The notes beneath the pieces were generated by a model. That model had not been told where the DNA came from and made no database searches. It worked only from the letters and a program-made list of their open reading frames with translations. A DNA stretch of 64,000 nucleotides from Saprospirales bacterium (GTDB lineage Bacteria; Bacteroidota; Bacteroidia; Chitinophagales; Saprospiraceae), in the NCBI GenBank assembly GCA_007693915.1, contig RECS01000135.1, forward strand, positions 1-64,000. The letters are read 5' to 3'. Positions 1 to 64,000 of the stretch are shown here, in pieces. A program made the translations under genes and the position numbers. The first letter of the stretch is position 1. Every line of letters starts with the position of its first letter.

Positions 1-117
1 TATAGAGGTCAACCGCTTAATCCGGATTCATATACCTGGCGACTTGAATACGAATATTTGGATGATTCAGAATGGCAAATGGTTTCAGAGATGGGTGTGG
101 TAAGCTTGGTGAAATAA
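1..117 (+). CDS. C-terminal end of a T9SS type B (gliding-motility-associated C-terminal) secreted protein, 5'-truncated
   Basis: The window opens inside this gene. Frame 1 is open from base 1 to a TAA at 115-117 and gives 38 residues. They begin YRGQPLNPDSYTW and end in VSLVK. The GQPLNPDSYTW stretch matches the end of the gliding-motility-associated C-terminal domain (type B T9SS signal), which usually reads G-x-P-L-x-P-x-x-Y followed by strands and a short basic end. The protein is therefore probably exported across the outer membrane by T9SS. Nothing can be said about its passenger domain, which lies to the left of the window. Confidence 0.7.
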   Translation, partial: YRGQPLNPDSYTWRLEYEYLDDSEWQMVSEMGVVSLVK

Positions 118-122
118 GAGGT

Positions 123-515
123 TCACTCCCCACGCTCCCGCTCCAAAGTCAAAGTCTCCATTTGTCCACCTCTGTTCATCCCCATTTTCAGGAGGTTTTC
201 ATCGAGATATAGTAGCCTCACTGCCATTTCTGATTGCCCTTCTGCATGGGTGTATAGCATGCGATCGACTAGTTTGTATGTACCGGTCTCTTCGCGATTG
301 CCCAATTGAGCAGTGTATTGATTTTCTTCCATAAATCGGAAATGGACTCTACTGGCATCATACTCTCGTTGAGATTCATCTATTATCCAGGAACTGCCGT
401 ACCAATCCCCTAAAATCATCTCGTAGCGCTTGTCGTCATTAATGCAGGATGAAAAACTGAATAAAGCAAAAAAAACTACAATAAAGAAATAACGAGAGTA
501 AGTAGTGGATAGCAT
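123..515 (-). CDS. small lipoprotein, lipocalin-like (hypothetical)
   Basis: 130 residues. The N-terminus is a lipoprotein signal: a hydrophobic run then FSFSSC, placing the acylated Cys at about residue 24, so LspA (encoded at 17.5-18.1 kb) would process it. The mature part starts with a G-D-W-Y-G-S-S-W pattern and alternating short strands, as in the small lipocalin-like lipoproteins common in Bacteroidota. No catalytic motif is visible. Its stop lies 5 bp from the convergent stop of the T9SS gene at 1-117. Function unknown; the lipocalin-like fold is an inference from the GxW start and size. Confidence 0.7.
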   Translation of the reverse strand: MLSTTYSRYFFIVVFFALFSFSSCINDDKRYEMILGDWYGSSWIIDESQREYDASRVHFRFMEENQYTAQLGNREETGTYKLVDRMLYTHAEGQSEMAVRLLYLDENLLKMGMNRGGQMETLTLERERGE

Positions 516-895
516 AAGTTGGTTTTGTTATAATTAACCCGAAATTGAGGGGTTTTGGTATGTTATTATAGAATTAGACTATTAAACAATAATTTAAAAC
601 TTAGTGGTATCATTGATTAATGAATCCACTATATTGGTTGATTCCTTTACAGATAGAGTAGCATTCATGTGTTTTTAACTAAAGTCCAAAATCTGGTAAA
701 TTAAAACGAAAAAGTGATTTATTTAAAATTGAAATGTTCAAACATTCAGCTATTCTGAAAAATCTATTAAATTTGGGAATTTTTAGCTAAAGTTTGGCAT
801 TTTAGAATTGCTGTTAAGAGTGTCTTAGGATAAATTCTTGTGGTCATTCATGTTTGAAACAAGAAAACGAATTCAATAAGAAAATTTATATACTA
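516..895. other. 380-bp AT-rich intergenic region
   Basis: No credible gene is seen on either strand. The left edge is the promoter side of the minus-strand lipoprotein and the right edge leads into the toxin-antitoxin pair. A TAAATTTG box (Bacteroidota -7 type) is at 768-775, about 120 bp before the antitoxin ATG, but no clear TTTG -33 box stands at the usual spacing. Confidence 0.5.
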
Positions 896-1138
896 ATGGA
901 TTTAGAAGCTAGAAAAATATTATTTGTCCAGGAGTTTTTGAGATTGCAAAACGAAGAAATAATTTATGGCCTTGAATTATTGATGCGTGAAAGAAAGGCT
1001 AAATTGATTGAAGAAAACCTCAAACCCATGTCAAAAGATCAATACAATAAAGAAATTGATCAGGCAATGGAAGATTCGAAAAATGGACGAATGATTGAAG
1101 CAACCGCCTTAAAAGCTAAAATTCAAAAATGGGCTTAG
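896..1138 (+). CDS. antitoxin partner of ParE-type toxin
   Basis: 80 residues from the ATG at 896. The frame could be extended upstream to a TTG at 854, but the ATG matches the usual MDLEARKILFVQEFL start I recall for this small Bacteroidota family. The first 50 residues are predicted helical and charged (LRLQNEEIIYGLELLMRERK), followed by a SKDQYNKEIDQAMEDS segment. That acidic segment resembles the toxin-neutralising tails of Phd/RelB-like antitoxins. It overlaps the toxin gene by 10 bp, typical of translationally coupled antitoxin-toxin pairs. The role comes from position and size; the family was not confirmed by a search. Confidence 0.65.
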   Translation: MDLEARKILFVQEFLRLQNEEIIYGLELLMRERKAKLIEENLKPMSKDQYNKEIDQAMEDSKNGRMIEATALKAKIQKWA

Positions 1139-1452
1139 AAGTTTACTGGTTAGAACTAGCTGAGAGTAAGCTTGAGGATATTTACAGCTTTTATTCTATA
1201 AAAGCAAACCAGAAAATTGCGAGCGATTTAGTGAGCGGAATTGTGGAAAGGACATTAGGAATTGTAAATCAACCCAAAATAGGAGCAATCGAGCAAAACT
1301 TATTGCATCGAGATAAAGAATTTAGATTTATCATTTTTAAGAACTACAAAATAGTTTACTGGATCAATTATGGACGTAACAGAATTGAAATTGCTAACAT
1401 ATTTGATACCAGACAAGATCCTGAAAAATTAAATGAAACATCTACGCACTAA
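1129..1452 (+). CDS. type II toxin of the RelE/ParE superfamily
   Basis: 107 residues, ATG at 1129 inside the end of the antitoxin gene. The pattern is that of ParE/RelE toxins: an N-terminal VYWLELAESKLEDIYSFY helix pair, a central QPKIGAIEQNL turn, then strands EFRFIIFKNYKIVYWI and a final IEIANIFDTRQDP. The F/Y-R-F-I...YKIVY...I-x-x-I-x-D-T-R-Q-P core is diagnostic. ParE members poison gyrase and RelE members cut ribosome-bound mRNA. The RelE catalytic set is not obvious, so a ParE-like activity is more likely but not proven. Confidence 0.85.
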   Translation: MGLEVYWLELAESKLEDIYSFYSIKANQKIASDLVSGIVERTLGIVNQPKIGAIEQNLLHRDKEFRFIIFKNYKIVYWINYGRNRIEIANIFDTRQDPEKLNETSTH

Positions 1453-1531
1453 TTTATTTCAGCCTCTCAAAAAGAGAACATAGATTGCAACTCACTACTC
1501 CCATCCCGTGATTTCCAATAGAATTTCTACC

Positions 1532-2020
1532 TTACTCCTCAGCCTCTACCCCCTTGGCGTAGGTAGTATATACAATCACCTTAGCCGGTAGATTACCAAG
1601 ATTTTCATCGACAAGTCCCTTTACATCATCCCAATCCAAACCTCCCACACCCGTGGCTAATTTAGGGATAGCTATCTCCTGAATATTTTCTTCGACTATG
1701 AAGTCAGCTAACTTTTTAAGACAGTTGTTTAAACTACCAACAGTAGCTTTCCCCGGATTGGCATCACTTCTTCTGGAATCCGAAGGTTCCTGAGCCATGA
1801 GATTGACGATTCTTACACCACCAACGCCTCCCCATGCCCATATTTCACCGGCTTTAGGATTGTGATTCCTGCAATAGTGTCGGAAATCCTTGGACATACT
1901 TGGATAATTTTTCCTCAATTCCAATGCCAGTCCCTGGTTGAAATGATCATGTGGTGCTACACAGTGCGCAATGGTTTTTGCTTTGGTGTGCAATAGATCT
2001 CCTGTTACTTCCTTTATCAT
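1532..2020 (-). CDS. macro-domain protein (ADP-ribose binding/hydrolase)
   Basis: 162 residues from the ATG at 2018-2020. The frame stays open to 2074, but the downstream Met starts the conserved MIKEVTGDLL strand, so it is preferred. A single macro domain fills the protein: EVTGDLL (adenine-binding Asp), IAHCVAPHDHFNQGLAL (substrate loop) and IPKLATGVGGLDWDDV (phosphate-binding loop). The PxLxTGxGGLxW loop resembles the TARG1/DarG branch, whose members remove ADP-ribose from proteins or DNA. No DarT-like toxin gene is next to it; the neighbour is the ParE pair. The exact substrate cannot be told. Confidence 0.85.
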   Translation of the reverse strand: MIKEVTGDLLHTKAKTIAHCVAPHDHFNQGLALELRKNYPSMSKDFRHYCRNHNPKAGEIWAWGGVGGVRIVNLMAQEPSDSRRSDANPGKATVGSLNNCLKKLADFIVEENIQEIAIPKLATGVGGLDWDDVKGLVDENLGNLPAKVIVYTTYAKGVEAEE

Positions 2021-2263
2021 ATGTTTTGATTTTTTTTCTGACGTAAAAGTACTTTCAGTGCCGATTGTTACCAATGTCTTTAGTCATTTTGAAAACTGAC
2101 AAAGGTCATTAATGAATCTAGAGCTGGAAGACCTTTCAATTACGAACTGTGGGTGGAAAAGCTAGATTAGTCGATCCTTAAATCAGGATGATCCTTTGTA
2201 AATGGTTTTTTTAATATCAGTCTTCCGGGCCATTTTCTAAACAATCCGAACTCTCACATTTTC

Positions 2264-2307
2264 AACCCGCTTGCCCAGCTCCGTGCAAAGCGCAGCCGAT
2301 GTGAGCA
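2264..2307. repeat. partial copy of the intergenic repeat
   Basis: 44 bases matching the head of the 130-bp unit found at 2526 and 2656. The shared core includes CTTGCCCAGCTCCGTGCA and CGCAGCCGATGTGAGCA, with one substitution (AAG for GAG). After 2307 it diverges into unrelated AT-rich DNA. Confidence 0.8.
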
Positions 2308-2483
2308 TTCTAAGATAAAACCAAGTAAAATAACCACTTTTTTTAAAAAACTTTAGTAAGTATTTTCCAGTGTGTTTACACAATTTTTTTTCATATTAAT
2401 GTCGGAAAAAAGTTTCTATCTATTCAACTAAAACTCATAACTTGTGGGGCTTGATCAAGATTCTGGTCTTTGCCAGCCCTGCA

Positions 2484-2514
2484 AACCTACAGGGTTTTGG
2501 AAACCCTATAGGTT
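2484..2514. repeat. 14-bp inverted repeat hairpin (AACCTACAGGGTTT / AAACCCTATAGGTT)
   Basis: The arms 2484-2497 and 2501-2514 pair over 14 positions with one mismatch and enclose a 3-base loop (TGG). No T-run follows, so it is not a normal intrinsic terminator. It sits directly before the first full 130-bp repeat unit and may be part of the same element. Confidence 0.75.
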
Positions 2515-2525
2515 CCGCTAACCCG

Positions 2526-2780
2526 CTTGCCCAGCTCCGTGCAGAGCGCAGCCGATGTGAGCAGCGCCGAAGGATCAATCTTGTCAGCCCACTCCATTTC
2601 ATTCCGTGCCCTTACGAGACAGGCCATTCAACATTAAACATTCAACATTCAACTTCTTGCCCAGCTCCGTGCAGAGCGCAGCCGATGTGAGCAGCGCCGA
2701 AGGATCAATCTCGTCAACCCACTCCATTTCATTCCGTGCCATTACGAGACAGACCATTCAACATTAAACATTCAACCTTA
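2526..2780. repeat. 130-bp tandem repeat, about two copies
   Basis: Unit 1 runs 2526-2655 and unit 2 from 2656 to about 2780, offset exactly 130 bases. Both begin CTTGCCCAGCTCCGTGCAGA, continue through CGCCGAAGGATCAATCT and CACTCCATTTCATTCCGTGCC, then TACGAGACAG and a CATTAAACATTCAAC run. They differ at a handful of positions. The head is GC-richer than its surroundings. There is no open frame conserved between copies, no spacer variation and no terminal inverted repeats, so CRISPR and IS are excluded. Best called a dispersed intergenic repeat of unknown function. Confidence 0.85.
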
Positions 2781-2805
2781 AACATTAAACCTTCAACTAA
2801 TAAAC

Positions 2806-4599
2806 CTACCTCACCAAATGCAATGCCCCGGATTTTCTTATAGTCTCATCCCTGTCAGATCTAATTTCAATAAAATAGGTGTAAAGCCCGGGATCCATGC
2901 CTTCGCCATCAACTGTACCATCCCAGCCTATATTGGGATTAGCTGATTCAAATAATATTCCACCCCAGCGATCAAAAATACGGAGACTGTAGTCAGTTAT
3001 ACTCTCCTGAAACAAAATGGAAGGTTTGAAAATATCGTTTACACCTTCTGGTCTGAAGGCATTAGGGATGTACATTTTGATCTCCTGAGTGACGCAGAGT
3101 TCATTGGAAACACAGCTAAAATTGTAATTCTCACCGTTTGGTAACTCCAATTGACCGGAGACATTTTTTACATAACAAATCCTTCCATCATTGGGATCAG
3201 ACACAGATATTCCGTCTCGGTAGCTACTGATTTCATCTTCTAATAATCCAATCTGATCGCGACTGCCATCGAGATAGGTTTTTTCTAGTTCCCTGATTAA
3301 TGTACCCGGCAATTCGGCAGGCAACCACTCCCAGCTAATAATATTAGTAGTTTCTGTTTGCTCCTCCAATTCGAGATAAAGCGTGAAAAAGGATTCACTT
3401 ACTACTTCAAGATCACATAAATCTGTGGTCATCACCCTCACTTCAAGTGGCATACTCAGTCCAACAGGCACATTGACCTGTTTATTGGAAATGGTGATTC
3501 CCAAGTCCGGATCCCCATCTCTTAAAACAGAAATAAAGTTCCCCCCATCCGCAGATCTGATTTGTAAATCCCAGCTTTGCAGTTCAGCGTTTTCATTCCT
3601 GAACCAATCGATATTGAGTAGCCCGGTATTACCATCGTAGCAGGCATCTAATACCATTAAATCTCTTACGGGTTCAACTATTTCAGGAATCAGGCAAATA
3701 ATATTGGAGCGAGATTCTGCCCCGAGTTCAGATTGTACTGCACTGATGTAGAAGCATATTTCTTCACCTTTTACCAATTGATCAAAGCTCACAGAAAAAG
3801 CGCCGGCAGATATGGTGTCTATTATTGAAAATTCCCCATCAATGGTCTCACCCACCCAAAGTAGATGACGAGAAATCCCGCCGGGCCAGTTCATGTAAGC
3901 ATTCCATTCAAAGTCAATTCGCTGTTCGCATTCCACTATATCATAATCGAGCAAGATGGTATTATGTGGTTCATCAAAAAAACTTTTTGTCCCACAATCA
4001 TCCATAGCCAGTATATAATATATCTCTGATCGATTTTCAGCATCTGCATTTTCATCCAGGTATTGCAATTGACCAAATACGGTATCTATGGGGACAGTAC
4101 CTGCTGCGGTATTTCTATAGATGACATAGGTGTCGATTTGCGGGTCACTACTTTTTTCCCATTCAATCAATACCCCCTCATCAAGTACGGATAATGATAA
4201 AATAGGGACTGAAACAAGCGGGAGATTGGACAAAGTATCAGAAAACAGCAATTCCTCATCAGGACAATCCGCCAGGGAGCTCATGTAGTAGTACCACCTT
4301 AAACCAAATGGATTGGGCGCGCCGTAGGTAGTCTGAGTAATATTAAAAATGGTATCGACGACCTCATAGGATCCCTCAATTTCATTTGCTCTGTAAATAA
4401 CAAAACCATCTAACTCACCACAGTTGATATCAGGTATTTGCCATGTCAGTGAATCTGATTCAATACACCTTAGCGAGGGGGCCTCAATCTGGGCGTTCAC
4501 AGACTCAAAAAAACCTGCGACCATCAGTGCAAGAAGCAATGTAACAGCTACCTTAATATTGATCAACCTTATATTTTTCCCGATATTAATACTCAACAC
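2806..4599 (-). CDS. secreted fibronectin-III-like protein with T9SS type B C-terminal domain
   Basis: 597 residues with a GTG start at 4597-4599. A signal peptide (VTLLLALMVAGFFESVNAQ) ends near residue 36. The body is a series of about five beta-sandwich modules with fibronectin-type-III flavour: ISWEW, YYILAMDD and EICFYISAV strand patterns, and I-x-W-x-x-S-x-D-P-x-I-x-x-Y-x-I-Y-R. The last 85 residues form the gliding-motility-associated sorting domain: MYIPNAFRPEGVNDIFKP, then LRIFDRWGGILFES, GWDG and DPGLYTYFIEIR. It is thus a T9SS cargo of the cell surface or medium. No enzymatic domain is visible, and an adhesin or scaffold role is only a guess. Its 3' end abuts the repeat region. Confidence 0.85.
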   Translation of the reverse strand: MLSINIGKNIRLINIKVAVTLLLALMVAGFFESVNAQIEAPSLRCIESDSLTWQIPDINCGELDGFVIYRANEIEGSYEVVDTIFNITQTTYGAPNPFGLRWYYYMSSLADCPDEELLFSDTLSNLPLVSVPILSLSVLDEGVLIEWEKSSDPQIDTYVIYRNTAAGTVPIDTVFGQLQYLDENADAENRSEIYYILAMDDCGTKSFFDEPHNTILLDYDIVECEQRIDFEWNAYMNWPGGISRHLLWVGETIDGEFSIIDTISAGAFSVSFDQLVKGEEICFYISAVQSELGAESRSNIICLIPEIVEPVRDLMVLDACYDGNTGLLNIDWFRNENAELQSWDLQIRSADGGNFISVLRDGDPDLGITISNKQVNVPVGLSMPLEVRVMTTDLCDLEVVSESFFTLYLELEEQTETTNIISWEWLPAELPGTLIRELEKTYLDGSRDQIGLLEDEISSYRDGISVSDPNDGRICYVKNVSGQLELPNGENYNFSCVSNELCVTQEIKMYIPNAFRPEGVNDIFKPSILFQESITDYSLRIFDRWGGILFESANPNIGWDGTVDGEGMDPGLYTYFIEIRSDRDETIRKSGALHLVR

Positions 4600-4631
4600 A
4601 GTAATTTCTTTTTCTAAGTATTCAATAAAAA

Positions 4632-5324
4632 CTAAAATTCAGGTATTTTCTGACCTATTCGTTTTTCAAAGTTTTCAACTGATAATTCCTCTTTGAAAGT
4701 ATAAGTCCTGCTTACTTCTCCTATTTCCTTAGTAAAAAACATCAGGCCTTTCCCTTTTTTAAAAACTTCCCTGCCTTCGGCCTCAATAGATAAATATCCT
4801 TCTTGAAAGTCTTCTATAGATTCCAACAGATGAAAAGTCAATTCGTTTTCACCTGCTACAGATGTTTGAATAATACGACGGTTTCTAATTACTTCGGTGA
4901 AAGTAATGCTATCGGGGTCATTGTACCACCTGAGATATTGTAAAAAGACCATGTTGGTGTCCAGTTTCTCTCTGGGATACAGATTTCCATATTCAACTTC
5001 CACACGATTCACCATTCCATCACGATCAAAAAGCAAAACACTGTCCTGAATCACTCCGGAAGCTGCGAGATATTCATAACTGCATTGATTCCACCCCCGA
5101 AAATCATCATATATACATATACGTAGCTGTCTGTCCCCTATCCTTTTTATCAACCAATATTCATTCGGAAATCCTTCCGTTTCTGCATAATAGTGATAAA
5201 CATAGGCATTGCCAAGCTCCGGAAGAGGGAAGTAATAATCCGGAGCCGGATTCGAGGGGTGGCAGGCATTTATAAAAATAAACCCCAAAAACAGCAATGA
5301 GATATATCGATTTTTAAGCCGCAT
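4632..5324 (-). CDS. lipoprotein of unknown function
   Basis: 230 residues. A short basic start (MRLKNR), a hydrophobic stretch and FINACHPS give a lipoprotein signal with Cys at about residue 21. The mature protein is beta-rich and has no motif I recognise: LGNAYVYHYYAETEG near the N-terminus, TFTEVIRNRR in the middle and TYTFKEEL near the end. It lies 32 bp upstream of the T9SS gene at 2806-4599 on the same strand, so the two may be cotranscribed. Confidence 0.7.
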   Translation of the reverse strand: MRLKNRYISLLFLGFIFINACHPSNPAPDYYFPLPELGNAYVYHYYAETEGFPNEYWLIKRIGDRQLRICIYDDFRGWNQCSYEYLAASGVIQDSVLLFDRDGMVNRVEVEYGNLYPREKLDTNMVFLQYLRWYNDPDSITFTEVIRNRRIIQTSVAGENELTFHLLESIEDFQEGYLSIEAEGREVFKKGKGLMFFTKEIGEVSRTYTFKEELSVENFEKRIGQKIPEF

Positions 5325-5528
5325 AAATTTTTGTTTAATATCTGATAACAGTCCTTTTCATTAAAGCTGGGTTTTAATTTTTATTGCTTATTCCACAGCT
5401 AATAAATCCCACAGTTGTGCGTTTAAAAAACGGAATCAAATAACTTAATTGAGAATCCTCAAGGTCTCCTATTTTAGGATTCAGCCTTATTTGTGTAACG
5501 ACAATAATGAATTTGCATGCAAAGGTAG

Positions 5529-5536
5529 TATCTTTG
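5529..5536 (+). promoter_or_regulatory. Bacteroidota -7 box (TATCTTTG) upstream of secA
   Basis: TATCTTTG fits the TAnnTTTG -7 consensus exactly and ends 33 bp before the preferred secA ATG. A TTTG at 5512-5515 is too close (13 bp) to be a standard -33 box, so support rests on the -7 element. Confidence 0.4.
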
Positions 5537-5569
5537 CGCTTTGAAAAAAAGAAAACAGAAACAACAGCA

Positions 5570-8500
5570 ATGTCTAATTTTATAACCAAAACTCTTCAGA
5601 AAATATTTGGCAACAAGCACGAGAAAGATGTCAAGAGCTACATGCCACTTGTAGAAGAGGTCAACGAATATTACGCTACTTATTCAGAATTAACTAATGA
5701 TGAACTCAGAAATAAAACCCTTGAATTCAAGGATAGGATAGCAGACCATCTCAAAGGTATCAACGATGATATCGACCATTTGGAAAAACAGTCGGAAGAA
5801 GAGGAAGATCTCGAAGTGAAAGAAGAAATCTTTAATGAGATTGATGAGTTGATTGAAGAGCGTAACAAGCATCTCGAGGATGTTCTAAAGGAACTTTTGC
5901 CTGAAGCTTTTGCCGTTGTTAAAGAAACTGCAAGAAGGTTTTCTGAAAATGAGGAAATTGAAGTCGCTACTACAGATCACGATAAAGCCATTGCGGTAAA
6001 AGGAAATTACGTTAAGGTGAAGGGGGAAAAATCCATTTGGAAAAATGAATGGATGGCAGCCGGTGGGGAAGTCAAATGGGACATGATCCATTATGATGTC
6101 CAGCTGATAGGGGGCATGGTGCTTCATGAGGGAAAAATTGCTGAGATGGCTACAGGAGAAGGAAAAACACTTGTAGCTACCTTGCCTGCCTATCTGAATG
6201 CCATCTCCGGGAATGGTGTGCACGTTATTACAGTAAACAATTACTTGGCACTTAGAGATAGTGAGTGGATAGGACCTATTTTTGAATTCTTATTCCTTAC
6301 CATCGATTGCATCGATAAATATCAGCCGCATTCTGAAGGTAGAAAAAATGCATACAATTGCGACATTACTTACGGTACCAATAATGAGTTTGGTTTTGAC
6401 TATCTGAGGGATAATATGGTAAGGTCACTTGAAGAAAAGGTGCAGAGAAGACACCATTATTCTATGGTGGATGAGGTGGATAGTGTGCTTATTGATGATG
6501 CCAGAACGCCTTTAATTATTTCCGGTCCGGTACCGAAAAGTAACGACGAGCAAGAGTACTCGGTATTAAAACCAAAAATAGAAAGGTTATTAAATGCTCA
6601 AAAACAATTGGCCTCCAACTATTTGGCTGAGGCAAAAAAACTCTTTAAAGAAGGAGTGAATGGTCATGAAGAGGGACAAGCGGGATTAGCATTATTAAGG
6701 GCTTATAGGGCATATCCCAAATCCAGACCCCTGATTAAGTTTTTAAGTGAAGAAGGTGCAAAAGTAACCTTACAGAAGACTGAAAATCACTATATGCAGG
6801 AGCAATCCAAGCATATGCATATTGCTGATGCTCCATTGTATTTCACCATAGAGGAAAAGCTCAGACAAGTAGAACTTACCGAAAAAGGTGCAGAGTTCCT
6901 GGCAAAAGGAGAAGATGATGCCAATCTTTTTGTCATGCCGGATATTACCAGCGAGATGCAGGAAATTCAAAGTAATGAAGAGCTGTCTGATGGAGAGAAA
7001 AAAGAAATGCAGGAAAAACTGATTAGAGATTACAGTAACAAATCAAAGCGCTTGCATGCAGCTCAGCAGTTATTAAAAGCTTACAGCCTTTTTGAAAGAG
7101 ATGAAGAATACGTAGTGATGGACGGACAGGTCAAGATTGTAGATGAGCAGACTGGCCGTATGATGGAAGGAAGAAGGTATTCAGATGGACTTCACCAGGC
7201 TTTGGAGGCTAAAGAAAATGTAAAAATCGGAGATATCACCCAGACTTATGCAACGGTTACCCTCCAGAACTATTTCAGGATGTACCACAAGCTCGCGGGT
7301 ATGACGGGTACTGCGGAAACCGAAGCAGGTGAATTCTGGCAAATTTATAAGTTGGATGTCTCTGTTATACCTACTAATCGACCCATCATGCGTGATGATC
7401 GTCAGGACATGGTTTTTAAAACCGCTAGGGAAAAGTACAATTCAGTAATTGATGAAATAGTAGAACTTGTAGGTCAGGGAAGACCTGTACTTGTTGGTAC
7501 CACCTCTGTAGAAATATCTGAAAAGCTTAGCAGAATGCTCAATCTGCGAAAAATCAAGCACAATGTCCTAAACGCCAAGCAGCATCAAAGAGAAGCTGAA
7601 GTAGTAGCAGAAGCGGGTAAGCCAGGGGCAGTTACCATCGCTACCAATATGGCAGGTAGGGGTACTGACATTAAACTCTCAAAAGAGGTCAAAGATGCAG
7701 GTGGTTTGGCTATAATCGGTACTGAAAGACACGATTCCAGAAGAGTGGACAGGCAGCTGAGAGGTCGTGCAGGACGTCAGGGAGATCCGGGATCCAGTCA
7801 GTTCTATATATCGTTGGAGGACAATTTGATGCGCCTTTTTCATTCAGAGAGAATAGCAAAGTTGATGGATAGAATGGGTCATAAAGATGGTGAAATGGTC
7901 CAGCATCCTATGGTGACTAAGTCTATAGAACGCGCACAGAAAAAGGTTGAAGAAAATAATTTTGGAGTAAGAAAAAGGCTTTTGGAGTACGATGATGTAA
8001 TGAACATTCAGCGTGAGGCCATCTATAAAAAAAGAGATAATGCCCTAACCGGAGAAAGGCTTTCCGTGGACATTAACAATATGTTCATGGGACTTACAGA
8101 ATACATGGTGCTCGACCATAGAATGAACGGTGATTTCGATAGCTTTAGGAGAGCATCCATCAAGACGCTTGCAGTAGATCCTGCAGAAATGGATGCAGCC
8201 ACTTTCAAGGAGGGCAATGAATGGGATCAGTTAAAAGCTTTCCAGTCGATAGTGATGAACGCCTATAAGCGGAAGACAGAGCAAATCAAAGACCTTTTGT
8301 ACCCTATGATCAAAAGAGTCCACGAAAATGAAGGCCACCGTTACAAGCGAATTGCCATTCCTTTTGTATCGGAAATGCGTCAGCAGTTGCCCATAGCAGC
8401 CGAGCTTGAAGATGCAGCAAAGTCAGAGGGCAAATCGATAATGAAGGACATTGAAAAAACGGTAACCCTTTCTCTTATAGACGATAACTGGAAAGAGCAT

Positions 8501-8893
8501 CTGAGACGAATGGATGAGCTGAAGGAATCTGTACAGTCTGCTTCCTTTGAGCAAAAAGATCCATTGGTAATTTACAAGATGGAAGCTTTTAAACTTTTTG
8601 AGGAGCTCATTCATAAAGTCAACTTGGATGTCACCTCTTACTTGTTAAGTGGGAGAATTCACTTCCCCGGAGGTCAACAGGAAGTGCAGGAGGCCAGACA
8701 GGAGAAAACAGATTTCAGTAAAGCGACAACGCATAGATCCGACCAGGAAGACGCTATGAAGAGAGCAGCCATGTCTGCTGGAAGACCTCAAAAAGTTGAG
8801 ACCATTGTAAGAAAAGAGAAAAAAGTCGGCCGAAATGATGACTGTCCATGTGGCAGTGGTAAAAAATATAAGCATTGCCACGGTCGTTCTTAG
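5570..8893 (+). CDS. secA: preprotein translocase ATPase SecA
   Basis: 1107 residues from the ATG at 5570. The frame is open upstream to 5507, but that extension would overlap the -7 box, and MSNFITKTLQKIFGNKHEKD is the normal SecA start. SecA drives protein export through SecYEG and feeds all the signal-peptide proteins here. Walker A is MATGEGKT (193-200), the DEAD-type box is DEVD (301-304), and motif VI is seen in GTERHDSRRVDRQLRGRAGR. The C-terminus carries the zinc-binding SEC-C tail C1092-x-C1094-x8-C1103-H1104, which binds SecB. It is about 200 residues longer than E. coli SecA. The excess includes an insertion after the DEVD region (about residues 320-450), as is usual in Bacteroidota. 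Confidence 0.98.
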   Translation: MSNFITKTLQKIFGNKHEKDVKSYMPLVEEVNEYYATYSELTNDELRNKTLEFKDRIADHLKGINDDIDHLEKQSEEEEDLEVKEEIFNEIDELIEERNKHLEDVLKELLPEAFAVVKETARRFSENEEIEVATTDHDKAIAVKGNYVKVKGEKSIWKNEWMAAGGEVKWDMIHYDVQLIGGMVLHEGKIAEMATGEGKTLVATLPAYLNAISGNGVHVITVNNYLALRDSEWIGPIFEFLFLTIDCIDKYQPHSEGRKNAYNCDITYGTNNEFGFDYLRDNMVRSLEEKVQRRHHYSMVDEVDSVLIDDARTPLIISGPVPKSNDEQEYSVLKPKIERLLNAQKQLASNYLAEAKKLFKEGVNGHEEGQAGLALLRAYRAYPKSRPLIKFLSEEGAKVTLQKTENHYMQEQSKHMHIADAPLYFTIEEKLRQVELTEKGAEFLAKGEDDANLFVMPDITSEMQEIQSNEELSDGEKKEMQEKLIRDYSNKSKRLHAAQQLLKAYSLFERDEEYVVMDGQVKIVDEQTGRMMEGRRYSDGLHQALEAKENVKIGDITQTYATVTLQNYFRMYHKLAGMTGTAETEAGEFWQIYKLDVSVIPTNRPIMRDDRQDMVFKTAREKYNSVIDEIVELVGQGRPVLVGTTSVEISEKLSRMLNLRKIKHNVLNAKQHQREAEVVAEAGKPGAVTIATNMAGRGTDIKLSKEVKDAGGLAIIGTERHDSRRVDRQLRGRAGRQGDPGSSQFYISLEDNLMRLFHSERIAKLMDRMGHKDGEMVQHPMVTKSIERAQKKVEENNFGVRKRLLEYDDVMNIQREAIYKKRDNALTGERLSVDINNMFMGLTEYMVLDHRMNGDFDSFRRASIKTLAVDPAEMDAATFKEGNEWDQLKAFQSIVMNAYKRKTEQIKDLLYPMIKRVHENEGHRYKRIAIPFVSEMRQQLPIAAELEDAAKSEGKSIMKDIEKTVTLSLIDDNWKEHLRRMDELKESVQSASFEQKDPLVIYKMEAFKLFEELIHKVNLDVTSYLLSGRIHFPGGQQEVQEARQEKTDFSKATTHRSDQEDAMKRAAMSAGRPQKVETIVRKEKKVGRNDDCPCGSGKKYKHCHGRS

Positions 8894-8916
8894 TTTTATT
8901 TTGAAAAAAATCTTTT

Positions 8917-9633
8917 ATGATCCGATTAACCATTTTTTTATTAGTCTTTTTCATTGTAGGAACTCCTACAATTTTTTCCCAAAACCCAGTAAATCCCGGT
9001 TCAGAATGGTCCAAAACCAGACATTTGAATGAGGGGGTAAGTACCTATCAGGTCTTATTTGCCAGATCAGGATGGGAAACACAGCAATCAGGAAAGATGA
9101 TCAGGACAATGCATATTTCCAATGATACACTTAAAGTTATTCGTGAAACTTCAAGGGGGAACATCAAGAGTACGGATACACTTTGGATGGATTATCCCTC
9201 TTTAATCCCTATTGTTTTTCAGTCCCAACAAAAGGATCGCAGAGCAATGTACAAAGTTGAAGGAGAGGATGTGAAAATACATATCGATTTCACCACAGCT
9301 GATGCATTAGACTACTCTCAGCCGGTTGGTCCGGGATTTTTTGATGTTTCCGCATTAGAGCTTGTACTTGGTGGACTCAATCGAAGAGGACTAAGGGATC
9401 GCACCGTTCGTCTTTTTGACCCACAAACCAGCTCGTTTATTAATTTTACGGTCTCAGAAGTAAGCAGAGATCGCATAAAGGATGCCAATGACAACAGACA
9501 AAGGTGCTTTTTAGTAACAGGCAGACTCAACAATGCAGAAGCCTCTTTCTGGGTACACAGAAGATCAGGAGAACTCATTAAATCAAGAATAGAGATGAGT
9601 GGACAGATGGCAATGATATTGCTGAGAGAGTAA
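8917..9633 (+). CDS. exported protein, DUF3108-like; 3' end appears replaced by inserted DNA
   Basis: 238 residues. The signal peptide is MIRLTIFLLVFFIVGTPTIFSQ. The mature part is beta-rich with YQVLFARSGWE, DTLWMDYPSLIPIVFQS and a final FWVHRRSGELIKSRIEMSG strand pair. That last pattern recalls DUF3108-type periplasmic or outer-membrane proteins; the assignment is tentative. Bases 9424-9611 of this gene are repeated perfectly at 13553-13740. The last eight codons here (MAMILLRE) differ by synonymous or conservative changes from the downstream copy (MAMLLLRE). This intact gene is therefore probably a hybrid whose final codons came with the 3.9-kb insert that follows. It starts 23 bp after the secA stop. 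Confidence 0.7.
   Translation: MIRLTIFLLVFFIVGTPTIFSQNPVNPGSEWSKTRHLNEGVSTYQVLFARSGWETQQSGKMIRTMHISNDTLKVIRETSRGNIKSTDTLWMDYPSLIPIVFQSQQKDRRAMYKVEGEDVKIHIDFTTADALDYSQPVGPGFFDVSALELVLGGLNRRGLRDRTVRLFDPQTSSFINFTVSEVSRDRIKDANDNRQRCFLVTGRLNNAEASFWVHRRSGELIKSRIEMSGQMAMILLRE
9424..9611. repeat. left copy of 188-bp perfect direct repeat flanking the AT-rich insert
   Basis: Identical base for base to 13553-13740 (offset 4129), read by eye across the whole block. Both edges are sharp: 9423/13552 and 9612/13741 mismatch and similarity falls away outside. This copy lies inside the intact gene 8917-9633. Confidence 0.95.
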
Positions 9634-9790
9634 TTAAATTATTTTCTCCAAACCAAATTAGTTGCCATCCATGACTTTCAATTTTTCCGCTTGATAATAA
9701 CTGAATCCTGTGCGGGGCTTATAGCTTTAAGGTACAATTTTAAAGCATCTTTTTATCCATAAAAATTATTCAGCAGCAGAAAAACATATA

Positions 9791-9871
9791 ATGAAATATA
9801 AAATTGCCGATACTGTCCTGATAGTGATTTTACTTTTGTTCATATTTCAAATATTGGTGGAACAAAGATAA
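9791..9871 (+). pseudogene. 26-codon fragment resembling the N-terminus of the S41 protease
   Basis: ATG at 9791 to TAA at 9869-9871 encodes MKYKIADTVLIVILLLFIFQ plus VEQR-like residues. The S41 protease at 14002 starts MKYKITGIVLLVISLLFYSF. They share MKYKI and the same run of a membrane anchor, then this copy stops. It also sits downstream of a second version of the gene-8917 tail, in the same order as the native locus. This suggests the insert brought in the equivalent locus of a related strain, truncated here. Short hydrophobic matches can be fortuitous, so this is only moderately supported. Confidence 0.45.
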
Positions 9872-9945
9872 AAAATAATCAGGAAATTACTCTGTTTTTA
9901 ATTTCTATAGAACACCAATTTTCTTAATTAAAAGTTTAATGATTC

Positions 9946-9977
9946 TTTGTCAAATACTTAGACTAAACTTATATTTG
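9946..9977 (+). promoter_or_regulatory. Bacteroidota promoter for the GH16 gene
   Basis: TTTG at 9946-9949, a 20-bp spacer, and TATATTTG at 9970-9977: both boxes of the Bacteroidota housekeeping consensus at the expected spacing. It would give a leader of roughly 90 bases before the ATG at 10074. The GH16 and methyltransferase genes could be read from it as one transcript. Confidence 0.6.
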
Positions 9978-10073
9978 CTAATCTTTTACCCTAAAGCCCT
10001 TTGATTTTATATAAAAACAGATCTATTTAAATATTACAAATAATAATAATTCATTACTTAAGCAAAAATTAAT

Positions 10074-12758
10074 ATGAAAACTTTACTGGAGATTTTTATT
10101 TTATTTTTACTAACTTTTTTCGCTAAAGAATTAAGGACTCAATGCCAATCTGAAATATGCACTTGGCCAAAAGTTTATTTGGCTAGTGGTAATTTAAATT
10201 GTACGGATTGGGAGGTTTCTTTATATGATGATTTTTCAGGTATTGAATTAAATAATGAAATATGGAAAACCCATAGATTTGTTGATACCCATGAAGTCGC
10301 AAGGTTAAATTCATGGGATGAAGAGCAACTCTACATGGATGAAAATGTCACTATCGATAATGGAAAATGCATATTAAAAGGAAAATTTGAACCAGGTACA
10401 ACATGGACAAATCATCAAGGTCAAACATTTACCAGAGATGTTACATCAGGAATGATTGAAACACGGGAAATTTTCAGATTTGCATATTATGAAGCAAAAA
10501 TAAAAAACCCTGGTGGAGGTTGGTGGCCCGCTTTTTGGATGTGGCATCATGATGAAATTGATATAATGGAAATATTTCATGATAAAAGTCTTTTTTTTTA
10601 TAACCTACACACTACAGAGGATGAACTTGGCTGTTTAAATGAGTTTCATTTCAATGTTTCCGATGGAAATTTTTATACATTTGCAGCTGAGTTAACTCCA
10701 TTTTCTCTTACTTTTTATTTGGATGGTACTCCCCTACCAAAAAGGTTTTATCGCTTTTATGATAAAAACGGACAACCTCTTAAGGTTTCATGTGATAATA
10801 CTGAAATTCCCTCTGGCAATTATTATGTTAATCCAGTTTTTCCGCAATCTCGCTCAAGGGGTTTTAGCCCAATTATTAACTTGGCCGTTTTGCCAAAATA
10901 TGGCTTAGGAAGTTGTCAAACTCAAAATCCAAATTGTTTACCTCCTCTTTGTTACGATTGTAGTGGGCAAACTACTTGTGATTGGGGATCACCCTTTGGA
11001 GACAACTGTACATTAGTACATGATTTTCCTGGAATACTTGAAATTGATTTTGTAAAAATCAAAGAGCGTGAATATAAAATCTGTAATTCTCTAATGGTTT
11101 ATGGTTATAACTGTCAAAAAACTGGGATCCATAGGGACCCGATATCATGTTCAAATTTTTATTGTTTAGGGGAAACTGCCAATCTTTATTTAGAGGATAT
11201 AAGTGGATCAAACTGGTTAAGTGAAGTTGAAATACTTTATGTTTTACCATCACTGGATATAGAAGTTTTAACTTTTGACAATCATAGGATTCAATACAAG
11301 CAAAATCACATTGGAGAAGGAAGAATTAGTATAGTTTATTTAAGTAATTGTGGATCTAATACTGTTTTTAATTATTTTTTACCTAGTATTGAAATTAATG
11401 CTGAATTAAAAACAATAACCCCTTGCGAAGGTAAAGCTACGATTGAATTTGAAGGTATTTCTTGCGCTACAAGTCAACTAGATATAATTAGTATAAAATC
11501 TAAAAATAAGTGGGGAAGTTTAAAACCTGTAGTTTTTGAATTTGAAGCAAATAAACTGCACCTTAATTTCAAAGGACAATATTTTATTAGGAAATTATTA
11601 GTTCAAGTGGTAGATAGGTGTCACAATAATTATGTTTTCGAGTTCAATATTCCACCATGCAATGAATGTTGTCCTGAAAATTTTGAGTATGATGGAGTTA
11701 ACTGTTTTTCAGGATTTAATTTTTCAGATGTTAATGGTTTTGTTCATGGTAATAGCTTTTTTACTACCACAAATTGTATGAAGTATCCAGATAATAATTG
11801 TTGTCCACCTGGTACAACTTTTAACGGTATTCACTGCTTCTTTATAGAAATAGAAGTAGGATTTGAAGGGTTCGTTTATGGTAACGGATTTTATACAAAT
11901 ATTAATTGTGAAAAAAACTGTTGTCCGGAAAGTTACACTTTTGATGGGGCAAATTGTCATTCTGGAATAAATTTTGATGCAGAAGTTGTTAATGGGTTTA
12001 TTTATGATGGAATTTTTTATACATCACCTAATTGCAATTATTATATCAATACAAATTGTTGTCCGCCTGAATCTATTTTTGATGGATATAACTGCAACTT
12101 TGGATCAATACCAATAGGATTTGAGGGGTTCGTTTTCGGTAATGGATTTTATGTCAAACCAAATTGTGAAAAATGCTGCCCTGATGGGGCAAATTTTGAT
12201 GGTGCTAATTGTTATTATGGAATTCACTTTATTGAAGGAGAAGGTTTTATTCATAATAATAGCTTTTATACTAAACCTGATTGCATTAATCACACAGAAT
12301 ATGATTGTTGCCCACCTGGATCTGTCTTTGATGGTGCTAATTGTTATTATGAAATTCACTTTATTGAAGGAGAAGGTTTTATTCATAATAATAGTTTTTA
12401 TACTAAACCAAAAGATTGTTTTGAACTTTTCAATCAAAATATTAGTGACCCGATCAATGAGGAGACTGTGGTAAATAAAATCAACTATAATGACAAACAA
12501 ATTCTTTTAAACGAAAATAGTATAAAAATCTTCCCAAATCCCTTTACTGATGCATTGAATATTGAGATAACAAATCTCTTATACCAAGATATTGAGAAGG
12601 TAATAGTTATGACAATAGATGGCACTAAAATTACAAGCATAAAGGGGGACTCAATAAATAGGATAATGACGTTAAATGAAATAAACAATCCTGGGGTATA
12701 CATTATTCAAATCTTTACCAATTATGATATATTTATTTTTAAAGTAATTAAAATTTAG
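10074..12758 (+). CDS. secreted GH16-family glycosidase with six Cys-rich repeats and T9SS type A C-terminal domain
   Basis: 894 residues. A signal peptide covers about residues 1-23. A GH16 (laminarinase/agarase-type beta-glucanase) domain spans about 40-330. Its catalytic signature is E161-I-D163-I-M-E166, preceded by the aromatic WWPAFWMWHHD. GH16 enzymes cut beta-1,3/1,4 linkages of glucans or algal galactans; the substrate here is unknown. Residues 532-782 are six repeats of about 40-46 residues, each starting CCP and carrying FDGxNC, then GFxxGNxFY. The last two repeats are 44 codons apart and nearly identical in DNA (12195-12278 versus 12327-12410, two differences), so the array is still expanding. 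The end (KIFPNPFTDAL from about 818) is a type A T9SS signal. Codon use is far more AT-rich than in neighbouring core genes, supporting transfer. Confidence 0.85.
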   Translation: MKTLLEIFILFLLTFFAKELRTQCQSEICTWPKVYLASGNLNCTDWEVSLYDDFSGIELNNEIWKTHRFVDTHEVARLNSWDEEQLYMDENVTIDNGKCILKGKFEPGTTWTNHQGQTFTRDVTSGMIETREIFRFAYYEAKIKNPGGGWWPAFWMWHHDEIDIMEIFHDKSLFFYNLHTTEDELGCLNEFHFNVSDGNFYTFAAELTPFSLTFYLDGTPLPKRFYRFYDKNGQPLKVSCDNTEIPSGNYYVNPVFPQSRSRGFSPIINLAVLPKYGLGSCQTQNPNCLPPLCYDCSGQTTCDWGSPFGDNCTLVHDFPGILEIDFVKIKEREYKICNSLMVYGYNCQKTGIHRDPISCSNFYCLGETANLYLEDISGSNWLSEVEILYVLPSLDIEVLTFDNHRIQYKQNHIGEGRISIVYLSNCGSNTVFNYFLPSIEINAELKTITPCEGKATIEFEGISCATSQLDIISIKSKNKWGSLKPVVFEFEANKLHLNFKGQYFIRKLLVQVVDRCHNNYVFEFNIPPCNECCPENFEYDGVNCFSGFNFSDVNGFVHGNSFFTTTNCMKYPDNNCCPPGTTFNGIHCFFIEIEVGFEGFVYGNGFYTNINCEKNCCPESYTFDGANCHSGINFDAEVVNGFIYDGIFYTSPNCNYYINTNCCPPESIFDGYNCNFGSIPIGFEGFVFGNGFYVKPNCEKCCPDGANFDGANCYYGIHFIEGEGFIHNNSFYTKPDCINHTEYDCCPPGSVFDGANCYYEIHFIEGEGFIHNNSFYTKPKDCFELFNQNISDPINEETVVNKINYNDKQILLNENSIKIFPNPFTDALNIEITNLLYQDIEKVIVMTIDGTKITSIKGDSINRIMTLNEINNPGVYIIQIFTNYDIFIFKVIKI

Positions 12759-12759
12759 A

Positions 12760-13527
12760 ATGAAAACAGAATCTTATAATCCAGAACAATACTGGTCAGA
12801 AGTTGCAGAAAGAATAAAAATACGAGAAAATGAAGGGACTGAAATTGCTGGTGATGACGAACCGTATTATCGTTACAAAAGAAATGAATTTTTAAAATTA
12901 TTAAAATCAATTAATTTTGAACAAAAAAAAGTTCTAGAAATTGGTTGCGGACCAGGTGGGAATTTAATTGAAATATCCAACCTTAATCCTTCTAAACTTA
13001 TTGGGGTTGATATTTCTTCTGAAATGGTGGATTTAGCAAGAAGGAACCTTCCCGAAAACATTAAAGTGTTAAAAACAAATGGAACAAAACTTGCTTTTCA
13101 AGATAAATCATTTGATGTTGCATTTACAGCCACAGTGCTCCAACATAATACAAATGAAAAAAAATTATTAGAGCTGATTTCAGAAATTTGTAGAGTAAGC
13201 TCAGAAAGAGTATTCCTTTTCGAGAGAATTGAGAAAAATGTACATGGTTCCGAGTTGTGCTTAGGAAGACCTATTTCCTATTATTCTAAAATCATGAATA
13301 AAAATGGATTCGATCTAGTCCACAAAGAACATATCAATATTAGAATAAGTTATTATGTTTGTGGAGCAATAAGAAAACTATTAAATCCAAGAACAAGAAA
13401 AGAGGGACAACCTTTAAATAAAATATCGATAATATTGCAAAATCTAACTTTGCCATTTACAAAGAAGCTAGATAAAATTTTCAAATCTGATTATGATATA
13501 GCAAAGTTAGAATATAAAAAATTATAA
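12760..13527 (+). CDS. class I SAM-dependent methyltransferase
   Basis: 255 residues, starting one base after the GH16 stop, so almost certainly cotranscribed. The Rossmann methyltransferase signature is clear: VLEIGCGPGGNL (SAM-binding motif I, about residues 62-73), LIGVDISSEMVDLAR (motif II acidic residue) and FDVAFTATVLQHN (motif IV). The substrate cannot be deduced. C-terminal residues beyond about 190 are basic and could bind a membrane or a carrier. Composition is as AT-rich as the GH16 gene. Pairing with a secreted glycosidase suggests glycan or lipid modification, but that is a guess from location only. Confidence 0.85.
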   Translation: MKTESYNPEQYWSEVAERIKIRENEGTEIAGDDEPYYRYKRNEFLKLLKSINFEQKKVLEIGCGPGGNLIEISNLNPSKLIGVDISSEMVDLARRNLPENIKVLKTNGTKLAFQDKSFDVAFTATVLQHNTNEKKLLELISEICRVSSERVFLFERIEKNVHGSELCLGRPISYYSKIMNKNGFDLVHKEHINIRISYYVCGAIRKLLNPRTRKEGQPLNKISIILQNLTLPFTKKLDKIFKSDYDIAKLEYKKL

Positions 13528-13552
13528 AGGATTGATCCATTAAATCTTTGTC

Positions 13553-13740
13553 CAAACCAGCTCGTTTATTAATTTTACGGTCTCAGAAGTAAGCAGAGAT
13601 CGCATAAAGGATGCCAATGACAACAGACAAAGGTGCTTTTTAGTAACAGGCAGACTCAACAATGCAGAAGCCTCTTTCTGGGTACACAGAAGATCAGGAG
13701 AACTCATTAAATCAAGAATAGAGATGAGTGGACAGATGGC
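13553..13740. repeat. right copy of the 188-bp perfect direct repeat
   Basis: Identical to 9424-9611. It lies inside the truncated gene remnant 13553-13762 and marks the right end of the AT-rich insert. Confidence 0.95.
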
Positions 13741-13762
13741 CATGTTACTATTACGTGAATAG
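13553..13762 (+). pseudogene. displaced 3' end of the 8917-9633 gene
   Basis: In-frame copy of the last 69 codons of the exported protein at 8917-9633, from TSSFINFT through FWVHRRSGELIKSRIEMSG to MAMLLLRE and TAG at 13760-13762. An in-frame stop (TAA, 13541-13543) lies just before it and there is no start, so it is not expressed as such. Its final eight codons (13739-13762) use different triplets from the upstream gene for nearly the same residues. Since it abuts the S41 protease gene, this is likely the native end of the gene pushed aside by the insert. Confidence 0.9.
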
Positions 13763-14001
13763 GCCTTTTCTGTCAATTTGTTAATTTACAGCAATTAAGC
13801 AATTGTCCGAAGAAAAAAACAATAATCGAGGGACTACCATGTTTAATCAGCATGAACAAAAACCCTGTGGAATGGTAATGCACAGCTATAACCTTTTTTA
13901 TTACCCAAACGTTATTCCTGAATGATTTGAAATTCAGAAAAAGATAGCTATTGCTCAGATGCCAGATCACAGCTGATTATCCAACAAATAAAAATACAAA
14001 A

Positions 14002-15636
14002 ATGAAGTATAAAATAACAGGAATTGTTCTTCTGGTGATCTCTTTACTTTTTTACTCATTCAGCGAAAGGGTTTCTAATTACTTTGAACTCACCAAGAAT
14101 CTGGAAATTTTCACCACCGTATATAAAGAAGTAAACGCTAACTACATAACTGATCTCGATCACAGCAGTTTAATGAAAGCAGGCATTGATGCCATGTTGG
14201 GAACACTGGATCCATACACGGTTTTTGTCTCAGAAAATCAGGTGGAAAGAAGTAGATATATGGCAGAGGGTAGATATGATGGAGTGGGTATGGAGATAAA
14301 AAACGTTAATGAAAATATAGTCGTGGAATTTGTTTACAGTGGTTTTGGAGCTCATGAGGCGGGCATTATGGCAGGCGATATTATTGAAAAAATGGAGGGC
14401 AGGAGTCTAAAAGGGTTTGATGAAGAAGATGTAATGATTTTTATGCGTGGGGCATCAGGTACAAAACTGAATATGGATGTTTATAGACCCCACGATAATA
14501 CGAGTTTCAATGTAGATGTCGAGAGACAGGATGTGAGCGTCCCGAATGTACCCTATTCGGGGATGGTTGCAGATGGAATTGCCTACGTAGCCCTCAGTAC
14601 ATTTACACCCATGTCAGGGCGCAACCTCGCTGCTGCAATGGATAAGTTAAAAAATGAACATGGTGATTTTAAAGGAATCATTCTGGATCTGAGAAATAAT
14701 GGAGGAGGTTTGCTTACCGAAGCCATCAATGTATCTAATCTTTTTATACCTCAAGGCAAGCTAGTTGTATCCACTAAAGGTAATTTAGAACAGTGGAACA
14801 GGTCTTTCAATACCAATAATCAGCCATACGATTTAGAAACACCCCTTGTTGTACTGATTAATGAAAATTCTGCATCGGCATCAGAAATAGTGTCCGGAGT
14901 TATGCAGGATTACGACCGTGGGGTATTAATTGGGCAGAGAACATATGGAAAAGGGCTGGTTCAGAATATGCGTCCTTTGAATTATAATACTCAAATGAGG
15001 ATAACCACATCTGAATATTTTATTCCAAGTGGTCGAGGAATTCAAAACGTCAAGTATGAAGATGGTCAACCGGTCGCTATCCCGGATTCACTTCGTGGGG
15101 TTTTCCAAACTCAAAATGGACGTACAGTATTGGATGGTGGAGGAGTTGCGCCTGATTTAGAAATCCCAAAACCGGAACTACCTGAGGTAGTACAGGCATT
15201 ATTAGACCAAAACCTAATTTTTAATTACGCGACTGATTTTAGACACAGATATGATAGTATTCCTGAACCCGGTGAGTTTACTTTTGACAAATTCGGTGAT
15301 TTTGTTTCCTATGTTGGGAAAAAAGATTTCCATTTTACCCTTGAAGGCGAGACCCTATTAGAGGACTTCATAGCTTCAGCAGAAAGTGGTCTGTACAGCA
15401 ATGATGTACAGAGAGAAATCAGCAAGATAAAAGATGTATTGAACAGGGTAAAAGGAAATGCGCTCTCTAAGCATGAAACGATGATTGTTCGTCTGCTTGA
15501 AGATGAGATCGTTTCAAGATATTATTTCCAAGAGGGTAAAACTCGTCAGAATCTGCTTAGAACTGACGAAATGCAAAGAGCAATAGAATTATTAAACAAC
15601 AGATCTGAATATGATCAAATATTAAGCGGAAAATAA
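14002..15636 (+). CDS. S41-family carboxyl-terminal processing peptidase (Ctp/Prc-like)
   Basis: 544 residues from the ATG at 14002; a TTG at 13951 would only add an unlikely tail. The N-terminus is a single membrane anchor (ITGIVLLVISLLFYSF), so the enzyme faces the periplasm. A PDZ domain lies at about 80-165 (GVGMEIKN, AGDIIEKMEG). The S41 core follows, with the catalytic Ser in SAS292ASEI and Lys in TYGK317G. The 25-residue spacing matches Prc (S430/K455). Such proteases trim C-termini and degrade misfolded envelope proteins. About 150 extra residues follow the core, as in Bacteroidota homologues. Its stop touches the tsaB start, so the two form an operon. Confidence 0.95.
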   Translation: MKYKITGIVLLVISLLFYSFSERVSNYFELTKNLEIFTTVYKEVNANYITDLDHSSLMKAGIDAMLGTLDPYTVFVSENQVERSRYMAEGRYDGVGMEIKNVNENIVVEFVYSGFGAHEAGIMAGDIIEKMEGRSLKGFDEEDVMIFMRGASGTKLNMDVYRPHDNTSFNVDVERQDVSVPNVPYSGMVADGIAYVALSTFTPMSGRNLAAAMDKLKNEHGDFKGIILDLRNNGGGLLTEAINVSNLFIPQGKLVVSTKGNLEQWNRSFNTNNQPYDLETPLVVLINENSASASEIVSGVMQDYDRGVLIGQRTYGKGLVQNMRPLNYNTQMRITTSEYFIPSGRGIQNVKYEDGQPVAIPDSLRGVFQTQNGRTVLDGGGVAPDLEIPKPELPEVVQALLDQNLIFNYATDFRHRYDSIPEPGEFTFDKFGDFVSYVGKKDFHFTLEGETLLEDFIASAESGLYSNDVQREISKIKDVLNRVKGNALSKHETMIVRLLEDEIVSRYYFQEGKTRQNLLRTDEMQRAIELLNNRSEYDQILSGK

Positions 15637-16344
15637 TTGAATCCAAAAGCATCTAATTATAGCAAACCCTTATTATTATCTCTCGAGACCGCAGGGACAA
15701 GTTGTTCTGTTTGTTTATCTGAAGGGACCCACGTTCTATTTGAAATGGAAGAGCATGAGGCCTATCGACACAATGAGTTGTTGGCAGACTTCACTGATCG
15801 TATTTTAAAATTGGCTAAGCTTATGGTAAAAGACCTTGATGCTATAGTCATTAACCACGGTCCCGGGAGTTATACAGGCCTTAGAGTAGGCTTCGCTTTT
15901 GGAAAAGCACTTTCTTATGCTTCAGGTATTCCACTTTATCCGGTTTCAGGGCTGGAAGGCATGGCTACTGAAGCTATTGAATTTAGTACTGCTGATTGGT
16001 ATATTCCAATGCTTGACGCAAGACGTATGGAGGTATATTCTGCGGTATATGATAGTAGCTTAAATTGTATAGATCCCCCGCTTCCTGTAATATTAAGTAA
16101 AGAATTTTTCGAACAAAAAAGGTTTGATGACCAAAAAATATTATTAATTGGGGAAGCCGCAGAAAAGGCAATGCGGTTGGATCCACCTTCTAATTATGAA
16201 TTTTTACCCATTGGGTTAAAGGCTTCTAATTTAATTACCCCTGCACTAAAGAGAATGAAACTTCCTGCGGATGATTCAGCTTACATGGAACCCATGTATT
16301 TAAAGGAAGTAAGAATTACTACTTCAAAGAAAACTCTAAAGTAG
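15637..16344 (+). CDS. tsaB: tRNA threonylcarbamoyladenosine biosynthesis protein TsaB
   Basis: 235 residues. TsaB partners TsaD and TsaE in making t6A37 on ANN-decoding tRNAs. The ASKHA-fold N-terminus is typical: LLLSLETAGTSCSVCL, then INHGPGSYTGLRVGFAFGKAL (about 72-91) and PVSGLEGMA. The start is a TTG directly after the S41 protease TAA; no ATG or GTG is available before the conserved LSLET strand, so TTG is required. The length is normal for the family. Confidence 0.93.
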   Translation: MNPKASNYSKPLLLSLETAGTSCSVCLSEGTHVLFEMEEHEAYRHNELLADFTDRILKLAKLMVKDLDAIVINHGPGSYTGLRVGFAFGKALSYASGIPLYPVSGLEGMATEAIEFSTADWYIPMLDARRMEVYSAVYDSSLNCIDPPLPVILSKEFFEQKRFDDQKILLIGEAAEKAMRLDPPSNYEFLPIGLKASNLITPALKRMKLPADDSAYMEPMYLKEVRITTSKKTLK

Positions 16345-16495
16345 AAAAAAACGTTATGTTTTTGTAAGCTGAAATTCAATAAAATACAGATATATTTTTA
16401 ATGAATTTATATATTTTTTTAGCTCACCACTAAAATTGGTACAGTTTTAGCTTATGGTAATGTGTTTCTGTAATACATTATAAAACCATTTTGAA

Positions 16496-16834
16496 ATGAG
16501 AAAAGATAAAAACGAAAATGTAACCCTTAGAAAAGGGGAAAAAGACATTCACCTCAATTATGCTGATCTGAGAAAAGCTGTTTTAGTACTCAGGGCAGTA
16601 AACCATAAATTGAGACAAAGAATTATTGACCTCCTTGAAGAGAGTCAATCACTTACTGTAACAGACATTTATATTAAGTTGAGACTTGAGCAGTCTGTTG
16701 CATCCCAGCATTTAGCTATCCTGAGGAGGGCCGGAGTGGTTGCTACTGAAAGAGAGGGAAAGTTCATTTACTACAGTCTTGATCGGGACAGATTGGGTCA
16801 AATAAGTCGACTTGTAGAAGAGTTAGCTGGTTAA
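16496..16834 (+). CDS. ArsR-type winged-helix regulator (first of a pair)
   Basis: 112 residues. The ArsR/SmtB fold is read from LRAVNHKLRQRIIDLLEE, then TVTDIYIKLRLEQSVASQHLAILRRAGVV (recognition helix) and the wing EREGKFIYYSLD. The metal-sensing ELCVCDL-type Cys motif is absent; TVTDIYIKL stands in its place and the protein has no cysteine. It therefore probably does not sense metals through the alpha3 site. It lies 218 bp upstream of a clear paralogue. An imperfect dyad (TAATGT ... ACATTA) sits at about 16458-16480, just before the gene, and could be its own operator. Confidence 0.88.
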   Translation: MRKDKNENVTLRKGEKDIHLNYADLRKAVLVLRAVNHKLRQRIIDLLEESQSLTVTDIYIKLRLEQSVASQHLAILRRAGVVATEREGKFIYYSLDRDRLGQISRLVEELAG

Positions 16835-16912
16835 TGTATTACTTTAGTATAGTGACTAAAAGTTGTTGATTCACAAAAGGTTACAATTTTTTTTAAAAGA
16901 ATTTTTTTGTCC

Positions 16913-16955
16913 TAAGCTCTTGATATTCAATGTGATATGTCAAGGGCTTATTTTT
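16913..16955 (+). terminator. intrinsic terminator-like hairpin after the first ArsR gene
   Basis: The arms TAAGCTCTTGA (16913-16923) and TCAAGGGCTTA (16940-16950) pair over 11 positions with one G-U, followed directly by TTTTT (16951-16955). It lies 79 bp after the stop of the first ArsR gene and before the second, suggesting the two regulators are separate units. Confidence 0.7.
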
Positions 16956-17052
16956 ATATGAAAAAAAAATTAAATATTTTCTTTGTCAAATTAAAGAATA
17001 TCCTCATATTTGTCCCCGTAAGGTCATTTTATTATCAAAATTAAGGAAACGT

Positions 17053-17358
17053 ATGAGAAAGACAAAGGTTACTTTCAACAATGAGAGGCTTCAGGTCTCA
17101 GCGGATATTCTTCGCGCTTTAGCCCATCCATTACGGCTTAAAATATTGGAATTTATTGACTCTAATGATTCAATTAATGTCAATAAAATTTACAACACCT
17201 TAAATCTAGAACAATCTATTACTTCTCAGCACCTCAGAATCATGCGCAATGCTGGTATTCTTCATGCTGAGAAAGATGGAAAGTTTGTTTTTTACAGTAT
17301 TGATTATGAAATTATTCAAAGAGCTGAATTTGCAATTAATAATTTCCTTGAAAAATAG
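17053..17358 (+). CDS. ArsR-type winged-helix regulator (second of a pair)
   Basis: 101 residues, paralogous to the regulator at 16496. It shares LRALAHPLRLKILEFI, NVNKIYNTLNLEQSITSQHLRIMRNAGIL and the wing KDGKFVFYSID. It too has no cysteine and lacks the CxC sensor, so the ligand or signal is unknown. The two proteins match closely in the recognition helix (LEQSxxSQHL), so they may bind overlapping DNA sites. It is convergent with lspA. Confidence 0.9.
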   Translation: MRKTKVTFNNERLQVSADILRALAHPLRLKILEFIDSNDSINVNKIYNTLNLEQSITSQHLRIMRNAGILHAEKDGKFVFYSIDYEIIQRAEFAINNFLEK

Positions 17359-17467
17359 TCATTATTGAAATACACTCTACACTCAACCTTTTTGAAAAGA
17401 AAAAATAACAGTAAAAATCTATAAGACAGGTCCCATCCCTTTTTTCATTTTTATTATAATACCTGTT

Positions 17468-18151
17468 TTACTCTTCTTCTTGCTCTTTTGAACTCAGGAT
17501 GTCTTCACCTTCCTGAAATATGTTTCTATGGAAAAGCAATATGCTGATTACTCCAGTGGTAATGGCGGCATCTGCTATATTAAAAACTGGTTTAAAAAAC
17601 TGGAATCTACTACCTCCCATAAGGGGCATCCAATCAGGCCAATGTGTGTCTATGAGTGGGAAATACAACATATCTACAACTTTACCCATTAAAAAAGGAG
17701 CATAACCGCCACCCTCGGGAAACAGTTCCGCCTTTGGTCCAAAAAATGGTGATTCAGAAAAGACCATTCCATAAAATGCACTGTCAATAATATTTCCCAA
17801 AGCACCCGCAAATATCAAGGACAGACTGATGAGTAAAAAAAGTGGCTGTCCTGCTTTTAGCAATCTCCAAATAATATAACCAATAAATGAAACCGCGACT
17901 ATTCTGAAAACACTCAAAAATATTTTACCAAAATCTCCACCAAATGAAAAACCAAAAGCCATACCTTCATTTTCCACAAAGTGAATTCTAGCCCAACTCA
18001 GACCTAAAATTCCAAATTCCTCACCATAATTCATGTTTGTTTTTACCCAGATTTTTAATGCCTGATCCATGAAGATAACCAGTAAAACTACTGCGATTAA
18101 CCACCAAAACTTTTGCTTCTTTGTCAATATAATATCCTTTAAAAGGTTCAA
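17468..18151 (-). CDS. lspA: lipoprotein signal peptidase LspA (signal peptidase II)
   Basis: 227 residues. This inner-membrane aspartyl protease cleaves lipoprotein signal peptides, of which this window encodes at least seven. Four membrane segments are visible (about 14-33, 78-97, 102-120, 186-206). The two catalytic aspartates are D123 in GALGNIIDS and D194 in FNIADAA, and the VENEGMAFG motif is at 59-67. It is longer than E. coli LspA because of a loop between the catalytic Asps (about 130-180), frequent in Bacteroidota. It lies 38 bp downstream of the DksA-like gene on the same strand. Confidence 0.96.
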   Translation of the reverse strand: MNLLKDIILTKKQKFWWLIAVVLLVIFMDQALKIWVKTNMNYGEEFGILGLSWARIHFVENEGMAFGFSFGGDFGKIFLSVFRIVAVSFIGYIIWRLLKAGQPLFLLISLSLIFAGALGNIIDSAFYGMVFSESPFFGPKAELFPEGGGYAPFLMGKVVDMLYFPLIDTHWPDWMPLMGGSRFQFFKPVFNIADAAITTGVISILLFHRNIFQEGEDILSSKEQEEE

Positions 18152-18189
18152 GATGAATTATTTCAAAAGAAATTTGAAGAGTGCTAGAT

Positions 18190-18567
18190 TTATCTCTTTC
18201 CTAACTGTTTTGCCTCAATACTTAATGTAGCATGAGGAACAGCCCGTAATCGATCCTTGGAGATGAGCTTTCCAGTCTCCCTGCAGACTCCGTAAACCTT
18301 ATTGGCAATCCTCGCTCTCGCATTTTCCAAATAGGTAATGTGTTTTTTCGAGCGATTTATCATCATATTTAATCGCTCAGATTCAGAGGTACCAACACCA
18401 TCGTCTAAACCCCTTACTCTCGTTTCTCCGGACTCATTGATTTCAGCTAGTTGACTTTCATAAAACTCCAGTTGCTCCTTGGCTTTTTCGATCTTTTCTA
18501 TTATCAACTGATCAAATTCTTGCAGCTCAGAGTCTGAGTACCTGTTTCTTTGTTCTTTCTTACTCAT
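18190..18567 (-). CDS. TraR/DksA-family protein, zinc-less Bacteroidota type
   Basis: 125 residues. A long coiled-coil hairpin (about 10-85: EFDQLIIEKIEKAKEQL, MMINRSKKHITYLENA) is followed by the C-terminal globule YGVCRETGKLISKDRLRAVPHATLSIEAK. In DksA the last part holds a four-Cys zinc finger; here only one Cys (about 94) remains. As far as I recall, this is usual for Bacteroidota members. DksA/TraR proteins enter the RNA polymerase secondary channel and tune promoters. It is the first gene of a pair with lspA. A -7-like CAAAAATA (minus strand TATTTTTG) lies at 18598-18605. Confidence 0.88.
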   Translation of the reverse strand: MSKKEQRNRYSDSELQEFDQLIIEKIEKAKEQLEFYESQLAEINESGETRVRGLDDGVGTSESERLNMMINRSKKHITYLENARARIANKVYGVCRETGKLISKDRLRAVPHATLSIEAKQLGKR

Positions 18568-18597
18568 GATATGATAGAGGTTTTCTCAAATAAGTCG

Positions 18598-18605
18598 CAA
18601 AAATA
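18598..18605 (-). promoter_or_regulatory. -7 box TATTTTTG upstream of the DksA-like gene
   Basis: Reads TATTTTTG on the minus strand, fitting TAnnTTTG, 31 bp before the start codon. No clear -33 TTTG at 19-21 bp spacing. Confidence 0.35.
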
Positions 18606-18742
18606 ACAGATAAAAAGAATTTTTATTGAATGATCCGATAATAAACTACATTCGTAACAATTAAATCAGGTGCCATCTGAGTGGTAATTTATTTTTATGG
18701 CTCGGAAAATTGCCTTACATCTTAAATATCTTTTGAATGATG

Positions 18743-18765
18743 TTATTTGGAATAATTCCAAATAA
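18743..18765. promoter_or_regulatory. perfect 23-bp palindrome, putative operator of the iron ABC operon
   Basis: The half-site TTATTTGGAAT (18743-18753) is mirrored perfectly in 18755-18765 around a central A at 18754: 11+1+11 with no mismatch. It contains the TTTG that serves as the -33 box of the predicted promoter and ends 36 bp before the ATG of the binding protein. The position is ideal for repression by a dimeric metalloregulator (Fur or DtxR class). The sequence itself does not match the classical E. coli Fur box, and the regulator is not in the window. Confidence 0.7.
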
Positions 18766-18776
18766 ACTTATCTTTA
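18746..18776 (+). promoter_or_regulatory. promoter of the iron ABC operon, overlapped by the palindrome
   Basis: TTTG at 18746-18749, a 19-bp spacer, then TATCTTTA at 18769-18776, seven of eight bases of TAnnTTTG. It lies 25 bp before the start codon. Confidence 0.5.
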
Positions 18777-18801
18777 CATTTGTTTTATCAAATTCAATAA
18801 A

Positions 18802-19860
18802 ATGAGGTCAAAAATTAAAATCTGTTTATTTGGCACGCCTACTTTATTAATGGCCATTTGTTTTTCTTTAGTAATGCTATTCACTTCCTGTTCGGGTGGT
18901 GATTATATCGGTGAAGTCAATGTTTATTCGCATAGACATTATCCAGTAGATCAAGAGATTTTTTCCAAATTTACAGAAGAGACTGGAATCAAAGTAAATG
19001 TGGTGAGCGCAAGTGCTGATGAATTGATTACCAAACTAGAGATTGAGGGCTCCCGTTCTCCTGCTGATATTTTAATTACTGTGGATGCAGGAAGGTTGGA
19101 AAAAGCCAAACAAGCCAATCTATTGCAGCCAATTTTAAGTGAGAAATTAGCACAAAGAGTACCTTCTGAATTTATGGATAAAGATAAACAATGGTTTGCT
19201 TTTACCTATAGAGCAAGGGCAATTGCCTATTCCATTGAAAGGGTAAAGCCTGAAGAGGTAAAAGACTATGAGGATTTAGCACTTCCTCTTTTTAATGACA
19301 GGGTAGTCATGCGTTCTTCAGAACATACCTACAATCAGTCACTCGTTGCCTCCATTTTAGCTCATTCAGGACCAGATGAAACCATGAATTGGTGTCGTGG
19401 ATTAACGGAAAACTTTTCCAGAGCGCCGAGAGGTAATGATCGTGATCAGTTAAAGGCGGTTGCAGCCGGACAGGGCGATATTACAATTTGCAACACCTAC
19501 TATGTAGCTAAACTTGCTGAATCTGCTCAGGCAGCGGAGAGAGAAGTCGTGAATAAGGTAAGAATACTTTTTCCTAATCAGGACAATCGTGGGACACATA
19601 TTAATATCAGTGGAGCAGGGCTAACACGTTATGCTCCAAATAAGGATCATGCCATTTTATTGTTGGAATACTTACTTTCTGATGAAGTGCAGACAAAGTT
19701 TTCTGTAGAAAATCACGAATATCCGGTGATTGATGGAATAGAATTATCTCCTTGGCTGCAAGAATGGGGAGAATTTAAAATCGATACACTACCTTTGTTT
19801 AAACTCGGCAAGTACAATGAAGAGGCTGTTCGAATTGTTGATCAATGCGGTTGGATGTGA
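18802..19860 (+). CDS. Fe(III) ABC transporter substrate-binding lipoprotein (FbpA/FutA family)
   Basis: 352 residues with a lipoprotein signal ending LFTSC30SGG, so it is membrane-tethered. It has the bacterial extracellular solute-binding class 1 fold: VNVYSHRHYPVDQEIFSKF, then ADILITVDAGRLEKAKQANLL, RAIAYS, and N231-T-Y233-Y234, the paired tyrosines that bind ferric iron in FutA/FbpA proteins. It captures Fe3+ for the permease encoded next. It is the first gene of a three-gene operon, overlapping the permease gene by 16 bp. Confidence 0.92.
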   Translation: MRSKIKICLFGTPTLLMAICFSLVMLFTSCSGGDYIGEVNVYSHRHYPVDQEIFSKFTEETGIKVNVVSASADELITKLEIEGSRSPADILITVDAGRLEKAKQANLLQPILSEKLAQRVPSEFMDKDKQWFAFTYRARAIAYSIERVKPEEVKDYEDLALPLFNDRVVMRSSEHTYNQSLVASILAHSGPDETMNWCRGLTENFSRAPRGNDRDQLKAVAAGQGDITICNTYYVAKLAESAQAAEREVVNKVRILFPNQDNRGTHINISGAGLTRYAPNKDHAILLLEYLLSDEVQTKFSVENHEYPVIDGIELSPWLQEWGEFKIDTLPLFKLGKYNEEAVRIVDQCGWM

Positions 19861-21530
19861 TAAGTAACAAAGACCAGATATCAACCATAAAAAGAGGGCT
19901 TTATTGGAGACTGTTCAGGGTAGTTAATCCCTGGACAATTTTTGCATTTATTTGTGCAGCATTAATTGCAACTCCCCTTATCACCATACTTTATTACCTT
20001 ATAGAAGGTCCCTCTGACACCTGGCACCATCTGGCTGAGACGGTTCTGCTCAATTATCTGGTTAATTCTGTCATATTGGTCTTTGGGGTGTCTACAATCA
20101 GCCTCTTGCTAGGGGTCTCTACTGCATGGCTGGTATCTACAACCAGATTTTACGGGAGACAATTTTTCGAGTGGGCATTAATCTTACCGCTTGCTGTACC
20201 AACCTATATAGTTGCTATAGCATATGTCGGTATTTTTGATTACACAGGTCCTCTTCAAAACCTAAGTCGAAATCTCGGTTTTGAATTTGGTCCTAATTTT
20301 TTTGAAATCGTCAATCTGCAAGGGGTCATGGTCATCATGTCTTTTGTACTGTATCCATATGTGTATGTATTGGCGCGTGCGTGGTTCGCTAATCAATCAG
20401 CCACCTTGCTCGAGTCGGGCAGGATGTTGGGTAGTAATCCAACCCGAACATTTTTTACATTGGCACTACCTGTTGCAAGGCCTGCCATTGTAGCCGGATT
20501 AAGTCTGGTGATTATGGAAGTTTTAAATGATTATGGTGCCGTAAAATACTTCGGTGTAAATACCTTAACAACCGGTATCTTCAGATCCTGGTTTTCACTT
20601 GGTGATATTTCAGCGGCTATATATATGTGCGGGGTTTTAATGCTTTTGGTCTTTCTGATTTTAGGTTTAGAGAAGTGGCAAAGAGGCAAAGCAAAATACA
20701 CAGAAAACAGAGGGTCCGGAAAACCCCTTCAAAGATATGAAACCACTAAATCAAGAAAGATACTCATTACCATTTGGTGCAGCATCCCACTTTTGGTTGG
20801 TTTTGTTTTTCCGGTGAGTCAATTGATCAGTTGGACCATCTCTTCACCTCAATCACTTTTGGACTTATCCTTTATTAGACTGGTAATTAATAGTTTTAGT
20901 TTGGCTGCCGTAGTTTCAGTTTTGGGTATTGCTGTTGCACTTTTACTGATTTATTCCATAAAATTGTATCCCTTTTGGTTGATGAGGATACTTGGTAAAT
21001 TTTCTACTCTGGGTTACTCTATTCCGGGAGCGGTAATTGCAGTGGGTATAATGATTCCACTTTTATTTTTAGACAAAGGACTTACTGCTTGGTTGGAAAG
21101 CACCTTAAATATGCATTTAGGCTTATTGTTAAGTGGGACTTTAGTAGGTTTGATCTTTGCGTATATTGTAAGATTTCTTGCTGTAGGCTATTATCCTCTT
21201 GAATCCTCCTTTAAAAAAACTTCGGATTCTCTTCTTGGGGCAAGTCGTGTTCTCGGAGTCACACCGGTCAGAACTTTAAGGAAAATTTATTTGCCTATGA
21301 TAAAAACAGGGATTTTCAGTGGTGCGTTATTACTATTCGTAGATGTTTTAAAAGAATTACCACTCACATTAATCATGCGTCCATTCAATTTTAATACCTT
21401 AGCAACTAGAGCTTTTGAATTGGCTAGTGATGAAATGGTGGCCGAAGCTGCTGCACCCGCTTTGGTTATTATTCTAACAGGAATTGTCCCAATTATTTTA
21501 TTAAGTAAATTAGTATCTCGTAAAAATTAG
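19845..21530 (+). CDS. Fe(III) ABC transporter permease (FbpB/FutB family)
   Basis: 561 residues, a fused double permease with about twelve membrane segments in two homologous halves. Each half has an EAA-type coupling loop: LLESGRMLGSNPTRTFFTLALP near 187 and SLLGASRVLGVTPVRTLRKI near 465. Start at ATG 19845, inside the binding-protein gene; coupled translation is likely. It forms the channel for ferric iron with the neighbouring ATPase. Confidence 0.93.
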   Translation: MRLDVISNKDQISTIKRGLYWRLFRVVNPWTIFAFICAALIATPLITILYYLIEGPSDTWHHLAETVLLNYLVNSVILVFGVSTISLLLGVSTAWLVSTTRFYGRQFFEWALILPLAVPTYIVAIAYVGIFDYTGPLQNLSRNLGFEFGPNFFEIVNLQGVMVIMSFVLYPYVYVLARAWFANQSATLLESGRMLGSNPTRTFFTLALPVARPAIVAGLSLVIMEVLNDYGAVKYFGVNTLTTGIFRSWFSLGDISAAIYMCGVLMLLVFLILGLEKWQRGKAKYTENRGSGKPLQRYETTKSRKILITIWCSIPLLVGFVFPVSQLISWTISSPQSLLDLSFIRLVINSFSLAAVVSVLGIAVALLLIYSIKLYPFWLMRILGKFSTLGYSIPGAVIAVGIMIPLLFLDKGLTAWLESTLNMHLGLLLSGTLVGLIFAYIVRFLAVGYYPLESSFKKTSDSLLGASRVLGVTPVRTLRKIYLPMIKTGIFSGALLLFVDVLKELPLTLIMRPFNFNTLATRAFELASDEMVAEAAAPALVIILTGIVPIILLSKLVSRKN

Positions 21531-21531
21531 T

Positions 21532-22605
21532 ATGGAGGCAATTTTAGAATTAAGGCGTATCACCAAAAAGTTTGCTTCTTCAGGAAGTGAAGCACTCAGA
21601 GATATTGACCTGGATGTTTACTCAGGAGAAATGCTGGGGCTTATTGGGGAAAGTGGAAGCGGAAAAACGACTCTTTTGCGTTTGATTGCCGGTTTAGAAT
21701 CACCAACAAGAGGATCAATCAAATTAAAGGATCGACTGATTGTGGGAGACAATACTTTTGTTCCTCCTGAAAAAAGAGAGATAGGAATGGTTTTTCAGGA
21801 ATATGCACTGTTCCCTCATATGACAGTAGAACAAAATGTGATTTATGGACTCCACAAGATGGAAAAGACTGCTGCTCGTAAGCGAATGTTTGAAGTGTTG
21901 GAATGGGTGAATCTGGCAGAATTATCCAATCGTTATGCCCATGAACTATCCGGTGGTCAACAACAAAGAGCGGCATTGGCAAGAGCATTGGCTCCAAGTC
22001 CAAGTATCATTCTTCTTGACGAACCTTTTAGTAATTTAGATGGCGTACTGAAAGATCAAATGCGGGAGGAGCTTCATACTATATTGAAGACGAGTGGAAC
22101 TACGGCTGTTTTTGTTACTCATGACACCTTGGATGCGCTCTCAGTTGCAGATCGTCTGGCACTTCTTAAGGATGGACAACTGCAGCAAATAGGAAATCCG
22201 AAAGAACTTTATGAAAAGCCCGGTAATTTATATACCGCCTCATTTTTAGGTAAAATAAACCAGATTAAAGGTCGATGTACTCATAGTGGCATTGTATCCG
22301 ATTTTGGAACATTCCCCGTATGTCAAGGCTTGCGAGAGGGTAGGGAAGTATTGATAGCAATACGACCGGAAAACATCAGTTTACAAAGTAGAATTTGCAC
22401 AGACTTAAAGGGTGAAATCATACACACCTCTTTTCAGGGTGATCATTTATTGGTCCACCTCAAACCATTGGTTGGCGAGTCTCAGAACAGAATCATTTTT
22501 AAAATGCCTTCAGCCTACAGGATAAAAATAGGTGAAGTGGTTGGATTTAAGATAGAAACGGAGAATCTCATCGTTTTTGATGCAGATCCATCTCTCGGAA
22601 ATTAG
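21532..22605 (+). CDS. ABC transporter ATPase of the Fe(III) importer (FbpC-like)
   Basis: 357 residues, starting 1 bp after the permease stop. Walker A is G39ESGSGKT46; the signature is LSGGQQQRAALARAL, Walker B is IILLDEPFSNLD and the switch His is in FVTHD. Beyond about 240 there is a TOBE-like regulatory domain (VLIAIRPENISL), as in the PotA/FbpC group. It energises uptake by the two upstream proteins. Its stop overlaps the convergent nuclease gene by 4 bp. Confidence 0.95.
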   Translation: MEAILELRRITKKFASSGSEALRDIDLDVYSGEMLGLIGESGSGKTTLLRLIAGLESPTRGSIKLKDRLIVGDNTFVPPEKREIGMVFQEYALFPHMTVEQNVIYGLHKMEKTAARKRMFEVLEWVNLAELSNRYAHELSGGQQQRAALARALAPSPSIILLDEPFSNLDGVLKDQMREELHTILKTSGTTAVFVTHDTLDALSVADRLALLKDGQLQQIGNPKELYEKPGNLYTASFLGKINQIKGRCTHSGIVSDFGTFPVCQGLREGREVLIAIRPENISLQSRICTDLKGEIIHTSFQGDHLLVHLKPLVGESQNRIIFKMPSAYRIKIGEVVGFKIETENLIVFDADPSLGN

Positions 22606-23984
22606 TGATCGTATTCTTTGCCTTCCTCAGGAATAATGACATTAATATAGCCATTCTCAATTAGAGTACGTGAAAAGTCCTCTTTAACAGATTTACTTCC
22701 ATGAACTAGGAAAATTTTCCGCAACTTCTTTTTTTGATGCTCTAAAAAGTCTAATAGTTCATTAAGGTCAGCATGTGCCGAGAATGAATCCATTACCTCA
22801 ATAGAAGCTTTTATATTATGGGTTTGTCCAAAAAGTGTAACTGATCTCGGCTGACTTCTCAGGTGAGCACCCGTGGTACCGGGAGCACAATAGCCTACAA
22901 TCAAAATTGTATTTTTAGGATCAGAAACACTATTGGCAATATGGTGCCTGACCCTGCCGGCATTTGCCATGCCAGAAGATGAAATGATAATGCATGGTCC
23001 TTTATGCTGATTTATAGCTTTGGATTCATCTACAGCGGTAATGTAATTGAGCCCATTAAATCCAAAAGGATCAGGATCGAATTCAATGTAGTCTTTTAAC
23101 TTTTGGTCATAACACTCGGGATGTAATCTAAAAATCCTGGTGGCATTTACACTCAATGGGCTATCTACATATACAGGAATCTTTGGCAGTTCTCCTGCAT
23201 TTTCCATTTTATCCAAAAGAAAAACAATTTCCTGAGTTCTGCCCAAACTGAAAGCGGGAATAATCAACCTGCCCTTATTTTCCACACAAGTTTTTTGAAT
23301 AACCGAATAAAGTTTTTTGTATTGATCGCGACCGGCTTCATGTTTTCTATTGCCATATGTCGATTCGCAGATAAGTAACTCTACTTGAGGCATTGGCTGA
23401 GGATCTCTCAAAATAGGTCTCTCAGGTCTGCCAATGTCTCCGGTAAAGCCTATCATTTTCTCCCTTCCCTGTTCATGAATCTTTAATGTAACTGCTGCAC
23501 TTCCCAAAATATGGCCAGCGTCTGTAAAAAGGATCGCCAGTTGTTGACTAATTCTATGCCACCTGTCGTAACTAATGGTAATGAATCTGGAAAGGGTCTC
23601 ATAAACATCATCCGTATCGTAAAGCGGCTCTATTTTTTTTCCTGTTTTCCTGCTTTCATACTCAGCATCGTATTGTTGTATTTTTGCACTATCCAACAAC
23701 ATTATCAAAGCCAAACTCCTGGTAGCAGGTGTACTGTAAACAACTCCATCAAATCCATCCTTCACCAATTTTGGCAATCTACCAATATGATCAATGTGTG
23801 CATGAGACATGATTACACAGTCAATAGATGCAGGGTCAAAACCCCACTCCCTGTTTTGCTTCGAGACATCTTCCCCTCCTTGAAATAACCCACAATCTAA
23901 AAGAATTCTATAGCCACTATCCAACTCAATTAAATGTGCACTGCCCGTAACTTCACTAACTGCCCCATGAAAGCTGATCTTCAT
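22602..23984 (-). CDS. MBL-fold beta-CASP RNA-processing exonuclease/endonuclease
   Basis: 460 residues, no signal peptide, so cytoplasmic. The metallo-beta-lactamase core carries H61-A-H63-I-D65-H66 and later DAGHILGSA and FTGDIGR. The beta-CASP insert follows, with RLIIPAFSLGRTQEI, IIISSSGMANAGR and the final SFSAHADLNELL and LVHG motifs. This is the YSH1/CPSF73-like bacterial group that cuts RNA. Length and motifs are complete. Confidence 0.93.
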   Translation of the reverse strand: MKISFHGAVSEVTGSAHLIELDSGYRILLDCGLFQGGEDVSKQNREWGFDPASIDCVIMSHAHIDHIGRLPKLVKDGFDGVVYSTPATRSLALIMLLDSAKIQQYDAEYESRKTGKKIEPLYDTDDVYETLSRFITISYDRWHRISQQLAILFTDAGHILGSAAVTLKIHEQGREKMIGFTGDIGRPERPILRDPQPMPQVELLICESTYGNRKHEAGRDQYKKLYSVIQKTCVENKGRLIIPAFSLGRTQEIVFLLDKMENAGELPKIPVYVDSPLSVNATRIFRLHPECYDQKLKDYIEFDPDPFGFNGLNYITAVDESKAINQHKGPCIIISSSGMANAGRVRHHIANSVSDPKNTILIVGYCAPGTTGAHLRSQPRSVTLFGQTHNIKASIEVMDSFSAHADLNELLDFLEHQKKKLRKIFLVHGSKSVKEDFSRTLIENGYINVIIPEEGKEYDH

Positions 23985-24028
23985 TTGTTTAATTTTTGTA
24001 GTTTACAAATATGCATAAAAATTAAGAA

Positions 24029-24046
24029 AGGGGACCTAAATCCCCT
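24029..24046 (-). terminator. terminator-like hairpin after the DUF3078 gene
   Basis: AGGGGA (24029-24034) and TCCCCT (24041-24046) form a 6-bp GC-rich stem with a 6-base loop. On the minus strand it is followed by TTCTTAATTTTT. It lies 46 bp past the stop of the gene at 24092. Confidence 0.5.
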
Positions 24047-24091
24047 CTCTTCGTTTTAAAGTTCTTCTAATTCGGGTTCCTTAGAGCCCCT

Positions 24092-24982
24092 TCAAAAGTT
24101 GTAAGATAATCCCAAAACAAAGTAAGATTGCATGTCATCATCCAAGCCTCTTGTTTCTTGTTTGTTCCATCTTAGGGCATACTCAACTCCAACTCCAATT
24201 CCTTTAAAGGCAGTAAAGTTCACTCCTGTAGTCCAGGTGAAATTAGATAATTCACTGGCATCCTCATAACTCATAAATCCTGTTAGATTTGATCGTAAGT
24301 TCACACCATCAAATATCTCCCGATTATAATCCGCAACAACTTTTGCACCAAGTGATGATTCATACTCCACCTCATCAGAAAATATGAAATTGTAATTTAA
24401 AGGGTGAACTGTAACCACCAGATTAGCATTTGGAGTCCAGGTAAAACCCACCCCAATATCTAAATATGCCGGATCAAATATATTGTTTATCACACTAGTT
24501 CTAAATTCACCCAATGCAGATGCAGCCAATGTTGGTGAGATTCTATAGCCATAAAGAGAACTGATTTGGAAGACATCAACAGTAGATTGATATTTCGATT
24601 CATCCTCAGCTCCTGTTTTGAGATTCAATTTTTGCCAACCTAGATTCAATTGAGCATTGTTGCGCCAAAAGAATTTTTCTTCAATAAGGTGGGCAAACCC
24701 GGCAGCTGATACTTGAATGTTGCTGGTGGTAGCATCTTTGTTTGCGCTACTTACCCAATTGTTCATGTCTGTTAAACTAAAACCGAGTAAACCGGAAAAA
24801 CCCGTCCTCCAGCCATAAACTGGTGGAAAAGCACTTATAGTTCTTTTTAATTCTCCCTCCAAGTTTGAAATCTCAGCCCGAAGTTCAGCTTTTCTTGCAT
24901 TTAAAGAATCAATGCTTTGCGCCGTAATTTCTCCAAAGCTAAATATGGCGATCAGGATCAAAATAAATTTTGTTTGGTTCAT
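24092..24982 (-). CDS. DUF3078-family outer-membrane beta-barrel protein
   Basis: 296 residues. Signal peptide to about residue 21 (FGEITAQ), then a short coiled coil (SLNARKAELRAEISNLEGEL) and a barrel of amphipathic strands. Strands include WRTGFSGLLGFSLTDMNNW, EEKFFWRNNAQLNLGWQK and a terminal SYFVLGLSYNF with the C-terminal Phe typical of outer-membrane proteins. The FSLTDMNNWVSS stretch recalls DUF3078. Function unknown; it may be a porin-like or lipid-handling barrel. A TAAATTTG -7 box lies upstream on the minus strand at 25014-25021. Confidence 0.8.
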   Translation of the reverse strand: MNQTKFILILIAIFSFGEITAQSIDSLNARKAELRAEISNLEGELKRTISAFPPVYGWRTGFSGLLGFSLTDMNNWVSSANKDATTSNIQVSAAGFAHLIEEKFFWRNNAQLNLGWQKLNLKTGAEDESKYQSTVDVFQISSLYGYRISPTLAASALGEFRTSVINNIFDPAYLDIGVGFTWTPNANLVVTVHPLNYNFIFSDEVEYESSLGAKVVADYNREIFDGVNLRSNLTGFMSYEDASELSNFTWTTGVNFTAFKGIGVGVEYALRWNKQETRGLDDDMQSYFVLGLSYNF

Positions 24983-25013
24983 CAGTAAGTTTGTAATTGT
25001 TAAAAAATCAGTG

Positions 25014-25021
25014 CAAATTTA
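25014..25021 (-). promoter_or_regulatory. -7 box TAAATTTG of the DUF3078 gene
   Basis: Exact TAnnTTTG match on the minus strand, 31 bp before the start codon at 24980-24982. The -33 box is not clear. Confidence 0.4.
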
Positions 25022-25183
25022 ATATTTTTAAAAATATCGATCCATACCGCAATAGTTTTCATCCCCTAAATTAAATTTTTGATATCGTACAACCATATGA
25101 CTTTCCGCTAATGATATAAATTACCCATTGAAAGTACTAGGCTATATTCCAATTGATTAAAAATCTAGTTCCTATTTTTTTGT

Positions 25184-25191
25184 TATTTTTG
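25184..25191 (+). promoter_or_regulatory. -7 box TATTTTTG of the serine hydrolase operon
   Basis: Exact TAnnTTTG match, 23 bp before the ATG at 25215. No TTTG at the standard upstream spacing. Confidence 0.4.
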
Positions 25192-25214
25192 TCAAGAATA
25201 TTTTTGCAAAAGAC

Positions 25215-26786
25215 ATGAACAAATCAAGTTGCCTCATTAAAAACCTGTTTCTCCTATCGTTCTTTACAGTGTTTTCAATATCCAGTTATGAACTGAAGTC
25301 TCAGCTACCCCAAGACCTGGATTACTGGATAATGGAAGGAATGATGGAGTGGAAAATTCCTGGCATGGCAGTTGGGGTAGTTAAAGATAATGAAATTATC
25401 TACCTGAATGGTTTTGGGGTGAGAAAGCTCGGAGAACCGGAAAGAGTAGATCGCAATACGGTTTTTGGTATCGCTTCAGTCAGTAAAAATATGACAACAG
25501 CGGCTTTGGCTATTCTGGTAGATGAAGGGAAGTTGCATTGGGATGACAGGGTAATAGATCATATCCCCTGGTTTGAATTGAGTGACCCCTGGGTAAGTGC
25601 GCAAGTCACTGTAAGAGACCTACTGCTTCATAGAGTAGGGGTAGGTCGCATGCTTGGCAACAGACTTCAGTTCATGACTTCTTCAGAAAGAGATGAAGTG
25701 ATTTACCAAATGAGATTTATGCCATTTGAGGCGCCTTTTAGGTATCAGGCAGTTTACAGTAATGTCATGTTTTCAACTGCTGGACAACTTATTGAATACA
25801 TAGAAGGGGTCAGCTGGGATGAATTTTTAATGGAAAGATTATTTTCTCCACTTCAAATGAACCGAACAAGCACAAGAATTACCATGCTGGAGGGATTGGA
25901 CAATGTCGCTCATCCACATCAGGAAATAGATGGTGAAGTCGTGCCCATTAGTTGGAGAAACTGGGATAATGCAGGTCCCGCAGGTGGAGTTAATTCATCA
26001 GTTGCAGATCTCTCCAATTGGTTGTTGATGCAGTTGGGAGATGCCGGAAAATTTCAGGATAGTAGCTTGATTAGTACAGCAAGAATGAGGGATATGCACA
26101 GACCACAACAAGCTTTGCCTCCCGGCGATCCCTATAAGGCTCAAGCTTCCTTTGGGCTGGGTTGGAGAGTGTCAGATTATGAGGGGTACAGAATCTTAAG
26201 CCATGGTGGCGCAACGGATGGTTTTAATACTTCAGTCTATATGCTGCCTGAAGAAAATCTGGGAATTATCGTAATGAGTAATACCTTTAATTTGTTCAGA
26301 GAAGCAGTGGTTTTTACTCTAATTGATGCCATCATCGGGAATGAAGGTAAAGACTGGCACGAATATTACAGAAATCTATATCTGGAAGGATTTGAACGAG
26401 TGAAATCCCTTAGAGAAAAAATTAATGAGGAGAGAGAAAAGAAAACATCTCCCTCATTTAAACTGGATCAATACACAGGAATTTATGCAGATGAAGCTTA
26501 TGGTCAAATAGAAGTTTTACTCAACGAAAATAAGGAATTAGAGATAAAATTCTGGGAAGATGAAAACCTGATTACCATTCTGGAGCATTGGCATTACGAT
26601 ACTTTCAGAGCAATTTGGAAAAACCCTGCACAGAGAGAAGAATTTTGCTGGTTTACAATGGGCAAAGACGGAAAGCCTGAATTTCTTAAGTTTGAGTTTG
26701 CACTCAGACCTATGCTTTTGCAGGTAGGTGCTTATCCTTCAAATTATACGAGAGTGGTTAGTTTTAAAAAAACCTCTGACAAATGA
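25215..26786 (+). CDS. exported serine hydrolase of the beta-lactamase/penicillin-binding class C family
   Basis: 523 residues. The signal peptide ends near residue 29. The catalytic S88-V-S-K91 (SxxK) is followed by a Y-S-N box in FRYQAVYSNVMFS and the HGG box in ILSHGGATDGF, the full class C/esterase-type set. A C-terminal domain from about 410 (LDQYTGIYADEAYGQIEVLL) resembles DUF3471, common in this family. Possible roles are D-aminopeptidase, esterase or peptidoglycan-related hydrolase; the substrate is not evident. It overlaps the next gene by 4 bp (ATGA). Confidence 0.92.
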   Translation: MNKSSCLIKNLFLLSFFTVFSISSYELKSQLPQDLDYWIMEGMMEWKIPGMAVGVVKDNEIIYLNGFGVRKLGEPERVDRNTVFGIASVSKNMTTAALAILVDEGKLHWDDRVIDHIPWFELSDPWVSAQVTVRDLLLHRVGVGRMLGNRLQFMTSSERDEVIYQMRFMPFEAPFRYQAVYSNVMFSTAGQLIEYIEGVSWDEFLMERLFSPLQMNRTSTRITMLEGLDNVAHPHQEIDGEVVPISWRNWDNAGPAGGVNSSVADLSNWLLMQLGDAGKFQDSSLISTARMRDMHRPQQALPPGDPYKAQASFGLGWRVSDYEGYRILSHGGATDGFNTSVYMLPEENLGIIVMSNTFNLFREAVVFTLIDAIIGNEGKDWHEYYRNLYLEGFERVKSLREKINEEREKKTSPSFKLDQYTGIYADEAYGQIEVLLNENKELEIKFWEDENLITILEHWHYDTFRAIWKNPAQREEFCWFTMGKDGKPEFLKFEFALRPMLLQVGAYPSNYTRVVSFKKTSDK

Positions 26787-28036
26787 TTCGGTTGTTTTTT
26801 TTCTTGCTGATTATGGTTTATTCATCCCCGTCTAATTGTCAAATTTTAGGGTGTACAGATCCTTTAGCAAACAATTATAATGAACAGGCAGAGATCAATG
26901 ATGGAAGTTGTCAGTATCCCTTTACAACATTTACACCCGAGATAATTGGTGGTCTTCCGCCGGAAGTTCCTGAGACCTCCGGTCTTGTTCTTCATAAAGG
27001 ATGCCTCTGGACTCACAATGACAGTGGGTGGCAGCCCGAACTATTTTGTCTCGACCCTGAGGACGGGAGTTTAATACGTAGGGTTTGGGTAGAGAATGCG
27101 GGAAATCGTGACTGGGAAGAAATTACAATGGATGAAAACTATTTGTACATTGGCGACTTTGGAAATAACAATGGCAATCGGAGGGATTTGGTGATATATA
27201 AAGTTCCTTTAACAGATTTGGAATTGGATACTGTTTTTCCAACTGAAATTACATTTGAGTACCCCGATCAAAGGGATTTTAGCAGCCGCCCCCTGGAAAA
27301 TGATTTTGATATGGAGGCAATGATTAGCTTTGGTGACAGTTTGTATCTTTTTTCCAAGAATTGGGAAAGTCTTAATACGCGAGTATATTCATTGCCTAAG
27401 GAACCAGGTGATTATATCGCATCATTGTTGGATAGTTTCGAAGTGAATGGGCTGATTACCGGTGCATCTTTTAATCCAGAGGACAGTCTGATTGCGCTCG
27501 TGGGTTATACTACTTTTCTACAACCCTTTACCTGGCTATTTTGGGATTTCAAGGGTAGCTCTTTTTTTTCCGGAAACAAAAGGAGAATTGAACTTACGAT
27601 TCCATTTCATCAGGTGGAAGCGATATGCTGGAATCCAGACGAAAATTATTTTTACCTAAGTAATGAGCGCTTTGATAATATAATAACAGTTCCAGCAAGA
27701 CTCCATAAATTTGAAGTAGATCAATGGATTCAACCGGAAATCTCAAGCACTGAGAATTTTACTGAGATCCTCCCATTAAAAATTTTCCCTAATCCGGCAG
27801 GACATACCATTTACATCCAATTAATTGATCAGCATTTTCCAGCTTCATTAGTTCGAGAAGATAGAAAGTTTAATCTAAAAATATACAATTATGGAGGGCA
27901 ATTGGTGTTGAATAAGTCTATTGACAGTAGTTTAGATAATTTCTCCTTAAATGTGGAGAATGTGAGCAGCGGAAAATACATATTGGAAATAACAAACGGA
28001 ATAAACCGATTTGTGACGAGTTTTATTAAAGAATAG
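26783..28036 (+). CDS. secreted T9SS type A protein with GCTDP motif
   Basis: 417 residues. Signal peptide to about residue 20. A GCTDPLANNYN...NDGSCQYP segment (about 23-47) is the small calcium-binding-like motif often seen in Bacteroidota cell-surface proteins. The middle (about 55-315) is beta-propeller-like: GLVLHKGCLWTHNDSG, DENYLYIGDFGNNNGNRRD, NPDENYFYLSNE. The end LKIFPNPAGHTIYIQL starts the T9SS type A domain. It is translationally coupled to the serine hydrolase. No enzyme motif is seen. Confidence 0.8.
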   Translation: MIRLFFFLLIMVYSSPSNCQILGCTDPLANNYNEQAEINDGSCQYPFTTFTPEIIGGLPPEVPETSGLVLHKGCLWTHNDSGWQPELFCLDPEDGSLIRRVWVENAGNRDWEEITMDENYLYIGDFGNNNGNRRDLVIYKVPLTDLELDTVFPTEITFEYPDQRDFSSRPLENDFDMEAMISFGDSLYLFSKNWESLNTRVYSLPKEPGDYIASLLDSFEVNGLITGASFNPEDSLIALVGYTTFLQPFTWLFWDFKGSSFFSGNKRRIELTIPFHQVEAICWNPDENYFYLSNERFDNIITVPARLHKFEVDQWIQPEISSTENFTEILPLKIFPNPAGHTIYIQLIDQHFPASLVREDRKFNLKIYNYGGQLVLNKSIDSSLDNFSLNVENVSSGKYILEITNGINRFVTSFIKE

Positions 28037-28080
28037 GAGATTAGTTATCGATCTTGTTGATGGTTTTGATAGAAATTAGT

Positions 28081-28977
28081 ATGAAGTGGACTTATAAATA
28101 CCTTCTTTTTATTAGCACTTTGCTTGTAATGCAGTTTAACCAGCAGTTGAGCGGTCAAGAACTCATCCTCTATATTGTCACTCCTCCTGCTGAAATATCA
28201 TGGGAAAGCCCAAGAGATTTGATGCGTACCACTTTATTCAACCAGTTCAGGAGAAGTATAAGGCAAACTACTTATCCATTAGGACATTTATATATAGGAT
28301 TAATTCACGAAGAAAATGGTGTTGAAATCTGGACAGGAATGACAAGGGAACATCTTAATACAGCGGGACAAAAAGTTATGAGGGAAGGCTATGGGATGGG
28401 AATTCTATTTGCAGATATTGAGGGCAGGTTGCAGGAAACAGAGGAAATCATTCAATCCATTGAGAAAATTGAGCAGTTTGGAGAATCCTCTTTTCTAAGG
28501 TTTGCTGTCTCTGAAGAAACTTTTTTAAGACTTACCGACTACCTCAAAGAATACACAAAAAGGAATTATGGAGATATTTACAATGGCTTGAATCGGCCAC
28601 GTGAAGGGTTGGGAGCGGGCTGTGCTGCCTTTGGAGAAAGCTTCTTACAACTTGCAGGAATTCCTTATGAGCAATGGCTTTCAGATTGGTCTGCAGAAAT
28701 CAGAATACCTGAGAATCTGGCAGGAGGCAATAGATTTAAGCGCCATGTCACCATATCGCGACAATTACTCACTGCAAAATGGGCTTCTAAGGATGAACCT
28801 CACTATTTGTTTTCAGTTATGGACCCATTCATTATGCATCATTGGGTTATTGAAAAATGGAATGATAAACCATCAGATTCATCAATGCAGTTGGACAAAA
28901 AAAACAATGTTAAGGGAATTTTTATGGATTTCAGTCATTTAATGCCGCCTGAGGAGCCTATTTTTATGGTGAGATAG
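28081..28977 (+). CDS. exported protein, possibly NlpC/P60-like (permuted papain fold)
   Basis: 298 residues from the ATG at 28081; a TTG at 28054 is less likely because it would precede a complete signal peptide (KYLLFISTLLVMQFNQQLSGQ). Two segments suggest a permuted papain-like hydrolase: a His in YPLGHLYIGLI (about 82) and a Cys in GAGCAAFGESFLQLAGI (about 183). The latter resembles the NCxxFVxxxLxxAG of YiiX/LRAT-like enzymes. No family can be named with certainty. It is 44 bp downstream of the T9SS gene and may close that operon. Confidence 0.6.
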   Translation: MKWTYKYLLFISTLLVMQFNQQLSGQELILYIVTPPAEISWESPRDLMRTTLFNQFRRSIRQTTYPLGHLYIGLIHEENGVEIWTGMTREHLNTAGQKVMREGYGMGILFADIEGRLQETEEIIQSIEKIEQFGESSFLRFAVSEETFLRLTDYLKEYTKRNYGDIYNGLNRPREGLGAGCAAFGESFLQLAGIPYEQWLSDWSAEIRIPENLAGGNRFKRHVTISRQLLTAKWASKDEPHYLFSVMDPFIMHHWVIEKWNDKPSDSSMQLDKKNNVKGIFMDFSHLMPPEEPIFMVR

Positions 28978-29091
28978 TTTCATGCTAAAATCTGTTCCCC
29001 ATTATTCATTATATCATCCACCAAATTAGCTGGTAATTGCATCTCAATATAAAAAGATTAAAGCTGCCTACCTTCTGCTTGGGTTCTTTTT

Positions 29092-29124
29092 TTTGCCTTG
29101 CAGTTGGTTTCTTTATTATATTTG
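29092..29124 (+). promoter_or_regulatory. Bacteroidota promoter of the DUF4837 gene
   Basis: TTTG (29092-29095), 21-bp spacer, TATATTTG (29117-29124); both boxes match and the ATG follows 19 bp later. Confidence 0.6.
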
Positions 29125-29143
29125 TAATCTCAAATAGCGGATC

Positions 29144-30208
29144 ATGCTTAGATTCTTTGTGATATTATTTGCTTTTCTTACCCTTGCTGCCTGTGGTAGT
29201 GATGTTCAGGATCGTTTTCGGTCAACACCTACAGCTATTGGAAGAATCCAACAAATGAATATCATTGCTGATCAGCAATTGTGGGATACCTACCTTTCTG
29301 ACACCTTTGCTTTTTATTATCAGGGGGCATATTTGATCCTTCCTCAGCCTGAGCCCATTTTTGATATTAGGGTTTTCAGTACGGAGGATGTTTTATCCGA
29401 AACTAGCCTCAGAGAGCTTAAGTTGTTTGTAAAAGTTGCCAATCTCGCAGATGAAAATTCCCCAACCACTCAAATGGTCTTATCTGACCTTGGAAAGGAA
29501 ACCATAAACGAATCTTTACAAAATAGGAATTTTGGGGTACAAATTGCAAGAGACAAATGGGCAAGAGGTCAATTGGTGGTTTATATTTTCGGTAAAAGCA
29601 TTGATGATATTGTGGAGGGCATTCCAAGAAGTTTTGATCAGATCAGGAGCAGGATAGCAGAGTTTTATGAGAGAACCTTGGAAGCAGAAATTTTTGGTGG
29701 AGGTATCAACAGACCCCTTGCAAATCTAGTAGCTTCAAAATTCAATGCTGACATTCGCATTCCTTCCAATTGGGTATTGGCTATTGAAGATAAAGATTTC
29801 CTATGGCTGAGAGAGGAGCAGCGAAATGCAAGCCTAAGCCTCTTATTTACCAAAGTTCCCTATGAGGATGAGAGTCAACTTAGTCCGGAGTTTTTGAGGA
29901 GTCTGAGAGACAGTATAACTTCTGAACGCATCAGCAGCGGCAAGGAGGGTTCCTATATGGTTGTGGAGGACAGTTATTTACCCACTTTTAATTTTCAATA
30001 TAATCATCACGGTAGTTACACTGTGGAATTGCGCGGTATATGGGACATGCGCTCAGACTTTATGGGTGGTCCTTTCAAATCTTATCTCTTCCACCGTCAG
30101 GCTGACAATATGCTTATTTTTGTCGATGCCTTCGTTTTTGCACCAGCTGAAGACAAACGCAATCATATGATTAGGCTCGAATACATTGTGAAAACATTGA
30201 GGTTGTAG
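29144..30208 (+). CDS. DUF4837-family lipoprotein
   Basis: 354 residues with a lipoprotein signal LTLAAC17G. The sequence pattern GRIQQMNIIADQQLWD followed by two similar halves (about 30-170 and 175-354) fits DUF4837, found as far as I know only in Bacteroidota. The second half begins RIPSNWVLAIEDKDFLWLRE and contains RGIWDMRSDFMGGPF, both conserved features as I recall them. Function unknown. Confidence 0.88.
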   Translation: MLRFFVILFAFLTLAACGSDVQDRFRSTPTAIGRIQQMNIIADQQLWDTYLSDTFAFYYQGAYLILPQPEPIFDIRVFSTEDVLSETSLRELKLFVKVANLADENSPTTQMVLSDLGKETINESLQNRNFGVQIARDKWARGQLVVYIFGKSIDDIVEGIPRSFDQIRSRIAEFYERTLEAEIFGGGINRPLANLVASKFNADIRIPSNWVLAIEDKDFLWLREEQRNASLSLLFTKVPYEDESQLSPEFLRSLRDSITSERISSGKEGSYMVVEDSYLPTFNFQYNHHGSYTVELRGIWDMRSDFMGGPFKSYLFHRQADNMLIFVDAFVFAPAEDKRNHMIRLEYIVKTLRL

Positions 30209-30219
30209 TGGATCCACAT

Positions 30220-30648
30220 CTATTGGCCATTAAATTTATATCGCAACCCCCAGGAGGCTTGTAAAATCATACCCTCAAAATATTCATAAGTTGGCTGAAG
30301 TTCGACATGAAGAGAAAACCTTTTAAAATCTGGAATCGGACTAAATTGGATCCCAGCTGGAATGACCAAACCATCAATTATATTGAAAGCATATCCCAAT
30401 CCTATGTATATACTGTGATACTCTCTCCTTATAATATTATAGCACAAAACTATTTCTGGTGTAATATCTTCCCTGAATGTGTTACTGTAGACTCTTAATT
30501 CACCGCGGAATTTATTACTAAAATCATAGCCCACTCCTATTTTGGCCAATGAAGATGAATAGTAAGCAATACTCGGTTGACTTTCTCCATTGGAACTAAT
30601 GCCAAATAATAGCCCCCACAAGATTAATAATTTAGTGGTTATTTTCAT
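30220..30648 (-). CDS. small outer-membrane beta-barrel-like protein
   Basis: 142 residues from the ATG at 30646-30648. The frame is open to 30762, but this Met begins a good signal peptide (KITTKLLILWGLLFGISSNGES). The mature part is a series of short amphipathic strands (LAKIGVGYDFSNKFRGELRVYSN, YHSIYIGLGYAFNII, ASWGLRYKFNGQ) like an eight-stranded barrel. No family recognised. It converges on the DUF4837 gene with 11 bp between stops. Confidence 0.65.
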   Translation of the reverse strand: MKITTKLLILWGLLFGISSNGESQPSIAYYSSSLAKIGVGYDFSNKFRGELRVYSNTFREDITPEIVLCYNIIRREYHSIYIGLGYAFNIIDGLVIPAGIQFSPIPDFKRFSLHVELQPTYEYFEGMILQASWGLRYKFNGQ

Positions 30649-30912
30649 TTTTTTCACATTACCCAATTTAATTAGTTTAAAAGTAAGCTTAAATATGTGA
30701 GCAATCATCCACCACTTTTCTCTAGTTGAGGTAAAATTATGAAAATTAGGCGTAATAGACAAAATGGTTGATAAAAACGGCTGTATCGTATAATAAATCT
30801 AGCTTTGGGGCAAATCAAAGTTTTTGAATAATAAGATGAATAATTTGAATCAGTCCCAATTCGCCAAATTCAGACAATTTGGTCATATTAGGATTTAGCT
30901 AAATTATCTTCC

Positions 30913-31437
30913 TCACTCTCCCTTTAGCTCCAAAATCAAATCACTGTAGGATTTATCGATCAAGGCACCTTCAGGCAATTCAAAAAAATGTAAATACTTA
31001 TGACACTGCTGCTTTAATTCGTCTATTGAAAAATCTTCACCACTTTCAATTGCTTCCACCTCCATAAAAGTTCCCAGTTTCTCCACTCGGTCAAAGTGAA
31101 TTTTTACATTTTCGACAAAATAGATTTTACGCTTTTTTTCCACCACAACTTTTATTCCCAATTGATGAATTAAAATATCTTTAAGTGCGGTATCCGGTTG
31201 GTGTTTGTATAAAATCACACGCGATTCCTTTGCTCCTGCTATATTTTCCCTGTCGTAGTTGATTAAAGCATTTTCGATATTTCCTTCTCGCAATTTTAAT
31301 CTGCCTTTAGGGGTATTGAAGTAGGTGTCAATCTGATGATCGAGACCCCTGAAAGTCGGATTTAGAGTCAGCAGTTGCTTCTCGTATTTTTCAATATCGT
31401 TTACCTTGGCCTTGAATTCAAATATTTTTTTATTCAT
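30913..31437 (-). CDS. CYTH-domain protein (triphosphate tunnel family)
   Basis: 174 residues, no signal peptide. The N-terminal EFKAKVNDIEKYE is the E-x-K/E-x-K-type start of CYTH proteins. KLREGNIENALINYDRE and SRVILYK supply the strands with basic residues, VVVEKKRKIYF and VKIHFDRVEKLGTFMEVEAI the later ones. CYTH enzymes include class IV adenylate cyclases, thiamine triphosphatases and inorganic triphosphatases acting on triphosphates with divalent metal. Here it is the last gene after the haloperoxidase-like enzyme and a phosphate-type porin, 14 bp from the latter, so inorganic or organic triphosphate hydrolysis would fit the context. Confidence 0.85.
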   Translation of the reverse strand: MNKKIFEFKAKVNDIEKYEKQLLTLNPTFRGLDHQIDTYFNTPKGRLKLREGNIENALINYDRENIAGAKESRVILYKHQPDTALKDILIHQLGIKVVVEKKRKIYFVENVKIHFDRVEKLGTFMEVEAIESGEDFSIDELKQQCHKYLHFFELPEGALIDKSYSDLILELKGE

Positions 31438-31451
31438 AAATTTAATCTCCT

Positions 31452-32504
31452 TTAAAACTGTACTTGCAAGATTACTGAGAACCCACTTTGGTTTTTACCG
31501 GCTTCTGGCATAAAAAGATCATAGTTAATTTGAAAGGCAGTAATATCATTAAAATCGTGGTTGATGCCGAAGGTAAGTCGTCTGTCAGTATTATCCATTT
31601 CTTTGAAATCCCAACTCTGCCACCTTCCAAGAAATAATGTCCGATTCAGGAAGTAATAACCAAGAGTAAAATAGTATCCGCTGATTTGCTCTTTTTTATC
31701 CTCAAAATCTTCTGTTTCAAGTCGTCCTGTAAGGTACTCAGTGGCAAAGACCCATTTGCTCCACTCCAACCTCAAATCTGCTCCGGCTATACTTCTTTGC
31801 CCTCGTAAAATGGGTCCGGAATTACCACTTTGTGTGCCCGCAGAATTCCCATTTGATCCGCTGATTGCTATTTCGAGCTTGTCATCGCCCCTGTCCAGAA
31901 GTCTGTATTGTGCCCGACCGATTCCATAAAACCTATTGTTATTATTTCCCCTTTCCAGACTGGTTCCATTATAAAGCCCTATGAAGTAAGAGAAGTTATC
32001 AAAATCTCCGATAGCAGATATTCCAATTTCACGTGATTGCACTAATAGACGGGTAATTTGAGCCCTACTAATAAAATCCATAGACCCGGGATCGGGTATA
32101 AAATCCAGCGTCTGTTGGGGTTTCATGGCACCAAAAGCTACCTGCAATTCTTCCGCAAACTTGTATCCAATAAAAGCATCAAGGACATTGGGTTCCCTGA
32201 CAAGATTAAAAAACAATCTATAGTAAAATCCACTGTCCCAATTTCCTCGAATACTGATTCTGGCATTAGTGGCTTCAAAAGTCCTTCCTCCCAGAAAATC
32301 ATCGTCCCGCAAAGAGTAATTAAACCCAGCTTGAAGCAACACATTCATGGTAAAAGGTTCCGTTTTGATTAAGGGCGGAAATTCGCTTAAGGAAAGTGTA
32401 TCCTTTTGCAAAACACCCGCATAGAGTGTGTTTCCAATTATTGAAAATTGGAAGCATTGACATCCAAAAACCATCACAAAGATTAGTATTAACCAACTTC
32501 TCAT
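31452..32504 (-). CDS. OprO/OprP-like (phosphate-selective-type) porin
   Basis: 350 residues. A signal peptide covers about residues 1-30 and the rest is a beta-barrel. Barrel features resemble the porin O/P family: FEATNARISIRGNWDSGFYYRL near the N-terminus, AFGAMKPQQTLDFI and the terminal FSVILQVQF ending in Phe. In Pseudomonas OprP binds phosphate with a Lys/Arg ladder; I cannot identify that ladder here by eye. Its start codon overlaps the stop of the upstream haloperoxidase gene (ATGA), so the two are coupled. Confidence 0.75.
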   Translation of the reverse strand: MRSWLILIFVMVFGCQCFQFSIIGNTLYAGVLQKDTLSLSEFPPLIKTEPFTMNVLLQAGFNYSLRDDDFLGGRTFEATNARISIRGNWDSGFYYRLFFNLVREPNVLDAFIGYKFAEELQVAFGAMKPQQTLDFIPDPGSMDFISRAQITRLLVQSREIGISAIGDFDNFSYFIGLYNGTSLERGNNNNRFYGIGRAQYRLLDRGDDKLEIAISGSNGNSAGTQSGNSGPILRGQRSIAGADLRLEWSKWVFATEYLTGRLETEDFEDKKEQISGYYFTLGYYFLNRTLFLGRWQSWDFKEMDNTDRRLTFGINHDFNDITAFQINYDLFMPEAGKNQSGFSVILQVQF

Positions 32505-35500
32505 TGATGAATAACAAAATTTTTAATTAAAACGGCACCCCCAGCATTGATATACATTAAATACATTCCAACAGTTAAATTAGCGGTTGATATTTCAATA
32601 GTTTTTCCTGATAACCATTCCTCCTTACCTGATAAAACCAAGCTTCCTTTATTGTCAAAAATCTCATAAGAAACAGCTTGCTTTAAATTCAGGTCACTTC
32701 TCAGGATTAGATTTTCACCCGCTCGAATGGGATTTGGGAATAAACTTATTGTGCTGACTCTTTCAAAATCATCCGTACTGACAGGTTGAATGTCTATAGC
32801 AATAAATGAAGATTCTTCCCATGAAATCATTTTATTTTCAGCAAGATCCTCTGCTGAACTAATAATCAGCCCAACATCATTGTCCATAAAATCAATACCC
32901 TGAACATCATAAACGGCCACCCAGGTCGTATCGTCTTCCCATCCACTCAATTCAGTATTCAAAACCAAAGGCTTTTCCACAGTTACATTCGAATATACCC
33001 ACTCTACGAAAACATCAAAGGAAGTATTCATTGGTTCATCGAAAATTGTTGTCACTATTAATCCTCCCTCTCCAATATCTTCAGTCTCGATGGTATAAGC
33101 ATTTGCAGTTACAGATACTAAACCCGGTGGTCGCGTATCGATAGAAAACAAGTTAGGAATTTCCAATGCGATTAACTCATTCCCGGCAATGTCTCTTGTG
33201 TTATCGATGCTTATAGATATATCCGATATCTCAATTTCTTCATCGCTGATTTCAAATACAGCTAAATAAGTACTGTCAGACTGCCAGGTGGATAGAATAT
33301 CAGATAATGTCAGGAAGTCATTTGTTTCCAGTCCCGAAAAAACCATTAAAGGCTGTTCAGTTGTATCACAAGCTTCGTTGAAAAATAAACTGATTTCAAA
33401 AAACTCCTCATCGGCAGTTTTTACATTGATTAACGAATGACTCAACTCGAAATCCATTAATTCGGGTCGGATCAAATCCAAAATCATGAAGTCTTCCATT
33501 GTAAAAAGTCCCATTTCATTCTGCGAAAGATCTTCAATTCCGCTGACTTCTATTCCAATAAATTGTAGATTGGTCACTTCTGCAATGACGCTGAATTGGG
33601 CTGAATAAATGGAATCATTTTCCCAACCTGAGAGGGAGTCTATTCTACTAAAATCTACCTCAGTATCGTCATTCGATAAGAAGGAAATGATCGGCTCTTC
33701 CGCTGTCATACACTTTTCACTAAAGGCTAAAACCACTGAAACCATGCTATCAATATTAGAAATGTTTAGTATTGGTCTTTGAGTTTCTAAGTTAACCAAC
33801 TCAGGTGCATTGGTGTCCAGATAGAAGAAATTTTCTGCTGAAAAAGTATCCATTGAATTACCTGCCAGATCCAAAACTCCCGCAATTTGAATATCAATAG
33901 AATCCCTAAATTCAAAGCCGGAAGCAACCTCATAAACCGCTATAAAAGTAGAGTCATTTGACCAGGCAGAAAGGCTGTCGATAAATATAAGAATACTATC
34001 AGCCCCAAATATGTTGGGAAAAGAAATTTGGGGATTTTCTGTTGTCTGACATGCTTTATTAAATAATAAGTTCAGACTGAGGTTTTCATTTTCAGTATTG
34101 ATAATATTAAGCAGTTGGTAATTAGTTGTCAAATCAGTTAATTCGGGTCTTTTCAGATCAATCAGTAATTCAATCAGATGAATACTATCCTGCAATTGAA
34201 TCATAGTCCACGATTTAGTATTTCTGATTATTAAACTGGGATTTGATATTACAAAATCAATACTATCTGCAACAAGATCAGCCTGAAAACTGCTGTCAGT
34301 CACCCAGCTACCATCATCTGAGTTGATAAAGTCAAATTCAATGCCATTTGCTTGCAAAAGCAACTCAGGTTTTTTCTCGACATCCATTCTTCTGTCAAAA
34401 TGGATAGTTATCTGAAATGTATCAGAAACATTTGATAAATTAACGCTTGTTGTTGAAACAGAAATACTTTCTACTAATGGAGGTGGAAGTTCAAGAAATT
34501 CATTCATGAAGTTTACTGCTTGCCTGCCTAATGTATAACCGATAATTCTACCGGGGATATCATCAACGGCAGGGTGTATGCCGCCCCATATTCTGGAGAG
34601 GCTAGTCTGATCTGAAGCATCCCGATAAGTAGCCCATTGGAGGTAAATATCTTCAGAAGGACCATTTTCAAATTCTAGAAAATCATTAGCCGGCGCATAA
34701 AACTCTCCCATACCACCGGGGAAAAACGGTGTACCGGTCATTAGGGTCATCACTTCTGCTGCTGCTCTCGAATAAGTAGAATGACCTGACACAAATCCCG
34801 CAAATGGAGGAGTTACAAAAGATGGTCTTTGGTAAGGCCACCAATCCTCGGCTAGTATCCAACCAACACCTGCCACATCAGTGAGCGGATTATCAATATA
34901 ATCAGGTCCCCTCCAGGTAAAAAGTTTTATTTTACCTATATTCTCCTGATTTTCACCCTCTAGGTCATCACCTGGTCGGATCAGTTCTACATAACCGGGA
35001 ATCAGAGGAAACCCTAATGGGTTATAGCTTAGGTCATCGGGATCGCTACATTGTCCCATCTGCCCAAGATATCGAATTGCTGATACAGGTCTGATATAAT
35101 CGTAAAAACCTTTGACACTCCAGGCAGCGATAGCTGCATCATGCATTGCACCTCCCAATAACAAATATGCCCTCAGATCATATTCCAAATCCGACAAAAT
35201 ATAACCTTCGCCCATCCACCTGTTTTCAAATAAGCTATGGTCCCGGACATGATTATAAATGGAAAACCAATGCCCTGGAGGGGTTTCTGAATCCGGACCA
35301 TCTGCCCAGAATTCTGCAAGTATTCTTGCGTAATCTGCCCGTTTTACAATTTGAGGTTCATATGGTTCTCCGCTAACTGGGTTCACAGCATGACCGGAAC
35401 TTATATCACCACCATCAAAAAAATTGTAATAATCTTCATAATTTGACCAGTCATCAGGTAATGGCCCCATATTCCCAAATGAAGCAGGCGATATGTCCCA

Positions 35501-36415
35501 TAAAGTAGTATCAGCAGGATCGAGATGCGATTGCCAAATCGAAACCATAAGGAAGCCAGTTTTAAAAAGGTCACTTTCGCATGCAGAATTGTTTTCATCC
35601 AGAAAAATCGGAGGACCGGGATCCATAAAAACCCTGTAATCATTGCCATCACGATGATAGATGCTAACATCCTCTTCTGTAAGTGAAAACGGGTATACAT
35701 TTCCCCATTCTGGACTTAGAAATGGCAATATATCCTCAACAGGGTTTCCAGCCTGATCTACTGCATCAGAGATGTTTAGTGGTTGCCACCTGTTAATGTC
35801 AATCAGATCTGGATTTCCTGATTCATCCATTGTGAGGGGTGGGTTAACCGGTTCGTAAAATAGATTTGCGTAATCCATTGCTTCATTGGATCCATCCTGA
35901 TTCCCAAATTCAATCATTTTTTCAGCAATATAATTACCCAATTCTGCGGGACCTCCTGTAAGGTAATCCGTGGACTCATTGGTTGTATCATAGCCCTTAC
36001 TTTGCATTTTTAAAGTAATTGCCTGAAAAGTCCTGTCCTGACCAGGTGAACCCTCAAATCGATGTAGTAAAAGTCTGTAAACTGCAAAACTTATACTCTG
36101 ATCAATACTCGATTGAAAAAAAGGTGGTGAAAAATCGGGGTCAAATTCAAATTCGAAGCCTCCAATATTTTTACCCAAAAAGAAAGGTGTAGCATCAGGT
36201 TGATAAACTGCCCAAACATCATACATGGCTATTGAAGTGTGAAAAAGATTTCTCGCGTGGACTGTGGGTCGTGCCAGATCTCTAGTTATTGCGCCGAGCA
36301 CCTCTTCATTCCATTCTCTTGCTATTGACACTTGTTGTGCCTCCAAAAAATGGCTTAAGCCCAATACAGCAATTATTATCATTATTTTTAACCGAAGTTG
36401 TAATATTAAAAGCAT
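32501..36415 (-). CDS. T9SS-secreted vanadium-dependent haloperoxidase/PAP2-fold enzyme with Ig-like repeats
   Basis: About 1304 residues from the ATG at 36413-36415; the frame runs on to 36478 and another Met lies at 36382. A signal peptide ends at HFLEAQQ. The catalytic domain (to about 650) carries the full vanadate/phosphate-binding set: K435-x6-R442-P443, S543-G-H545, and S607-R608-x5-H614-x3-D618. These match the KX6RP, PSGH and SRX5HX3D consensus with only the Pro before SGH changed. The family includes haloperoxidases and acid phosphatases with the same active site. Five beta-sandwich repeats of about 110 residues follow, each with a W-x-x-D-S-T-x-x-A-x-Y pattern and often DLAGN. The end (SLFPNPIRAGENLIL) is a type A sorting domain. 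First gene of the operon with porin and CYTH. Confidence 0.9.
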   Translation of the reverse strand: MLLILQLRLKIMIIIAVLGLSHFLEAQQVSIAREWNEEVLGAITRDLARPTVHARNLFHTSIAMYDVWAVYQPDATPFFLGKNIGGFEFEFDPDFSPPFFQSSIDQSISFAVYRLLLHRFEGSPGQDRTFQAITLKMQSKGYDTTNESTDYLTGGPAELGNYIAEKMIEFGNQDGSNEAMDYANLFYEPVNPPLTMDESGNPDLIDINRWQPLNISDAVDQAGNPVEDILPFLSPEWGNVYPFSLTEEDVSIYHRDGNDYRVFMDPGPPIFLDENNSACESDLFKTGFLMVSIWQSHLDPADTTLWDISPASFGNMGPLPDDWSNYEDYYNFFDGGDISSGHAVNPVSGEPYEPQIVKRADYARILAEFWADGPDSETPPGHWFSIYNHVRDHSLFENRWMGEGYILSDLEYDLRAYLLLGGAMHDAAIAAWSVKGFYDYIRPVSAIRYLGQMGQCSDPDDLSYNPLGFPLIPGYVELIRPGDDLEGENQENIGKIKLFTWRGPDYIDNPLTDVAGVGWILAEDWWPYQRPSFVTPPFAGFVSGHSTYSRAAAEVMTLMTGTPFFPGGMGEFYAPANDFLEFENGPSEDIYLQWATYRDASDQTSLSRIWGGIHPAVDDIPGRIIGYTLGRQAVNFMNEFLELPPPLVESISVSTTSVNLSNVSDTFQITIHFDRRMDVEKKPELLLQANGIEFDFINSDDGSWVTDSSFQADLVADSIDFVISNPSLIIRNTKSWTMIQLQDSIHLIELLIDLKRPELTDLTTNYQLLNIINTENENLSLNLLFNKACQTTENPQISFPNIFGADSILIFIDSLSAWSNDSTFIAVYEVASGFEFRDSIDIQIAGVLDLAGNSMDTFSAENFFYLDTNAPELVNLETQRPILNISNIDSMVSVVLAFSEKCMTAEEPIISFLSNDDTEVDFSRIDSLSGWENDSIYSAQFSVIAEVTNLQFIGIEVSGIEDLSQNEMGLFTMEDFMILDLIRPELMDFELSHSLINVKTADEEFFEISLFFNEACDTTEQPLMVFSGLETNDFLTLSDILSTWQSDSTYLAVFEISDEEIEISDISISIDNTRDIAGNELIALEIPNLFSIDTRPPGLVSVTANAYTIETEDIGEGGLIVTTIFDEPMNTSFDVFVEWVYSNVTVEKPLVLNTELSGWEDDTTWVAVYDVQGIDFMDNDVGLIISSAEDLAENKMISWEESSFIAIDIQPVSTDDFERVSTISLFPNPIRAGENLILRSDLNLKQAVSYEIFDNKGSLVLSGKEEWLSGKTIEISTANLTVGMYLMYINAGGAVLIKNFVIHQ

Positions 36416-36631
36416 AAATGAATATTTAAAACATTCTAAGACAAGAATATCTATCAAGATATCTAACTCTTTAAACAAAGATAGTAAAATTCAATTTGCT
36501 GTGAATTCAGATTGAGGAATAGCTTTGACAAAGCTGATAAAAAGCTCAAAGTTGTTATAGACCGCCTTTTTTAATTACAAAGTGCCATCTAAAATTTAAA
36601 AGAGTTTTTTATGTACAATAGAAGAAAAAAA

Positions 36632-37867
36632 CTACTCGCCTGTTCGAAGGATTTTAATTTCCACTCTTTGGTTCATACTCCTTCCGGCTGCTGTTCTGTT
36701 GGTAGCGATGGGTTGAGATTTTCCATAACCCTTATAAGTAAGTCTATCTGGATCTACCCCTTTTGAAATCAAATATTTAGTAACCGCTCTGGCCCTGCTT
36801 TTTGAAAGGCGGTAACAATAATCCTCCGACGGCAGGTCGTTGGTATGACCTCCGATTTCGACTGAAACTTCAGGATTATCAATGAGAAAGTAAGCGATCT
36901 GATCTAGATTTTCGTAAGATTCTGAACGGATATGAAAAGTGTCCGCATCAAAATACAATCTGTTTATTTGTATTACTTGCCCCTCCTTAAGCTTGCTCCG
37001 GTGAATGCCACCAAGGGATCTAACCGGAGGACCTGTTCTTTCAATAGGATTGATGTTTTGCTTGTCTTTAGACTGATCACTTTTGACTTCAGGCTCATTA
37101 GCAGCTACCGAAGTTGATTGAGTTTGCGGTGGATTAACTGCTAATACATCTTCTTCAGCTGTAGTTTCTGTGAGTAATTTTTCCATTTCCAGCATTTCCG
37201 TTTCATTACAAGGAATCCTGATAATTGGTGATGAATTGTCCAGTAAAAGATTTCCATTGTAGGGAAATAAAACCGGTGTTTCATAGTAAACTTCCAGCAT
37301 GATAAACTCGTAATCAGAGGAGGGATTAAACTGAAAATGATATTCCTCCCAACTGTGGTTTCTTACTGCTGCAGATTCAGCTAGAAGACTACTTCGATCA
37401 CAGAGTGATTCTCCACCCCAGATTCTTAATACGGTCGGTGTGGTATAATTGGTCGGTTGACCTGTCATGTGACTCAGAGATACATATGAGGGTGATCGCG
37501 CCAACCAAATACTGAACTCATAGCACTTGCCTTTTTGAAGAGTTCCATTTATGGGTTGAGATACTCTTTCCCAGGTGTCGTTATCTCTTACCACCATACC
37601 CATATAAGTTTTGCCGTCTTGAGCTGCCATTGTTACTCTCCAACCTTCACTTGGCGGATAAATGGGGTGCACATCGGGTGGAGTCTCACCGCGGAAGCCA
37701 CAATCAATCCAACCCCATGGCGGAACAGAATTCCGAGGTTCGTCTTCAAATGATGGGTTAGTTAATAAAACGGTATCCAGCTCAAATTGAGCATTCAAGG
37801 GCATGGAAAAATTGCCTAGCGAAAAAACCAATGTAGTGAGTGTAATAAGATATTGAAACCTGCTCAT
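36632..37867 (-). CDS. OmpA-family protein with N-terminal carbohydrate-binding-like domain
   Basis: 411 residues. Signal peptide to about residue 26 (MPLNAQ). Residues 30-220 look like a jelly-roll binding module (LTNPSFEDEPRNSVPPWGWIDCG, then LLLDNSSPI), as in galactose-binding-like domains. A low-complexity linker (about 225-290) leads to an OmpA C-terminal peptidoglycan-binding domain. Its features are INRLYFDADTF, IGGHTNDLPSEDYCYRLSKS and RLTYKGYGKSQPIATN, including the ND...R..A pattern that holds diaminopimelate. It likely anchors the outer membrane or a surface structure to the wall. Confidence 0.88.
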   Translation of the reverse strand: MSRFQYLITLTTLVFSLGNFSMPLNAQFELDTVLLTNPSFEDEPRNSVPPWGWIDCGFRGETPPDVHPIYPPSEGWRVTMAAQDGKTYMGMVVRDNDTWERVSQPINGTLQKGKCYEFSIWLARSPSYVSLSHMTGQPTNYTTPTVLRIWGGESLCDRSSLLAESAAVRNHSWEEYHFQFNPSSDYEFIMLEVYYETPVLFPYNGNLLLDNSSPIIRIPCNETEMLEMEKLLTETTAEEDVLAVNPPQTQSTSVAANEPEVKSDQSKDKQNINPIERTGPPVRSLGGIHRSKLKEGQVIQINRLYFDADTFHIRSESYENLDQIAYFLIDNPEVSVEIGGHTNDLPSEDYCYRLSKSRARAVTKYLISKGVDPDRLTYKGYGKSQPIATNRTAAGRSMNQRVEIKILRTGE

Positions 37868-37943
37868 TGTAATATGTCCTAAAAGTTCACAACCCTTAAC
37901 GTACTAATTTGCATTTTCTTATTAATCAGGCAGAAGTTATCTG

Positions 37944-39128
37944 TTACTTGAAAGCATTTAATCCCGTAACATCGTGCCCTGTAATCAACAAATGTATGTC
38001 GTGGGTACCTTCATAAGTCAAGACAGTTTCCAGGTTCATCATATGCCTCATTACAGGATACTCATTGGTGATACCCATTCCGCCGTGAATTTGTCTGGCT
38101 TCTCTTGCTATATCCAAAGCGATTGCGACATTGTTTCTCTTCGCCATAGATATTTGCGCAGGAGTGACCTTCCCATTATTTGCCAATGTTCCCAATCGCC
38201 AATTGAGCAATTGAGCTTTGGTAATTTCCGTTATCATTTCAGCCAGTTTCTTTTGTGTTAATTGAAACTGCCCAATGGGTTTGTCAAATTGTATGCGCTC
38301 CAGAGAATACCTCAATGCACTGTCATAACAATCCAAGGCTGCACCCACAGCTCCCCAGGCTATTCCATACCTCGCTTTTGAGAGACATGATAAAGGTCCT
38401 TTTAACCCTCTTACCTCCAACATATGTGTTTTGGGTACACGTACATCCTCAAAAACAAGTTCCCCGGTAACAGATGCCCTCAATGACCATTTGCCTTTAA
38501 TTTCAGGCGCCGAAACACCAGGCCAGTCCATCTCAACTATCATACCCCTGACTTTACCCACTTCGTCTCTCCCCCAAACCACCGCAATATCTGCAACCGG
38601 TGAATTGGTGATCCACATTTTAGCACCATTGAGAATGTATGCATCTCCGTCATCCTTGATATTCGTAATCATCCCTGCCGGATTGGACCCAAAGTCAGGC
38701 TCTGTCAATCCAAAACAACCAATCAGTTCTCCTGAAGCCAATTTGGGAAGATATTTTTTTCTGTGTTCCTCTGTTCCAAATTTGTAAATGGGATACATGA
38801 CCAAAGAACCTTGGACTGATGCCATTGACCTGATACCCGAATCACCTCTTTCCAACTCCTGCATAATGATACCATAGGCTATTTCATCCATTCCTCCGCA
38901 GCCGTATTTTTCAGGTAAACTAGGACCAAAGGCACCAATTTCTGCTAAACCTTTAAATAGGTGAGTGGGGCATTCTGCTTTGTCAGAGTACTCTTCAATA
39001 ATGGGGCTAACTTCTTGTTTCACCCAATCCCTTACAGCCTGACGAGCCAATAGGTGATTTTCATCCAAAAGCTCATCAATTACGTAATAGTCGTGGTACT
39101 GAAACTTATCTGTCTTACTGCTGCTCAT
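37944..39128 (-). CDS. gcdH: acyl-CoA dehydrogenase, glutaryl-CoA dehydrogenase type
   Basis: 394 residues, full length for the family and cytoplasmic. The sequence follows glutaryl-CoA dehydrogenase closely: ELERGDSGIRSMASVQGSLVM (with the Arg that binds the gamma-carboxylate), GCFGLTEPDFGSNPAGM, MWITNSPVADIAVVWG and the catalytic base E373 in LTYEGTHDIH. It oxidatively decarboxylates glutaryl-CoA to crotonyl-CoA in lysine/tryptophan catabolism, with FAD. A -7 box (TAGTTTTG, minus strand) is at 39145-39152. It stands alone, with no pathway partners nearby. Confidence 0.92.
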   Translation of the reverse strand: MSSSKTDKFQYHDYYVIDELLDENHLLARQAVRDWVKQEVSPIIEEYSDKAECPTHLFKGLAEIGAFGPSLPEKYGCGGMDEIAYGIIMQELERGDSGIRSMASVQGSLVMYPIYKFGTEEHRKKYLPKLASGELIGCFGLTEPDFGSNPAGMITNIKDDGDAYILNGAKMWITNSPVADIAVVWGRDEVGKVRGMIVEMDWPGVSAPEIKGKWSLRASVTGELVFEDVRVPKTHMLEVRGLKGPLSCLSKARYGIAWGAVGAALDCYDSALRYSLERIQFDKPIGQFQLTQKKLAEMITEITKAQLLNWRLGTLANNGKVTPAQISMAKRNNVAIALDIAREARQIHGGMGITNEYPVMRHMMNLETVLTYEGTHDIHLLITGHDVTGLNAFK

Positions 39129-39144
39129 TAATTCAATTTTTTTG

Positions 39145-39152
39145 CAAAACTA
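39145..39152 (-). promoter_or_regulatory. -7 box TAGTTTTG of gcdH
   Basis: Exact TAnnTTTG match on the minus strand, 16 bp before the ATG. No matching -33 box. Confidence 0.35.
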
Positions 39153-39262
39153 AACATTTGAATTCAATCTGAAAGTGCTTTGTTTTCAATTTATTTACAA
39201 ATTGCGTAATATGGTAGGATTATGACAATTTTTTTAATTTTTTGATAAAAGCAAGTATCTTT

Positions 39263-39292
39263 AAATCTAAATCTAAATCTAAATCTAAATTT
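39263..39292. repeat. (AAATCT)n hexanucleotide microsatellite
   Basis: Four exact AAATCT units in a row (39263-39286) followed by a degenerate fifth (AAATTT). It lies in the 278-bp gap between gcdH and the exbB operon, about 75 bp upstream of the exbB -7 box. Confidence 0.9.
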
Positions 39293-39366
39293 ACTTTTTA
39301 AGTAAGGGTTTGCAAAATTTGACAAAAAATAACCCCGTCAATTTTAGCTCAGATAAATGATTTTTG

Positions 39367-39374
39367 TAAATTTG
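39367..39374 (+). promoter_or_regulatory. -7 box TAAATTTG of the exbB-tonB operon
   Basis: Exact TAnnTTTG match, 32 bp before the exbB ATG. A TTTT at 39342-39345 stands at -33 spacing (21 bp) with three of four bases of TTTG. Confidence 0.45.
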
Positions 39375-39406
39375 ACTCATTAAGATTTACTATAAAACAA
39401 ATCTCA

Positions 39407-40201
39407 ATGTTAAAAAAATTTAATCTCAATCTTTCACTGTTCGTTATACCACTTTCTCTGGTAGCGGCTTATTTTATTTTTTACCAATTGATGGGGCATC
39501 CTGATAACTTTGTGGATGGAGATCCGGCGAATGAACCCATTAACAACAATATTCTGGGTGTGATTTACAAAGGTGGTCCTATAGTCATATTATTGCTTTC
39601 CTTTCAATTGATCATGCTGGTATATGTTGTTGAGCGATTTCTATCCATTCGCTACTCAGCCGGTAAGGGTAATTTGCGAGACTTTATCAGCGGAGTCCGA
39701 GCTAAACTGGCAGAAGGTAAATGGGAAGAATTGAATGAGTATTGCGATCAACAGCAAGGTGCCGTAGCTAATGTAGTTAAAACAGGAATAGGTACTTATC
39801 TGAGCAGAAAGAAGGTCAGCCAAATGGATCAGAAAGATATTTATCTCATACAAAAAGAACTGGAGGAGTCCACTCAGCTGGAACTTCCACTTATGAACAA
39901 GAATATGTTTATTTTATCTACTATTGCTCAGATATCAACCCTAGTCGGACTATTGGGTACCGTTACCGGGATGATAAAAGCTTTTGCTGCTTTGGCAACA
40001 GTGGGTGAACCTGATCCGGTGGGTCTTGCAGGAGGTATTTCACAAGCACTTGTAACCACTGCACTGGGTATAAGTACAGCAGCCGTTACCATTGTGTTTT
40101 ACAATTATTTTGCTAATCAGATAGAAAAAGTTACGTACGCCATAGATGAGGCCAGTTTTAGTATAGTCCAAAATCTGAAACTCAAGTATTTCAAAAAATG
40201 A
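39407..40201 (+). CDS. exbB: MotA/TolQ/ExbB proton-channel protein
   Basis: 264 residues. Three to four membrane segments: about 8-28, 50-72, then the conserved pair at about 165-190 and 205-230. The family signature is AQISTLVGLLGTVTGMIKAFAAL, followed by GISQALVTTALGISTAAVTIVFYNYF. With ExbD it uses the proton gradient to drive TonB, which powers outer-membrane receptors. The extra N-terminal segment before the core is usual in Bacteroidota. Its stop overlaps the first exbD start (ATGA). Confidence 0.95.
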   Translation: MLKKFNLNLSLFVIPLSLVAAYFIFYQLMGHPDNFVDGDPANEPINNNILGVIYKGGPIVILLLSFQLIMLVYVVERFLSIRYSAGKGNLRDFISGVRAKLAEGKWEELNEYCDQQQGAVANVVKTGIGTYLSRKKVSQMDQKDIYLIQKELEESTQLELPLMNKNMFILSTIAQISTLVGLLGTVTGMIKAFAALATVGEPDPVGLAGGISQALVTTALGISTAAVTIVFYNYFANQIEKVTYAIDEASFSIVQNLKLKYFKK

Positions 40202-40800
40202 ACAGATCTGGCAACAGAAGGCTCAAATCCCCTCATCTGGACATGAATCCCATGGTAGATATGGCCTTCCTTTTGGTTACTTTTTTCCTTCTGGCAACTA
40301 CTTTTAAAGTGCCGGAACAAGCCTATGTTCAATTGCCTTATGCAACAGTTGATACCGATATTCTTGAGCAAAGAATGCTGACCATCACCGTTGATCAAGG
40401 TGGCAAAATTTATCTCCATCTAAGCAACAGAGAAAGCCGTCCTGAATGGATAAGAAGAATGGCGATGGGTTATGATCTGGTTTTGGAAGCTCAAGAAATC
40501 AATACTTTCAGTGAACTTCCCGGATTTGGAATGTCCTTTGAAGAACTTATTCCGCATCTCAGTAAAGACCGTACTGAAAGGATAAATGTAAAACCGACGG
40601 GTATTCCTGCAGAAAGCGATAATAACGAATTAGCAGATTGGGTAGTGCTGGCAAGGGCGGTTCAACCCGGCTTAAGAGTAGCCATTAAAGCAGATCAGGG
40701 AACACCCTATCGCTACATTGACAAAGTTATTAAAACATTGACTAAAAACAACATCCTTAGATTTAACCTGGTAACAGAAAAAAGGGATCAGTATGAGTGA
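40198..40800 (+). CDS. exbD: ExbD/TolR-family protein 1
   Basis: 200 residues. One membrane helix near the N-terminus with the essential Asp: SPHLDMNPMVDMAFLLVTFF. The periplasmic domain ends VAIKADQGTPYRYIDKVIKTL, the usual ExbD strand-helix. Compared with E. coli ExbD it has about 60 additional residues in the periplasmic domain (about 80-140). It overlaps the second exbD by 8 bp. Confidence 0.93.
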   Translation: MNRSGNRRLKSPHLDMNPMVDMAFLLVTFFLLATTFKVPEQAYVQLPYATVDTDILEQRMLTITVDQGGKIYLHLSNRESRPEWIRRMAMGYDLVLEAQEINTFSELPGFGMSFEELIPHLSKDRTERINVKPTGIPAESDNNELADWVVLARAVQPGLRVAIKADQGTPYRYIDKVIKTLTKNNILRFNLVTEKRDQYE

Positions 40801-41338
40801 AATGGATCAGTTCGAGGAGTTTGGTAATCCCATTAAAGAGGGTAGGAAAATTCAAAAGGCCGGCAGGCAAACGGTGTTCACTGATATGAATGCTATGGTA
40901 GATCTTGCGTTTTTGTTGTTGACTTTTTTTATGTTGACAACGACCATGGTCAAACCCAAAATCATGGAGGTGGTCATGCCTGTGCCAAAAGAAGAGGACA
41001 GACCGGCTGATGTGCAGCCCATTCGGGAATCTAGAGCCATTAGTATTCTTCCACTTCCTGATGGAAAGCTTTATCTGTATCAGGGACTTTCTGCTGAAAC
41101 AGTAGCAGAAGTTCCATATGGTGAGGAGGGTATCCGCCAAAAATTACAAAATCTGCTGCCGACTATTGATGAACCGGTTATTCTAATTAAACCCCATCCT
41201 GATAGTAACTTTAGGAATCTGGTCGACATACTTGACGAAATGAATATCCTAGGCGTTAGCAGGTATGCTCTCGATGATTTTTCTGAAAAAGATAGGGAAA
41301 TTCTGGCTGAGGCAGGAATAGAAATTACTGAAAACTAG
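40793..41338 (+). CDS. exbD: ExbD/TolR-family protein 2
   Basis: 181 residues, a diverged second copy. The membrane helix keeps the Asp (FTDMNAMVDLAFLLLTFFM). The periplasmic part ends VILIKPHPDSNFRNLVDILDEM. Two different ExbD subunits in one operon are frequent in Bacteroidota and suggest a heteromeric ExbD assembly. 14 bp separate it from tonB. Confidence 0.93.
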   Translation: MSEMDQFEEFGNPIKEGRKIQKAGRQTVFTDMNAMVDLAFLLLTFFMLTTTMVKPKIMEVVMPVPKEEDRPADVQPIRESRAISILPLPDGKLYLYQGLSAETVAEVPYGEEGIRQKLQNLLPTIDEPVILIKPHPDSNFRNLVDILDEMNILGVSRYALDDFSEKDREILAEAGIEITEN

Positions 41339-41352
41339 ACCACCGAAGACCA

Positions 41353-42186
41353 ATGAGTAAAAAAACCGAAATATCTCATACTGACGAACTACTTTTTTCA
41401 TTCAAAAACAAAGAGTATGGTGCATTTCAGCTTAGGAAAAAACTGAATCGATACTTGCTTTTCTCTTTGCTGATTGGTTTTGCTTTTACTTTTATTGTCT
41501 ATTTTTCACCTTTACTATTGTTTTGGCTGAGGGGAGAGGATAAGGCGCAAACAGAAGTAATACCTGTAACCCTCACCCCTACTACTGAACTTATTTCACC
41601 ACCTCCGGTTTTGCCGGAAGAACTTCCTAAACCCCCACCCCAGGAAGAACCTCCAAAAGTAGCCACCAAAAGATTTGTTGCTCCTGAAATACGACCTGAC
41701 GAAGAAGTAATTGAGGATGATCTCCCACCAACTGTCGAAGAGCTTCAGACTGCTGCACCATCTGTAGTTACACAGGAGGGCACGGATGATATTTATCAGG
41801 ATTATGTAATTCCGGAACCGGAGCCCGAACCTGAACCGGAGCCAGAGCCCGAACCGGAGCCTGAAAGAAAAGTAATGACTTATGTTGAGCAGTGGCCAAG
41901 TTTTCCGGGTGGCGAAAGGGAAATGTTTAGATTTATCGGGGAAAGCCTTCGCTACCCCTCAGTAGCTGCAAATGCCGGAATACAAGGCGTGGTGCATGTT
42001 CAATTTGTAGTGGATGTGGATGGGAGTATTGATGAAATTAAAGTTGTAAGGGGCATTGGCGGAGGATGTGACGAAGCAGCAGTAGAGGTAATTGAAAAAA
42101 TGCCCAAATGGATTCCAGGTGAGCAAAATGGCATTCCAGTGGCGGTTAGATACAATTTACCCATTCGCTTCATTTTACAAAATTGA
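41353..42186 (+). CDS. tonB: TonB energy-transducing protein
   Basis: 277 residues. The short cytoplasmic N-terminus (FSFKNKEYGAFQLRKKLNRYL) is the typical Bacteroidota TonB start. One membrane helix follows at about 34-56. A Pro/Glu-rich periplasmic spacer holds eight to nine Glu-Pro pairs (about 154-172), then the TonB C-terminal domain (about 190-277: EQWPSFPGG, YPSVAANAGIQGVVHVQFVV, PVAVRYNLPIRF). It carries energy from ExbBD to outer-membrane transporters. Confidence 0.96.
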   Translation: MSKKTEISHTDELLFSFKNKEYGAFQLRKKLNRYLLFSLLIGFAFTFIVYFSPLLLFWLRGEDKAQTEVIPVTLTPTTELISPPPVLPEELPKPPPQEEPPKVATKRFVAPEIRPDEEVIEDDLPPTVEELQTAAPSVVTQEGTDDIYQDYVIPEPEPEPEPEPEPEPEPERKVMTYVEQWPSFPGGEREMFRFIGESLRYPSVAANAGIQGVVHVQFVVDVDGSIDEIKVVRGIGGGCDEAAVEVIEKMPKWIPGEQNGIPVAVRYNLPIRFILQN

Positions 42187-42189
42187 CAA

Positions 42190-42408
42190 ATGATGAAATG
42201 GTCTGCTCATTTTAAACTCTTTAAAGCAATAGTCTTCCTGGGACTTGGATTATTTCTGTTTTTTTATGGAGAGGCCTACTTTGAAATTCAAAAAGCATGG
42301 TTAAATTTCCTAATTGGACTATTATTCCTTTTTAGTATATTGCGTTTTTTTGAGTGGTATAATGCTATTTCGAAAGATGTGCCAAGTAACAAAAATGAAA
42401 ACTCCTAA
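42190..42408 (+). CDS. small two-helix membrane protein
   Basis: 72 residues, starting 3 bp after tonB. Two hydrophobic segments (about 9-27 FKAIVFLGLGLFLFFYGEA and 35-52 LNFLIGLLFLFSILRFF) with a short polar tail. No family recognised. Tight linkage suggests cotranscription with the TonB system; a function is not evident. Confidence 0.7.
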   Translation: MMKWSAHFKLFKAIVFLGLGLFLFFYGEAYFEIQKAWLNFLIGLLFLFSILRFFEWYNAISKDVPSNKNENS

Positions 42409-42434
42409 TTAATTTTTTCAAGAAAAATTAAATT

Positions 42435-42794
42435 ATGCCCAGTATAAAAATTGAAAATGCCCGTTTTTTTTGCCATCACGGATACTATGAGGAAGAAGCC
42501 ATATTGGGAAATGAATTTTCAGTAGATATTTGTGTTGATCTCGCAGACTTTTCAGAATATATTAATGACCAACTAGACAACACTGTCAATTACGAAAATT
42601 TATATGCTATTTGTAGAGATGTCATGAAGGGAGAAAGAAAAAAATTACTTGAGTCTCTTGCTGAGGAAATGTGCGAAAGAATCAAATCAATGCGCGGTAA
42701 TGTAGTGATGATTAAAGTAAATGTAGCAAAGTTGAATCCTCCCTTGTCAGGCAGAGTGGACCGTTCCGTTGTAGAATATGTCTGGAAAAGTTAA
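42435..42794 (+). CDS. folB: dihydroneopterin aldolase FolB
   Basis: 119 residues, full length. It converts 7,8-dihydroneopterin to 6-hydroxymethyl-dihydropterin in folate synthesis. Motifs: IENARFFCHHGYYEEEAILGNEFSVDI, TVNYENLYAICRDVM, LLESLAEEMCERI and VNVAKLNPPLSGRVDRSVVEY, with the invariant Glu in the GYYEEEA segment and the Lys in VAKLNPP. Follows the TonB cluster by 26 bp. Confidence 0.93.
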   Translation: MPSIKIENARFFCHHGYYEEEAILGNEFSVDICVDLADFSEYINDQLDNTVNYENLYAICRDVMKGERKKLLESLAEEMCERIKSMRGNVVMIKVNVAKLNPPLSGRVDRSVVEYVWKS

Positions 42795-42877
42795 AAAGCT
42801 ATAAACAAAAATAAATAAGACCTTTGATTTAAGCTTAGTTAGTATATTTTCATTTCAATTTTTTTTATTCCAGATCT

Positions 42878-44212
42878 ATGAGACTTATTTTTTTCATCAT
42901 TTCTTTGCTTTACTTTTTGCTCGCAGGAACAATTGGACACGGTCAGGAACAAGGCACTGTGCTATTTAAGGATGTTAAAATCTTTGATGGTACATCCTCA
43001 AGCTTATCTGCTGAGTCCAATGTATTGATAAAGGGCAATACCATTCAAAAGATCAGTCAAAATAAAATCTCAGTTGATGAAAACACCCTCATAATTGAAG
43101 GAAATGGCAAAACCTTAATGCCGGGCATGATAGATGCTCATGTCCATATGGCATTTGGCTCCATGACTATGACAGAAATGATGTGGGCCGGTCTTTCTGA
43201 GGAGTTTGTAATGAGCCGAGTAAGTGAGCAGGCAGAGCAAATGCTCATGCGTGGATTTACCGCAGTAAGAGATGCTGGAGGTCCTATTTTTCCTATCAAA
43301 GCTGCAATTGACAAAGGAAAGATGAAAGGTCCTAGAATATGGCCATCAGGAGCAACCATCAGTCAGACTTCCGGCCATGGTGATTTTAGAACACCTGATG
43401 AGCGATCCCGAAGGTTTTTTGGCAAGCCATCGAGAGCTGAAGAATTTGGGGCTACTTTTATAGCAGATGGACGGGATGAGGTTTTAGCCGCTACTAGAGA
43501 AAACCTTCGCTTTGGTGCAAGTCAGATTAAACTCATGGCAGGAGGTGGCACCTCCTCTGCTTATGACCCCATTGATGTTACACAGTACACTTTTGATGAG
43601 ATGAGAGCAGCAGTTGAAGCAGCTGAGGACTGGGGTACTTATGTAACAGTTCATGCCTATACACCAAGGGCAGTTCAGCGAGCAATTGATGCCGGCGTAA
43701 AATGCATAGATCATGGACAGCTTTTGGATAGACGATCCCTGAGAAAAATAAAGCGTAATAATATCTGGCTCAGTATGCAAGTGTTAGTTGAGTCTACTCC
43801 TGACATGGATCCTGCAAGATTGGAAAAAAGACGACCCATTATTGAAAATCAACCCAAAGTCTGGGAAATGGCAAAAAGAATGGGAGTAAAAGTAGCCTGG
43901 GGTACAGATTTTTTATTTGAACCGGATTTAATGGAATTACAAAATGAATACTTACTGAAGGTCAATCAATGGTACAGTCCCGCTGAAGTACTCAAAATAG
44001 CAACTCATGATAACGCACAATTACTCGCATTGTCTGGTTTGAGAAGCCCTTATCAGGGAAAATTGGGCGTGGTTAAGGAGGGAGCTTTGGCCGATCTTTT
44101 ACTCGTAGATGGTAACCCTATTGAGGACCTTTCTATAATCGCTCAACCGAAGGAGAAGTTTGTTATCATCATGAAGGATGGGGTAATATATAAGAATATA
44201 CTAGAAGATTAG
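42878..44212 (+). CDS. exported metal-dependent amidohydrolase (imidazolonepropionase-like/Xaa-Pro dipeptidase group)
   Basis: 444 residues. Signal peptide to about residue 22. Metal ligands are H88 and H90 in MIDAHVHMAFG, a probable carboxylated Lys in QIKLMAGGG, His in VTVHAY and IDHGQ, and Asp in AWGTDFL. Flanking beta-sandwich strands (LFKDVKIFDG, ADLLLVDGNP) are complete. This group hydrolyses dipeptides with C-terminal proline or Arg/Lys, or other amides; the true substrate is open. Confidence 0.9.
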   Translation: MRLIFFIISLLYFLLAGTIGHGQEQGTVLFKDVKIFDGTSSSLSAESNVLIKGNTIQKISQNKISVDENTLIIEGNGKTLMPGMIDAHVHMAFGSMTMTEMMWAGLSEEFVMSRVSEQAEQMLMRGFTAVRDAGGPIFPIKAAIDKGKMKGPRIWPSGATISQTSGHGDFRTPDERSRRFFGKPSRAEEFGATFIADGRDEVLAATRENLRFGASQIKLMAGGGTSSAYDPIDVTQYTFDEMRAAVEAAEDWGTYVTVHAYTPRAVQRAIDAGVKCIDHGQLLDRRSLRKIKRNNIWLSMQVLVESTPDMDPARLEKRRPIIENQPKVWEMAKRMGVKVAWGTDFLFEPDLMELQNEYLLKVNQWYSPAEVLKIATHDNAQLLALSGLRSPYQGKLGVVKEGALADLLLVDGNPIEDLSIIAQPKEKFVIIMKDGVIYKNILED

Positions 44213-44323
44213 CGACTTCAAACATTTATGTAATTTACCCCATTAGGTAGCTATATTTTACATTCGAGCTTATTGGCTATTGAATATTTGGTGTATATTT
44301 ACACTATACAACACTCAAATGCA

Positions 44324-45076
44324 ATGCGAAACCTAAACTTTTCTTTTATCCTTTTGCTGGTTTTACACCTTATTCCTCTTGATACAAAAAGTCAGGAAGG
44401 TCTCAGCAGTGGTTTGGAATTGGTTGGAGGGATAGGGGCTTCCTGGTTTGACAACTCTACCAAGGAAAATTACATGCAGATCTATAACAGTCAATTCAAC
44501 ACCAATATTGAATCTTTCCGGACTGAGGTCAAGCCCGGGACTTTTTTAACTGGAGAATTGAGGTTGTTTAATCAAGGAAATCGCTTTAGGTTCGCGGGTT
44601 ATGTTTCCTATTCTCAATACAGTGTGGTAACCCAATCCAATGTAGAGCGAACCTCTTTAGGCTGGACTCAACTAAAGGAAAAAAGGACGGGATCAAACTA
44701 TTTGTTTGGTATGGGCTTGAATTTCCAATATCTTGTTTTTCATCAAAACAATCACTATTTGTCGCCATTTCTTGGAATTGGCATAGAAAGGAATGTTTTT
44801 TACAGAATTCATTACGATCAGGAAATTAAGTTCAATCTTGGACAGGAGATCACAGCTAATCAATTAACGGAATACGGCAGGTACCGTTTATTGGAGCGTT
44901 TTTATTACGGTAGAATAGATGCAGGCTTTCATTACTTGTATTATACCGGAAGGATTAGTCCCTTTGCTGAATTAGGGGGAAGATACTTAACGAAAAGCAA
45001 GGAAAGTAGCCACCAATCATCGGAAAATTACTGGACTATGTACCTTAATTTAGGTCTTAGATTCAGTTTTAAATAA
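44324..45076 (+). CDS. outer-membrane beta-barrel protein of unknown function
   Basis: 250 residues from the ATG at 44324; an upstream TTG at 44273 adds a non-signal tail and is rejected. Signal peptide FSFILLLVLHLIPLDTKSQ. Repeated amphipathic strands (FRFAGYVSYSQYSVVTQS, NYLFGMGLNFQYLVFH, YYTGRISPFAELGGRYL) and a last strand YLNLGLRFSFK indicate a barrel. No family recognised. The next gene starts 7 bp later. Confidence 0.7.
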   Translation: MRNLNFSFILLLVLHLIPLDTKSQEGLSSGLELVGGIGASWFDNSTKENYMQIYNSQFNTNIESFRTEVKPGTFLTGELRLFNQGNRFRFAGYVSYSQYSVVTQSNVERTSLGWTQLKEKRTGSNYLFGMGLNFQYLVFHQNNHYLSPFLGIGIERNVFYRIHYDQEIKFNLGQEITANQLTEYGRYRLLERFYYGRIDAGFHYLYYTGRISPFAELGGRYLTKSKESSHQSSENYWTMYLNLGLRFSFK

Positions 45077-45083
45077 AATCACC

Positions 45084-46343
45084 ATGAGAAATCTTACCCT
45101 TTATTGTTTCACTTTTTGCCTCTTGTTTGTTTCCTGTAAAAAAACCGATGGGGATCTTATTCACTTGTCTGACAGTTTCCCGGTTTACTCTTCATCAGTT
45201 GTTGAAAAAGTGTGGGAAACTCAATTGGACTCCGTTAAACACGTTTTTTCAAGTCAAATAACTGAAGGGGTAATTTTTATCCATTCAATTGACTTTTTAA
45301 ATGCTGTGTCAGCAGAGAGTGGCGAGCTACTTTGGACAGCTGACTTCACATCAAACAGTTTATTTTTATCATCTGATTTTACCGTCAACTATTACAATGG
45401 TAAAATTTATTTTGCCAGCAATAATCATTGTAGCAATAAAATAGTAATATTAGACAAAAAAACAGGTGAATTAATTGAAACTTTATCGTTATCAGAAATC
45501 CCGGGTGTAGAAGGAAGTTGTAGCCATTTTTATATGATAGAGGATCAAATCTTTTTTTCCACTCACCGACCTAATGGAAGTTGGAGTGACAGATATAACT
45601 TTTCCTTTTTTCTTTATCAATATGATATCAGTAGTAATAGTCTTGACCTTTTATATTCAGACGATCTGGTTATCCGTAAATTAGATAATACGATCCATAC
45701 TGTACTAAATCATGAAGAAACCCACTTGTACTTTTCTTATTCAACAGGTTCGTTTGACGACCAAAATTTGATCATAGTTGAAGTACCTGTAGTAGGTGGC
45801 AGTGCAGAAAAGGTTTTGTTCTTTCCTCTTGGCTCTAGTCGTTTGCAACGTGGTCCATTTGTGATAAAAAATAAGGTACTAATAGCTATGTTTAAAAGAG
45901 CCAATCCTTATTTTATTGAAGCTTATGATTTAAATGATAGTGGAAAACTCATTTGGAGCCGAGGACATGCATCCTTTCCTGAAACTAGACTTCCCATTTT
46001 TATCCACCTGGATGAATTGTATGTAAAAGGTGTGGGCGGAAGCTCAAATTTAAGAAACATGAGCTTATACAACGGTTTAACTAGCTGGAGTAGAAGTTTC
46101 AGATTTGGTAATAACCTTAGTCAAACCCTAGATAATTTACCTATCGCAGTGATGACTTCCAGCAGATCTATGGGCGTGGTTGATTTAATAACAGGCAGTG
46201 TGCTTACTGTTCACGATATTATAGAAATCTCAGGCATAGAGGGAGATGTTTTTCGCGGATTAGAAGTGCCGGAAAAAGAGGGTAACCGGGTAATATTAAT
46301 CACCTTAAGAGGAAAAGTAATTTGTTTGGAGCTTCCCTTTTAA
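45084..46343 (+). CDS. lipoprotein with PQQ-like beta-propeller
   Basis: 419 residues. Lipobox LLFVSC18KK. The body has repeats of the PQQ/BamB type: DFLNAVSAESGELLWTADF, NKIVILDKKTGELIETL, SLYNGLTSWSRSF and MGVVDLITGSVLTVHDI, consistent with a seven- or eight-bladed propeller. Such proteins serve as scaffolds, but this one need not be BamB. Probably cotranscribed with the barrel gene just upstream. Confidence 0.75.
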   Translation: MRNLTLYCFTFCLLFVSCKKTDGDLIHLSDSFPVYSSSVVEKVWETQLDSVKHVFSSQITEGVIFIHSIDFLNAVSAESGELLWTADFTSNSLFLSSDFTVNYYNGKIYFASNNHCSNKIVILDKKTGELIETLSLSEIPGVEGSCSHFYMIEDQIFFSTHRPNGSWSDRYNFSFFLYQYDISSNSLDLLYSDDLVIRKLDNTIHTVLNHEETHLYFSYSTGSFDDQNLIIVEVPVVGGSAEKVLFFPLGSSRLQRGPFVIKNKVLIAMFKRANPYFIEAYDLNDSGKLIWSRGHASFPETRLPIFIHLDELYVKGVGGSSNLRNMSLYNGLTSWSRSFRFGNNLSQTLDNLPIAVMTSSRSMGVVDLITGSVLTVHDIIEISGIEGDVFRGLEVPEKEGNRVILITLRGKVICLELPF

Positions 46344-46455
46344 TTGCATCCTCAGGAACTCTGTATTCAGAAAAAGTTATATCTTAGTATTCTGTACTTT
46401 GTCAGTAAAAGTTAATACTTTTATACCATCTATAATTACCCAAAAAACACCAATT

Positions 46456-48450
46456 GTGGAATCAAAAAACATACTCATAACACTAGTCACTTATCTTGTG
46501 ATCGCCATAATCAGTCCTGCAACAGTAGTTGCGCAATGCGGTGGTGGGGGTCTTTGTCAGTTGTGTGACATCACTTCAGTCGCCGGAAATATTCAAGGTG
46601 GATCAGGAATTGATTCTATCAGTGTTTTTAATGACAATATTGTTCCCGGCGAAATGGGGGAAGCTTCTCCCCTATCCTTTGAGATGATATTGGGAGACAG
46701 CATGACTTTTGATCTGGAGGCTTCATATACCTGGCAACAAGGAGTAAATGTAAGTTGGATGCATGGATTCTCATTTACTAATCTTAGTGAATGGTGGGTA
46801 ATTGACGCCTTTTCTTCCTCCCGTGACAGCGGTTGGATATTTATGGAAGAAATTATTGGTAAGTGTAGTGGCAGATCCTACGGTCCCGGTTTTTTCTGGG
46901 ATCCTGTGGGCGATAACTGCCCGCCGGAGGGCAATCGCTCTCATTGGGATGGTGAAAATTGCACTCAGAATTTCAGGTGTGAAGGGGACCACGATTATTT
47001 AGTAGATGGTGATCCCTCTGACAACTGGGGTTTTAATTGCACTACGGATTGTCCTTCCTTTATTTTCCGCTTAGGATACATTGCCGAAAAAAGAGGAAAC
47101 GATACCCTTGAGCTTAGGTTTCAATTGGTAGAAGATGGGGAGACAGGAGCTTGGGAAAGTTCCAATAATTGTATATTTGAAGTAGTAGTTCCTGTTTACA
47201 TTACTGTTCATGACCCCAATTATCCCAAAGGGTCAGTTTTTTGTCAAGCTGAGCCCACTGAGATACTGGAGGTACTGAATGCAGAAACGGGCAGAATTTG
47301 GATGGATCGAAATTTAGGAGCGGAAAGAGTGGCTTATTTTTCAAGAGACAGACAGGGCTACGGTGATTTGTACCAGTGGGGTAGATTTTCTGATGGGCAT
47401 CAATGTAGGGATTCGGAAACGATAGATGAATTAGCTGATTTGAATCAGCCTGGTCATCCTTATTTTATCATCAATGCTGATAGCCTGCGGGATTGGAGGA
47501 CTGCTACCAATAATGATTTGTGGCAAAGGTTGAATAAGGTGAATAATCCTTGTCCAGAGGACTTTCGCCCTCCTACTATGGCTGAATGGATGGAAGAAGT
47601 AAACACCTGGACAGGCAGGGGCGCACAGGCTGCTATCAGTTCTACATTATCCTTACCCTTGTCAGGGATCAGAACTGTTCGAGGAGATGTTGCTCACGCT
47701 GATAGGTGGGGTCAGTATTGGAGCTCCACCACAAGTGGTAGTCAGTCTCAGACTTTACTTTTTACGGGGAATATGGTTTTAGAACGTTCTTCTCCAAGGG
47801 CTCAGGGGTTACCTGTGCGCTGTATAAAAGACGATGGACCTTTTGCTTCAGTAAATTTAAACAAAACAGCCTCCCCCACAGTATTCAGCGGAGTCAACCA
47901 AATAGTTACCTTTTCTTTTGAGATAACAAATAATGGTGAAACGCCACTTGAAGATTTGATCATAACAGATGCGGATTTTGGCTGGACTTTCGGACCTGTA
48001 GATCTGGAACCCGGCCAATCAACTACCTTCTTTCGGGCTTACTTTACTACTCTTCAGGATATCCTCAATGGGGGTATCAGCAATCATGCTGAAGTAAGTG
48101 GTATTTCTGATGAGGGTGAGGAAGTGTTTGCTGAGGATGAGGTGTTTGTTGCTTTTCAGCCTGAATCACCTACGACGGAGATAAATGCCTCTGATTATTC
48201 AGTTCCAGAGATAAGGATCTTTCCCAACCCAACTTCAGGAAGGGTAACTTTAGAGTTTAGCGAATACCGAATTGGTGAGACATACCAACTGAAAGTTATA
48301 AATAATCAGGGCCGACTTATACAAACTGAAAAGATTGAATCCCAAAGCTCAGAATTAACTCTAAACCATTTAAGTCCCGGTTGGTATTTGTTAAGCATCT
48401 ACGATAGCAAAAAAATATTGATAAATTGGGAATATCTGATTATTCACTAA
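46456..48450 (+). CDS. T9SS protein with FISUMP domain (paralogue 1)
   Basis: 664 residues with a GTG start at 46456, which gives a clean signal peptide (NILITLVTYLVIAIISPATVVAQ); a TTG at 46399 is the alternative. Residues about 30-265 form a Cys-rich region with DGENCTQNF. A FISUMP domain (Fibrobacter succinogenes major-domain type) spans 275-458: IWMDRNLGAERVA, GDLYQWGRFSDGHQCR, PCPEDFRPPTMAEW, YWSSTTSG, LPVRCIKDD. A conserved-repeat beta-sandwich (ITNNGETPLEDLIITD, about 470-570) follows, then the type A sorting domain (IRIFPNPTSGRVTLEF). First of three tandem FISUMP genes. Its stop lies in a 9-bp inverted repeat. Confidence 0.85.
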   Translation: MESKNILITLVTYLVIAIISPATVVAQCGGGGLCQLCDITSVAGNIQGGSGIDSISVFNDNIVPGEMGEASPLSFEMILGDSMTFDLEASYTWQQGVNVSWMHGFSFTNLSEWWVIDAFSSSRDSGWIFMEEIIGKCSGRSYGPGFFWDPVGDNCPPEGNRSHWDGENCTQNFRCEGDHDYLVDGDPSDNWGFNCTTDCPSFIFRLGYIAEKRGNDTLELRFQLVEDGETGAWESSNNCIFEVVVPVYITVHDPNYPKGSVFCQAEPTEILEVLNAETGRIWMDRNLGAERVAYFSRDRQGYGDLYQWGRFSDGHQCRDSETIDELADLNQPGHPYFIINADSLRDWRTATNNDLWQRLNKVNNPCPEDFRPPTMAEWMEEVNTWTGRGAQAAISSTLSLPLSGIRTVRGDVAHADRWGQYWSSTTSGSQSQTLLFTGNMVLERSSPRAQGLPVRCIKDDGPFASVNLNKTASPTVFSGVNQIVTFSFEITNNGETPLEDLIITDADFGWTFGPVDLEPGQSTTFFRAYFTTLQDILNGGISNHAEVSGISDEGEEVFAEDEVFVAFQPESPTTEINASDYSVPEIRIFPNPTSGRVTLEFSEYRIGETYQLKVINNQGRLIQTEKIESQSSELTLNHLSPGWYLLSIYDSKKILINWEYLIIH

Positions 48451-48483
48451 TGATATAAGTGTTCATAGAACAGAATCATTAGT
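48446..48483. repeat. 9-bp inverted repeat overlapping a stop codon
   Basis: ACTAATGAT (48446-48454) pairs perfectly with ATCATTAGT (48475-48483) across a 20-base loop; the stop TAA of the FISUMP gene is within the left arm. No T-run follows, so it is a weak candidate for a terminator or processing site. Confidence 0.5.
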
Positions 48484-48621
48484 TATTAAAACAGACTGTA
48501 TTGATTGGTTTTTTCCTAAGTAATCAAATTTTTATTTTTGAAAAAGGTGTACTTTTTGTTGTAAAGCTTACAATAATAATTTTTTTTGTATCTTAGTCAT
48601 TTAATCAAAACACATTACATC

Positions 48622-50775
48622 ATGAAAAGCAAATTATTTACTCTCATTTTACTAGTTTTATCGGGGTTTTTAACCCCTTTTATCGTTGGGCAGAATTCAA
48701 ATTTTACAGAAGTATATAATGGGTTTTCAACTCAAGAAAACACTAGCATTGCCCAGGATTACCTCCCATATTATTACAATCATGCAGAAGTGATTTGTGG
48801 TTTACATGCAGCAACAGGATTTGGGTTTAACATGGGACCTGAAATATTAAAGGAACCTTTCCCCGGTTGTACGCACTGTTGTACAATGGAAAATCCGCAA
48901 TGGTTGGTATTTGTCGGAGGACCCTCTATTGATAATAAAATCTCCATTGAAATCAGTATTTCAGATTGCTTTTTAAATCAGGGTGTGCAGATTGCAATGT
49001 ATAAATTACCATGTGACACTGAATTTGACCCAACTGAGCAAAGCATTGGTCTATTGCCTACTAATGAAATGCTAATTTCAGAATGTCAAGATGGCGTGTC
49101 CCTTCCTATGCAAGGAACTTTTCTTCTCGAACTTAATGGAATTGAAGAGGGATCTCTTTATGGTATAATGGTAGATGGTTGGGTTGGTGATCAGTGCTGG
49201 ATAGAGATACTAGAGGTTAGAGAAGGTGGAGATCCCCCTCAACTTGGTGGAAATCCCAACAGCCCAATTTATGAAAATCTAGGTTGGGGTGAAGACACGC
49301 TGTGCATCATGCCTCAGGGATCAGTTTTTCGTTTGGAAGATAAAATTACGGCTGCCTGCTCATATAATTGGACATTAGAAAATCTTGAAACCTCCGAAAA
49401 GTCTTCACTTGAATCCCTTGGATCAGGGATTGCAACATTAGTTCATTTTCCCGATGCCGGAAGGTATGAAGTTTGCGTTACCGTTTCAAATGCTTGTGAT
49501 ACCAGTTCGACAGCTTGTAGGATGGTAACAGTAATCACAAATGATGATATTCTTGAACATCCCGAAAGTATTATCGTAGAGGAAACTGAAGATGCACTTT
49601 TTGAAGTGGTTTCAACGGTGCCGGGTGCAACTTATCAATGGCAGGCTGATTTTGGTCAGGGATTTCAAAATTTATCTCAAGGAAATCCATTTTTTGGAGT
49701 CAATAGTCCTAACCTCCTGATCAGAAATGTTTCCCAAAATTTAGATGGACTCATTCTAAGATGCCTCGTGTTAGTTGATAACTGCAGTAGTATTTCAGAT
49801 GAAGCCATTTTAAATGTAAGATCAATTTATCCTCCCGATGCAAAACACTGTACTTTTGGTCCTACTCAGGTAGTTGAGGTCGTTAATCCTATAACCGGAA
49901 GAATTTGGATGGATAGGAATCTGGGAGCGCAAAGACGGGCATTTATCCCCAGAGATAAAAGGGCCTTTGGAGACCTATATCAATGGGGCAGGTTTTCTGA
50001 CGGTCATCAATGTCGTAACTCACCTGATACTTTGAGGTTGTCTGAAACCAATCGACCTGAACATGGACATTTTATTGTGAGTAATGATTTTCCTCAGGAT
50101 TGGAGAACTGAGCGGTCAGATGAACTCTGGGATGGTATTGATGCAGAAAATAATCCATGTCCGGATGGATTTCGAGTTCCTACTATATCAGAATGGAGGG
50201 AAGAAGTAGGCAGTGCAGGAACTATTGGTACTGCTTTAACAGGGACTTCATGGCTTTATTTACCGCTTGCCGGAATGCGACAGCCTAATGGCAATCAAAG
50301 ATTTGAAGGTATCTGGGGTTTTTATTGGAGTAGTACAGTAGCCGGAGACAGATCACAAGCTTTATCTTTTACAGGAAATTTTATTTTGCCACAATCTTCT
50401 ACAAGAGCATCCGGCTATGCGGTCAGGTGTATAAAAGAAGATGTTACACTTACTGATGATTCCCCTAGAGAAACCCTTTGGGAAATAGAAGAATCAAAAG
50501 CTATTCAATCAAACACTTTTACCAATGGTTTAGAAATCTTAGTTTATCCTAACCCTACTACCGGAGTGGTCAATTTAAAAATTGGAGGAATTCCGGAAGA
50601 AGGCGGTTTTCAAATCAGAGTGATTGATGTTATAGGGAAAGAAGTATTAAGATTTGTTACCACTGATAATTTAATTAGTCTTAATCTTAATTCGCTGCAA
50701 TCAGGAATCTATTTTATTCAAATATCCGGAATAGAAGGGGACGTTTTTGGAATTGAAAGGCTCTTAATTAAATAA
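48622..50775 (+). CDS. T9SS protein with FISUMP domain (paralogue 2)
   Basis: 717 residues from the ATG at 48622 (an upstream TTG at 48586 is unlikely). Signal peptide to FIVGQ. Module 1 (about 50-195) starts YYYNHAEVICGLHAATGF and ends YGIMVDGWVGDQCWIEILEV. It is followed by a PKD-like and an Ig-like segment (about 215-400; ATYQWQADFGQGFQNL). The FISUMP domain is at about 420-605, and the type A sorting domain (VYPNPTTGVVNLKI) from about 641. The modules match those of paralogue 3 in the same order. No catalytic motif; surface protein. Confidence 0.88.
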   Translation: MKSKLFTLILLVLSGFLTPFIVGQNSNFTEVYNGFSTQENTSIAQDYLPYYYNHAEVICGLHAATGFGFNMGPEILKEPFPGCTHCCTMENPQWLVFVGGPSIDNKISIEISISDCFLNQGVQIAMYKLPCDTEFDPTEQSIGLLPTNEMLISECQDGVSLPMQGTFLLELNGIEEGSLYGIMVDGWVGDQCWIEILEVREGGDPPQLGGNPNSPIYENLGWGEDTLCIMPQGSVFRLEDKITAACSYNWTLENLETSEKSSLESLGSGIATLVHFPDAGRYEVCVTVSNACDTSSTACRMVTVITNDDILEHPESIIVEETEDALFEVVSTVPGATYQWQADFGQGFQNLSQGNPFFGVNSPNLLIRNVSQNLDGLILRCLVLVDNCSSISDEAILNVRSIYPPDAKHCTFGPTQVVEVVNPITGRIWMDRNLGAQRRAFIPRDKRAFGDLYQWGRFSDGHQCRNSPDTLRLSETNRPEHGHFIVSNDFPQDWRTERSDELWDGIDAENNPCPDGFRVPTISEWREEVGSAGTIGTALTGTSWLYLPLAGMRQPNGNQRFEGIWGFYWSSTVAGDRSQALSFTGNFILPQSSTRASGYAVRCIKEDVTLTDDSPRETLWEIEESKAIQSNTFTNGLEILVYPNPTTGVVNLKIGGIPEEGGFQIRVIDVIGKEVLRFVTTDNLISLNLNSLQSGIYFIQISGIEGDVFGIERLLIK

Positions 50776-50850
50776 AGAGATGCTTTATTGTTTGTTGAAG
50801 TAAAGATATTTAGCTTTTTGAGTAGTTTTTTCAATTTTTTATCAAAAATT

Positions 50851-53532
50851 ATGATTATGAAAATCATTTGGATTACAAGTTTTATTGTTTTTTTCCTTTG
50901 GTTACCACCGCTTAAAAGTATTGTTGAATTTCATTTTTCTGAAAAAGGTGAATTCCCATTGGAGACGATAGATTTAAAGGAAGCACTTTTTCAAAAAAGT
51001 AATCCAGACAATGACGAGTGTGGCAATGCTACTGAAATTGTTAGCCCGGGGCAAAATTTTCTTGCTAGTGATGTAGGTGAGGTCATCTGTATTAACGGAA
51101 CCAATCTTGAAGCCGGACCAGAGTACTATGATCCCGCAAATATTTTAAACCCCTATAATTTCCCGGATTTAGAGGAATGTGCAATTAATGTCCCATTGAA
51201 CCCCGGTTCTAGTGGTGTATGGTATAGATTTACAACTGGCGAATTTGCAGCGAGAATAGATATTAACTTAATTCATTCAAGCAGTAAACACTTAAGTTTT
51301 ACTTTGTTTGAAGATATTGGTGGTTGCGAGGGTGAATTAATAGTGAGAATGTGTGAAATTTCTCTTGGTGAAGGTGGTAGTATTCAATTTGAAAACTATG
51401 AAATAAAACCGGAAACCAGATACTTTATTCTGATATCAGGTCCAGATAGTACTGCCGGGGATTTTGAGTTGTGTATTAATTTGAAACCACCCAAGATATG
51501 CGATGAACATGCTCCTTATTACTACAATCATGCCGAAGTAATCTGCGGATTGAATGCACTGAGCGATTTCTGTTTATTAATGGGACCTCCCATTATGAAT
51601 TTTTCTTGGCCTGGATGTGAATTTTGTTGTGCCTTCCACAACCCACAATGGTTTGTTTTCGTCGCAGGGGAATCTGAGGATGAGCCATTGAGTATCGATG
51701 TTGAAATCACTGAATGTCAAAATAATCAAGGAGTTCAGATTGCACTTTATCAGCTACCCTGCGACACAGATTTCAATCCAAGTCAAACAGGATTTGGTAT
51801 CCAGCCCATCTCAGATATGCTTATTTCAGACTGTAATTTAGTTCAGGCACCACAACAGGGTGTTGTGAACTTTACAGTTAATAATGTTCAGGCAGGGGCA
51901 GTTTACGGAATCGTTGTGGATGGGTGGGCAAACGATCGCTGTAGAATTGAAGTTTTAAACGTAAGTCCTGAAACACCTCCTGAAGATCTTAGCTCAATTA
52001 TTCTGCAAAGTCCTGAATTTATTTCTGAGGGAGTGTTGGGCGAGGATACTATTTGTTTAGGTATTGAAGGAGTAAAGTTTTTTGTTGATGACAGCATTAA
52101 AGGAGTTTGTACTGTAAAGTGGTATTTGGAAAATCAGGAAACAGGTGAGATAACTGAAATCCAACAACCAACCAACTTGATTGACACCATAATTTTAGGT
52201 TTTCAAGAAGCAGGAGTTTTTGACATATGTGTTGTAGCAGATAATCTTTGCAGTTCAACACTCCCATCTTGCCGAACTATTAATGTAGTTTTGTTCGCTG
52301 GCAATATTTTAGAGCACCCTACTGATCTTTCGATATATGAGTCCAACAATGCACGGTTTTCAGTTTCTAGCATTGACCCTGCTGCTGAATACCAGTGGCA
52401 GGCAGATTTTGGCTCAGGTTTTGAAGACCTCCCTGAAGGCACGCTGTTTTTTGGTGTAAATACTTCCAGTCTCTTAGTTAGAGATGTGCCAATTGATTTT
52501 GATGGACTTGTCCTTCGTTGCATAGTGACTTTAGACGGTTGTTCCAGCTTTTCCGAAGAGGCCATTTTACAGGTGAATTCTTTATTTCCTGAAGGGACAG
52601 TTCATTGTCGTGGAGATGCAGGTAGAATAAATGAGGTGGTAAACCCTGTTACCGGTAGGTCTTGGTTAGATCGTAATCTGGGAGCCTCAAGACCGGCTTT
52701 CATTTCTCGAGATCGTATGGCATATGGAGACCTCTATCAATGGGGACGGTTTTCTGACGGACACCAATGTAGGAATTCATCAGATACATCAGAACTTTCG
52801 ACAGAAAACAGGGTCGAACACGGACACTTTATATTGAAGACTGGTACTCATGGAGATTGGCGGACGGAAAGAAGTGATGAGCTTTGGGATGGATTGGATG
52901 CCATAAACAACCCCTGCCCTGCAGGATACAGAATTCCGACTCAGTCTGAATGGAGGGAAGAAAGCTTAAGTTGGAGTAGTAATAGTATTCATGGTGCTAT
53001 GGCTTCACCCCTGAAATTACCCCTCTCAGGGATGCGTCAAACCAACGGAAACCTAAGTATGGAGGGTTCCTGGGCTTTTTATTGGAGCAGTACAATAATG
53101 GGTGATCGAGCATCAGCTATTGCTATTACAGCTAATTTTGCGTTTTCCCGGAATGCTCCGAGAGCAAGTGGTTACTCAGTGCGTTGCATTAAAGAGGACT
53201 CTCAAGAAATCAAGCGGGAGGATTTAAATGATGGATATGTGGACAAGCTTGATAAAAATGATTTTGTAAAATGGGAAGAAAAGGAGAGCTTACTTAGGGT
53301 GTATCCTAACCCTACTACCGGAATTTTATTTATTGATTTTCCTGAAGGACAGAAGGGTGAATTGTATCAAATTCAACTGTTTAATAGATGGGGACAACAA
53401 ATGGTATTTCATAAAGGAAAAAAGGATTTTGTGGAAATCAATTTGGAACATCTAATTCCTGGTGTTTATATTCTTAAGGTGGTTGGAGATCAAGGGACTT
53501 TTTTCCAACCTAAGTCTATCATTATTCATTAA
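50851..53532 (+). CDS. T9SS protein with FISUMP domain (paralogue 3)
   Basis: 893 residues from ATG 50851 (another ATG at 50857; a TTG at 50788 is less likely). It has the same modules as paralogue 2 (YYYNHAEVICGL near 223, Ig-like AEYQWQADFGSGFEDL, FISUMP at about 600-780, VYPNPTTGILFIDF sorting end). It also has an extra N-terminal domain (about 50-215) of the NDxCxNAxxI type (DNDECGNATEIVSPGQNFLA ... GVWYRFTTG), which is frequent in Bacteroidota surface proteins. The three genes clearly arose by duplication. It follows paralogue 2 by about 75 bp. Confidence 0.88.
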   Translation: MIMKIIWITSFIVFFLWLPPLKSIVEFHFSEKGEFPLETIDLKEALFQKSNPDNDECGNATEIVSPGQNFLASDVGEVICINGTNLEAGPEYYDPANILNPYNFPDLEECAINVPLNPGSSGVWYRFTTGEFAARIDINLIHSSSKHLSFTLFEDIGGCEGELIVRMCEISLGEGGSIQFENYEIKPETRYFILISGPDSTAGDFELCINLKPPKICDEHAPYYYNHAEVICGLNALSDFCLLMGPPIMNFSWPGCEFCCAFHNPQWFVFVAGESEDEPLSIDVEITECQNNQGVQIALYQLPCDTDFNPSQTGFGIQPISDMLISDCNLVQAPQQGVVNFTVNNVQAGAVYGIVVDGWANDRCRIEVLNVSPETPPEDLSSIILQSPEFISEGVLGEDTICLGIEGVKFFVDDSIKGVCTVKWYLENQETGEITEIQQPTNLIDTIILGFQEAGVFDICVVADNLCSSTLPSCRTINVVLFAGNILEHPTDLSIYESNNARFSVSSIDPAAEYQWQADFGSGFEDLPEGTLFFGVNTSSLLVRDVPIDFDGLVLRCIVTLDGCSSFSEEAILQVNSLFPEGTVHCRGDAGRINEVVNPVTGRSWLDRNLGASRPAFISRDRMAYGDLYQWGRFSDGHQCRNSSDTSELSTENRVEHGHFILKTGTHGDWRTERSDELWDGLDAINNPCPAGYRIPTQSEWREESLSWSSNSIHGAMASPLKLPLSGMRQTNGNLSMEGSWAFYWSSTIMGDRASAIAITANFAFSRNAPRASGYSVRCIKEDSQEIKREDLNDGYVDKLDKNDFVKWEEKESLLRVYPNPTTGILFIDFPEGQKGELYQIQLFNRWGQQMVFHKGKKDFVEINLEHLIPGVYILKVVGDQGTFFQPKSIIIH

Positions 53533-53682
53533 TTATCCTGCGAGAAAAAGATAGTTTAATTTAAAGGAGAAGGATTCATTTCCTAAAATTCGCTTAAATT
53601 TTTGGTCAGAGTACATAAAAGTTATTTTTAAGCTTTAAATTCGGGCTTTGAAAACTTTATTTGATTTAAACTTTAATGTGAT

Positions 53683-54447
53683 ATGAAAAACTTTATACCT
53701 CTTTTATCGCTTTTGCTGATTTTAGGATTTACTCAGGAAAAGCAGGCTCAACATACTGCCGGTATTGGATTTGAACTGGGAGCAAGAGTGGCCGTTGGGC
53801 CTTCTGCATTATGGGAGCCCGGAATTACTGATAGTGATATGCATGACTTTACCATAAATATTGGTTATTCTTATGGTCTTGCTTTTAGTATGAATTTCGA
53901 TAGATGGAATAATTTGATCCTGGAAACTATGATTTCTAATGGAACACAAAAATTCAATTTAAAAGAAAGACTCGGAGCTCAAATAGGAGTAAATACTCTG
54001 GATTGGCAAACCACCGACTTGTATTTACTTTATCGCCGTGAAAATAGGGGCGGCTATTTCGAGGTAGGACCTAAATTGAGTATTATGAACTCTGTTGAAC
54101 AATCAGTAACTAATAATCCCGGCTTCCAAAGTGAATTTTTTGAAGGTAACTTAGAAGACTTCTATGCAAGTAGCTATGCCAGTGCAGTTTTTGGTTTTGG
54201 GGGTTATTTTGCGGGTAGCAGATCATTCTCTTTGGGTCTTGGCCTTAGATTTGAATACGCATTAACTAATTTTACAAGTGACACCGGCACATCAACAGGG
54301 TTTGGATATCCCCTCCCATATGACTCTTCCTATGATGTTGGAAACTTGAGAAACATCAATGTTTATGGAACAATAGAGCTAAAAATTCCCATCGGAAGAA
54401 TAGCAAAAGTAAGATGTGGAGAAAGAGGATTTATTTTTGGAGGATGA
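53683..54447 (+). CDS. outer-membrane beta-barrel protein
   Basis: 254 residues. Signal peptide to about residue 22 (EKQAQ). Barrel-like strands: AGIGFELGARVAVGPS, FTINIGYSYGLAFSMNFDRW, FSLGLGLRFEYALTNF, and NVYGTIELKIPIG near the end. No family recognised; a transporter or assembly role cannot be told. Followed by a clear terminator. Confidence 0.7.
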   Translation: MKNFIPLLSLLLILGFTQEKQAQHTAGIGFELGARVAVGPSALWEPGITDSDMHDFTINIGYSYGLAFSMNFDRWNNLILETMISNGTQKFNLKERLGAQIGVNTLDWQTTDLYLLYRRENRGGYFEVGPKLSIMNSVEQSVTNNPGFQSEFFEGNLEDFYASSYASAVFGFGGYFAGSRSFSLGLGLRFEYALTNFTSDTGTSTGFGYPLPYDSSYDVGNLRNINVYGTIELKIPIGRIAKVRCGERGFIFGG

Positions 54448-54482
54448 TAAACTCTTTTCTTTAACATACGAAGTAATATAAG

Positions 54483-54516
54483 AAGCCTTCAGTTAAATTT
54501 TTCTGAGGGCTTTTTT
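54483..54516 (+). terminator. intrinsic terminator
   Basis: AAGCCTTCAG (54483-54492) pairs with CTGAGGGCTT (54503-54512) with one G-U, a 10-base loop, and a run of six T (54511-54516). It ends the barrel gene at 53683-54447. Confidence 0.85.
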
Positions 54517-54570
54517 ATTCAACAAAATGCTCCCCTTTTTTTTATAAATTTACATCCAAAATTACTGTCC

Positions 54571-57264
54571 ATGGAAAAGTTACCTAAAAAGGGGTCTATT
54601 AATTGGCATACCTTAAGTGCGGAAAAATCACTGAAGCTATTGGATAGTCATTCAGAAAAGGGATTAAATTCGGAGGTGGTATCCCATAGATTAGAGCATT
54701 ATGGAAAGAATCAATTGCCGGTAGAGAGCGGCACCCACGCTATATTGAGATTCTTAAGACAATTTCACAATATCCTGATTTATGTTCTTATTCTTGCAGC
54801 TGTTATTACTGCTTTTTTGGATCATTGGATAGATACTTTTGTAATTCTCGCAGTAGTATTGGTCAATGCAATTGTTGGATTTATTCAAGAGGGAAAAGCT
54901 GAAAGAGCAATAGAACAATTACAAAAGATGCTTTCTCCAACAGCAAATGTTATCAGAAATGGAAGAAGAGAGGAAATTCCTGCAGAGGACCTGGTTCCGG
55001 GTGATTTGGTACTATTGAAGTCCGGAGATCGCGTTCCGGCTGATTTGAGGATAATTGACGCTAATAATCTTCAAATTGAAGAAGCCATGTTAACGGGGGA
55101 ATCCCACGCAGCTGAAAAAAATAATGATATAGTTGATGATAAAGCAGTTTTGGGTGATAGAACCAATCTTGCATTTTCCGGAACAATGGTTACCTATGGA
55201 AGGGGGCGCGGTCTGGTAGTAGAAACAGGATTGGATACCGAGTTAGGTAAAATACGCGATATGATATCCGAGGTGGAAAAACTGACCACCCCATTACTGA
55301 GAAAGATGGATGATTTTGCCAGAAAACTCTCTATTGTTATTGTCGTCATGGCAGCTTTGATTCTACTTTTTGGTTGGCTGTTGACTGAGGAGGACATGAC
55401 TGAGCTTTTTTTGTCTGTAATTGCACTTGCTGTTGCTGCAATTCCAGAGGGACTTCCTGCAATTATGACCATTACTCTGGCAATTGGAGTTAGTAAAATG
55501 GCCGGCAGGAATGCAATCATTAGAAAACTCCCGGCTGTTGAGACACTGGGATCCGTATCAGTAATTTGTACTGATAAAACCGGCACACTGACTAGAAATG
55601 AAATGATGGTAACAAAAATTTACCTCAAAGATCAACTATTGAATGTAAGCGGGGAAGGTTATGCACCAAAAGGGGAAATCAGAGGACCGGAGGATGAAAA
55701 TATTGAGGTAAAAGAAAACCGTCAGTTAATGGAATTACTGGAAAGTGCCTTTTATTGCAATGATGCCGAGATTAATCAGGATGAAAATAAGGAGTGGATT
55801 CTCAATGGAGAGCCTACAGAAGGTGCACTTTTTTCATTGGGAAAAAAAGCAGGATTGGAGAAGCCCAATGGGAAGCGCCTTCAATCTATTCCATTTGAAA
55901 GCGAAAATAAATACATGGCTGTCCTTCATCAATTTGAGGACAATAGACAGAAAATTTTGGTTAAAGGAGCAGCTGAACGAATTATTGAATTCAGTAATCT
56001 CAGTAAAGAGGATAAAGAAATTTGGAAGAATAGAATAAATGATTTGGCATCAAATGGCTTGCGTGTTTTGGCTTTTGGTTCAAAGACATCAGATAGTGAT
56101 CAAAAGCTCACCAAAAGTTTGGTAGAAAAAGGATTGAGTTTTCATGGAGTAGTGGGTATAATTGACCCTCCCCGTTCGGAAGCTATTCAAGCTATTACTG
56201 ATTGTAAAAATGCTGGAATTATCATAAAGATGATAACTGGAGATCACGCTATTACTGCCTCTGCTATAGGTAAGAAGATAGGTATTGACAACAGTGAAAA
56301 TGTAATTACGGGCGAAGAACTCAACCAGCTCAAGACTGATGAAGAATGGGAGGAGAAAGCCATGGATTATTGCATTTTTGCTCGTACAAATCCAGAACAT
56401 AAACTGAGATTGGTGGAGGCTCTTCAAAGGAGGGGCAAAGTAGTGGCTATGACAGGTGATGGAGTAAATGACGCCCCGGCATTAAAAAGAGCCGACGTAG
56501 GAGTAGCCATGGGTATAAAAGGAACTGAAGTTACAAAAAATGCTGCCGAAATGGTATTGGCAGACGATAATTTTCAATCTATCGCTAGCGCTGTCGAGGA
56601 AGGAAGAACAATTTACAACAACCTGAGAAAAGCTATTCTATTTATTCTTCCTACCAATGGAGCTGAAGCACTTATGGTGATGAGTTCAATTTTGGTAGGA
56701 TTTACTCTACCCATTACTCCGGTACAGGTTTTATGGGTAAATATGGTTACCGCTGTAACACTAGCTCTTGCATTGGCTTTTGAACCCCCTGAGAGAACAG
56801 TAATGAAAGTACCTCCAAGATCTCAAAAGGAATCTATAGTGGGGAATTATTTCCTTTGGAGAATCATTTTCGTTTCTTTCTTGGTGGCAGGTTTCTCTAT
56901 TTTATTGTTTTTTTATTTTAAAATCTCTTATTCAGTTGAATTTGCGCGAACTATTGCATTGAATACTCTTGTTGCAGGTCAAGTATTCTACTTGTTTAAC
57001 AGCAGATACTTATATGAATCCTGTTTGTCCTTTGAAGGAATTTTTGGAAATTTAAAAGTACTGTATGCAGCTGGTATTTTACTTTTACTTCAATTGTGTT
57101 TAACCTATTTACCATTTTTGCAAAATTGGTTTCAAACTGAATCCTTGAGTCCATACCATTGGCTTTATTTATCCATTGCAGGACTTACTGTGTTCTTGCT
57201 GGTCGAGTTTGAAAAGTTTATTTATCGAAAGTTTTTTTACAAAGCCCAGGTGCTTGAGGATTAA
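54571..57264 (+). CDS. P2-type cation-transporting P-type ATPase
   Basis: 897 residues, full length, ten predicted membrane helices. The actuator loop is T175GES178, PEGLP at 292-296 lies in M4, phosphorylation is at D335 in ICTDKTGTLT, and the hinge is T628GDGVND634. The N-terminal cation-ATPase domain (SAEKSLKLLDSHSEKGLNSE) is present. M5 has PTNGAEALMV with Asn and Glu ligands. M6 reads WVNMVTAVTLALAL, with Ala where SERCA-type pumps have the calcium-binding Asp (VNLVTD). It exports or exchanges a cation, but Ca2+ specificity is doubtful; H+, Na+ or another ion is possible. Confidence 0.9.
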   Translation: MEKLPKKGSINWHTLSAEKSLKLLDSHSEKGLNSEVVSHRLEHYGKNQLPVESGTHAILRFLRQFHNILIYVLILAAVITAFLDHWIDTFVILAVVLVNAIVGFIQEGKAERAIEQLQKMLSPTANVIRNGRREEIPAEDLVPGDLVLLKSGDRVPADLRIIDANNLQIEEAMLTGESHAAEKNNDIVDDKAVLGDRTNLAFSGTMVTYGRGRGLVVETGLDTELGKIRDMISEVEKLTTPLLRKMDDFARKLSIVIVVMAALILLFGWLLTEEDMTELFLSVIALAVAAIPEGLPAIMTITLAIGVSKMAGRNAIIRKLPAVETLGSVSVICTDKTGTLTRNEMMVTKIYLKDQLLNVSGEGYAPKGEIRGPEDENIEVKENRQLMELLESAFYCNDAEINQDENKEWILNGEPTEGALFSLGKKAGLEKPNGKRLQSIPFESENKYMAVLHQFEDNRQKILVKGAAERIIEFSNLSKEDKEIWKNRINDLASNGLRVLAFGSKTSDSDQKLTKSLVEKGLSFHGVVGIIDPPRSEAIQAITDCKNAGIIIKMITGDHAITASAIGKKIGIDNSENVITGEELNQLKTDEEWEEKAMDYCIFARTNPEHKLRLVEALQRRGKVVAMTGDGVNDAPALKRADVGVAMGIKGTEVTKNAAEMVLADDNFQSIASAVEEGRTIYNNLRKAILFILPTNGAEALMVMSSILVGFTLPITPVQVLWVNMVTAVTLALALAFEPPERTVMKVPPRSQKESIVGNYFLWRIIFVSFLVAGFSILLFFYFKISYSVEFARTIALNTLVAGQVFYLFNSRYLYESCLSFEGIFGNLKVLYAAGILLLLQLCLTYLPFLQNWFQTESLSPYHWLYLSIAGLTVFLLVEFEKFIYRKFFYKAQVLED

Positions 57265-57790
57265 ATATTAAACTGTATAACCAGAAAAATACCGATAGAC
57301 AAATTCAACTACTGACAATGAATTTCAATAGACAGGACTATGTTATTCTTAAAAATAATTCTAAAAAATGGGAAAACTACTCATCAACCTAGGTATTATT
57401 TTAATTGCATTTGGATTGGCATTACGATCTTAGGCTGCCATCATGGGTTGGACGACTCCCCGGTGACATCCACTTCAAAGAGAAAAATTTTAGCTTTTAT
57501 TTTCCGCTTATAACCAGTATTATTATCAATATTTTATTAATTTTTATAAGTCTGGGTTAGTGAGTGATAAAATATTGAGAAAATAATTAAAAAACATTTC
57601 ACTTTTAACATCAGCCCACACCATTTTGTGGATCATCTATAAAAGGAATAAACTTTTCCAGAACAAACAGTCAATTTAGTAGTTTAAAATTGTCAGTTAA
57701 TAATCAATCTTTGCAGTGAATGTTTCAATAAGTTTACTTCAAGAGCAGCTAGATATTTCTACATTTAACCGATACTAAAATCATCCCATT
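57265..57790. other. 526-bp gap holding only a broken DUF2905 gene
   Basis: The interval between the ATPase and the NatB-like gene. It contains the frameshifted small gene at 57368-57560; the remaining 230 bp (57561-57790) show no gene or repeat I can support. Confidence 0.5.
57368..57560 (+). pseudogene. frameshifted DUF2905 small membrane protein
   Basis: ATG at 57368 gives MGKLLINLGIILIAFGLALRS, then TAG. In the +1 frame the rest continues as VGRLPGDIHFKEKNF, then SFYFPLITSIIINILLIFI and a TAG at 57558-57560. Together they make the whole DUF2905 pattern: N-terminal helix, GRLPGDI, NFxFYFPL, C-terminal helix. A one-base net shift near 57420-57445 separates the halves. Either the gene is decayed, uses programmed frameshifting, or the sequence has an indel error. 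DUF2905 proteins are about 65-70 residues with two membrane helices and unknown function. Confidence 0.85.
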
Positions 57791-59131
57791 CTATTTATTC
57801 CTCAACCACTTCACCACCTCTTTGAAATCAGCTTTTTTCCCATACATTAAAATCCCGACTCTGTATATTTTACCAGATAGCCAAACGATAAGGAGTGTGA
57901 AAAGTACAAGTAATGCACCGGATACCAATAATTGCCACATAGGTGGGTCAAACGCCAACCGGCAAGGCATGACTATGGGTGAAAATAGGGGAAACATAGA
58001 GCTCCATACAGCTAGCGTACTATTGGGAGACTGCACTGCCACTATGCCTATGTAAATGGCAAGGATGATGGGAATGGTCACCACAAAAGACAGACTGTTG
58101 TTTTCTCCGAGATCATCACCCATCATTGCACCAAGTGCACCAAACAAAGAGGAATACAGAAGAAAACCTCCCAAATAAAAGAAGATAAACGAAATGGAAA
58201 TGATCCACCAGTTGAATCCTGCTAATTCGTTAAGTACCGCTGTTAGTGTTCCAGGGTCTAATTCAGGGGTTTCTCCGACACCCATGCCCGGAGCAGAAGC
58301 TCCTGCTGCCATCGTATCGCCAAAAAGAGCAGATACTGCGAAGAATACTATAGGAATAAATATCAGCCAGATCAATATTTGCGTAACACCCACCGCACCT
58401 ACACCAAGTAGCTTACCCATCATTAGGTGGAAAGGCTTTACGGTCGAGATCATTATTTCAACAATTCGATTGACTTTTTCTTCCATTACCGATCGCATAA
58501 TCATCATCCCGTTGATAAAGACCATAAAATAAATTAGCATAGCAATAACCAAACCAATTCCGCCAGCTACGTAAGGTGCTATATTACTGCCACCGTCGGT
58601 GGCAAAATCATCATCATCCTGAAGGGCAGCTGCAACATCTGTAGATGAGGAAATGCTAACTCGGGTATTTAATCGTGAAAGTAGGTCTCTATCCACCCCC
58701 ATTTGATTGATTTTCCAATCCCGCACTCTGCGATTGACGTAATTAGTTATAGCAACATCAGCGTCAATATCCAGCCTTTGCTCGGAAATATATCTCAAAG
58801 TCAAGGATGGAATAAGGACAGAATCTACTCTTGGTAGTATCAGTACTCCATCCAGATTATTATCTTGCTTGTATTGAACCAATTCTGATCTCGACCCATC
58901 GACGAAAACTGCTTCAATGTTTCCTCCCGCTTCAAACTGCTGTTCCAATATGCCAGAAGGATCTGATATCACAATGGACCTTTTTTCATCTCCGCTATAA
59001 GAAAAAATGAGACCAATAACGAGAAAAAACAGTCCAAAGAGAATGGGTGCGCCCAAAGTAATTAGGATAAATTGAATTTTCTTTACTCTGCTAAGGTACT
59101 CTCGCTCTGCAATAATTTTAATCTTTTTCAT
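57791..59131 (-). CDS. ABC-2 type exporter permease (NatB-like)
   Basis: 446 residues from the ATG at 59129-59131 (an in-frame upstream start at 59170 is less likely; MKKIKIIAEREYLSRVKK is the usual NatB start). One N-terminal helix (about 22-44), a large extracytoplasmic domain (about 45-180), then five to six helices. The conserved cytoplasmic EEKVNRIVEIMISTVKPFHLMMGKLLG connects to the ATPase. It pairs with the ATPase gene 68 bp upstream. Family members export Na+ or, more often, unknown compounds. Confidence 0.9.
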   Translation of the reverse strand: MKKIKIIAEREYLSRVKKIQFILITLGAPILFGLFFLVIGLIFSYSGDEKRSIVISDPSGILEQQFEAGGNIEAVFVDGSRSELVQYKQDNNLDGVLILPRVDSVLIPSLTLRYISEQRLDIDADVAITNYVNRRVRDWKINQMGVDRDLLSRLNTRVSISSSTDVAAALQDDDDFATDGGSNIAPYVAGGIGLVIAMLIYFMVFINGMMIMRSVMEEKVNRIVEIMISTVKPFHLMMGKLLGVGAVGVTQILIWLIFIPIVFFAVSALFGDTMAAGASAPGMGVGETPELDPGTLTAVLNELAGFNWWIISISFIFFYLGGFLLYSSLFGALGAMMGDDLGENNSLSFVVTIPIILAIYIGIVAVQSPNSTLAVWSSMFPLFSPIVMPCRLAFDPPMWQLLVSGALLVLFTLLIVWLSGKIYRVGILMYGKKADFKEVVKWLRNK

Positions 59132-59199
59132 AAAATTCCTGGATTTTAAGGTTGCGGTTTTTAAAGACACCCTTCGGGCTACCGTTAATGTTTAATTTT

Positions 59200-60120
59200 T
59201 TATTCCTCTCTGATTACAGGCTCTCCTGTTACTTTGATAAAAATATCATTCAGTGAAGGTAGACTTTTTTCAAAATGAGTCAGTTCAGCACCACTATTAA
59301 TTACTTCCTTTAAGAGATAGTTGGTATTGTGAGATTCGTCCAATCTTACTCTCCATCTGCCTTTGTTGTCTTTTTCTAACCAATCTATCCCTTTAGCATT
59401 TTGAGCTTGAAAGCCATTATCGGTGCCTATGAGATATTCGTTGGTCCAATAACTTTCTTTAATTTTTTCCAGATTCCCGCTCAAAACAATTTTTCCGTGA
59501 TTGATTAATACGATCTGTTCACAAAGTTCCTCAACTTGTTCCATGCGGTGGGTTGAGAGAATGATGCCCTTACCTTCCTTACTGAGGCGTTTGATCTCAT
59601 CGCGGATCAAATTGGAATTGACGGGATCGAGACCGGAAAATGGTTCATCCAGAATGAGCAGGTCAGGGTCGTGCATCACAGCTGCCACAAACTGAATTTT
59701 TTGCTGCATCCCCTTTGATAATTCTTCGATCTTCTTTTTCCACCAACTTCCAATGTCAAATCTCTCGACCCATTCCTTTATTTTTACCTTTGACTCTGCT
59801 TTTGAAAAACCTCTTAGTCTCATTAGATAGATCAAGTGATCGCCTACGGTCATTTTTTTATACAGGCCTCTTTCTTCAGGAAGATAGCCAATTCCTGATG
59901 TAAGGCTGCCATCAACCCTTTTGCCCTTTAACCAGATTTTGCCGCTATCGGGAAGGGTGATACCTGTAATCATCCTTATGGTAGAAGTTTTTCCTGCACC
60001 ATTTGGACCAAGTAAGCCAAACAAAACCCCATTGGATACTTCAAAAGAAATATTATCAACCGCCAGGTGACCTTCGTATTGCTTTTTAACTTCTTCAACC
60101 TTTAAAGCGTAGTCCGTCAT
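59200..60120 (-). CDS. ABC transporter ATPase (NatA-like)
   Basis: 306 residues from the ATG at 60118-60120; an in-frame start 18 bp upstream is less likely because it adds a short extension overlapping the -7 region. Walker A GPNGAGKTST (about 36-45), signature LSKGMQQKIQFVAAV, Walker B LLILDEPFSGLD and the switch His in LSTHRME. The C-terminal 80 residues are the DUF4162-like tail of this subfamily. Energises the permease encoded downstream. A -7 box TAAATTTG lies at 60136-60143 on the minus strand. Confidence 0.93.
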   Translation of the reverse strand: MTDYALKVEEVKKQYEGHLAVDNISFEVSNGVLFGLLGPNGAGKTSTIRMITGITLPDSGKIWLKGKRVDGSLTSGIGYLPEERGLYKKMTVGDHLIYLMRLRGFSKAESKVKIKEWVERFDIGSWWKKKIEELSKGMQQKIQFVAAVMHDPDLLILDEPFSGLDPVNSNLIRDEIKRLSKEGKGIILSTHRMEQVEELCEQIVLINHGKIVLSGNLEKIKESYWTNEYLIGTDNGFQAQNAKGIDWLEKDNKGRWRVRLDESHNTNYLLKEVINSGAELTHFEKSLPSLNDIFIKVTGEPVIREE

Positions 60121-60135
60121 AATTTTAATTTTTTG

Positions 60136-60143
60136 CAAATTTA
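60136..60143 (-). promoter_or_regulatory. -7 box TAAATTTG of the NatAB-like operon
   Basis: Exact TAnnTTTG on the minus strand, 15 bp before the ATG; it lies in the 98-bp divergent region shared with the lipid kinase gene. Confidence 0.4.
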
Positions 60144-60218
60144 TATTTTAAATTGTGATAATGTAGATAATTACGATAAAAGGGCTTATTTTTAATATTA
60201 AATTTAGTCATCAGTCCG

Positions 60219-61157
60219 ATGAATTTAAAAACAGAATGGATATCAATAGTCTATAATCCCGTTGCAGGAGGTGGAGGTAGTTTACATAAAATAAAAGAGC
60301 TGGTCAGACTTTTAGAGAAAAATGGAATACAAGTAAAGCTTTTTTCAACCCAAAAAGGAGATCAACCTCTATTGGAGCAGGACTTACGAAATATTTCAAA
60401 ATCAGGAAAAATCATTGTAGCTGGGGGAGACGGTAGTTTGAATAAACTGGTTAATCAAGTTTATCGTCATTTTGGGAATAAATTGTTCGAATGGGAATTT
60501 GCTGTTTTTCCAATAGGCTCAGGAAATGATTGGGCAAGTGCTTACGGGTTTTCACCCAAGCTTGAAACCTGGGTCACAACATTTATAAGAGGACGTAAAG
60601 TATTGGCACCACTTGTGGAATTGAAAGTAAAAAATTCCGAAAAAAATTATAAAATTTTGGCAATCAATTCAGTCGGTGCAGGAGTGACAGGGGAAATAAT
60701 GAAGCGCTTGCACAAAGGTAGATCAAAGAGTCCTTCCAAAGCTGCTTATCTTGCGTCTACACTTATTTCATTTTATCACTATAAATATCCGAAATTCACG
60801 ATAAGTATAGATGAACACACAAGAAAATTAAAAATGTTGACCGCCAATTTAGGTCTAAATAGAACCACGGGCGGTGGGATGGGTCTTTTTCCGCAGAATA
60901 AAATAGATTCCGGTTTAGGCCTTACTATAGTTGACAAGCCCAAACTAACTGCAATTCCCTCACTTTTGTGGCAATTGTACTTTGGCAATATTTCCAAAGC
61001 GAAGAAAACTGTTGAATGCCTAAAGCCGAATAGGATAGAAATTCATTCAGAAGTAGGGCAGTATATGGAAATAGACGGGGAAATGCATTTTTTCATTTCC
61101 TATTCAGCGCAATTACATGCTAATCGACTTCGGATATTTGGAATTAGAAAAAGGTAA
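60219..61157 (+). CDS. diacylglycerol kinase-family lipid kinase (YegS/DgkB-like)
   Basis: 312 residues, no signal peptide. NPVAGGG near the N-terminus, the nucleotide-binding G69GDGS73 in VAGGDGSLNKLV, then FPIGSGNDWASAYG and NSVGAGVTGEIM. The C-terminal sandwich ends MEIDGEMHFF. These are the conserved blocks of soluble diacylglycerol/sphingosine-type kinases. The lipid substrate is not certain. Confidence 0.93.
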   Translation: MNLKTEWISIVYNPVAGGGGSLHKIKELVRLLEKNGIQVKLFSTQKGDQPLLEQDLRNISKSGKIIVAGGDGSLNKLVNQVYRHFGNKLFEWEFAVFPIGSGNDWASAYGFSPKLETWVTTFIRGRKVLAPLVELKVKNSEKNYKILAINSVGAGVTGEIMKRLHKGRSKSPSKAAYLASTLISFYHYKYPKFTISIDEHTRKLKMLTANLGLNRTTGGGMGLFPQNKIDSGLGLTIVDKPKLTAIPSLLWQLYFGNISKAKKTVECLKPNRIEIHSEVGQYMEIDGEMHFFISYSAQLHANRLRIFGIRKR

Positions 61158-61240
61158 GTGGGATTCTGATTTTTTTTTTCAAATTCCTTTTTTTATTCAC
61201 AAGAATAACGTATATTCAATGCTGATAAAGTAGTTCTCAG

Positions 61241-61248
61241 TACCTTTG
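61241..61248 (+). promoter_or_regulatory. -7 box TACCTTTG upstream of the coiled-coil protein
   Basis: Exact TAnnTTTG, 32 bp before the ATG at 61281. No -33 box at the usual spacing. Confidence 0.4.
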
Positions 61249-61280
61249 TATATTGATTTTATTAACTAAAAAATCAGATA

Positions 61281-61958
61281 ATGAATAAGTTAAATTGTAT
61301 CGTGCTGTTATCAGCAATGTTTTTTGTAATTGGATTACCAATGACTGAGGCGCAAATCAGCGAAGGTTCCAATGTGATGAGTCAAGGAAGTCAGCCATCT
61401 TTTTCTTTTACTGTAAATAATGCCGATGAGCGTTTGGCTAGTAATGAATTCCAATCCTATGTCCGATCAGAATTTCGAACACGAGTCAGGAGGGACAGGA
61501 GAGCCAATGAATGGGTTGCCAGAGATGTAAATGTAGTAGGAATAGATGCGACCAAAGCTATTACAATATATGCAAAATTCAATGAAGCCGGTGGTGATGT
61601 AGCTGTCAATTTATGGTTCGAAATGGATGGGAAGTTTCTTTCCACAGCTGAATATCCAAGTAAGCGACAAGGTATATTTGAGTTTATTGAAAAGTATAAA
61701 GCTCAATTGAGAACTGCAACAATAGAGTCTATTATCTCCGACCAAGAAAATGATTTGCGGTCGCTGGAAAGACAACTAAACAGGTTGCAGAGAAATAAAT
61801 CCGGCTATGAAAAAGACATCCGTGACGCTGAAAAAACCATTGAGGATTCTAAAAAGAAAATAGAAGAGAATAAAAAGGAACAGAGTGAAACCGAAAGTGC
61901 CATTGAACGTCAAAGACAACTTATCGAAGAAACGAGAAGGAAATTGAGAGATATTTGA
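61281..61958 (+). CDS. exported coiled-coil protein of unknown function
   Basis: 225 residues. Signal peptide to about residue 25 (GLPMTEAQ). Residues 35-145 form a compact domain (NAITIYA-like strands: ATKAITIYAKFNEAGGDVAV, LWFEMDGKFLST). Residues 150-225 are a long Lys/Glu-rich coiled coil (DLRSLERQLNRLQRNKSG, KTIEDSKKKIEENKKEQ). Probably periplasmic. I do not recognise a family. Confidence 0.7.
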   Translation: MNKLNCIVLLSAMFFVIGLPMTEAQISEGSNVMSQGSQPSFSFTVNNADERLASNEFQSYVRSEFRTRVRRDRRANEWVARDVNVVGIDATKAITIYAKFNEAGGDVAVNLWFEMDGKFLSTAEYPSKRQGIFEFIEKYKAQLRTATIESIISDQENDLRSLERQLNRLQRNKSGYEKDIRDAEKTIEDSKKKIEENKKEQSETESAIERQRQLIEETRRKLRDI

Positions 61959-62074
61959 TACCAAATAATGGTTGTTTAAGAATTGAGCCTTCGGTTATCG
62001 CTCTTTGCGGAGGTGAGAGTTGTGGAAAGTGTAAGAAACCTAGAATTATTTATCTTTCAACTTTTCAACCTTGA

Positions 62075-62137
62075 GCAATATACAATCTTTATCGCCATTC
62101 CACTTTATTTTGTTTTGTGTCAATACGAGACAGGCAC
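62075..62137. repeat. possible diverged copy of the 130-bp intergenic repeat tail
   Basis: The stretch reads CCATTCCACTTTATT ... GTGTCAATACGAGACAGGC and shares TACGAGACAGGC (62124-62135) exactly with the tandem repeat at 2613-2624. The CTCCATTTCATT-like stretch before it is also similar. The match is partial and short. Confidence 0.35.
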
Positions 62138-62189
62138 CTATATAGAACCATTCCCAAAAATCCCTTATCTTCGATAAAAATCTATCCAA

Positions 62190-63908
62190 ATGAAACCATT
62201 TTACCACTTAGCTTTTTCTTGCGTCCTTTTTTCGTTTTGCTTTTTGCTATCCTGTACCACCACTGAAATGGCAGATAAAATTATATTCAATGCGCAGGTA
62301 TTTTGTGTGGAGGAAGGTGAAATATTTGCTGAAGCTATTGCCATAAAGGACGGAAAAATACTGCAGGTGGGTTCAGAAGAGCACATTATGGTGAAACGGA
62401 ACAACAACACAGAGATGATTGATGCCGACGGAAATTTTGTTATGCCGGGATTGATAGAAGGTCATGGACACCTTTTAATGATGGGGGAATCCCTTGCGCA
62501 ACTCAACCTTAACGATGCTGAAAGCTGGGAGGAAATTGTAAATTTGGTAGCAGCAGCCACTGCAGAAGCAGATCCCGGACAATGGATTGTAGGAAATAGC
62601 TGGCATCAGGACAAATGGTTGGATACTCCTGCTGATGGCATAGATGGATACCCTACGCACCACAGTCTCAGTTCAGTGAGTCCAGACCATCCGGTCCTCC
62701 TTTATCACGCGAGCTACCACGCCTTATTTGCCAATGCTAAAGCCATGGAATTAGCTGATATAAATAAAAATACTCCTAATCCGGATGGTGGGCTGATACG
62801 CAGAGATGCTGAAGGAGAAGCAATTGGGGTTTTTGAGGAAACTGCTATGGGCTTGATCAGATCTGCATATACGAAGGAAAGAGAAAGCTGGCCGGTTGCG
62901 GATTGGATGGCACAGAAAAAAGCCTGGATTCAAAGAGCGGAACAAGAGGCTTTTAGTTATGGAATTACCAGCTTCCACGACTTGGGGCTACCCTGGGAGG
63001 ATTTGAAATTATTGCGTTCAATGGCTGCATCGGGAGAATTGGATATCAGTGTTTTTGCCATGGTCAGAGAACCTATCCGTGAACTGGAAAGATCAATTGC
63101 CTACCTGCCCATTATCAATGAGGGGGAAACAGGATTTACAGTCAGAACGGTAAAAGCCTTTGTAGACGGAGCTTTGGGATCCTATGGAGCTCTCCTTCTC
63201 GAGCCATATAGCGACCAACCCGAAACTTATGGGCAGTTGGTGACATCTATTGAAGTTTTGGAAGAAATGGCCAATCTATGCATAGAAAATGGTCTTCAAT
63301 TTTCCGTGCATGCTATTGGCGACAGTGCCAACAGAATTGCTCTGGACATATACGAAGCGGCTTTTGATCATGCAGAAAAATTAAAAAATGCCCGTTGGCG
63401 CATAGAGCACGCTCAACATCTGCATCCGGATGATATTCCACGATTTGGTGAATTGGGTATTCTGGCCTCCATGCAGGGAATTCACTGCGTATCAGATGCA
63501 CCTTTTGTGCCCACCCGTCTGGGAGAAAAACGTTCCCGTGATGGAGCCTATGTATGGCGCTCACTGATTGAAAGTGGAGCCAGAATTAATAATGGGACCG
63601 ATGTGCCTGTCGAGTCCATAGACCCATTTGAGAGCCTTTACGCTTCTGTTGCCAGAAAAAAACCGCAGGCAGAAAAGTCCTTTTATCCGGAACAAAAAAT
63701 GACGCGTTTGGAAGCTTTGCAAAGTTATACCATCAATAATGCCTTTGCAGCCTTTGAGGAAAAGACCAAGGGAAGTATTAAATCAGGAAAAAGAGCGGAT
63801 ATCATTATCCTCGATAGAAATTTATTGATTTGTCCTGACGAGGATTTACCGAATACGCAGGTTTTGAAAACATTAGTGGGAGGAAAAGTGGTTTTTTCGG
63901 GTAGCTGA
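62190..63908 (+). CDS. amidohydrolase-family lipoprotein (YtcJ-like)
   Basis: 572 residues with a lipoprotein signal ending FLLSC22TTT. Amidohydrolase 3 pattern: first metal ligands H92-G-H94 in PGLIEGHGHLLMMG, then GNSWHQDKW, VKAFVDGALGSYGA, FSVHAIGDSANR, WRIEHAQHL and NNGTDVPVESIDPFESLYA. YtcJ-like enzymes hydrolyse amide or ester bonds of unknown substrates (some act on N-formyl or N-acyl compounds). Full length and intact. Confidence 0.92.
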   Translation: MKPFYHLAFSCVLFSFCFLLSCTTTEMADKIIFNAQVFCVEEGEIFAEAIAIKDGKILQVGSEEHIMVKRNNNTEMIDADGNFVMPGLIEGHGHLLMMGESLAQLNLNDAESWEEIVNLVAAATAEADPGQWIVGNSWHQDKWLDTPADGIDGYPTHHSLSSVSPDHPVLLYHASYHALFANAKAMELADINKNTPNPDGGLIRRDAEGEAIGVFEETAMGLIRSAYTKERESWPVADWMAQKKAWIQRAEQEAFSYGITSFHDLGLPWEDLKLLRSMAASGELDISVFAMVREPIRELERSIAYLPIINEGETGFTVRTVKAFVDGALGSYGALLLEPYSDQPETYGQLVTSIEVLEEMANLCIENGLQFSVHAIGDSANRIALDIYEAAFDHAEKLKNARWRIEHAQHLHPDDIPRFGELGILASMQGIHCVSDAPFVPTRLGEKRSRDGAYVWRSLIESGARINNGTDVPVESIDPFESLYASVARKKPQAEKSFYPEQKMTRLEALQSYTINNAFAAFEEKTKGSIKSGKRADIIILDRNLLICPDEDLPNTQVLKTLVGGKVVFSGS

Positions 63909-63985
63909 GTTGTGTAGGATTTTAATCAAATAAAATAGCTGCCCTAAATCAATCTCGCAAGCACCTGTCATTGATAATATAACAA

Positions 63986-64000
63986 TACAATGTCATTGTA
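63986..64000. repeat. 15-bp palindrome at the window edge
   Basis: TACAATG-T-CATTGTA, perfect 7+1+7 inverted repeat in the last 15 bases. The window ends here, so a larger structure cannot be excluded. No gene follows in view. Confidence 0.6.

Follow-up and report, generated by a model that had tools for sequence, protein, structure and literature searches.

How did two AT-rich genes come to lie between two identical pieces of a third gene in the genome of an uncultivated member of the Saprospiraceae? The genome, Saprospirales bacterium GCA_007693915.1, is assembled as 3.43 Mb in 197 contigs. The locus lies on a 99-kb contig, RECS01000135.1, whose positions 1 to 64,000 on the forward strand make up the 64-kb stretch analysed here (the window). 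An initial annotation had proposed integration at a gene 3' end with restoration of the gene, or a single crossover by a circular donor, and had suggested that a secreted glycosidase and a methyltransferase might move together as a polysaccharide-use module. The features on which the argument turns are the following:

8917-9633, + strand: geneX, intact, directly behind secA, encoding a 238-residue secreted protein with a weak DUF6134-like match
9424-9611, + strand: 188-bp exact repeat, copy 1, within the 3' part of geneX (repeat comparison)
9612-9633, + strand: tail A of geneX, the end of MAMILLRE-stop, diverged counterpart of tail B
9764-9888, + strand: second, truncated and diverged version of the ctpA start and the sequence upstream of it, with the ORF MKYKIADTVLIVILLLFIFQILVEQR-stop at 9791-9871
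9946-9977, + strand: candidate Bacteroidetes-type promoter, TTTG-N20-TAnnTTTG, ahead of the GH16 gene (6 matches in the window versus 2.5 expected; weak alone)
10074-12758, + strand: GH16 family glycoside hydrolase with the motif EIDIME, six Cys-rich modules and a T9SS type A sorting domain (domain matches)
12760-13527, + strand: class I SAM-dependent methyltransferase (domain match and tree)
13553-13740, + strand: 188-bp exact repeat, copy 2, in a headless geneX end (repeat comparison)
13741-13762, + strand: tail B, the end of MAMLLLRE-stop in the headless geneX copy (comparison with tail A)
14002-15636, + strand: ctpA, intact, an S41 C-terminal processing peptidase and the first gene right of the scar (domain match)

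The duplication and the segment it encloses

The 188-bp duplication noticed initially is indeed exact. Its copies lie 4.1 kb apart, and a match of this length at this spacing is not of chance origin. It is the longest repeat pair of the window, where the others are modules internal to the GH16 gene and a tandem array at 2.3-2.8 kb. The array consists of tandem-like direct repeats of 128 bp (2264-2783; 95% identity, 130-bp spacing), with a partial copy of 44 bp located 256 bp upstream. No further copy of the 188-bp block was found elsewhere in the 3.43-Mb, 197-contig genome. The description of the block as a duplicated gene 3' end holds in part: upstream geneX is complete and the downstream copy is headless, but the perfect repeat stops 22 bp short of the gene end, and diverged homology continues through the stop codons into the start of ctpA.

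Between the copies, 3.9 kb of DNA has a GC content of 24-36% in 500-bp windows versus mostly 38-44% around it, in agreement with the earlier impression of an AT-richer, two-gene segment. Its coding content is confined to the GH16 gene (894 residues) and the methyltransferase gene (255 residues), and, as had been stated, a recombinase is absent. The third-position GC contents of these two genes, 0.202 and 0.188, respectively, are the two lowest on the contig, about 3 standard deviations under the mean for ORFs of at least 100 residues on the whole contig (0.347, standard deviation 0.046). No flanking inverted or terminal repeats of the segment were found, nor was a second insertion or copy of it in the genome, nor an Rfam RNA in the region.

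Two versions of one geneX-ctpA junction

Upstream geneX ends in GCAATGATATTGCTGAGAGAG-TAA and the headless copy in GCCATGTTACTATTACGTGAA-TAG. In these tails 9 of 21 bases differ, a sharp fall to 57% identity directly beside the perfect 188 bp, and a single residue differs (AMILLRE versus AMLLLRE). Of 100,000 simulated sets of nine random substitutions, 1 or 4, depending on the starting sequence, altered no more than one residue. Because the differences are nearly all synonymous, the tails appear to have evolved apart in two genomes, each as the end of a functional gene, which in turn indicates that one flank was imported from a relative. On account of this pattern, a plain tandem duplication inside one genome was rejected. 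Furthermore, since a perfect block touches a tail of 57% identity, both 188-bp blocks should derive from one recent source. The simplest such source is the recipient's own geneX, and only if both copies are recipient-derived does the abrupt end of perfect identity need no further step.

Similarity between the flanks extends to the neighbouring gene. A frame of 26 codons at 9791, MKYKIADTVLIVILLLFIFQILVEQR, resembles the start of the ctpA product, MKYKITGIVLLVISLLFYSF, with a peptide score of 54, the next best among about 1000 ATG-started peptides of the window, taken as controls, being 37. The nucleotide alignment around this copy scores 27.5 versus 14.5 +/- 2.2 for shuffled sequences, and 0 of 500 shuffles reach that value. 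The pair of ctpA starts also retains more residues than expected from random change (P 0.018, by simulation), and flank homology reaches about 9888. The two flanks are thus variants of a single geneX-ctpA junction, in which 188 bp of perfect agreement give way to divergent sequence; one leads into intact ctpA, and the other into a broken start followed by the cargo. By this homology beyond the repeat, the left flank of the insert is itself a divergent form of the native junction. No homology is visible to the left of 13553, at the putative illegitimate joint.

The cargo genes and the locus in relatives

The GH16 family is sporadic, occurring in 11 of 199 genomes of the family with a best identity of 38%, and the six Cys-rich modules are missing from its best relative, in G139. 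These modules (11667-12410, about 40-46 residues each, of the form CCPxxxxFDGxNC...GFxxxxxFYxxxNC) have no match among Pfam and NCBIfam models; the final two share 88% DNA identity, which points to a recent duplication. Of the 199 genomes, 37 carry the methyltransferase, in changing neighbourhoods. The tree puts the present copy beside genus g85 (support 93/84), apart from its own genus, and SecA places the source genome with its own genus. Together with the lowest GC3 on the contig, this position supports the earlier view that the cargo is unrelated to its surroundings and of foreign origin. Among methyltransferase copies of one genus, those of G003 and G005 are split from that of G006. Searches for relatives of the methyltransferase in viral contigs found none; the only methyltransferases matched in phage records are distant and UbiE-like, and matches in plasmid records are limited to distant GH16 domains.

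The idea of a polysaccharide-use module was not supported by comparison. Across the family the methyltransferase is a scattered stand-alone gene (for example, L061, L062, and L141), and none of the 13 methyltransferase loci inspected has an adjoining GH16 gene; on the basis of these 13 neighbourhoods and one GH16 neighbourhood, a conserved pair was rejected. The locus itself shows neither a SusC/SusD pair nor several linked carbohydrate genes, the hallmarks of a polysaccharide utilisation locus. The surrounding genes are secA, geneX, ctpA, a tsaB-like gene, and ArsR-like genes.

The relatives compared were metagenome-assembled genomes of Saprospiraceae and Saprospirales. In three congeneric genomes (G004, G005, and G007), a geneX homolog of 34-46% identity stands behind secA, and the next gene is pdxA-like in G007 and different in the other two; in none of the three is there an element or other cargo at geneX. 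Relatives have an alpha/beta hydrolase ahead of ctpA, and none of the relatives inspected showed geneX next to ctpA, which is why neither an empty site nor the same site with other cargo, as proposed in the initial annotation for comparison, was found. In the source genome that hydrolase sits on another contig (C128), next to an RtcB-like gene in convergent orientation. The geneX-ctpA adjacency therefore arose in the source lineage, and a donor of the left flank must have had it too. No donor locus was found among the relatives searched. The break in gene order falls at 13763-16834, where relatives have the order alpha/beta hydrolase, ctpA, tsaB, ArsR.

The nearest relative, G001, whose SecA is 94% identical and whose DNA matches at about 80% identity to the right of the region, is unassembled between secA, within which its contig ends, and window position 17462. 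Similarity to its contig L173 (positions 1-155) stops at 17462, where the second ArsR-like gene has just ended. With its assembly broken on both sides of the region, G001 is unusable as an empty site. Compared with G001, the source genome has identities of 50-71% at third positions and 49-78% in intergenic stretches. By this measure the two haplotypes at the scar would be about as far apart as these genomes, or somewhat further.

Possible routes of acquisition

The reading favoured here, which is given slightly better than an even chance, is a one-off capture of DNA from another species by homology-facilitated illegitimate recombination (HFIR) and not the work of a mobile element. A fragment from a related species would have carried that species' geneX end, followed by intergenic DNA, a broken start of its ctpA, and both cargo genes. 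Its geneX end would have paired by homology with the recipient's geneX 3' end, with RecA-dependent joining at about 9611; the initial annotation had likewise looked to host RecA-type recombination, which is supported as a putative route. The other end would have lacked a homologous partner and been fused illegitimately to the sister chromatid, at a point 188 bp upstream of the crossover. As a result, 188 bp of recipient geneX would be duplicated, and recipient tail B and ctpA would remain intact behind the insert. The predicted order is recipient geneX to about 9611, donor tail, donor ctpA fragment, cargo, and then recipient sequence from 9424 on. Capture is favoured by the low GC3 of both cargo genes, by the grouping of the methyltransferase with another genus, and by the lack of a recombinase, inverted repeats, or a second copy. 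Genes for ComEC and DprA are present in the source genome, which makes the uptake of free DNA plausible, so that natural transformation may have delivered the fragment. These two genes are widespread, including in bacteria not known as competent.

Insertions with a single homologous end are known from bacteria capable of natural transformation (see the summaries in PMC3240628 and PMC5361080). As in the HFIR of Streptococcus pneumoniae, Acinetobacter baylyi, and Pseudomonas stutzeri, one end here, carrying the diverged geneX tail and ctpA start, is homologous, the other would be illegitimate, and the foreign DNA has no recombinase of its own. Unlike those observed events, the present one is deduced from sequence. 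In addition, the usual outcome of HFIR is a loss of recipient sequence, not its duplication (PMC3240628), whereas here 188 bp are duplicated. This counts against the HFIR reading, as do the shortness of the tail and ctpA-start homologies and the failure to find a donor or an empty site in the relatives, and the locus is better said to work like HFIR than filed as a certain member of the class. Interchromatid integration that yields duplications has been described in pneumococcus (PMC3784515). In Vibrio T6SS arrays of displaced effector-immunity genes with orphan 3' ends (PMC5361080), an incoming gene is similarly anchored on a conserved stretch and leaves the old end downstream; the genes there are different, and no repeated cycles are seen here.

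A circular or recircularised donor, with a portion of geneX and the broken ctpA start alongside the cargo, would give the same overall layout by a single crossover within the 188 bp, as initially suggested. Fourteen single-crossover clones of E. coli, obtained by conjugation with a partly degraded and recircularised plasmid and then sequenced, held the foreign DNA between direct duplications of the target gene of 109-950 bp (PMC3240628), a range that fits the present block. The homology in those clones had, however, been cloned from the host, whereas here the flank past the repeat is strongly diverged. The 188 bp of a circular donor would have to equal that of the recipient despite a tail identity of 57%, and so a prior or later gene conversion would be needed; nor was a replication or mobilisation gene found in the segment. 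A circle is thus possible but rather unlikely. An old insertion, with a longer duplication into ctpA whose flanks decayed and 188 bp kept identical by recent gene conversion, is less probable than that. It would account for flank homology reaching beyond 188 bp, but tail B would have been unselected, and yet the tails differ almost only synonymously (P about 1e-5 to 4e-5); moreover, the composition of the cargo has not ameliorated. Still a little less probable is an assembly artefact in which two strains, or integrated and excised forms, were joined through the repeat. The many contigs, the shortness of the repeat, and the break in G001 on both sides of the same region would suit it, but a false join alone cannot create the junction between the cargo end and the 188 bp, which must exist in some molecule, and does not explain a diverged tail beside an identical block.

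Integration of phage 21 and e14 at the icd 3' end replaces the gene end with a synonymous donor end and leaves the native end on the far side. The present locus would share this restored upstream gene with a synonymous replacement end and the native end beyond the insert. However, a site-specific element acting at the geneX 3' end with a recombinase in trans is very improbable, given the long perfect block, the drop to 57% identity, and the captured, broken start of ctpA inside the segment, together with the absence of an integrase, phage genes, terminal repeats, a second genomic insertion, and other cargo at this site in relatives. The mobility suggested for the segment is not supported, and a small cassette that moves repeatedly among Saprospiraceae at geneX ends, restoring the gene through a recombinase in trans, is the least probable reading considered.

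Capture in a single event, the favoured reading, is of an already known kind, with an unusually clear anatomy: one end of the event is recognisable from the diverged flanks, the other from the duplicated block. It would provide a readable case of gene gain without a mobile element in an uncultivated lineage of Bacteroidota. The scar pattern, an exact block followed by a synonymous tail, is searchable across genomes and may thereby give the natural frequency of such capture.
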